From: a virus
DNA: 24,269 bases
IMG/VR virus record: IMGVR_UViG_3300042562_000364
Location: 1-24,269 of that record
Strand: one strand, 5' to 3'
Positions within the stretch are counted from its first letter, which is position 1. Every line of letters starts with the position of its first letter. Both the position numbers and the translations under genes were made by a program. Shown in pieces: positions 1-24,269 of the stretch. The notes below the pieces were generated by a model. That model made no database searches. It had not been told where the DNA came from and saw only the letters and a program-made list of their open reading frames with translations.

Positions 1-278
1 ATACTAGTATCAATCCTTTTGTAAGAACAAGTGGATTATCTGCTTATGTGCCTACATCTAGAGCACTTACTATTAATGGCGTTACTCAGGATTTAACTGC
101 TAATAGATCTTGGACTATATCTACAGGTGTTACGATAGGCACTACTCCTATTACTTCGGGTACTGTTGGCAGAATATTATTTCAAGGAGTAGGAAATGTG
201 GTTCAGCAAAGTACAAATCTATTTTTCGACTCAACTACAAATATACTTTATGCCAATTTAGATATGGGGGCTTTCTAA
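1..278 (+). CDS. Tail fibre / appendage protein, C-terminal part (5' end outside window)
   Basis: The frame is open from the window edge and ends at TAA 276-278, so only the last ~92 residues are present. A GTG at 48 is an internal valine codon in this reading. The residues around YVPTSRALTINGVTQDL and GRILFQGVGNVVQQ are repeat-like beta segments that I associate with long tail or appendage fibres of Bacteroidota phages. The end is abrupt: the next fibre gene continues after a similar phrase (LYWDNTNGRLGIGT), while here the phrase LFFDSTTNILY runs only 8 residues more to the stop. The stop overlaps the start of the HNH gene (TAATG). Role in host adsorption is inferred. The C-terminus may have been shortened by the HNH insertion. 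Confidence 0.75.
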   Translation, partial: TSINPFVRTSGLSAYVPTSRALTINGVTQDLTANRSWTISTGVTIGTTPITSGTVGRILFQGVGNVVQQSTNLFFDSTTNILYANLDMGAF

Positions 279-796
279 TGAAGACAATTGATTTAAGTAA
301 ATATGACTTAACAGATCCTAATCTACTTGTTAAAGACATAGCAAAAATGGAAGGGTATAGTGTTGGGGGTTTCTATCTTAAAATGAAGCAACAAGGAATT
401 AAGATAGGCAGGAGGGGGACTTCCGATAAGGCAAAAGCCGCTATGTTTGGAAGAAAGACTAAGAAAAGACTTAACGATCCATTTTCATTCCACACAACAA
501 GATTGTATAAAACATGGAGGGCAGGGGCTCTTACTAGAGATAAAGAATTTAAAATTACTTACGAAGAATTCATAGAATTGTATAATAAACAAAATGGACT
601 ATGCGCATTAAGTGGTTCGGCTATGAAAATAGATGAAGATACTTTTGACATGAGCATGGACAGAATAAATAGTGATTTAGATTATACACTAGATAATGTT
701 CAGCTTGTCATAAAGCAAGTCAACTATATGAAGCAAAGTTATACTCAAGAAGAATTCGTAAATTTGTGTAAATTAATAGCTAACAAACATGCCTAA
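278..796 (+). CDS. HNH homing endonuclease (free-standing)
   Basis: The protein has 172 residues. Residues ~15-45 look like a DNA-binding helix-turn-helix. Residues ~94-152 form an HNH-type core: NGLCALSG, then SMDRINSD, then YTLDNVQLV and N-Y-M-K, the D-R-I / D-N-V-Q arrangement seen in phage HNH enzymes. I see no paired CxxC zinc knuckles. I chose the ATG at 278 because it overlaps the stop of the fibre gene (TAATG); an upstream extension of the frame to 110 would lie wholly inside that fibre gene. Its stop overlaps the ATG of the next fibre gene by 8 nt. The expected role is to cut an uninterrupted allele and spread its own gene among related phages. It sits between two fibre genes, a usual kind of insertion site. 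Confidence 0.82.
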   Translation: MKTIDLSKYDLTDPNLLVKDIAKMEGYSVGGFYLKMKQQGIKIGRRGTSDKAKAAMFGRKTKKRLNDPFSFHTTRLYKTWRAGALTRDKEFKITYEEFIELYNKQNGLCALSGSAMKIDEDTFDMSMDRINSDLDYTLDNVQLVIKQVNYMKQSYTQEEFVNLCKLIANKHA

Positions 797-2006
797 TACA
801 TTACAAATAAAAAGAGGCTTACAAGTAAATCTACCTACAGGTATTGCAGGTGAATTGTTATTCACTACAGATACGAAAAGAGTATATATAGGAGATGGAG
901 CTACTAATAATTTATTACAAGGAGCATCATCTATACTTACTACAGGTATGGTATCTTTCTCTGATTCATTAGGAAAGCTTACAGGTAGCTCTTCATTGTA
1001 CTGGGATAACACGAATGGAAGGTTGGGGATAGGGACGAGTTCACCTACGCAACCTCTTGAGATTGTTAAAAATCAAAATGCATTAACTCAAATAAATTTA
1101 ACTAACACTACTTCAGGAAATATTGCAGGTCCAATTTTAAACTTAACTTCTGACGTTGCGTCGGGTGTTTTTCAATTTGGAAAACAATCAACGACAACAG
1201 GTACTTATAAAACAATCGGACAAAAAGACGGATTTATATATAACGGAACGGGTGGAGATATTTCATTACTAAATGATTTTGCTACGGGTAAAATTAAATT
1301 TACTACGGGAGGTGTTTCAACTGCTCAAATGACTTTATTCTCAACGGGTAACGTAGGCATCAACACCACCACAGACGCAGGATTCAAGCTTGACGTTAAT
1401 GGTACTGCGAGGGTGAGGGGAACGGGAACGACATCTGCAACAACTGCATTAACAATTCAGAATAGTGCGGGTGCAATTAGTTTAAGAGTAACTGATGATG
1501 GTAGCGTAACTAATTACGGAAAAAATGCAATAACAACAAATACTGCTTTTGGTATTGGTGCTTTAATTAAAGTTACATTTGGTAGTTTAAATAGTGCATT
1601 TGGTCAAGATGCATTAAATGGCAATACGGGAGGTCAAGCAAACAATGCTTTTGGTAGGGAATCTTTGTTATCAAATACAAGCGGTAATTTTAATGCGGGA
1701 TTTGGTAATCAAGCTTTACTAGGAAATACAACGGGAAGTTCAAATAGTGCTTTTGGTCTTTTTGCTTTATCAAGTAATTCAACGGGAGCAAGTAATTCAG
1801 CTTTAGGTTACAACACACAAACGGGAAATTTTAGCGGAAGTGTTATATTAGGTCGTGATGCTGTTGCCAATGGAGCAAATCAATTTGTTGTAGGTAGCAC
1901 GGGAACAAATGCAGGATTAGTTGACACCGCAGTAGTAGTACCCGACAAAAGATGGAAAGTAAAAATAAATGGAGTTGATTATTACATAGCTTTACAAACA
2001 ATATAA
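789..2006 (+). CDS. Tail fibre protein with YadA-like head repeats
   Basis: The protein has 405 residues. Residues 1-40 (LQIKRGLQVNLP, then GELLFTTDTKRVYIGDG) match the short N-terminal segment common on phage tail-fibre and tropism-determinant proteins. The middle has fibre phrases such as YWDNTNGRLGIGTSSP (71-86). Residues ~251-352 are 17-residue repeats of the form N-x-A-F-G-x-x-A-L-x-x-N-T-x-G, like YadA-head left-handed beta-roll repeats, so a trimeric fibre is likely. The C-terminus (PDKRWKVKINGVDYYIALQ) is a compact closing segment. It starts inside the end of the HNH gene and ends two bases before the next ATG. Role: distal adsorption fibre. The exact receptor cannot be read from the sequence. 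Confidence 0.85.
   Translation: MPNTLQIKRGLQVNLPTGIAGELLFTTDTKRVYIGDGATNNLLQGASSILTTGMVSFSDSLGKLTGSSSLYWDNTNGRLGIGTSSPTQPLEIVKNQNALTQINLTNTTSGNIAGPILNLTSDVASGVFQFGKQSTTTGTYKTIGQKDGFIYNGTGGDISLLNDFATGKIKFTTGGVSTAQMTLFSTGNVGINTTTDAGFKLDVNGTARVRGTGTTSATTALTIQNSAGAISLRVTDDGSVTNYGKNAITTNTAFGIGALIKVTFGSLNSAFGQDALNGNTGGQANNAFGRESLLSNTSGNFNAGFGNQALLGNTTGSSNSAFGLFALSSNSTGASNSALGYNTQTGNFSGSVILGRDAVANGANQFVVGSTGTNAGLVDTAVVVPDKRWKVKINGVDYYIALQTI
1539..1844 (+). repeat. 51-bp coding tandem repeat (17-residue fibre repeats)
   Basis: Six in-frame units of 51 bp encode residues 251-352 of the fibre gene, each starting N-[T/S/N/A]-[A/G]-[F/L]-G and most ending N-[T/S]-x-G-x-x. The units are diverged at DNA level, so this is an old protein repeat rather than a recent expansion. 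The sixth unit, NSALGYNTQTGNFSGSV, is degenerate. Confidence 0.8.
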
Positions 2007-2007
2007 A

Positions 2008-2310
2008 ATGGAAACAACAAAACAAGAATTAGGCATTGAGCCAATTCCAACAACAAACGGAGTAGCGATTCAACCAATCGTATACCCACTTAACGAAGGT
2101 ACTGCGACACGATTAAGCGTACTTGTATTGAACTTTGAAACGACTGCGGTAACTTGCACGACTTATTGGCAATTACTAACTGAGGACGGAAAGCAATTAA
2201 GTCAAGGTAACTATACCTTAACTGAGGAACAATTCTTGACTTGGGGAACTGATAATTCAGTCGTGAACGAGTATGTCGCTGAAGCAATCGGAGTAACAAT
2301 TATTTCGTAA
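2008..2310 (+). CDS. Small structural-region protein, unknown function
   Basis: The protein has 100 residues, no membrane helix and no signal peptide. It has a central beta-rich part (RLSVLVLNFETTAVTCTTYW) followed by LTEDGKQLSQGNYTLTEEQF. It lies one base after the stop of the fibre gene and upstream of the receptor-binding-type gene, so an accessory tail or fibre-assembly role is the natural guess. I do not recognise a named family. The A/T-rich leader without a Shine-Dalgarno sequence is normal for this window. Confidence 0.7.
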   Translation: METTKQELGIEPIPTTNGVAIQPIVYPLNEGTATRLSVLVLNFETTAVTCTTYWQLLTEDGKQLSQGNYTLTEEQFLTWGTDNSVVNEYVAEAIGVTIIS

Positions 2311-2331
2311 ATTAGTCGAAAATTTTATACT

Positions 2332-2463
2332 ATGATCACTTTAAACGAAGAGCAAGTTAAACAACTTGAAGCAATTATCAGCGAGATGCCAACAAAGTAT
2401 GGTATCAGTATCCTCAACATTCTTAATGCTGCGGCACAAGAGTCGAAGAAAGAGGAGGAGTAA
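2332..2463 (+). CDS. 43-residue helical protein
   Basis: This short gene starts at ATG 2332 and ends at TAA 2461-2463, overlapping the next ATG (TAATG). The product begins MITLNEEQVKQLEAIISEMP and ends with an acidic Q-E-S-K-K-E-E-E tail; it is probably mostly helical. The GAG-GAG-GAG codons at the end also put a purine-rich stretch just before the next start, which could help its initiation. The TAATG coupling and lack of any other gene here support it. Function is unknown. Confidence 0.6.
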   Translation: MITLNEEQVKQLEAIISEMPTKYGISILNILNAAAQESKKEEE

Positions 2464-3266
2464 TGTACAAGCCTAAGTCCAAACGATTAGTCGAAACAGG
2501 TAGTGTTCAGAAAAAGAATACACTCAATGGACTTATGGCCAACAAAAACATCGATGACATCAGGGCGTTAGCTAATCTGTCTAATGCCCAGTCATCTGAA
2601 ATCAAAGCAATTGAAAATGATTTATTATCCGTACACTCCGATATAACGGATCTACAAGATAGCAAACAAGATAAAATCACATTAACTACAACAGGATCAA
2701 GTGGTCCTTCTACGTTCGTTAATAACGTATTGAATGTTCCTGATTACTCATCAGCTCCAAAAGGTTTATATACTCAGACAAGTTCAAGTGCACGCATAAC
2801 GAATACCACCGTTGAGACATCTTTATTAGATGGTGGAGTTGGATCATTAAGCGTACCTGCAAATGGATTTCAAGTAGGAGACAGCTTCTTAGCTGTACTT
2901 ACGGGACACATATCATCTGTTAATAATCATACACTTCACATTAGAATTAAATCAGATGGTATCGCATTAGCTGATACAGGTGTAATTACAATGCCGGCAA
3001 CAACAGGTAAGCACTGGAAGTTAGATATTAATTTTACAATCAGAGCCATTGGGACAGCAGGAACAGCGTCAATAGCTTCAGGTGGTTCATTCTTATATAA
3101 TAAAGATGCCTCTAATGGATTTGAAGGTGTTAATTTCAGCACTGAGACATCTACAGGATTCAATACAACAATAGCTAACACAATTGTAATTACTGCTCAG
3201 TGGGGAACTGCTAACATAGGTGACATCATATACTCAGAGCTATTCACATTAACAAAAACATACTAA
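2463..3266 (+). CDS. Receptor-binding / tail-tip type protein
   Basis: The protein has 267 residues. Residues ~28-70 are predicted helical coiled coil (LANLSNAQSSEIKAIENDLL). Next comes KQDKITLTTTGSSGPSTF, a linker phrase I associate with Bacteroidota phage fibre proteins. Residues ~100-267 are a beta-rich globular domain ending at the C-terminus (IGDIIYSELFTLTKTY), as in receptor-binding head domains. It follows the fibre genes and is coupled by TAATG at both ends, to the 43-residue gene and to the lipoprotein gene. Role in adsorption is inferred from architecture and position; no catalytic motif is visible. Confidence 0.65.
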   Translation: MYKPKSKRLVETGSVQKKNTLNGLMANKNIDDIRALANLSNAQSSEIKAIENDLLSVHSDITDLQDSKQDKITLTTTGSSGPSTFVNNVLNVPDYSSAPKGLYTQTSSSARITNTTVETSLLDGGVGSLSVPANGFQVGDSFLAVLTGHISSVNNHTLHIRIKSDGIALADTGVITMPATTGKHWKLDINFTIRAIGTAGTASIASGGSFLYNKDASNGFEGVNFSTETSTGFNTTIANTIVITAQWGTANIGDIIYSELFTLTKTY

Positions 3267-3694
3267 TGAAATATCTATTACCATTCCTAATCTTATTGGC
3301 TTCTTGTAGCCCACAGAAAAGATTCACTCATTTAATTGAGAAGTATCCTTATCTACTTACTACAGATAGCGTTACGGTTCACGACACTATTCGCGTAGTA
3401 GTTCCTGAAGTTAAGGTGGATACAGTCGTAAAGGTAAGCTCCTTACTTGATACAATTTATCTACAGAAGGATCAGTTAACAGTAAAGGTATGGATGAAAG
3501 GAGACGATGTATTTATTGAAGGTAAATGTGATACCGTTTATATAGACAAGATTATCGAAAGAAGAATACCTGTTAGGTATTATGAGAAAGATAGTCAGAC
3601 GTTTATGGATAAGGCTAAAAAATTTGTAATTTCATTTTTCATTATTTTTGTTCTGTTATATATTTTATATAGAATATTTATTAAGAAGCAATAA
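3266..3694 (+). CDS. Lipoprotein with C-terminal membrane helix, candidate unimolecular spanin
   Basis: The protein has 142 residues. It begins with a lipoprotein signal peptide ending in the lipobox LLASC (Cys14). A periplasmic stretch of valine/threonine-rich beta segments follows (DTIRVVVPEVKVDTVVKV). Residues ~117-137 are a strong transmembrane helix (FVISFFIIFVLLYILYRIF) with a basic end. A protein tethered to the outer membrane by lipid at one end and to the inner membrane at the other is the design of u-spanins, such as phage T1 gp11, which fuse the two membranes in the last step of lysis. Its place at the head of the lysis cassette agrees. The family assignment is by architecture only. 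Confidence 0.7.
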   Translation: MKYLLPFLILLASCSPQKRFTHLIEKYPYLLTTDSVTVHDTIRVVVPEVKVDTVVKVSSLLDTIYLQKDQLTVKVWMKGDDVFIEGKCDTVYIDKIIERRIPVRYYEKDSQTFMDKAKKFVISFFIIFVLLYILYRIFIKKQ

Positions 3695-3954
3695 TGGGAA
3701 TGAATGAAATTTTACAATATGGAATGCTAGCAGCTATTAGTGTTATTGGGTATTTCCTTAAAATCGTGCACAATGATGTACGCAAAAACACAGAAGACGC
3801 AGGTAAACTCAAAGGTAAAATTGAATTAGTTGAACAAGAGTCTAGGCTCAAATATCAAGCCATTCAGGAGCAAACTCAAATCGAAATAAAGAATTTAGCA
3901 AAAAGCGTTTCTGAATTATCAGAAGCAGTGAAACAACTAATAATGAAATCATAA
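3694..3954 (+). CDS. Small membrane protein with coiled coil, holin-accessory type
   Basis: The protein has 86 residues. One transmembrane helix lies near the N-terminus (residues ~5-23, ILQYGMLAAISVIGYFLKI). A long charged coiled coil follows (~30-84, with LKGKIELVEQESRLKYQAI), which should face the cytoplasm or periplasm. This layout is like XhlA-type haemolysin or holin-accessory proteins. TAATG overlaps join it to genes on both sides. A second ATG two codons in is an alternative start. Lysis role is inferred from context. Confidence 0.6.
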   Translation: MGMNEILQYGMLAAISVIGYFLKIVHNDVRKNTEDAGKLKGKIELVEQESRLKYQAIQEQTQIEIKNLAKSVSELSEAVKQLIMKS

Positions 3955-4094
3955 TGGATACTACAGCAGTAACAACAGACTTCGGACCATTCGGTCAATT
4001 AGCAGAGTACGGGCCATTAGGCTTAATCGTATTAGCATTAGGATACGTAGCTTGGCTATTTATTAAGAGACATTTAGATCAAAAAGATAAATAA
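3954..4094 (+). CDS. 46-residue single-helix membrane protein, paralogue of the next gene
   Basis: This short gene starts at ATG 3954 (TAATG with the upstream stop) and ends at TAA 4092-4094, overlapping the next ATG. The N-terminus is MDTTAVTTDFGPFGQL. One membrane helix (~22-37) contains the phrase VLALGYVAWLFI, then a basic tail (KRHLDQKDK). The following gene has the same phrase almost unchanged (VLALGYLCWVFL), preceded by F-G-x-F and E/D-Y-G-x-L-G, so the two are tandem duplicates with different tails. A holin or holin-modulator role is inferred from size and position. Confidence 0.65.
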   Translation: MDTTAVTTDFGPFGQLAEYGPLGLIVLALGYVAWLFIKRHLDQKDK

Positions 4095-4336
4095 TGTCAT
4101 TCGGCATATTTGAAAGCTTAACAGACTATGGAATCCTAGGATTTGCTGTCTTGGCATTAGGTTATCTATGCTGGGTATTCTTGAATAGACTTATGAAAAG
4201 TGAGGAGGACTATCGTAATAGACTAGAATCACTTGAGGGTAAGTACCGGGAAGATCTAGAAAAAACCGTTAATGATAGCACTGAAAGCTCAAAAAGTTTA
4301 AAAGAAACTGTATTGATGCTATTTGGTAAGAAATGA
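4094..4336 (+). CDS. Single-helix membrane protein with coiled-coil tail, holin-cassette paralogue
   Basis: The protein has 80 residues. The first ~35 match the preceding 46-residue protein (FGIFESLTDYGILG, then VLALGYLCWVFL). A charged, probably coiled-coil tail follows (SEEDYRNRLESLEGKYREDL). The tail makes it resemble the 86-residue protein two genes upstream, so the three may be variants of one design. Its stop overlaps the next start (ATGA). It probably belongs to the lysis cassette; the topology fits a small inner-membrane protein. Confidence 0.65.
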   Translation: MSFGIFESLTDYGILGFAVLALGYLCWVFLNRLMKSEEDYRNRLESLEGKYREDLEKTVNDSTESSKSLKETVLMLFGKK

Positions 4337-4722
4337 AAAAGAATAAACGTATACTATTAGGATCTGCTATTGCGTTTATAATCATCGCTTGTTTACAGGT
4401 ATTCTCAACAGGACATGGACACGTTGTAGTGGTTCAGGATAACGTTTCTCTTACCAATAAGAACAAAGCCCTTACTAAAGAGAATAGTGGGCTTAAATCA
4501 AGCGTAAATGCATTACAGCAAGAGAACGCTGAGTTGACTGATGACAAAGCTGAGATGCAACAAATGGTAAGTGAAGTTATCGGTGACTTAGATAGCACCA
4601 AAAGTGTCGTTAAAAAAATAAAAAGAGAATTGACAGATGAAAAAATTACTAATGCTAGGATGTCTAGTGGTGACGAATTTGATTTCCAGCCAATCAAACT
4701 ACCCTCTGAAGACGGTAATTAA
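4333..4722 (+). CDS. Membrane-anchored coiled-coil protein, candidate inner-membrane spanin
   Basis: The protein has 129 residues. A basic N-terminus (MKKNKR) precedes a membrane helix or uncleaved signal anchor (~7-27). A long heptad-rich region follows (TNKNKALTKENSGLKSSVNA and ALQQENAELTDDKAEMQQMV). This is the layout of Rz-like i-spanins: N-terminal anchor and periplasmic coiled coil. The next gene starts inside its 3-prime part in another frame and encodes an exported protein, recalling nested Rz/Rz1 pairs. The assignment is by architecture; a structural coiled-coil protein of other use is possible. Confidence 0.55.
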   Translation: MKKNKRILLGSAIAFIIIACLQVFSTGHGHVVVVQDNVSLTNKNKALTKENSGLKSSVNALQQENAELTDDKAEMQQMVSEVIGDLDSTKSVVKKIKRELTDEKITNARMSSGDEFDFQPIKLPSEDGN

Positions 4723-5185
4723 GGGAGATTCTGTTGTCATTCTAACCGTAAAACAGGCTGATGATATTAATGCTATATTTGAAAGTCAGAAAGCTAAGAT
4801 AGCAGCATTTAAGAAAGACATTATTGTAAGGGATAGTATTATTGCTATTAGAGATACTCTATTACTTGAGAAAGAAAGAGTTATAGTTAAGCATGAGTTT
4901 GACTATGAGATAGCAAGAAGGCTAGATGTACTAGAAGGATGGGTGCTTGATGCATCAATTAATAATATTTGGATGTATTACTCTTGGAAAGACAGCGTTA
5001 TATATGCTGTTGATTTGAGTCAGTACTACGTAAGAAAAGATGACATTACAGGTGATATATTCTTCTACAGATGTGAAGAGTTATTAGATCCTAAGAAAGA
5101 GCATGAAGAACCACATAAAGGGTGGAACATGGATATAATTAAACCAAAAAGACCTAAGGTAACTACGGTCCCAATTAAGTTATGA
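4637..5185 (+). CDS. Exported coiled-coil protein overlapping the upstream gene
   Basis: The protein has 182 residues. It begins with a signal peptide (MKKLLMLGCLVVTNLISSQ). There is no clear lipobox: the only early cysteine is at residue 9, inside the hydrophobic core. Residues ~37-85 are helical and heptad-like (VKQADDINAIFESQKAKI). The C-terminal part is mixed and tryptophan/tyrosine-rich, ending in a proline-rich basic tail. It starts 86 nt before the upstream gene stops, in a different frame. It could be the periplasmic or outer partner of a spanin pair, but it is much longer than Rz1, so I hold this loosely. Confidence 0.6.
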   Translation: MKKLLMLGCLVVTNLISSQSNYPLKTVIKGDSVVILTVKQADDINAIFESQKAKIAAFKKDIIVRDSIIAIRDTLLLEKERVIVKHEFDYEIARRLDVLEGWVLDASINNIWMYYSWKDSVIYAVDLSQYYVRKDDITGDIFFYRCEELLDPKKEHEEPHKGWNMDIIKPKRPKVTTVPIKL

Positions 5186-5436
5186 GAAAATTATTTAGAG
5201 AATTGATCAGCGATGATAATCATATTAACGAGCAGGCGTTTGTTGGTGTGGTTTCTTTCTTCGCTATGGTATTTGTATTAATCGTAGATGTTATTACAGG
5301 TATCGTTGGAAACGAATTAGTAATTAAAGAATTCATCTTTGATGGATTTATGTTACTAACTTTAGGAGCGTTTGGTATTACAACAGCTGGACGTATTATG
5401 AAACTTAAAAATAAAGACAAAGATGCAACTGAGTAA
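5182..5436 (+). CDS. Two-helix holin candidate
   Basis: The protein has 84 residues. A charged N-terminus is followed by two membrane helices at ~20-43 (FVGVVSFFAMVFVLIVDVIT) and ~50-72, then a short strongly charged tail (KLKNKDKDATE). This is the size and topology of class II-type holins, which open the inner membrane to release endolysin. It overlaps the gene before it (ATGA) and the endolysin gene after it by 14 nt. The position directly before the endolysin is the best support. Confidence 0.72.
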   Translation: MRKLFRELISDDNHINEQAFVGVVSFFAMVFVLIVDVITGIVGNELVIKEFIFDGFMLLTLGAFGITTAGRIMKLKNKDKDATE

Positions 5437-5902
5437 AAATCTAGCATTGGCAGAAGTAACACGTAGTGAAACTGCAAAGAGAAGAGGTATTAGCAATATG
5501 CCTACACCTGAGCACACAGAGAACTTCAAGAAGTTAGCTGAGAACGTGTTCCAACCTATCCGTGAGCACTTCGGTGTTCCTATTCACATTTCATCGGGCT
5601 ACAGAAGCAAAGCTTTGAATACTGCTGTTGGGGGGTCATTGTCCAGTCAACATTGCACGGGTGAAGCGATTGATATCGACATGGATGGTACATCAATTAC
5701 CAACAAACAAATCTTTGACTACATCAAGGATAACTTGGTATTTGACCAAATGATTGCAGAGTTCCCTGAAAACGGAAATCCTGCGTGGGTACATGTTAGC
5801 TACGAATCAACAGGCAAACAGCGTAAACAAATCTTAGTTGCTAAGAAAGTTGGTGGTGCTACAAAGTATATACCATACAAATCAGATGCAGATTTAAAAT
5901 AA
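5423..5902 (+). CDS. Endolysin, M15 family zinc D-Ala-D-Ala carboxypeptidase
   Basis: The protein has 159 residues, the usual length for single-domain M15 lysins. The substrate phrase SSGYRSKALNTAVGG (57-71) is followed by SQHCTGEAIDID with zinc ligands His77 and Asp84. The third ligand and catalytic area is in AWVHVSY (His124). The enzyme should cut stem peptides of peptidoglycan at lysis. No signal peptide is visible, so it needs the holin next door. The gene is coupled to the following GIY-YIG gene by TAATG. Confidence 0.92.
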   Translation: MQLSKNLALAEVTRSETAKRRGISNMPTPEHTENFKKLAENVFQPIREHFGVPIHISSGYRSKALNTAVGGSLSSQHCTGEAIDIDMDGTSITNKQIFDYIKDNLVFDQMIAEFPENGNPAWVHVSYESTGKQRKQILVAKKVGGATKYIPYKSDADLK

Positions 5903-6570
5903 TGGCATACCTCTATCGACATATTAGATTAGATAAAAATCAACCCTTTTACATAGGTATTGGAAAAAGTGAGTCAAATTATAATAGAGCACACTCCAAA
6001 TCAAGTAGAAATACATATTGGAATAATATTGTAAATCAAACTGAGTATAAAGTAGAAATATTATTAGATGATTTAACTTGGAAAGAAGTTTGTGAGAAAG
6101 AAAAAGAATTTATCAAATTATACAATAAGAATACACAAGGAGGTACTTTGTGTAATATTGCAGATGGAGGAGAGGGAGGATGTCTCGGAGAAGAAGTAAA
6201 TCTGAAAAGAAAGAAATCTTTAATGGGACATTATGTTAGTGACGAGACTAAAGATAAAATAAGACAAAAATCTCTCGGAAGAAAAGCATCTGATGATGTA
6301 AGATTAAAAATGTCTTTAGTCCACAAAGAAAATAATACAGGACATTGGTTAGAAAGTAAAGGACATAAAAATGGAAGAGCATTTAAAGTGTATCAATATT
6401 CTCTTGATGGAGTATTTATTAAAGAGTGGGAATGTGCACAATACGCTATTCAATTTTACAATATGAATAGAACAAGTATAACGGATTGTTTAAAAGGAAG
6501 GCAAAAATCTGCAAAAGGATTTATATGGACAAAAACTATTACAAATGAGAAACAAGTTAGCAGGAACTAA
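5902..6570 (+). CDS. GIY-YIG homing endonuclease with NUMOD modules
   Basis: The protein has 222 residues. The catalytic domain is at ~1-95: YLYRHIR, then FYIGIG (16-21, the YIG half), Arg29, the KEKEFIKLY helix with the metal-binding Glu, and CNIADGGEGG. A NUMOD3-type minor-groove stretch at ~105-145 has two S-D-[E/D]-x-x-x-K-[I/M]-[R/S] repeats. A NUMOD1-like module follows at ~160-215 (YQYSLDGVF, then TSITDCLKGRQKSAKGF). It lies between the endolysin gene and a conserved small gene, using TAATG at its start and a 26-nt overlap at its end, so it invaded without breaking either neighbour. Confidence 0.88.
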   Translation: MAYLYRHIRLDKNQPFYIGIGKSESNYNRAHSKSSRNTYWNNIVNQTEYKVEILLDDLTWKEVCEKEKEFIKLYNKNTQGGTLCNIADGGEGGCLGEEVNLKRKKSLMGHYVSDETKDKIRQKSLGRKASDDVRLKMSLVHKENNTGHWLESKGHKNGRAFKVYQYSLDGVFIKEWECAQYAIQFYNMNRTSITDCLKGRQKSAKGFIWTKTITNEKQVSRN

Positions 6571-6826
6571 AACAGGTAAGTCTAAGAGTGCTAAGTATTA
6601 TCAGGAGAACCCTGAGGCTCGTAAGAAAAAAGTAGCTTACGATACTAAATACCAAGATACTCCTGCCCGTAAGAAATACCGTACTATATTACAGGCAATC
6701 AACCGTGAGAACGGAACGCATGGTAATCATGATGGTAAGGATGTCGCTCACGTATCTAAGACAAAAACTATTAGTCAATCCCAATCTAAGAATAGAGGGG
6801 ATAAGAAACGTAAATTCTTTAAATAA
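6545..6826 (+). CDS. Basic 93-residue phage protein of unknown function
   Basis: This small, very basic protein is rich in Lys, Asn and Gly, with phrases SAKYYQENPEARKKKVAYDT and GKDVAHVSK. I recall similar proteins in environmental Bacteroidota phages, usually unnamed; that is from memory and was not searched. Charge and low hydrophobicity suggest nucleic-acid or capsid-interior contact. It starts within the end of the GIY-YIG gene and is coupled to the next gene by TAATG. Confidence 0.7.
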   Translation: MRNKLAGTKTGKSKSAKYYQENPEARKKKVAYDTKYQDTPARKKYRTILQAINRENGTHGNHDGKDVAHVSKTKTISQSQSKNRGDKKRKFFK

Positions 6827-6963
6827 TGGCAAAGCAAGCAGGTACAACCTTAAAGCTTGAGACTCCTAAGAAGAAAAGACCAGGAGTTCATGCAAAGAAA
6901 GGATCAAGTAAGATCAAAGGTTCTAAGCTTTATGTTAAGCGAAACGTAGGTCAGGGTAATTAA
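6826..6963 (+). CDS. Basic 45-residue protein, last gene of the late operon
   Basis: The gene starts at ATG 6826 (TAATG) and ends at TAA 6961-6963. The product, with KLETPKKKRPGVHAKKGSS and ending VKRNVGQGN, has about one third basic residues and no hydrophobic segment. The pattern KKRPGVHAKK is one I associate with short late proteins of Bacteroidota phages. Its stop overlaps the stop of the opposing gene, leaving no room between the two operons. Function unknown. Confidence 0.65.
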   Translation: MAKQAGTTLKLETPKKKRPGVHAKKGSSKIKGSKLYVKRNVGQGN

Positions 6964-7193
6964 TATACCTCTACAATTATTTTTACCTTCACATTGTGGA
7001 AGGTTTCATTCATTTTCTTGAGGGCGAGGAGGCCGTGAGGCCCTCTCCCTTCTTCAATAGATAGCAGAACTTTTTCTTTCATTCCTATTTTATTAGCGAA
7101 TGGCTCTGCGTGTAATCTTAAATGCTGAACACGGATAATCTCAATGATCTCTCCGATATCTCCAGCTGTTAAATCTAATTCGTACTTTTCCAT
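6960..7193 (-). CDS. Small XRE-type helix-turn-helix protein
   Basis: The protein has 77 residues. Residues ~25-60 look like a Cro/C1-type DNA-binding fold: HAEPFANKIGMKEKVLLSIE followed by EGRGPHGLLALKKM, where the recognition helix precedes a Glu-Glu-Gly turn. The C-terminus is a beta strand (VKVKIIVEVY). It is the last gene of the minus-strand operon and meets the late genes tail to tail, so it might act as a phage switch regulator. Its start follows an unusual 170-nt leader of hairpins. The family call is by pattern. Confidence 0.7.
   Translation of the reverse strand: MEKYELDLTAGDIGEIIEIIRVQHLRLHAEPFANKIGMKEKVLLSIEEGRGPHGLLALKKMNETFHNVKVKIIVEVY
7020..7045 (+). other. GC-rich hairpin near the convergent operon junction
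   Basis: GAGGGC (7020-7025) can pair with GCCCTC (7040-7045), with an internal GGCC-GTGA-GGCC alternative. It lies about 57 nt past the last late-gene stop, inside the 3-prime end of the opposing HTH gene (residues E-G-R-G-P-H-G-L). No U-run follows, so it is not a classical terminator. It is the only GC-rich block in an AT-rich area and might slow late transcripts entering the early operon. Confidence 0.3.
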
Positions 7194-7200
7194 AACTATT

Positions 7201-7349
7201 ACTTACTACTTGGTAAGTTACTATTTAGTAATAAACCACCCGACTTTAGCTTGGTGGTCTTGTGTAAGCGAATGGGCTTCTTTCCTTACACAGCTACTTG
7301 CGACAACGTGCGCCTCGTCCGCAAGGTACTCACCCAATACTATTGAGTG
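7201..7349 (-). ncRNA. Six-hairpin structured region between ssb and the HTH gene, IS200/IS605-end-like
   Basis: Read on the minus strand: CACTCAAT-AGT-ATTGGGTG (7349-7331); CTTGCG...CGCAAG extended by GACGA/TTGTC (7325-7297); TGTGTAAG...CTTACACA (7292-7261); ACCACC...GGTGGT (7258-7235); TTACTA-AA-TAGTAA (7231-7218); ACTTAC...GTAAGT (7218-7201). In the first two stems the imperfect pairs are G-U on the minus strand but A-C on the plus strand, which favours a minus-strand RNA. The phrases GAAGCCCATTCG and CTAAAGTCGGGTGG resemble right ends of IS200/IS605 elements and TnpB omega-RNAs. A minus frame here reads ADEAHVVASSCVRKEAHSL without an ATG. It could be a transposon remnant or a retained phage RNA. 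Confidence 0.5.
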
Positions 7350-7366
7350 GTTCAGTTTCTTAAATA

Positions 7367-7780
7367 TTAAAAAGGACTATCCCCGAAGTCATCGAAGCTT
7401 GACGCAGGCTTAGTTACTGTTGTCTTAGGTTGGTTGAATTCCCCTTCAGCAGCTTTCGCTCTAGAGAATGTCTTGTACATTGTACATGAGATTTCTTTAA
7501 TCTCTTTCTTCTCACCATCCTTAGTTGTCCATGCATTTGTACTAATGCTTCCTTCAACATAGATCTTATCACCTTTCTGAATTGATGCAGCACGATCAGC
7601 TAAAGCAGGGATAGCAAAAATACATCTGTGCCATTCTGTTTTCTCTACCCACTCATCATTCTTCTTGTAGCCATCAGACGTAGCTAAAGATAATTGAACT
7701 AATTTTTTTCCGTTTTCGAAGCTTTTAACCTCGATGTTTCCGACATTTCCTAATAATGTCACTTTGTTTACACTACTCAT
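7367..7780 (-). CDS. ssb: Single-stranded DNA-binding protein
   Basis: The protein has 137 residues. The OB fold starts MSSVNKVTLLGNVG and continues with WHRCIFAIPALADRAAS and QKGDKIYVEGSI, the standard bacterial SSB order. A short flexible linker ends in the acidic tip DDFGDSPF, the site by which SSB recruits partner proteins. It coats single strands during phage replication and recombination. The start overlaps the stop of the nuclease gene by 8 nt. The downstream region is the hairpin cluster, so the ssb message would carry it as its 3-prime part. Confidence 0.95.
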   Translation of the reverse strand: MSSVNKVTLLGNVGNIEVKSFENGKKLVQLSLATSDGYKKNDEWVEKTEWHRCIFAIPALADRAASIQKGDKIYVEGSISTNAWTTKDGEKKEIKEISCTMYKTFSRAKAAEGEFNQPKTTVTKPASSFDDFGDSPF

Positions 7781-8168
7781 TTTCTAACTTATTAACTTTA
7801 TTTACAAATTCTTTGATTTCTTTCTGGGAATGCAACCAAATAACATCTGTACTTGAGTCATCCTTCAATTGATACTTGAGCATTTTGTATTTAAGCTTAG
7901 ATGTTTCGGTAGCAAACCCCTTTGTATCAACGTAGTATGATGTTCCATTTATTCTCAGGACAAAATCAACTATCATTGTTATAGGTCGTATCGCCTTACC
8001 TACATATCTAAAGCCTTCCTGCAAAAGCACAGTTCTCTGGAAGTCAAAATCAAATCCCAAATCTTTAAATACATTATAGCAATAGAATTCTAGTTTAGAG
8101 TCAAACTTGATTCCATATGCCTCTATCTTTTTGTTCCCGTACTTACGAGTTGATGGTATGTTGTTCAT
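7773..8168 (-). CDS. DUF1064-type PD-(D/E)xK phage nuclease
   Basis: The protein has 131 residues. It starts NNIPSTRKYGNKKIEAYGIK and has Glu27 in SKLEFYCY, Asp68 in MIVDFVL and the D-x-K core Asp81-Thr-Lys83-Gly in YYVDTKGF. This is the motif order of PD-(D/E)xK nucleases and of the DUF1064 phage family. The likely role is processing of recombination or replication junctions, fitting its place between a nucleotide-pool enzyme and SSB. It overlaps both neighbours. Activity is inferred from motif residues only. Confidence 0.78.
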   Translation of the reverse strand: MNNIPSTRKYGNKKIEAYGIKFDSKLEFYCYNVFKDLGFDFDFQRTVLLQEGFRYVGKAIRPITMIVDFVLRINGTSYYVDTKGFATETSKLKYKMLKYQLKDDSSTDVIWLHSQKEIKEFVNKVNKLENE

Positions 8169-8763
8169 CGTATACCTTTACAATAATCTCCCCATCAATA
8201 GTCTGAGGAAAAGTAACTTGAACTTGTCTCTTTAAGTACGTTTCAATCTTATCTGATAACCAAAACAAAGCACGGTCAACTAGATTCAACTTAGACTTAA
8301 TTTTATTCTTAATTATGTCCTCTGTAAGCTTCTTTTGTACCGCAGCAATCTGTTGCATTACTTCGCTGTCTTTGTATAGCTTAAAGTTACGCTCAATGAT
8401 TGGTCGAAGCTTCGGCTCTGAGAATGTTTCCGGCTTAAGAATCTTACCATCTTCTCTAAAGATAGCCTTCCCTGTAACTCTATCAATCTTACTCATGTTA
8501 GATCTAGTAACCTCATCGAATAACATCTCTAAGCGATCAGTTAAACCATACTCATGGGCAGTTCCTAACGTGATGAACATGATATCGCAAATTGCGTCAG
8601 CAACATCAAGTAAGTTCTGTGCTTCGCTAAGTTCTTTTACCTCTTCTTCTAATAGAATCTGACGAAGTCTTGCTCTTGTTTTCTTAAGCATCTTAGGTTG
8701 CTCAGGACCTTGAATTCCAAATGCTTCCTGGAATTTCACTACTTGTAGGATTTGCTGTTTCAT
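8143..8763 (-). CDS. MazG-like NTP pyrophosphohydrolase with C-terminal extension
   Basis: The protein has 206 residues. Residues ~8-122 are an all-alpha NTP pyrophosphatase fold: FQEAFGIQGPEQPKM, metal-binding glutamates in LLEEEVKEL (37-45), the D-x-x-D pair in DVADAICDI (53-61), then RSNMSKID and GKILKPETFSEP. Such enzymes hydrolyse non-canonical or surplus NTPs. Residues ~123-206 are extra: a helical stretch with many lysines, then a short beta end (GEIIVKVYDE). The extension is not part of the usual fold and I do not recognise it. It overlaps the next gene by 26 nt and has a promoter-like sequence upstream. Confidence 0.82.
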   Translation of the reverse strand: MKQQILQVVKFQEAFGIQGPEQPKMLKKTRARLRQILLEEEVKELSEAQNLLDVADAICDIMFITLGTAHEYGLTDRLEMLFDEVTRSNMSKIDRVTGKAIFREDGKILKPETFSEPKLRPIIERNFKLYKDSEVMQQIAAVQKKLTEDIIKNKIKSKLNLVDRALFWLSDKIETYLKRQVQVTFPQTIDGEIIVKVYDEQHTINS

Positions 8764-8779
8764 ACTAATATTTTTTTAG

Positions 8780-8787
8780 CAAATATA
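8780..8787 (-). promoter_or_regulatory. Bacteroidota -7 element upstream of the MazG-like gene
   Basis: The minus strand reads TATATTTG, a perfect TAnnTTTG, 16 nt before the ATG at 8763. I see no convincing TTG box 19-22 nt upstream; that area reads TTAGTGTTAACA. It may be a weak internal promoter for mazG-nuclease-ssb. Confidence 0.4.
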
Positions 8788-8803
8788 AATAAAATTGTTA
8801 ACA

Positions 8804-9115
8804 CTAATGTAAGAGATAATCAAAATCATATGATAAATTACCCATCAATCCCAGCACTTTGATTTCTTTAATATCGAATATCGCGTTATGAAATTCACCT
8901 CTGTGTATGTGTTTATCGAATATCTTTCTAAACAAATTATCTTTTTGCTTCTGTGTAGCTATGTCTCCGTCATTCATTACTAGAGATGTATTGTAAAGCT
9001 TCACCATCATGGAATCATACTTCTTCTGCTTACCTCTAGCTAGGACTTTAACCTCAATAACTACATCACAGCAGTATATCTTAGGCCTAGGCTTATCCTC
9101 GAATATATCAAACAT
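8804..9115 (-). CDS. Hypothetical protein, 103 residues
   Basis: I chose the start MFDIFEDKPRPK at 9115, just after the stop of the small membrane gene. An extension to 9187 would add 24 residues overlapping that gene. The product begins with beta segments (KIYCCDVVIEVKVLARG), then a helical middle (QKQKDNLFRKIFDKHIH), then strands ending VLGLMGNLSYDFDYLLH. No known motif is seen. It lies in the replication operon, so a DNA-metabolism helper is possible but unproven. Confidence 0.6.
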   Translation of the reverse strand: MFDIFEDKPRPKIYCCDVVIEVKVLARGKQKKYDSMMVKLYNTSLVMNDGDIATQKQKDNLFRKIFDKHIHRGEFHNAIFDIKEIKVLGLMGNLSYDFDYLLH

Positions 9116-9117
9116 AT

Positions 9118-9225
9118 CTACAATGATAAAATAATTAAGCCTGCTGCACCAATTCCTGCTAAAAAGTAAACAAGATTGTTTACCCACTCTGGATAGTTTT
9201 CCATCATTCTAAATTTAAGTCCCAT
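9118..9225 (-). CDS. 35-residue membrane protein
   Basis: This short gene overlaps the end of the upstream gene and stops (TAG 9118-9120) two bases before the next ATG. The product has one membrane helix, WVNNLVYFLAGIGAAGLIIL. Starts at 9225 or at the tandem Met codons at 9207/9204 are possible. The 9207 ATG overlaps the upstream TGA as ATGA, so a 29-residue product is likely. It is one of several micro membrane proteins in this operon. Confidence 0.5.
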   Translation of the reverse strand: MGLKFRMMENYPEWVNNLVYFLAGIGAAGLIILSL

Positions 9226-9437
9226 GATTCTAATATTCCTCTTAATTCTCCTCTAAGTCTATCAGCTAAGTCTCTTTCTTGATCAGTAGCTTCTTTCTTG
9301 TCAACATAGCCATACTTAGTTATCTCGCGTAGTTTTTGGTCAAGATCCCATACGACACCTTTCCACTTGTAGCCATCTAATGCTGTGCGAAGTTCTTCTT
9401 TTTCTTCGTCTCCGTCAAATTCAATTGTTACTTTCAT
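9204..9437 (-). CDS. Small acidic phage protein, 77 residues
   Basis: It starts MKVTIEFDGDEEKEELRTAL, continues WDLDQKLREITKYG and ends in a charged helix (DQERDLADRLRGELRGI). I recall the opening beta strand, D-E-E-K-E-E helix and W-D-L-D-Q-x-L-R helix as a common unnamed small protein of many phages. No catalytic motif is visible. It is within the replication operon. Confidence 0.7.
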   Translation of the reverse strand: MKVTIEFDGDEEKEELRTALDGYKWKGVVWDLDQKLREITKYGYVDKKEATDQERDLADRLRGELRGILESWDLNLE

Positions 9438-9461
9438 ATCATATTGCTTTTAAATTTATAC

Positions 9462-9665
9462 TTAATCGGTTATATTCCGTTTATCTATCTCAAATGTTTC
9501 ATGGTAGTATTGCTTACTTGTCATCATTGATATATGACTTGTTTCGTAAGCATCTTCAATCTGATCCTGAAACTTTTCCTCAGCTTCCTTTAGTAGTGCG
9601 TACCATTCAAACTTATCCTTGGGTGTATCCCATAGCTTTTCAAATAGCCATTGTGTTGCTGTCAT
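9462..9665 (-). CDS. Small helical protein, 67 residues
   Basis: I chose the start MTATQWLFEKLWDTPKDKFE at 9665 because that ATG overlaps the upstream stop as ATGA; an in-frame extension to 9704 lies inside the upstream gene. The product is helical and charged (LLKEAEEKFQDQIEDAYETS), ending in YYHETFEIDKRNITD. I recall proteins of this layout in Flavobacteria phages, but no function. Confidence 0.65.
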   Translation of the reverse strand: MTATQWLFEKLWDTPKDKFEWYALLKEAEEKFQDQIEDAYETSHISMMTSKQYYHETFEIDKRNITD

Positions 9666-10027
9666 AATTTCTCTATTTTTGTTATTGCCTCTTTCATTAT
9701 CCAAGTATTTCGTTTAATCCAATACCTTTCACCGCATAAATACGCCTGTAATGGCTCTTCCTGTTTCTCAGTATAAATCATGTATTGATTATCAGGATCA
9801 AACCTTGCGTGGAACATTTTTGTATCCTCATTAGTTTCAAGGCTACGCTTGTAATTTTCGTTCATATTCATCCATTCAAACAAATGATCTCTCTCACCTT
9901 TAGTCATCTGCTCCCAATACATATCGGTTAGGTGTTGCCAAAACATTGTCCTAGCAATTGGCCTTGGTGGTATACATGCTTCTGCTAGGAATGCTAGCTC
10001 GAAGAAATCAATTTTAAATTCGCTCAT
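9662..10027 (-). CDS. Conserved-type phage protein with PPRPIAR motif
   Basis: The protein has 121 residues. It opens FFELAFLAEACIPPRPIART followed by MFWQHLTDMYWEQMTKGER and DHLFEWM. The phrase [I/P]-P-R-P-I-A-R-x-M-F-W is a recurring unnamed pattern in phage genomes as I remember it. The C-terminal half is mixed alpha/beta with several tryptophans (ERYWIKRNTWIM). It follows the helicase gene after 2 nt and overlaps the next gene by ATGA. Function unknown. Confidence 0.68.
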   Translation of the reverse strand: MSEFKIDFFELAFLAEACIPPRPIARTMFWQHLTDMYWEQMTKGERDHLFEWMNMNENYKRSLETNEDTKMFHARFDPDNQYMIYTEKQEEPLQAYLCGERYWIKRNTWIMKEAITKIEKL

Positions 10028-10029
10028 AA

Positions 10030-11415
10030 TTAAAATATATCAAAATCATTATTCGGTTTAATTGCTGTCTGAACGTAATCCTCTTCGTAGTCATCCTTGT
10101 CATTAGGATTCTTCCACGCTGGGATATTACCATCAAACTTCAAGTGTATATCCTCTAACTCTCCATCACGATGCTTGGCTATAATAGCGTAACCATCTTC
10201 GGCAACAGGATTATTCATTCTCTCATCTGAATCCATATAGTAACCTGCACGATATAGGAACATTACAATGTCAGCATCCTGCTCAATGTCACCTGACTCA
10301 CGTAAATCAGATAGCATAGGTTTCTTATCAGTCCTGTGCTCTACTGCACGAGATAACTGAGCCAATGCAACCACAGGTATCTTTAACTCGTTAGCCATAT
10401 CCTTTAGTCTTCTAGACACATCGCCTACCTCATTGGTACGATTCTGAGAACCTGGTGAAGTAATCTTCTGAATATAGTCGATAACAACGTAATCTAGCCC
10501 CTCTGAGTACTTCATTTTGTAAATCAATGATAAGACATCAGAAATAGTAAAAGCCCCTGCTACGATCTTTAAATTCGATTTAATGATTCGCTGTCTTGAC
10601 TTCTCATATCGCATAATCTCGTGACGTTGTAAGTTGCCACGTTTCAAATGGTATCCGGGGATGCCACTGTCAACAGCTATTACTCTTTTCATAACCTGAA
10701 CCTCATCCATCTCACAAGAAATGAATAGACCTTTGTAGTTGTTACGCACTGATGCATGACACATGAGTCCCAAAGCGTATTGAGTCTTACCCATCGCAGG
10801 TCGTGCGGCAACAATGATGAAGTTGGTAGGTTGCATACCTGAGGTAACTGTGTCATATCGGCTATAACCTGTCTGAATACCACTGATACCTTGGTGGGTA
10901 GCAGCATCTGCCATACGCTTACCTAACTCATCGAGTAGATCCTCGTTAGTAAATTCTTTTTTGTTCGAGATAGACTTGAACTTATTGTCTGCAATATGCG
11001 CCTGAATCTTATCAATGGTCTTCTTAGGATCGTATGCTTCTGACTCTGCCATAGACGATATGCTCTTGCCTAGGTCTATGTGCTCGTGACGTATGCTTTC
11101 TCCAATCAGGTATATCATCGCGCTGTTTACCTCGCTTGTCTGCGTGTAATCGAATGCTGAATGAATAGATGCCATCTCCTGTATCGCATCATTACGATAA
11201 ATAGATTTAGATTGGCTAATGTGTTGTGCTAATGTAATTAAATTTATCGGTTGCTGAACGATGTACAATTCCGTTATGTTCTCAAATAACAATCTGTTGA
11301 CTGGCAATTCAATCATGTCAGACGTTATCTTACTCATTACGTCATGAATGCATGCAGGATTTGCAAGGATAGCGTGTATAACTAATCTCTCTGAACGTAA
11401 TTTTGTCTGATTCAT
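10030..11415 (-). CDS. dnaB: DnaB-type replicative helicase
   Basis: The protein has 461 residues, the normal DnaB size. The N-terminal helical domain occupies ~1-110 and a linker ~110-160. The RecA-like motor starts at ~180 (GISGIQTGYSRYDTVTSG) with the Walker A box ARPAMGKTQ (204-212), then a Walker B area at LDYVVIDYIQKI. The later motifs AQLSRAVEHR, LSDLRESGDIEQDAD and AKHRDGELED complete the family signature. It unwinds the phage replication fork as a hexamer. Upstream are a small helical protein and a DnaA-domain-IV-like protein, which could load it. Confidence 0.95.
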   Translation of the reverse strand: MNQTKLRSERLVIHAILANPACIHDVMSKITSDMIELPVNRLLFENITELYIVQQPINLITLAQHISQSKSIYRNDAIQEMASIHSAFDYTQTSEVNSAMIYLIGESIRHEHIDLGKSISSMAESEAYDPKKTIDKIQAHIADNKFKSISNKKEFTNEDLLDELGKRMADAATHQGISGIQTGYSRYDTVTSGMQPTNFIIVAARPAMGKTQYALGLMCHASVRNNYKGLFISCEMDEVQVMKRVIAVDSGIPGYHLKRGNLQRHEIMRYEKSRQRIIKSNLKIVAGAFTISDVLSLIYKMKYSEGLDYVVIDYIQKITSPGSQNRTNEVGDVSRRLKDMANELKIPVVALAQLSRAVEHRTDKKPMLSDLRESGDIEQDADIVMFLYRAGYYMDSDERMNNPVAEDGYAIIAKHRDGELEDIHLKFDGNIPAWKNPNDKDDYEEDYVQTAIKPNNDFDIF

Positions 11416-11417
11416 AT

Positions 11418-11837
11418 CTACCCCCTAACATTAAACTTAGGCATTACGAAATCACCCTTAGGTTTTTCTTCCTTAACAACATTCATCCATTTATCAATTT
11501 GCTCTATTCTTGAGAAGTATTCAATCGTACAATACTTAAAGTTGTTCTCTATGTGAAATTCATCAGCCTGAGCATTACGCATAGCAGCCTGGACATCTGT
11601 TAGAGAATAGTACTTGAGAATCTCTTTGTACTTGTTAAGAACCTTCTTACTCATTACCCTGGAATTCTTATTAAACACCTCATTGAAGATATTTATAATC
11701 TTAGACACATCATCAGACTTGCTGAGTGATGTATTTAATTCTTCATCTTTCTTAAGGGCGTTCAATATAAGGGTGCGTTCTTCCGCAAACGGTCCGAATA
11801 ACTTATTCAGAACCGCATCTAAATTTTTATATACCAT
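11418..11837 (-). CDS. Helical protein beside the helicase, possible loader or helper
   Basis: The protein has 139 residues, mostly helical and charged (LDAVLNKLFGPFAEERTLIL, then VLNKYKEILKYYSLTDVQAA), ending in a basic tail (FVMPKFNVRG). It has no Walker box, so it is not an AAA+ DnaC-type loader. It sits 2 nt before the DnaB gene and 5 nt after a DNA-binding protein, so a helicase-loading or adaptor role is a reasonable inference. The ATG follows the leader phrase AACTACC, also seen before two other genes. Confidence 0.6.
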   Translation of the reverse strand: MVYKNLDAVLNKLFGPFAEERTLILNALKKDEELNTSLSKSDDVSKIINIFNEVFNKNSRVMSKKVLNKYKEILKYYSLTDVQAAMRNAQADEFHIENNFKYCTIEYFSRIEQIDKWMNVVKEEKPKGDFVMPKFNVRG

Positions 11838-11842
11838 GGTAG

Positions 11843-12160
11843 TTAGCTATTTAAAAAATCCCTAATGCAATCTGTATTGTCGTTGAATAGTCGTGACTTC
11901 TTTCTATGTTTCTCGTAGTGATTAATAGTAGCATGATTTACATTAATCAGCCTAGCCAAAGAGGTCATGGTATTATACTTATTTAAGTAGTCTTGATTCT
12001 TTTTCCACCATAAAACTAAGAAATGTTTTCTATCTATGATCTCCATCTTCCTATTTTTATCTCTAATGTTATATGAATCAATTGCCATCTCCAATAGTCT
12101 ATCGTGTGCCGACATCTCATTAGAGTGACCATTGTTCAATAGCCAATCTTCCCAACTCAT
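11843..12160 (-). CDS. DnaA domain IV-like DNA-binding protein, possible replication initiator
   Basis: The protein has 105 residues from MSWEDWLLNN; an extension to 12199 would overlap the upstream membrane gene. Residues ~43-95 contain DRKHFLVLWWKKNQ, then TSLARLINVNHATINHYEKH. This resembles the DnaA C-terminal fold, where the signature G-R-D-H-T-T-V-x-H-A follows a helix of the S-L-x-x-I-G type. Here N-H-A-T-I-N-H takes its place. Such stand-alone domains next to DnaB suggest an origin-recognition role. An ordinary HTH repressor is the alternative. Confidence 0.55.
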   Translation of the reverse strand: MSWEDWLLNNGHSNEMSAHDRLLEMAIDSYNIRDKNRKMEIIDRKHFLVLWWKKNQDYLNKYNTMTSLARLINVNHATINHYEKHRKKSRLFNDNTDCIRDFLNS

Positions 12161-12165
12161 AGCAA

Positions 12166-12339
12166 TTAATTTAAAAAGTATCCGATACCAATTGAGCAAG
12201 CAACAGCTAAAAAGAAATGTACAGAACGAAGAACTCTTGTCTCGTCATCAATCTCAAAGTTAATAGTAAGGCTAGTAGATACTATCCAGCAAAACAATAT
12301 AACTATTGAGTAACATATTATTCCTATAAAATTCAACAT
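12166..12339 (-). CDS. 57-residue two-helix membrane protein
   Basis: This short gene runs from ATG 12339 to TAA 12166-12168. Helix one is ~2-22 (FIGIICYSIVILFCWIV); helix two is ~40-56 (VHFFLAVACSIGIGYFL). They are joined by an acidic loop (NFEIDDETRV). It fills the gap between two coding genes and stops 5 nt before the next ATG. Function is unknown; the two-helix hairpin could be a small inner-membrane effector. Confidence 0.6.
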   Translation of the reverse strand: MLNFIGIICYSIVILFCWIVSTSLTINFEIDDETRVLRSVHFFLAVACSIGIGYFLN

Positions 12340-12346
12340 CGTAAAT

Positions 12347-12883
12347 CTATTTGTCCTCGAATTTCATGATGTTCTTGCCGAACTCATCGAAGAAGTTAAT
12401 AATAAAATCTAATCCCCTGTCATCGCTGTCCTTAGTGTTAAGTATAGCGTGGAATTGTTTCTCCATCTGTTTTATTACAGCGTTGGTATATATCTCAATG
12501 AAGCGTGGATAGAATGTGTTTCTATTCTCTTTCATCTCACTGATATCATTCATCGCGCTCTTAATCTTGCAGTAGAAGATCACCAATGGTGTTTTCTCCG
12601 GGCTTATCTGAACCTTACTAGTTGATTCGTCTAATGCATTGTATATCTCCATGAGTAGCGTTGAGTCTTCTTCTACTAATGAACTCATTAACTGAGCAGT
12701 ATGTAACTCCATGAACTTAGCCCAGGTATCAACCTCTTTCTTGAATCTGAATCGGTAGTACTTACCTTTATCCATAACCTCATCAAGATCAACCAATGCT
12801 GAAGATATCTTCATTACACCACGCAACAAGTATACAGTGTCGTACTGAATCTCTGCCTTCTCTACTTTCTTTTTCTTTGCCAT
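12347..12883 (-). CDS. Hypothetical helical protein, 178 residues
   Basis: I chose the start MAKKKKVEKAEIQYDTVYLL at 12883, a base after the stop of a 40-residue gene (TAGTATG). An extension to 12940 would overlap that gene. The product is mostly helical: RGVMKISSALVDLDEVMDK, WAKFMELHTAQLMSSLVEE, and an acidic C-terminal half ending FFDEFGKNIMKFEDK. No motif is recognised. It lies between the recombination and replication gene groups. Confidence 0.65.
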   Translation of the reverse strand: MAKKKKVEKAEIQYDTVYLLRGVMKISSALVDLDEVMDKGKYYRFRFKKEVDTWAKFMELHTAQLMSSLVEEDSTLLMEIYNALDESTSKVQISPEKTPLVIFYCKIKSAMNDISEMKENRNTFYPRFIEIYTNAVIKQMEKQFHAILNTKDSDDRGLDFIINFFDEFGKNIMKFEDK

Positions 12884-12884
12884 A

Positions 12885-13007
12885 CTAATCTTCTTCGTTG
12901 TTTTTGTAATAGCCCATGATTGCTTTAATAAGCCTATCATTCATACGATACCTGCGATAGAATATCTTATGTATAGGGCTTTCCAGGATGAATTTGCCTT
13001 CACTCAT
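12885..13007 (-). CDS. 40-residue basic protein
   Basis: This short gene runs from ATG 13007 to TAG 12885-12887. The product contains ESPIHKIFYRRYRMNDRLIK and ends in an acidic NNEED. It fills the gap between two larger genes and stops one base before the next ATG. A hairpin lies just upstream. Function unknown. Confidence 0.45.
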   Translation of the reverse strand: MSEGKFILESPIHKIFYRRYRMNDRLIKAIMGYYKNNEED

Positions 13008-13024
13008 ATCATTTCTATTTAACT

Positions 13025-13047
13025 TAAGTGGTAAAAATTGCCACTTA
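13025..13047 (-). other. Hairpin in a short intergenic gap
   Basis: The minus strand reads TAAGTGG-CAATTTTTA-CCACTTA, a perfect 7-bp stem with a 9-nt loop. It lies 18 nt after one stop and 18 nt before the next start. No U-run follows, so it is more likely an mRNA processing or stability element than a terminator. Confidence 0.4.
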
Positions 13048-13064
13048 TCCTTTATTAAAATGTA

Positions 13065-13544
13065 CTACTTAGGTATTGTTACTTGAATAGTTTCTCCTCC
13101 TGCCTTCTTAATCGTAGCAGGCTCAATCAATTCTCCATCAGATGTAATCATCTCAGAGTATCCAATAGCAAGAATCATCTGCTTCTCAATCTCTTTCTGC
13201 TCTGCTTTCAATCTGTTAATCTCATTGTTGAGGTGAACCCATGAAGGATTATGTGAGAATTCATACGTGTTAGGTGTAGCCTTTACTAATACACTACATC
13301 CTAAGACCTTCTGATCTTTCTCATATCGATATGCTTCTTTCATAGCGTAGTCCTTAAGACCAGTCATAATACCATCAGCAATCTCAGACAATCCCTTAGC
13401 TTTAATGTAAGCCTCTAGCGGATCCTCATAGCCTCCTTCTATAGAGGTCAATACTATTTCATTAGCCATCTTAGAAAGGCTAGCCTTAGACAAATTATCC
13501 AAGGCTATTACCATTCCTGTGCTATCTTCTTTAAAAATATCCAT
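13065..13544 (-). CDS. Recombination-associated helical protein, unknown function
   Basis: The protein has 159 residues. Layout: KEDSTGMVIALDNLSKAS, then DPLEAYIKAKGLSEIADGI, then a short beta part with NTYEFSHNPSWVHLNNEIN, then a coiled coil (LKAEQKEIEKQMILA). Proteins of this D-P-L-x-A-Y-I-x-x-K type usually lie beside phage recombinase genes in my memory, and here the Rad52-type gene lies 2 nt upstream. A role as a recombination partner is inferred. Confidence 0.65.
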   Translation of the reverse strand: MDIFKEDSTGMVIALDNLSKASLSKMANEIVLTSIEGGYEDPLEAYIKAKGLSEIADGIMTGLKDYAMKEAYRYEKDQKVLGCSVLVKATPNTYEFSHNPSWVHLNNEINRLKAEQKEIEKQMILAIGYSEMITSDGELIEPATIKKAGGETIQVTIPK

Positions 13545-13546
13545 TA

Positions 13547-14548
13547 CTATATGATTTTCTTGTAGTGATTATTACAAAGGATTCTGAACTCTTCAATTGT
13601 CTCAGCTGTTTCGATATCCTCATACTTAGATACGATATCTCTAGCCCACGCAATGAACTGTGCTGGAACCTTGAACTCTCCGATTCTATCATAGAAATCT
13701 TTAAGCGAGGAAGCAACAACAACAGCAGGTTCTTCAGCTAATAACTCCTCAGGTAACTCTAATGCTTGAGCAACTGCATCATCAATAGCTTTCTTCATGG
13801 TTTCGTTCTTCATTCTACCATCAGGCTTCTTACCGATAACACGAGTATACTCAGTGATTAACAACTCTCTCTGCTCATCAATATCCTCATTCTTTTTCTT
13901 GAGAATTCCTGCTACGTTAGCATCTTCCTGCTGAACAACTACAGGTTCAGGTGCTACCTCTACAGCTACCTCAGGAGATCCTGATGCAGGCTTGTACTCA
14001 GGCTCAGTTTGTTTAGGCTTCATAGTTCCCCACTTGAATCGTACCTTACCATTCTCATCCTTGGCAGCCAAGAAAGATAAACGATCATCAGTAAACTCAG
14101 AGTACCATACCCAATCACGAATCTTAAGATTGTATGTTTGCTTAGGCCGACCACCATCTTTGCTCCACTCATTATCGTTAAGCTTCACACTAATCATTGG
14201 ATAGTCATATAGTTCACGACCAATACCCCAATTGAAACATGCACGCTTGAATGAATCAGAAGACTGCCCTTTGGTAGCCTCAGTCATTGATTCAGTACCT
14301 ACGTCACATTTCCATACCCACTCACCAATGCTAACATTAAAGATACCAACGTGACAATAAAGATTGCCATTGATAATCTCATGCTTACGTTGCCATTCTA
14401 ATGGACCAGCAGCAGCATCTAATCGTGCCATATCTACACGTGCGTCTTTGTATGCTAAGATTGTAGCATAGCCACCGTTATTAATTGACTGTACTCGAAA
14501 GTCGATGTCACTAATATCTAATGGTCTTGATAGTTCTTGATAGTTCAT
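13547..14548 (-). CDS. Rad52-type single-strand annealing protein
   Basis: The protein has 333 residues. The N-terminal ~120 residues carry the Rad52/22 family pattern: DFRVQSINNGGYATILAYKD, R-V-D-M-A-R-L-D, GPLEWQRKHEI, then DSFKRACFNWGIGRELYDYP (98-117), the most diagnostic segment. A proline/glutamate-rich linker (~175-215) is followed by helical segments and a small C-terminal domain (FKVPAQFIAWARDIVSKYED). It should anneal complementary single strands for recombination-dependent replication, with SSB and the nuclease downstream. The match to the Rad52 core is clear; the C-terminal domain is not recognised. Confidence 0.88.
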   Translation of the reverse strand: MNYQELSRPLDISDIDFRVQSINNGGYATILAYKDARVDMARLDAAAGPLEWQRKHEIINGNLYCHVGIFNVSIGEWVWKCDVGTESMTEATKGQSSDSFKRACFNWGIGRELYDYPMISVKLNDNEWSKDGGRPKQTYNLKIRDWVWYSEFTDDRLSFLAAKDENGKVRFKWGTMKPKQTEPEYKPASGSPEVAVEVAPEPVVVQQEDANVAGILKKKNEDIDEQRELLITEYTRVIGKKPDGRMKNETMKKAIDDAVAQALELPEELLAEEPAVVVASSLKDFYDRIGEFKVPAQFIAWARDIVSKYEDIETAETIEEFRILCNNHYKKII

Positions 14549-14566
14549 ACTAATGAATTAAATTAA

Positions 14567-14797
14567 TTAAGCGTCTCCGTTTGTTTTAAGTTTTGTCTCT
14601 AGTTTAGGTATGTCATTGAATGCACCCTCTGATATAGCTTTTAGTGACATTTCAACTAAGAATTTCAATTCATCATTCTCGTGTAACACCCCACCAATCA
14701 TAGCTATTAAGTCATGTCCATGACCTAGAACTTTAATGTCAGTTGACTCTCCATTGTCAGTAATAGAGAATACTACTTCCTTACCATCCATACTCAT
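14567..14797 (-). CDS. Hypothetical protein, 76 residues
   Basis: It begins MSMDGKEVVFSITDNGESTD with beta strands, then VLGHGHDLIAMIGGVLHEND and a helix (FLVEMSLKAISEGAFND). No known motif. The start overlaps the end of the HTH gene by 17 nt; a second Met two codons in is also possible. It lies 18 nt upstream of the Rad52-type gene and is probably in its operon. Confidence 0.62.
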   Translation of the reverse strand: MSMDGKEVVFSITDNGESTDIKVLGHGHDLIAMIGGVLHENDELKFLVEMSLKAISEGAFNDIPKLETKLKTNGDA

Positions 14798-15071
14798 AAT
14801 TCTTTTCGTTTAAATCAACCACTGCTTTTGTAATTCCTTCCTCAACGGTTGAGTATCTCAAAAGGATTGTTCTTAAGTCTACATCTAACAGGTCTGCTAA
14901 CACTATGAATGCGTATGAATCACGCGGTGTACGACCATTTATAAAGTTGTATACATTTTGATAAGTGTCCCAATTACCAGGCACATTCTTTGCCTGAAGG
15001 GATTCTGTAAGGTGGACAATTGAATACCTCTTGGCCTTCATTAAATCCTTGACTCCTTGTTTTCTGTTCAT
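14781..15071 (-). CDS. HTH regulator (XRE-like), first gene after a strong promoter
   Basis: The protein has 96 residues. The segment RYSIVHLTESLQAKNVPG is followed by YQNVYNFINGRTPRDSYAFI and VLADLLDVDLRTILLRYS, which reads as a phage-repressor-like helix-turn-helix. The best promoter of the window precedes it, with a TTAC-N4-GTAA dyad over the -7 box, so self-regulation is plausible. It would control the downstream Rad52 to SSB genes. Confidence 0.65.
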   Translation of the reverse strand: MNRKQGVKDLMKAKRYSIVHLTESLQAKNVPGNWDTYQNVYNFINGRTPRDSYAFIVLADLLDVDLRTILLRYSTVEEGITKAVVDLNEKNYEYGW

Positions 15072-15089
15072 AACTAATCTGATTGTTTA

Positions 15090-15119
15090 CAAATGTAATA
15101 ATTATAATTTAAAATACAA
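15090..15119 (-). promoter_or_regulatory. Bacteroidota-type promoter (TTG - 19 nt - TACATTTG)
   Basis: On the minus strand, TTG (15119-15117), exactly 19 nt, then TACATTTG (15097-15090), a perfect TAnnTTTG. A TTTG also lies just upstream. It ends 18 nt before the ATG at 15071. The -7 box is inside a TTAC-N4-GTAA dyad, a possible operator. Confidence 0.75.
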
Positions 15120-15128
15120 CAAATAAAA

Positions 15129-15362
15129 TCATTTATTTCTTTGAATTCTTAATTTCATAATGTATGCACATGCATCCATGAGTTCGTGATGCAACTCCAC
15201 TAAGAAGTCATCTTCATTGTTCTCGTGTAGCGTTGTGTTATACTTCTTGATACCTACGAAGCTTCTCTGATCAAACTCTTTCTTGAGTGCTTCAATTACA
15301 GGATCTGTTCTGATGTATTCATAGTTGACACATCTCTCTGTTGATTTGATTTTATCTTCCAT
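15129..15362 (-). CDS. Small protein resembling a MazG-like / nucleotide-hydrolase fragment
   Basis: The protein has 77 residues. It contains DPVIEALKKEFDQRSFVGIK, K-Y-N-T-T-L-H-E-N-N, then FLVELHHELMDACAYIMKLR. The E-L-x-x-E-L-x-D-A-x-x-Y helix recalls all-alpha NTP pyrophosphohydrolases, and the G-I-K-K-Y-[G/N]-T-T-L motif is frequent in short phage proteins of that kind. It is too short to be a complete MazG domain, so a dimeric mini-version or a non-enzymatic relative is possible. It is coupled to the upstream membrane gene by TAATG. Confidence 0.65.
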   Translation of the reverse strand: MEDKIKSTERCVNYEYIRTDPVIEALKKEFDQRSFVGIKKYNTTLHENNEDDFLVELHHELMDACAYIMKLRIQRNK

Positions 15363-15616
15363 TACTCTTGTGTATTAAATAAGTGGTTTAGATACTTACG
15401 TTTGCCGTCAGTAATATTAACTGCATACTTTTCTTTGTATTCAGTAACTACTGTTTTCTTTACCGTAGGTTGATCAGGTGATTTACATTTACTTACCATC
15501 ATCAATGATAATATTATAATGATGAATCCAAGTAATGATATTCCAATAGCATCTAACGATGAATTATATTGTTCACTTGATTTATAGTCCCATGGCTCTG
15601 TCTTTCTTCTTTTCAT
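15362..15616 (-). CDS. Single-pass membrane protein, 84 residues
   Basis: A charged N-terminus (MKRRKTEPWDYKSSEQYNSS) precedes one long membrane helix (~25-42, ISLLGFIIIILSLMMV). The helix is followed by CKSPDQPTVKKTVV and a polar C-terminal half (GKRKYLNHLFNTQE). No signal-peptidase site is clear. It starts soon after a 30-residue membrane gene and is coupled to the next gene by TAATG. Function unknown. Confidence 0.62.
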   Translation of the reverse strand: MKRRKTEPWDYKSSEQYNSSLDAIGISLLGFIIIILSLMMVSKCKSPDQPTVKKTVVTEYKEKYAVNITDGKRKYLNHLFNTQE

Positions 15617-15620
15617 AATC

Positions 15621-15713
15621 TTAAAATAATTGCTGTACTATAGCTGTTATTACTAATATCAAAGCTCCAACTACTAAGAAGAAGCTTATGAATGTTAAGA
15701 TATCATTCTTCAT
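15621..15713 (-). CDS. 30-residue membrane protein
   Basis: The gene runs from ATG 15713 to TAA 15621-15623. The product is almost wholly one helix: MKNDILTFISFFLVVGALIL then VITAIVQQLF. The start follows repeated AAATAAT units and stops 4 nt before the next ATG. It is typical of the micro membrane proteins of this arm. Confidence 0.55.
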   Translation of the reverse strand: MKNDILTFISFFLVVGALILVITAIVQQLF

Positions 15714-16026
15714 ATTGTTAATTATTTATTATTTATTATTTATAGCTTCGCTTTTATACTGCATATACCACACGCAGCATTGAATCTTAATTAAAAGATA
15801 ATACCCAACCAATGACACTTCCCTCTGCGACCTCTTCTTATTAATTCAATCTTTCGATTTAGGCTATTTGGTTCACTTTGTTCTTTTACCTTTCGGTATG
15901 CAGTACTCGTTGTCAAGCGTACAGACAGAGCGAGATTTTAGTTATCGAACAAGCGTTCATTGTGAGACATTGTTTTTGTTAATGATGTTCAATGGTATAC
16001 AACACCCTTATGTAATAATAGGGCAT
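15714..16026 (-). other. Non-coding stretch with structured-RNA and origin-like features
   Basis: I find no credible gene in these ~310 nt. On the minus strand there are two hairpins with GAAA tetraloops, TACC-GAAA-GGTA (15898-15887) and AATC-GAAA-GATT (15859-15848), and the mini-hairpin AGC-GAA-GCT (15752-15744), whose core GCGAAGC is known to be unusually stable as single-stranded DNA. TACTGCAT (15905-15898) can pair with ATGCAGTA (15764-15757), though a match of that length is expected by chance. It could be a non-coding RNA or part of an origin. Confidence 0.4.
15717..15743. repeat. AT-rich iterations (ATTATTT units)
   Basis: Overlapping ATTATTT units with a 7-nt period, about three and a half copies, lie directly upstream of the 30-residue membrane gene and beside the GCGAAGC mini-hairpin. 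Easily melted DNA of this kind can mark an origin. It could equally be an A-rich translation leader for the 15713 start. Confidence 0.55.
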
Positions 16027-16062
16027 AAAAAAACCCTAATCGCTTTCCACACTCGACTAGGG
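16027..16062 (-). terminator. Intrinsic terminator (9-bp stem, U-run)
   Basis: The minus strand reads CCCTAGTCG, an 11-nt loop, CGATTAGGG, then seven T. All nine pairs form with one G-U. On the plus strand the same pair is A-C, although an A-run before and CTTTTT after might still allow weak two-way action. The minus direction is clearly favoured. Confidence 0.85.
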
Positions 16063-16124
16063 CTTTTTATTATATATCTACCATGATATAAACAAAACTA
16101 TAGATCGAAGTGTGGATTCGATGA
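16027..16124 (-). ncRNA. Candidate ~96-nt small RNA with complementary hairpin loops
   Basis: On the minus strand a TAnnTTTG box predicts a start near 16122. The RNA would begin with hairpin ATCGAA-TCCACAC-TTCGAT (16122-16104), continue through an A/U-rich link holding a four-codon frame (AUG GUA GAU AUA UAA), and end in a strong intrinsic terminator. The 7-nt loop TCCACAC is exactly complementary to GTGTGGA in the terminator loop (16052-16046), so a loop-loop kiss, or dimer, is possible. The downstream side is non-coding, so this looks like a discrete RNA gene rather than an mRNA leader. Target unknown. Confidence 0.6.
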
Positions 16125-16126
16125 TA

Positions 16127-16134
16127 CAAATGTA
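16127..16134 (-). promoter_or_regulatory. -7 element TACATTTG of the small RNA
   Basis: It shares the decamer TACATTTGTA minus its last base context with the promoter at 15090 (TACATTTGTA in both). The -33 area is a T-run rather than TTTG, so strength may depend on an activator. A copy of the three-copy repeat lies 33-58 nt upstream. Confidence 0.5.
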
Positions 16135-16166
16135 TAAAACATTTTTAAATAAAAAAATTTAAGTGA

Positions 16167-16192
16167 ATAATTTTTGCTTTGACAGTGGTTAA
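16167..16192 (-). repeat. Leader repeat, copy A (core CACTGTCAAAGCAA)
   Basis: Twenty-one identical bases (16187-16167) are shared with copy B, and nineteen (16192-16174) with copy C. It overlaps the TAA of the W-G family gene ending at 16189. Where copy B continues to a start codon (ATTATG), this copy has ATTATT, so no gene follows; the small-RNA promoter lies downstream instead. Confidence 0.8.
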
Positions 16193-16581
16193 TTTAGCCA
16201 CATCAATACTTGTTCCTGAGCTTTCTTCTCTGCCATATGTAGGTCTTTCATGATAACTTCATACTTTATGTTAAGCCCTGTACTACCTGCATTCATTATA
16301 TACATACCATCTTTCATGTTCATAACTAATGATGGTCTATAATTAATATCTATAGGCAAAGGAGGAAGATCGGCATCTCCAAGGACGTAATGGAATACTT
16401 GATTCCAAAATTCATATCCTTCTCTAGATTCGACCCAATCGAATAGCGTCATTAACTCTGCCTCGATTGAGAAGCCTTCATCTTCTAACACATCGAAATC
16501 GTCAAGGTTATTCACCACACAATCCACGTACTCATTAGGTAAATGGTTCATCAACAAATCCAAGATTTTCATGTCTTTCAT
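16189..16581 (-). CDS. W-G family protein, long member, 130 residues
   Basis: Residues 1-66 correspond to the small paralogues of this region: helix with NHLPNEYVDCVVNNLDD, then LMTLFDWVESREGYEFWNQV, which carries W-x-x-S-x-x-G-x-x-F-W. The remaining ~65 residues are an extra domain (PLPIDINYRPSLVMNMKDGM, then helix HMAEKKAQEQVLMWLN). It is the last gene before the non-coding block. Function unknown; the family relation is by motif and length of spacing. Confidence 0.68.
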   Translation of the reverse strand: MKDMKILDLLMNHLPNEYVDCVVNNLDDFDVLEDEGFSIEAELMTLFDWVESREGYEFWNQVFHYVLGDADLPPLPIDINYRPSLVMNMKDGMYIMNAGSTGLNIKYEVIMKDLHMAEKKAQEQVLMWLN

Positions 16582-16591
16582 TTTTACTAAT

Positions 16592-16726
16592 TTAATGATT
16601 ATTCTTTGTCGTTACTTTGTAGAGAAAATTTATGACGATTCCCAGCGTAAAGATTAGCGCACCATATTGGTATACTATTATTAGCATTAATATGATTGCA
16701 TGTCTATGATTGGGATTGAATCTCAT
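16592..16726 (-). CDS. 44-residue membrane protein
   Basis: The gene runs from ATG 16726 to TAA 16592-16594. A polar start (MRFNPNHRH) precedes a long helix (AIILMLIIVYQYGALIFTLG then IVINFLY) and a basic end (KVTTKNNH). It overlaps the end of the 56-residue gene by 23 nt and precedes the W-G family gene by 10 nt. Function unknown. Confidence 0.55.
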   Translation of the reverse strand: MRFNPNHRHAIILMLIIVYQYGALIFTLGIVINFLYKVTTKNNH

Positions 16727-16874
16727 ATAGTATTCGTTCCACAACTAAGTCCCATGTAGAGCCAGAGTCATCAGTTGTTGAGTTATATTGATACATAACC
16801 TCAGCAATTATATCCTCATTGATGTCCATGTTAATGGAGTTAGCTACATTTACTACGTCATATTGATCAATCAT
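16704..16874 (-). CDS. 56-residue acidic helical protein
   Basis: The gene runs from ATG 16874, overlapping the upstream stop as TAATG, to TAG 16704-16706. The product contains NSINMDINEDIIAEVMYQYN, then STWDLVVERILYEIQ. It is acidic and helical. The short W-D-L-V-V-E-R-I-L helix is reminiscent of other small proteins here but lacks the G-x-x-[Y/F]-W part. Function unknown. Confidence 0.58.
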   Translation of the reverse strand: MIDQYDVVNVANSINMDINEDIIAEVMYQYNSTTDDSGSTWDLVVERILYEIQSQS

Positions 16875-17347
16875 TAGTATGTAATTTTAAATGCACCCCA
16901 CAAGATATTGATTGATTTACTTTTTGGCATTGGTACATTCTTTTTAACGTACTTTCTTTTCGCCTTTGTAGTAGGTGTAGGATTCACTACTTTACTTTCA
17001 ACTGCTACCGCCTTACGATTGTTTTGTATAGGTGCAGGATTCTCATGCTGAACAGGTGATGGTTTATTTCTATCAGTAAGATACTTCTTATGATACTCAG
17101 TCATTCTTTTTCTTAACTCCATTACCATTCTAATGTCGGGAGCCTTAGAGTTCCATGTGTACTCAGTAGTGCGACCTCTACCACTAACCTTGATAAGCCC
17201 TCCATGAGCCATAATGTTTGTTACTGTGGTAGTTACTTTGTGATCCTTGATGAGGTCACGTGCAGCGAACTGAATGTTTGCATTACAATGACTATGAAAG
17301 TCTTGTAAGAAATTCAAATACTTTTTGTTTGTTTTAGATACGTGCAT
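16874..17347 (-). CDS. Winged-helix-like DNA-binding protein, 157 residues
   Basis: I chose the start MHVSKTNKKYLNFLQDFHSH at 17347; a TTG at 17356 is an alternative. Residues ~20-65 fit a winged helix: AARDLIKDHKVTTTVTNIMA, then HGGLIKVSGRGRTTEYTW as the wing. A basic linker follows (KAKRKYVKKNVPMPKSK). A regulator of the accessory operon or a DNA-packaging helper is possible. It is coupled to the next gene by TAATG. Confidence 0.6.
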   Translation of the reverse strand: MHVSKTNKKYLNFLQDFHSHCNANIQFAARDLIKDHKVTTTVTNIMAHGGLIKVSGRGRTTEYTWNSKAPDIRMVMELRKRMTEYHKKYLTDRNKPSPVQHENPAPIQNNRKAVAVESKVVNPTPTTKAKRKYVKKNVPMPKSKSINILWGAFKITY

Positions 17348-17352
17348 AATAA

Positions 17353-17499
17353 TCAATTTAATTGGGTTATATAAATAATCTTTCTGCTCCCATAGATTCT
17401 ATTGAATCCTTTAAGAGCTTCCATGTAATCATTGGCATGTACGTTTATGCCTGTACAAAGTTCTGATGCTAGCAGGTAGCATATGTGATATGTATTCAT
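17353..17499 (-). CDS. 48-residue protein
   Basis: The gene runs from ATG 17499, overlapping the upstream TGA as ATGA, to TGA 17353-17355. It reads MNTYHICYLLASELCTGINV, then DYMEALKGFNRIYGSRKIIY. A short helical N-terminus and a basic C-terminus are visible. It fills what would otherwise be a 140-nt gap. Function unknown. Confidence 0.52.
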   Translation of the reverse strand: MNTYHICYLLASELCTGINVHANDYMEALKGFNRIYGSRKIIYITQLN

Positions 17500-17732
17500 C
17501 GTTCGGTATATAATATATGTTCCGTAAAGAATTCATCCCCATCATTACCTCCAAGGTATATCATAGCACCACCGTCATTCTGTTCATCATCACAAGTAGG
17601 CACTAACGTAGTACCATCCTCGAATGAAATTATCACTGGACGTTTATGCCATCCCCATGTATCAGCTTCTTCTCTAGACATGTGTCTAACCTCGACAATT
17701 TTTTTGCCGATCAAATCTTTAAATGCTTCCAT
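17496..17732 (-). CDS. Small conserved-type protein, 78 residues
   Basis: It reads MEAFKDLIGKKIVEVRHMSR, then W-G-W-H-K-R-P-V-I-I-S-F-E-D-G-T-T-L-V-P, then DDEQNDGGAMIYL. This L-I-G-K-x-I-x-E-V-R-x-M / K-R-P-[V/L]-x-I-x-F-x-D-G layout is one I have seen in small unnamed phage proteins. It is a likely beta-rich fold. It shares the opening L-I-G-K-[K/T] with the DUF7448-like protein near the right edge. Function unknown. Confidence 0.65.
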   Translation of the reverse strand: MEAFKDLIGKKIVEVRHMSREEADTWGWHKRPVIISFEDGTTLVPTCDDEQNDGGAMIYLGGNDGDEFFTEHILYTER

Positions 17733-17961
17733 CTGTTATAACTGTTGCGTTCTCTAATACTTTCTTAGCATTCGATGCTGTCTCAGCTACATACTTACTT
17801 AATGTTATTGCTGTCTCACCCATCTCATAGATTAAATCTTCATCATCCATCATTGATATGGACGCTATAGTTTCCGGCTCAATGATGTCCATGTTGTTGT
17901 GAATTGTCACGATTGTCATAATCATAAACTGTCTTGTGTCATTCGATATTACTCTTTCCAT
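17719..17961 (-). CDS. Helical protein, 80 residues
   Basis: It begins MERVISNDTRQFMIMTIVTI, then DIIEPETIASISMMDDEDLI, then a helix with ALSKYVAE-like content (TLSKYVAETASNAKKVLENA). Acidic, no membrane segment. It overlaps the next gene by 14 nt. No family is recognised. Confidence 0.55.
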   Translation of the reverse strand: MERVISNDTRQFMIMTIVTIHNNMDIIEPETIASISMMDDEDLIYEMGETAITLSKYVAETASNAKKVLENATVITDGSI

Positions 17962-17964
17962 TGT

Positions 17965-18189
17965 TCAAAATATTAATTTATCAATCTTACTAATTGCTTT
18001 TACATACTCTATTGGGTAATGATACTGTAGCCAATCAACTAATATGTCATTACTATACCACTCACCCTCATCACGTTCGATGTCAATTATTTGGCGTAGT
18101 GTCTTTATAAGTTGCTCATCACTAAGAGATGTTTCAATGTACAGGTCTTCACTAGACCATGATGGTGCATTGATTTGTACTGTTCTCAT
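17965..18189 (-). CDS. Small acidic protein, 74 residues
   Basis: The product reads MRTVQINAPSWSSEDLYIET, then SDEQLIKTLRQIIDIERDEG, then VDWLQYHYPIEYVKAISKID. Mixed beta then helical, acidic. It follows the upstream gene after 3 nt and precedes the next by 3 nt, consistent with one operon. Function unknown. Confidence 0.58.
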   Translation of the reverse strand: MRTVQINAPSWSSEDLYIETSLSDEQLIKTLRQIIDIERDEGEWYSNDILVDWLQYHYPIEYVKAISKIDKLIF

Positions 18190-18192
18190 ACG

Positions 18193-18480
18193 TTATTGTT
18201 TTTCATATTCATTACCATCTTCATCGTAGTATACATCATCGATGTCATGCTTATCCCATTCAGAGAAGTAATAGTAATCTTCTCGATAGAAATAATTCAT
18301 TAACTCAGCAGGATCTTCGATATCTTTTGAGCGTTTACCATTTGAATCTTCCCAATCTAATCCACGTAGGTGGTCAATCAAGTGCTCATCTTCACTGAAG
18401 TAAAGCTCTCCATCACCTACTACATAACCTTGCCACATGCCACGTCCTGTAGCATCACATCTTCTAGGGTATTTTTCCAT
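18193..18480 (-). CDS. Acidic protein with C-D-x-T-G-x-G-M opening, 95 residues
   Basis: It starts MEKYPRRCDATGRGMWQGYV, then GELYFSEDEHLIDHLRG, and ends very acidic and aromatic (DDVYYDEDGNEYEKQ). The C-[D/N]-x-T-G-x-G-M-x-x-G-[Y/W] opening recurs in small phage proteins I remember, without a function. Strong negative charge raises the possibility of a DNA-mimic or a partner of a basic protein. It follows the Api92-like gene after 2 nt. Confidence 0.6.
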   Translation of the reverse strand: MEKYPRRCDATGRGMWQGYVVGDGELYFSEDEHLIDHLRGLDWEDSNGKRSKDIEDPAELMNYFYREDYYYFSEWDKHDIDDVYYDEDGNEYEKQ

Positions 18481-18482
18481 AG

Positions 18483-19097
18483 TTAATCGTTTATGTATGT
18501 GTTAATAAATTCTTCCGTTGACAATTCTTCTAATGGATTGTGTGAGAATTCATTGAATTCATCCCACGCTATTTTTTCTCCAGTCTCACGGTTAATGTAT
18601 CGATCATGTTCATGACTCCAATCATAGCTGACACCATACTCATCCTGCATTACTAAATCGCATTGTTGATTTGCAATCTTGAATGTATTATGCATATGTA
18701 ACGCTACACATGTGCCACCGAACTGCATACCTTCCTCTGAGTAATCTAATCTAAATGTTAGTTCAGGGTAATCCATAGCTACTTTTTGTAGCCAAGGTAA
18801 TGGTGGGCTCCACGCTGTCTCAAAGTGTATATAGTCATCTCCATAATTATCTGAGTTAGCATCCCATTTCGTACCATAGTTAGCACATCTCCAATCATAC
18901 CAATTATCGTAACCGAATCGCTTGATTAGGTTTTCACTAGGTTCTTTGCTTGGACTTGTGGTATTCTCTAATTCATTGGGCATTGGAAAATATAAACTCA
19001 TCTTCCATATTCCATTGTGAATACCATTATTAAAAAATGATTTTACTTTACCTGCATCACCTGATACGTGTAAGGTATTTGAGCACCAATTTGGCAT
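18483..19097 (-). CDS. Api92-like protein (DUF1281 family type)
   Basis: The protein has 204 residues. It opens MPNWCSNTLHVSGDAGKVKS, the hallmark N-P-N-W-C-x-N family start, and continues with LYFPMPNELENT, the WYDWRCANYGTKWDAN phrase, HFETAWSPPLPWL and a ferredoxin-like fold end (ELTFRLDYSEEGMQFGG). The family is common in phages, plasmids and integrative elements and has no proven role. Placed next to the amidoligase/amidotransferase pair and the W-G family, it may belong to the same accessory module. Confidence 0.82.
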   Translation of the reverse strand: MPNWCSNTLHVSGDAGKVKSFFNNGIHNGIWKMSLYFPMPNELENTTSPSKEPSENLIKRFGYDNWYDWRCANYGTKWDANSDNYGDDYIHFETAWSPPLPWLQKVAMDYPELTFRLDYSEEGMQFGGTCVALHMHNTFKIANQQCDLVMQDEYGVSYDWSHEHDRYINRETGEKIAWDEFNEFSHNPLEELSTEEFINTYIND

Positions 19098-19103
19098 ATG
19101 TAT

Positions 19104-19301
19104 TTAGTTAAGGTTTTCAATTCTTCTATTTATAGTTCTCCAATAGTCATGACCTTGAATAGTTGTGTCCCAAGTGAACGCACTTGATAAGCCTACATCA
19201 TAACTTAATTTATACCTTAATGCATCTTCATCGTCTCTACTTAAGATATTAGCTACATACTCTTTTCTTTCCTGACCGGTTAGTTTTTTAAATCTCTCCA
19301 T
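19104..19301 (-). CDS. W-G family small protein, 65 residues
   Basis: A basic start (MERFKKLTGQERKEYVANIL) leads to an acidic helix (SRDDEDALRYKLS), then FTWDTTIQGHDYWRTINRR, carrying W-x-x-T-x-x-G-x-x-Y-W. It is one of three tandem members here (with those ending at 19307 and 19543). Other members lie at 22245-22478 and 16189-16581. Function unknown. Confidence 0.68.
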   Translation of the reverse strand: MERFKKLTGQERKEYVANILSRDDEDALRYKLSYDVGLSSAFTWDTTIQGHDYWRTINRRIENLN

Positions 19302-19306
19302 GATAT

Positions 19307-19531
19307 TTATCTTTGTTCATGTCCGTGTTCATTGAATGCTTGTTGCCAGTAATTAAAACCTTTGGCACTTTCTGACCAAGTAGGCATATCTATCAATGAT
19401 TGAGGGTTACTATACACATTAAAACAATCTCTCAAATACCTGTCCGCACATGATCCTCTCGCGATACCTCTAGCCATTATTTCAGCTACTAAGTTTATGC
19501 GATACTTCTTGTTTATTTTCTTTAATACCAT
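19307..19531 (-). CDS. W-G family small protein, 74 residues
   Basis: It begins MVLKKINKKYRINLVAEIMA, then RGIARGSCADRYLRDCFNVY, and has MPTWSESAKGFNYWQQAFNE with W-x-x-S-x-x-G-x-x-Y-W. Same architecture as its tandem neighbours: basic start, helix, motif, polar tail. It differs by having two cysteines. Confidence 0.66.
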   Translation of the reverse strand: MVLKKINKKYRINLVAEIMARGIARGSCADRYLRDCFNVYSNPQSLIDMPTWSESAKGFNYWQQAFNEHGHEQR

Positions 19532-19542
19532 TACCCTATAAT

Positions 19543-19785
19543 TTAACTGTTTGACATTGCGGCTTCCTGCCTATTCTTGAGCATGTAGTAATTACTTCCT
19601 CTCACAGATTGGTCCCAAACCAATAGAGCATCCGTGCATCCTGAATATCTACCCTTCAACCATGAGTCAAGTCTATATGCTGAGCCTTCGTCTTCCCTTT
19701 GAGCGATTACATCTGCCATAAACTCTACCAATTCTTTACCTGGATAGAGCTTTTTAAGCATTTTTATTTTTTGTTGTGCGTTCAT
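19543..19785 (-). CDS. W-G family small protein, 80 residues, with repeat leader
   Basis: It begins MNAQQKIKMLKKLYPGKELV, then EFMADVIAQREDEGSAYRLD, then LLVWDQSVRGSNYYMLKNRQ; here the motif ends Y-Y instead of Y-W and has Q-S in the middle. The start codon is joined directly to copy B of the leader repeat. It lies just downstream of the amidotransferase gene. Function unknown. Confidence 0.68.
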   Translation of the reverse strand: MNAQQKIKMLKKLYPGKELVEFMADVIAQREDEGSAYRLDSWLKGRYSGCTDALLVWDQSVRGSNYYMLKNRQEAAMSNS

Positions 19786-19806
19786 AATTTTTGCTTTGAC
19801 AGTGAT
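19784..19806 (-). repeat. Leader repeat, copy B
   Basis: CACTGTCAAAGCAA continues into AAATTATG, whose ATG is the start at 19785. The first bases (TTAT) differ from copies A and C (TTAAC). It occupies nearly the whole 23-nt gap between the amidotransferase stop and this start. Confidence 0.8.
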
Positions 19807-19808
19807 AA

Positions 19809-20693
19809 CTATGCTCCTAGGTATTCATTACAAGTTTCGCATATTAGACAATCTTCCATTGGCACGAACTTATCCTTGTCTATGCCGCACATGTCGCATG
19901 CATTGGCAGACTCTAATATCTTGATTGCTTCTTGCTCATCTATCTCATCCCATTTGCAATACGTACACATACCATCATTGAGTTCTTGTACACCATACAG
20001 CGTTGAGTCACATCCTACGCATGAACACATCTGTCTATCTGCTGACCACCAATTGTTTTCTTGCTTGACAAGTGGAGCACTGTACTTAGGGGTGAAGCCG
20101 ACTTGCGCCTTGCTTTTTCTAACACCACCGTAGTCAACCCAACTATTAACTTGCTCGTATGAATGATTAGAGAACCAACAACCCATCGACCAATGACCTG
20201 CCTTCTCATTGACAATCGAATATGTATCGTCAGTATTAAGGAAGATTAACTTACTACCTGGACCGATATACATCTCAATCATATCTAAGATAATCTCGTT
20301 GGTCTCGAAGCCATGCTTGAACGATTTAAGTATTGTCTCATTGAACATGTAAGTATCGGAGAACTCAGTACTTGTAGGTACATCGTAAATCATTCCGTTA
20401 TGTACAAACCCTACCTCATCATTGGTAATGAATGGGTGACAATTAGTCTCGTTGACCTTACCGTGAGTAGAGATACGGAAGTGTAGCACGATGTTACGTT
20501 TGCCGTACTTTCTTTTGATGTCGAGATAGTTGTTGTAGAAGTTATCGAAGCTACGCATCTCCTTGATAACACCTAACTTGTTATCGTTGTCGATATACAG
20601 TAGCCCTGCACCATCGCCATTATTCTCCCAGCAGTTACGAAGAGTTTGTTTCTTTAAGGTTGATCTATTGGTATTTAAAATTGCTATACACAT
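19809..20693 (-). CDS. Class II glutamine amidotransferase with C-terminal zinc ribbons
   Basis: The protein has 294 residues. It begins MCIAI, so removal of Met exposes the nucleophilic Cys. The family signature follows: FRISTHGKV (72-80), NCHPF (84-88), VHNGM (97-101) and SDTYMF. This is an N-terminal nucleophile glutaminase domain that releases ammonia from glutamine. Residues ~221-290 have CxxC knuckles at 225/228, 243/246, 266/269 and 285/288, likely two zinc ribbons not normally part of the enzyme. It follows an amidoligase gene by 31 nt; such pairs are known from comparative genomics as candidate peptide or protein modification systems. Substrate unknown. Confidence 0.86.
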   Translation of the reverse strand: MCIAILNTNRSTLKKQTLRNCWENNGDGAGLLYIDNDNKLGVIKEMRSFDNFYNNYLDIKRKYGKRNIVLHFRISTHGKVNETNCHPFITNDEVGFVHNGMIYDVPTSTEFSDTYMFNETILKSFKHGFETNEIILDMIEMYIGPGSKLIFLNTDDTYSIVNEKAGHWSMGCWFSNHSYEQVNSWVDYGGVRKSKAQVGFTPKYSAPLVKQENNWWSADRQMCSCVGCDSTLYGVQELNDGMCTYCKWDEIDEQEAIKILESANACDMCGIDKDKFVPMEDCLICETCNEYLGA

Positions 20694-20724
20694 GATGTTT
20701 ATTTTTTTGAATGTTATTAATTAA

Positions 20725-22182
20725 TTATGCTCCTAATTCGTTTGACACGTCTAAGTTGTCAGGCTTGATTGATGCTCGAACAATCTCAGGTAACTTCTTA
20801 CTATTGAAGTCGCTACACATTCTGATGAATCGCTCAATCTTATCTATCAGTTTCTCTTGAGAGTATACCTTGCGTAAGTGTAGGTATAAGTCTGACTTGT
20901 GATTGAGAAGCATGCGTAGTACGTCAAGCTCTGACTGATTGATATTGTCACACATGATACGCATTAAGTCACGTCTCCATAGTAAGTTGTCAACACTACT
21001 AACAGCTGAGAAGATTCTAAACTCAAGCACCTCAGACTTGATGTATACTGCTGAGTACTTATCCTTGTCGTAGTACCTGTGTTTCTTTTTAGCCTTAGAG
21101 TATGTCTTATCTAATCGACCATCGTACAATGAATACAACAATGGGAAGAAGTGTGACAGACCCTCGAACAATTGCTCAGTGTCGTAATCTTTGGCGGCTA
21201 CATTGATATGCCCACCACAACTATTTGATTTGTCAGCATTGATTAGTCTAACAAGTCTATCATCAGACTCGATGTCTTTGTCTAAGCCATCGTCATATAG
21301 ATTGAAGGCAGGACTAACTAACTCATAGCCAGTGTCGTCATCTAATGAACCATCATGCTCCTTAATCCATTTGGTATCAAGGTATAGGTCTTCGTAATGA
21401 ATCATACCGGCATCGTCATCTTCCTTCTCAATCTCGAATCCAATGGTAAACTTAGCATCTCTGCCAAACTTATGAACTCGCTCAAGGTCGTGATAACCTG
21501 CGTTGCAATCATCAACGCAACAGTAGTCATCGGCATCTACCCACTCATCTCTTCTACTGATGTATCTCCATCCACAATCTGAGGCAACACTATTATTTCT
21601 ATAGTGTTCACCATGGATATAGACTGAATCATCATGTCTATCGAAGAAGTAATCTTGCCGACCGCTCTCCACATGTCCATGATAAGTTCTTGAGTCGCTA
21701 TTATCTAGCCACTCGCCATGCCAATCACTCCATACAGCATCTTCATCACCCTCTAGCATAATTGTGCCATCGTGAGTTACAATGACATCAGACGACAATA
21801 CCCAACCGATAGACTCAACATAGCTACAATCCGAGCGTCTAGCCCACTCCCCTGCATTGTTAGGTGCATCACTGCCTAGCGAAACACATCTGCGTTCAAT
21901 CTCTTCGTGACCATCATAGGTAGTTACATGAACAACCTCTGCACCAGAAACAATCGCATCCCATTCTGAAAGAGATAGCAATGTTAATGAATTTGGTGAA
22001 TCGAGAACGATAGGGCAATCATCAATAAGCCCGTAGTATCCTTCTGCTTGTCCCATAATTGAAACGCTAGGCTGAACACCCTCAAAGAATGTGTTTAGGT
22101 AGTTAATGTACTCAGTCCATAATGGATCATTTGAATCTCTTCTAATTAAGAAGTCTTCGGGTAATAAATTTCTATTATTCAT
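20725..22182 (-). CDS. Amidoligase-family (ATP-grasp-like COOH-NH2 ligase) protein
   Basis: The protein has 485 residues. The C-terminal half carries the amidoligase pattern in order: TIGFEIEKE (246-254), KWIKEHDGSL (271-280), ELVSP (287-291), CGGHINVAA (322-330), a conserved Arg near 356 and LEFRIFSAV (386-394). These enzymes use ATP to join a carboxylate to an amine. The N-terminal ~240 residues are tryptophan- and Asp-rich, with repeated W-x-x-x-W-type turns (WSDWHGEWLD) and a Cys pair segment (YCCVDDCNAGYH), perhaps a substrate-recognition region. It is followed by the glutaminase gene, which could supply ammonia. The reaction and target are inferred. Confidence 0.82.
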   Translation of the reverse strand: MNNRNLLPEDFLIRRDSNDPLWTEYINYLNTFFEGVQPSVSIMGQAEGYYGLIDDCPIVLDSPNSLTLLSLSEWDAIVSGAEVVHVTTYDGHEEIERRCVSLGSDAPNNAGEWARRSDCSYVESIGWVLSSDVIVTHDGTIMLEGDEDAVWSDWHGEWLDNSDSRTYHGHVESGRQDYFFDRHDDSVYIHGEHYRNNSVASDCGWRYISRRDEWVDADDYCCVDDCNAGYHDLERVHKFGRDAKFTIGFEIEKEDDDAGMIHYEDLYLDTKWIKEHDGSLDDDTGYELVSPAFNLYDDGLDKDIESDDRLVRLINADKSNSCGGHINVAAKDYDTEQLFEGLSHFFPLLYSLYDGRLDKTYSKAKKKHRYYDKDKYSAVYIKSEVLEFRIFSAVSSVDNLLWRRDLMRIMCDNINQSELDVLRMLLNHKSDLYLHLRKVYSQEKLIDKIERFIRMCSDFNSKKLPEIVRASIKPDNLDVSNELGA

Positions 22183-22244
22183 GGTAGTTAAATAATTAAT
22201 TGTGCTTACTCTATAAGGTTTTCAGCTACCCCTATTTACTTATG
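22183..22244 (-). promoter_or_regulatory. 62-nt leader of the amidoligase gene
   Basis: No gene and no TAnnTTTG box is visible here. The minus strand ends TTTAACTACCATG. The phrase AACTACC just before the start also precedes the genes starting at 11837 and 24045 (there AACTACCACAA). It may be a shared translation leader. Confidence 0.3.
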
Positions 22245-22478
22245 TTAATATCCTACTTTATTGTTTAAATCATCCCAATACTCACGACCATCCTTAGATG
22301 AACTCCAAGTATGAAGGGCGTTCACGTAATTTGAATTCTCTTCATCTTGATAGTTTTTTAGACATGACATAAGGCTGTCCTCGCCTCTTTGACTTAAACA
22401 CTCAGCGACTAGCTTTTTGATAACATCACTCCCGATGATATCTTTTTCTTTCTTGAATTTCTGAATTATCTTGCTCAT
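22245..22478 (-). CDS. W-G family small protein, 77 residues, with repeat leader
   Basis: It begins MSKIIQKFKKEKDIIGSDVI, then KKLVAECLSQRGEDSLMSCL, and has LHTWSSSKDGREYWDDLNNK with W-x-x-S-x-x-G-x-x-Y-W. It is the family member directly upstream of the amidoligase gene, mirroring the member directly downstream of the amidotransferase. Copy C of the leader repeat ends 6 nt before its ATG. Function unknown; its position flanking the ligase pair invites a substrate or adaptor hypothesis. Confidence 0.68.
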   Translation of the reverse strand: MSKIIQKFKKEKDIIGSDVIKKLVAECLSQRGEDSLMSCLKNYQDEENSNYVNALHTWSSSKDGREYWDDLNNKVGY

Positions 22479-22484
22479 TTTTTA

Positions 22485-22503
22485 TTGCTTTGACAGTGGT
22501 TAA
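22485..22503 (-). repeat. Leader repeat, copy C
   Basis: TTAACCACTGTCAAAGCAA is identical to copy A over 19 nt, including the overlap with the stop codon of the upstream gene. It then continues TAAAAA before the ATG at 22478. Confidence 0.8.
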
Positions 22504-22754
22504 CGATTGTAAAACTTGTACAACTTATCATTAATATTACCAGCCACATCAATCCAAGTACTCGCAGGTAGATTAGGTATCAACCCCTCTATCTTTGCTC
22601 TCTCCTCAAATTGTATTATCCAATTCTTATTAGATAACATTTTTTGGCAATAATCCTGGATAGCTGTAAGGATAAATGTTTGCGATACAGCTTGATGAGG
22701 TTGATTAAGCATCAAGTCATTCATCAAGTCTATGTTCGTATCCATCTTATCCAT
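22500..22754 (-). CDS. Small helical phage protein, 84 residues
   Basis: It contains NDLMLNQPHQAVSQTFILTA, then a helical stretch with NWIIQFEERAKIEG, then STWIDVAGNINDKLYKFYNR. The layout N-x-P-x-x-x-[V/M]-x-x-x-F-[I/V]-x-x-A-[I/L] then W-x-x-[V/C]-A resembles a recurrent unnamed phage protein. It is coupled to the upstream 31-residue membrane gene by TAATG; the stop is overlapped by repeat copy C. Confidence 0.62.
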   Translation of the reverse strand: MDKMDTNIDLMNDLMLNQPHQAVSQTFILTAIQDYCQKMLSNKNWIIQFEERAKIEGLIPNLPASTWIDVAGNINDKLYKFYNR

Positions 22755-22849
22755 TAGTTACTTGTTAGTAGTATAGATGCAATTACTACGCTAGCTACGA
22801 ATGAATACATCAGCATCATCCCTATTCTTTCTTTCTTTCTTTGTGTCAT
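22754..22849 (-). CDS. 31-residue membrane protein
   Basis: The gene runs from ATG 22849 to TAA 22754-22756, overlapping the next ATG (TAATG). A basic start (MTQRKKERIG) precedes one membrane helix (MMLMYSFVASVVIASILL). Function unknown. Confidence 0.55.
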   Translation of the reverse strand: MTQRKKERIGMMLMYSFVASVVIASILLTSN

Positions 22850-22851
22850 TG

Positions 22852-23061
22852 TTATTTTATCTTGTTTAATGAATACTCTATACAATGTTCGTGACCAATG
22901 TAGTACTCCTTGGACGTGAACTTAATTCCGTCAAGGATGGCAAACTCATTGCCTTGCTCATCTTCTTCCCATAATTCACAAAGAGCTTCGCGAATTTCAA
23001 CGGGAACGATTAACTCAAACTCATGCTCGCTCATTGGTTGGTTAAATGGTACGTTTTTCAT
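22852..23061 (-). CDS. Small acidic protein, 69 residues
   Basis: It reads MKNVPFNQPMSEHEFELIVP, then LCELWEEDEQGNEFAILDGI and KFTSKEYYIGHEHCIEYSL. Acidic, likely mixed alpha/beta; the H-E-H-C pair near the end might bind metal, but that is a guess. It follows the 58-residue gene after 12 nt. Function unknown. Confidence 0.58.
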   Translation of the reverse strand: MKNVPFNQPMSEHEFELIVPVEIREALCELWEEDEQGNEFAILDGIKFTSKEYYIGHEHCIEYSLNKIK

Positions 23062-23073
23062 GCGTTCTTCTCT

Positions 23074-23250
23074 TTAATTATTTAACTCATCGTTCATTGC
23101 TATCTGCACAATGCTATTTGCTTGCGTGATAACTTTATTAAATTCACAATGATCAACTAACATACAGGTATACTCTTCAAGCATTGAGTAGGCTTGTAAG
23201 ATTGCTGATAATTGACTTTCTAGTTTTGCAATTCTTTCTTGTGGTGTCAT
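23074..23250 (-). CDS. 58-residue coiled-coil protein
   Basis: The gene runs from ATG 23250 to TAA 23074-23076. It reads MTPQERIAKLESQLSAILQA, then EEYTCMLVDHCEFNKVIT and ends MNDELNN. Heptad-like N-terminal helix. It is preceded by the DUF7448-like gene after 8 nt. Function unknown. Confidence 0.55.
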   Translation of the reverse strand: MTPQERIAKLESQLSAILQAYSMLEEYTCMLVDHCEFNKVITQANSIVQIAMNDELNN

Positions 23251-23258
23251 TGTTCTTA

Positions 23259-23636
23259 TTATTTATGTTTTACAAAATCAACTCTTTCTGAATAATATCC
23301 ATTACTCTCTCCGTACCACCTGATATCAACGTAACCCTTGATGGTAGCCAACTTATAGAATGTCCATGTAAATGAATCTTGATATTCTGGTATCCCAACA
23401 TTGCTTGGGTTCTCATCGCTCATTAACTCTTCTGCAATCAAAATAGGAGAGCCAATCAAATCATTAATATCACCATTTACATCATCAATTATAACCGATT
23501 CGCAGCAATCTCGTTCGTGGTACATTGTGTATTTATCACCATTATCACAAGCGAAAGTGATTTTATCACGCTCCATGTCGACATCTATTTTTGTTAATGT
23601 TTTTCCAATTAATTCTGCTATTATTACTTGTGTCAT
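23259..23636 (-). CDS. DUF7448-like protein, 125 residues
   Basis: It shows the pattern AELIGKTLTKIDVD, then DKITFACDNGDKYTMYHERD, C-C-E-S-V-I-I-D-D-V-N-G-D, and DLIGSPILIAEE, then a beta-rich tail (TIKGYVDIRWYGESNGYYSE). The H-x-x-D-C-C-E-S-V segment is the most diagnostic part of this family as I recall it. The family is common in phages and has no known reaction. The leader carries two hairpins. Confidence 0.72.
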   Translation of the reverse strand: MTQVIIAELIGKTLTKIDVDMERDKITFACDNGDKYTMYHERDCCESVIIDDVNGDINDLIGSPILIAEELMSDENPSNVGIPEYQDSFTWTFYKLATIKGYVDIRWYGESNGYYSERVDFVKHK

Positions 23637-23659
23637 TTCTTTTTATGTTAAAGGTTTGT

Positions 23660-23702
23660 GTTATGGTATAACGGAAATGGCGTACACATTTATGCATACG
23701 CC
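23660..23702 (-). other. Two hairpins in the leader of the DUF7448-like gene
   Basis: Minus strand: GGCGTA...TACGCC (23702-23679) with inner pairs GCAT/ATGT, then GTTAT-ACC-ATAAC (23672-23660), ending 24 nt before the ATG. No U-run follows. This could be an mRNA processing or regulatory element, in a gap of about 100 nt that otherwise shows nothing. Confidence 0.4.
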
Positions 23703-23733
23703 TTCCCTCGCCTCTATCTACCACAACAGAATG

Positions 23734-23826
23734 TTATTTCTTATATTTCGGTTTGTACTGAATGTATTTCATTAGTAGGTACACGTTTGCCAATAGGCTT
23801 AGGTACATGATGTCTCCTGCTGTCAT
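23734..23826 (-). CDS. 30-residue protein, probably membrane-associated
   Basis: The gene runs from ATG 23826 to TAA 23734-23736, seven bases after the upstream stop. It reads MTAGDIMYLSLLANVYLLMK then YIQYKPKYKK: one short hydrophobic helix and a basic tail. Function unknown; coding status rests on position and composition. Confidence 0.45.
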   Translation of the reverse strand: MTAGDIMYLSLLANVYLLMKYIQYKPKYKK

Positions 23827-23832
23827 TTCCTT

Positions 23833-24045
23833 CTATTTATGTAGTGAGTAATAACGTGTGCATAGATCTTCCTGGACGTTCTCATACATTACGTCCGTTG
23901 CGTTCTTATACTTGCGTACAATTTTCTTCAATGGTAGATACGTGTTCACGGCTATCCATTTACCCCCTTGGAGTATTAGCGTTCGATTTGATTCCAATGA
24001 GTAATCTAAACTGAATACTCGATTGATTAAGATGTTTTTCTTCAT
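23833..24045 (-). CDS. Small basic protein, 70 residues
   Basis: It reads MKKNILINRVFSLDYSLESN, then RTLILQGGKWIAVNTYLPLK and IVRKYKNATDVMYENVQED. Basic and beta-rich at the start. The leader contains AACTACC as in two other genes. No family recognised. Confidence 0.55.
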   Translation of the reverse strand: MKKNILINRVFSLDYSLESNRTLILQGGKWIAVNTYLPLKKIVRKYKNATDVMYENVQEDLCTRYYSLHK

Positions 24046-24063
24046 TTGTGGTAGTTTTTCTTT

Positions 24064-24219
24064 TTACAATTGGTCCGTTACGAATAATATTAAGAATGTA
24101 GACGAGATGACTAATGCTATTAGCCCTCCCGCGAATTCATTTGGCGTACTTGCTATTGATGTAGCCCATAAAGACAACACTGAACATATTGCCATTAAAA
24201 AAAAGATTAAATTTTTCAT
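24064..24219 (-). CDS. 51-residue two-helix membrane protein
   Basis: The gene runs from ATG 24219 to TAA 24064-24066. Helix one is MKNLIFFLMAICSVLSLWAT; helix two is FAGGLIALVISSTFLILFV, with a short end (TDQL). The first segment could also be a signal peptide. Function unknown. Confidence 0.55.
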   Translation of the reverse strand: MKNLIFFLMAICSVLSLWATSIASTPNEFAGGLIALVISSTFLILFVTDQL

Positions 24220-24235
24220 GATTTATTTGCGTTAT

Positions 24236-24269
24236 TTAGTTTGAATTGCGTACTTCTCTTTGCGTTGAC
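24236..24269 (-). CDS. Possible 3' end of a gene cut by the right edge
   Basis: One minus frame reads STQREVRNSN then TAA (24238-24236), 16 nt before the next ATG, a spacing usual here. With ten codons visible, nothing more can be said, and it may be non-coding. Confidence 0.25.
   Translation of the reverse strand, partial: STQREVRNSN

Follow-up and report, generated by a model that had tools for sequence, protein, structure and literature searches.

Two hairpin loops of a predicted small RNA, encoded on the minus strand of the 24,269-nucleotide stretch of viral DNA analysed here (the window), are exact complements of one another, and in relatives of this element they change together. Judging from these comparisons, the loop-loop pairing is very probably real and has almost certainly been selected. 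One loop belongs to a promoter-proximal hairpin (H1) and the other to an intrinsic terminator, and the persistence of their pairing through repeated full changes of sequence is, as evolutionary evidence that two loops of a phage RNA kiss, unusually clean.

The promoter box, the 5' hairpin and the terminator that the initial annotation had placed on the minus strand are all present in the sequence, as is the exact complementarity of the two 7-nt loops (table 1). The box matches TAnnTTTG, the -7 motif of the Bacteroidota primary sigma factor (PMC7366714), and the predicted RNA should thus begin no more than a few bases from H1; the promoter type also points to Bacteroidota as the likely host. 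A TACATTTG-type box was found at the same position (-8) in 13 of the 13 genomes checked, and from 200 nt upstream to the first gene it was the only TAnnTTTG conserved on the sense strand. The terminator reads CCCUAGUCG-AGUGUGGAAAG-CGAUUAGGG-U7, with the hairpin at 16062-16034 and the U7 tract at 16033-16027. Its loop (A-GUGUGGA-AAG, 11 nt) is unusually large, and the element was missed by a generic terminator scan because the loop limit of that scan was 8 nt. The small-RNA gene claimed at the outset stands as a candidate, in that promoter box and Rho-independent terminator, the features of an intrinsically terminated sRNA, were present in all loci checked. We also considered a conserved mini-frame of four codons (AUG GUA GAU AUA) within the element, and rejected it since it was lost in some relatives.

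Table 1. Positions, in the window, of the parts of the element and of the features behind it.
Feature	Positions	Strand	Remarks
Promoter -7 box TACATTTG	16127..16134	-	Fits the Bacteroidota primary sigma consensus TAnnTTTG
5' hairpin H1, stem AUCGAA/UUCGAU, 7-nt loop	16104..16122	-	Stem compensates in relatives
Kissing loop 1, UCCACAC, within H1	16110..16116	-	Covaries with loop 2 at 7 of 7 positions
Middle hairpin H2, UAUAUC-AUGGUA-GAUAUA	16073..16090	-	From the consensus fold
Intrinsic terminator, stem CCCUAGUCG/CGAUUAGGG, 11-nt loop, U7	16027..16062	-	Kept in 15 of 15 loci, stem changes compensating
Kissing loop 2, GUGUGGA, inside the terminator loop	16046..16052	-	Exact complement of loop 1
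Conserved structured noncoding module, type A	15735..16026	-	Directly 3' of the U-tract; no Rfam match
Reading frame, 30 aa, hydrophobic (MKNDILTFISFFLVVGALILVITAIVQQLF)	15621..15713	-	First after the module; also behind module B in L008
Reading frame, 84 aa	15362..15616	-	Without PHROG or Pfam match

Relatives were collected by pattern scans over 2.9 million viral contigs, and at least 14 further loci besides the window were found (L002-L011, L029, L031, L246 and L247), a lower bound given that the broad pattern used (ATTTGN{3,9}TCGAAN7TTCGA) may miss divergent relatives. The sample is small (15 loci, some closely related), and its counts are not independent events. Over these 15 loci the loops comprised at least eight sequence types, and they were perfectly complementary in 14, by 7-8 bp in 13 of them and by 6 bp in the most distant one. 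The types were UCCACAC/GUGUGGA (window, L002, L003 and L004), CUCGUAC/GUACGAG (L005, L006 and L011), CUCCACU/AGUGGAG (L007), UUCGUCC/GGACGAA (L008), CUCCACC/GGUGGAG (L009), CUCACUC/GAGUGAG (L029), CCUCAAC/GUUGAGG (L031), UCCUCAAC/GUUGAGGA (L246) and GUCAAG/CUUGAC (L247), and they are nearly orthogonal. When the 5' and 3' loops were matched within their own loci, the pairing beat all 100,000 random assignments (sum 66 vs. a maximum of 62, p ~1e-5). Two-sided changes occurred at 7 of 7 kissing pairs of the alignment. The covariation score of the whole structure was 0.30, against 0.175 +/- 0.013 when shuffled and at most 0.08 when slid, and thus lay above all 500 shuffles and every slid version; the shuffles ignore kinship, whereas the slid-partner control retains relatedness. 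In a hand-made register, G-U was absent from the intact kissing pairs, yet these RNAs often had it in the terminator stem; the few U-G cells counted in the kissing columns of the alignment come from L010 and from a misaligned row (L246).

The kissing-loop fold suggested by the initial annotation is therefore strongly supported, the loops changing together in 14 of the 15 loci. Its expectation that neither loop would change without the other in homologues failed once, in L010, where one loop had changed alone (CCUCACC vs. GUGUGGA; no run exceeds 3 bp, and shifting the register gives 5 of 6). This sole broken locus may represent an intermediate step of evolution, or two alleles may have been joined into a chimera during assembly, the latter being plausible because the sequence between the loops is conserved, and its mismatch is outweighed by the other 14 loci. 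Apart from the mismatched loops, L010 (951-1040) is nearly identical to L003. The proposed one-bulge extension of the pairing to 10 bp (UCG/CGA) was not conserved in relatives; what is conserved is the 7 loop bases and usually one flanking U-A pair.

The consensus fold consists of three serial hairpins, namely H1, H2 and the terminator. Compensating changes were found in the H1 stem of L009 (GUCUAA/..UAGAC), L246 (a wholly different stem) and L247, and the inner pair of the terminator shows a compensating change from G-C to A-U. H2 was identical in sequence in 11 loci, and its stem was formed by other sequences in L029, L031 and L246. The loops changed fastest: among the 11 closest loci, the difference per site was 0.41-0.49 in the loops, 0.31 in the linkers, 0.11 in the stems and 0.00 in H2. 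The 4-fold sites of neighbouring genes differed by 0.03-0.33 in the pairs tested, below the level of the loops. Genomes G009 and G007, which carry L002 and L005, are ~97% identical nearby (differences of 2.8% upstream, 1.7% downstream and 3.4% at 4-fold sites), and 9 of 16 loop positions differ between them, 4 of 7 in one loop and 5 of 9 in the other. Difference over the whole element was also somewhat raised (8 of 84), and it is therefore likely that another allele was brought in by recombination. These patterns of divergence suggest that the diversity of the loops may reflect selection for specificity.

The contigs with relatives reach 68 kb, and one of them (G003) has a 127-base end repeat. 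An RNA model run on 12 whole records found one true copy of the element per genome; most of the weak extra matches were to the reverse strand of the element, and the handful elsewhere were at chance level. The phages encode a portal and a large terminase (both seen in G001, the latter as a 686-aa protein with a large-terminase match), as well as a helicase of the DnaB type and an annealing protein resembling Erf, and they appear to be virulent. In a search of the 12 records for two families, Phage_integrase (PF00589) and the ParA-type ATPase (PF13614), neither was found. A role in lysogenic immunity is therefore without support. The element matched no known RNA family: scans of the element and of the module behind it against Rfam 15, at gathering and permissive thresholds and in both the window and its relatives, gave no hit, and the best sub-threshold matches were at chance level. 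DNA searches of phage and plasmid collections gave no match to the element, and of 34 matches to the middle-hairpin pattern in a genome collection none had the terminator of the element. The phylum of G013 was represented by 395 genomes, in which the RNA model and the module pattern found nothing in a run made without a positive control, and no description of such a phage RNA was found in the open literature.

In 15 of the 15 loci a conserved noncoding module of ~300 nt adjoins the U-tract and is followed by a gene, which varies from phage to phage. The initial annotation, which had seen no gene downstream, was thus right locally and wrong farther on, where the module is followed by the 30-aa and 84-aa frames. 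Between element and gene, no second TAnnTTTG was conserved on the sense strand. With module and gene adjoining and no other conserved promoter, the element looks like the short terminated head of a leader, and a termination switch, also suggested by the initial annotation, is plausible from this context, in which all loci run into the conserved leader.

We tentatively favour a promoter-proximal kissing-loop RNA with a conditional terminator, whose loops would serve as a type-specific lock, and we place this proposal a little short of an even chance. The ~96-nt RNA would form the beginning of a leader transcript, next to the promoter and closed by the intrinsic terminator, with three hairpins in a row and the loop of H1 paired to the terminator loop over 7 bp. 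Most transcripts would end at the terminator and yield the short RNA, and read-through would carry on into the structured module of ~300 nt and then the early genes, both forms arising from one common promoter. Kissing would set the efficiency of the terminator and the stability of the short RNA. The loop type is proposed to act as a lock, such that only RNAs of phages of the same type would engage when two phages share a cell. It counts against the proposal that internal pairing alone would not explain the diversification of the loops. It is also conceivable, if unlikely, that the element is a self-recognition RNA whose at least eight, nearly orthogonal loop types are subject to diversifying selection and are traded among near relatives, and by which a phage would sense its own dosage and gate read-through into the early leader, avoiding cross-talk with, or control by, co-infecting relatives. 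Should the loop types encode specificity, these apparently virulent phages would have, in RNA, an equivalent of plasmid incompatibility groups.

The proposed mechanism borrows from two known RNAs. The CI RNA of P4 is encoded in a leader, pairs with that leader and causes termination, and IsrK of Gifsy-1 has short and read-through forms made from one promoter (PMC4825925). P4 CI (seqA/CI/seqC) and IsrK resemble the element as judged from its sequence, in that the untranslated leader of a phage encodes a short RNA and itself contains complementary segments, and their link to premature termination or read-through would, by analogy, apply here. In P4, a temperate phage, the CI RNA silences the replication operon and causes premature termination in trans. 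Here, two hairpin loops kiss over 7 bp, and one of them belongs to the terminator; the loops diversify between close relatives; and the marks of a temperate phage (PF00589 or PF13614) were not seen in the 12 records.

The loops of ColE1 RNAI and RNAII are about 7 nt long. There, as here, the sequence of the loop-loop pairing sets partner recognition, but RNAI and RNAII are sense and antisense, so that their complementarity is automatic (PMC9458437), whereas in the element a single RNA carries both loops, each of which has to change on its own. No antisense TAnnTTTG box, the sign of an opposite-strand partner of the ColE1 type, was conserved near the element.

Of the competing explanations the best, though still somewhat unlikely, is that kissing only stabilises a compact, nuclease-resistant sRNA acting in trans, with termination constitutive and the module made by another route. 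The strong terminator, the constant spacing of the hairpins and the 5' hairpin with which the predicted RNA begins would suit such an sRNA, and the co-directional early genes upstream could supply the module by read-through. It accounts less well for the fact that no further sense-strand promoter is conserved ahead of the downstream gene and for a conserved module that always lies directly behind the element; moreover, complements of the loops elsewhere in the phage genomes occurred in about chance numbers, and no target was seen. The GibS-type intergenic sRNAs of Bacteroidota share the TAnnTTTG promoter, serial hairpins and Rho-independent terminator; they differ by an open 5' region, and loop-loop covariation is not described for them in the parts of that report drawn on here (PMC7366714).

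The spacer between H1 and the terminator measured 37-44 nt in all 15 loci, even in L247, whose spacer sequence is unrelated. This constant spacing favours pairing within one molecule over the self-dimerisation that the initial annotation also suggested, and kissing in cis is thus most likely. That the loops instead pair between molecules, forming head-to-tail dimers or rings as the phi29 packaging RNA does, the RNAs of different phages being kept apart by their loop types, is in our estimation quite unlikely. The near orthogonality of the loop types would accord with it, as would the phi29 pRNA itself, which is also encoded by a phage, is similar in size and carries a pair of complementary loops in each molecule (PMC7357161). 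A spacer so constant, however, suggests a geometric need within one molecule, the large terminase and portal are typical of tailed phages, and the fold is without a pRNA-like three-way junction. The pRNA pairs over 4 bp between molecules, has a three-way junction and serves a dedicated packaging ATPase (PMC7357161), in contrast to the 7 bp, the serial hairpins and the terminator hairpin as partner found here, in phages with a terminase. A packaging RNA was rejected because a terminase is present.

A classical attenuator, in which the 5' segment and the 5' half of the terminator form a long antiterminator helix and the loops merely nucleate it, seems to us very doubtful. It draws on the minimum-energy fold of the window (RNAfold), a long helix of the 5' end with the terminator that was likewise predicted for L003, L029 and L246; by this model, which cannot score the kissing interaction itself, a terminator/antiterminator switch without kissing is possible in these four loci. 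Beyond the loops, however, the helix is not conserved: its flanking complementarity is lost in L005, L008 and L009, in which the loop pairing is kept, and the unconstrained best fold comprised H1 and the terminator in 11 of 15 loci, the two being separated by H2 or by some other local structure. Therefore, the conserved interaction is the one between the loops.

It is most improbable that a DNA feature underlies the pattern, either an inverted repeat for a protein or recombinase or a repeat homogenised by template switching. Two inverted repeats of 7-8 bp, ~60 bp apart and changing in concert, would look like one, but they coincide exactly with the two hairpin loops, the compensating stems do not follow the repeat, and promoter and terminator flank it. 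Chance complementarity in the window can be dismissed almost entirely, as only the mismatched L010 speaks for it and it is refuted by the covariation; against it are also the random pairings and 120 first-order Markov copies of the window, whose ~490 terminator-like hairpins included none with an upstream 7-nt-loop hairpin complementary to the terminator loop, against one such arrangement in the real window. This single-sequence estimate carries far less weight than the covariation in the 14 other contigs.

The module behind the element occurs in two types, type A in the window, L002, L005, L006, L007 and L011, and type B in L003, L004, L008-L010, L029, L031, L246 and L247. They look unrelated, and both are highly conserved at the same genomic place. 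The types swap between close relatives; when the window was compared with G001 and G002, the flanks aligned and the module did not. Structure was predicted in both, and in type B 15 pairs had two-sided changes; these interchangeable modules represent a second uncharacterised RNA at the same place. In module B, the direct repeats AACGGAAGTAAGT and AACAAAAGTAAGT flank a long hairpin whose loop is rich in G (GGGGGAGGGGGAG). At ~4730-5120 of L004, an HNH-nuclease-like gene comes after module B, and behind that gene a vestige of the end of module A (AGTATAAAAGCGAAGCTATAAATAA) is left, which looks as though most of module A had been displaced by module B together with the nuclease. A GIY-YIG-like gene lies near L029; this name and the HNH-like one come from reading the sequence.

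Elsewhere in the window, the plus-strand genes of the left 7 kb, with a structural-type match, converge with the minus-strand early genes at ~7367-7413. At 22203-22235 on the minus strand there is a match to the Rfam DUF805b RNA (35.9 bits vs. a threshold of 35.6), just upstream of a 485-aa frame (22182-20725) without PHROG or Pfam match, which is followed by a glutamine-amidotransferase-like frame.
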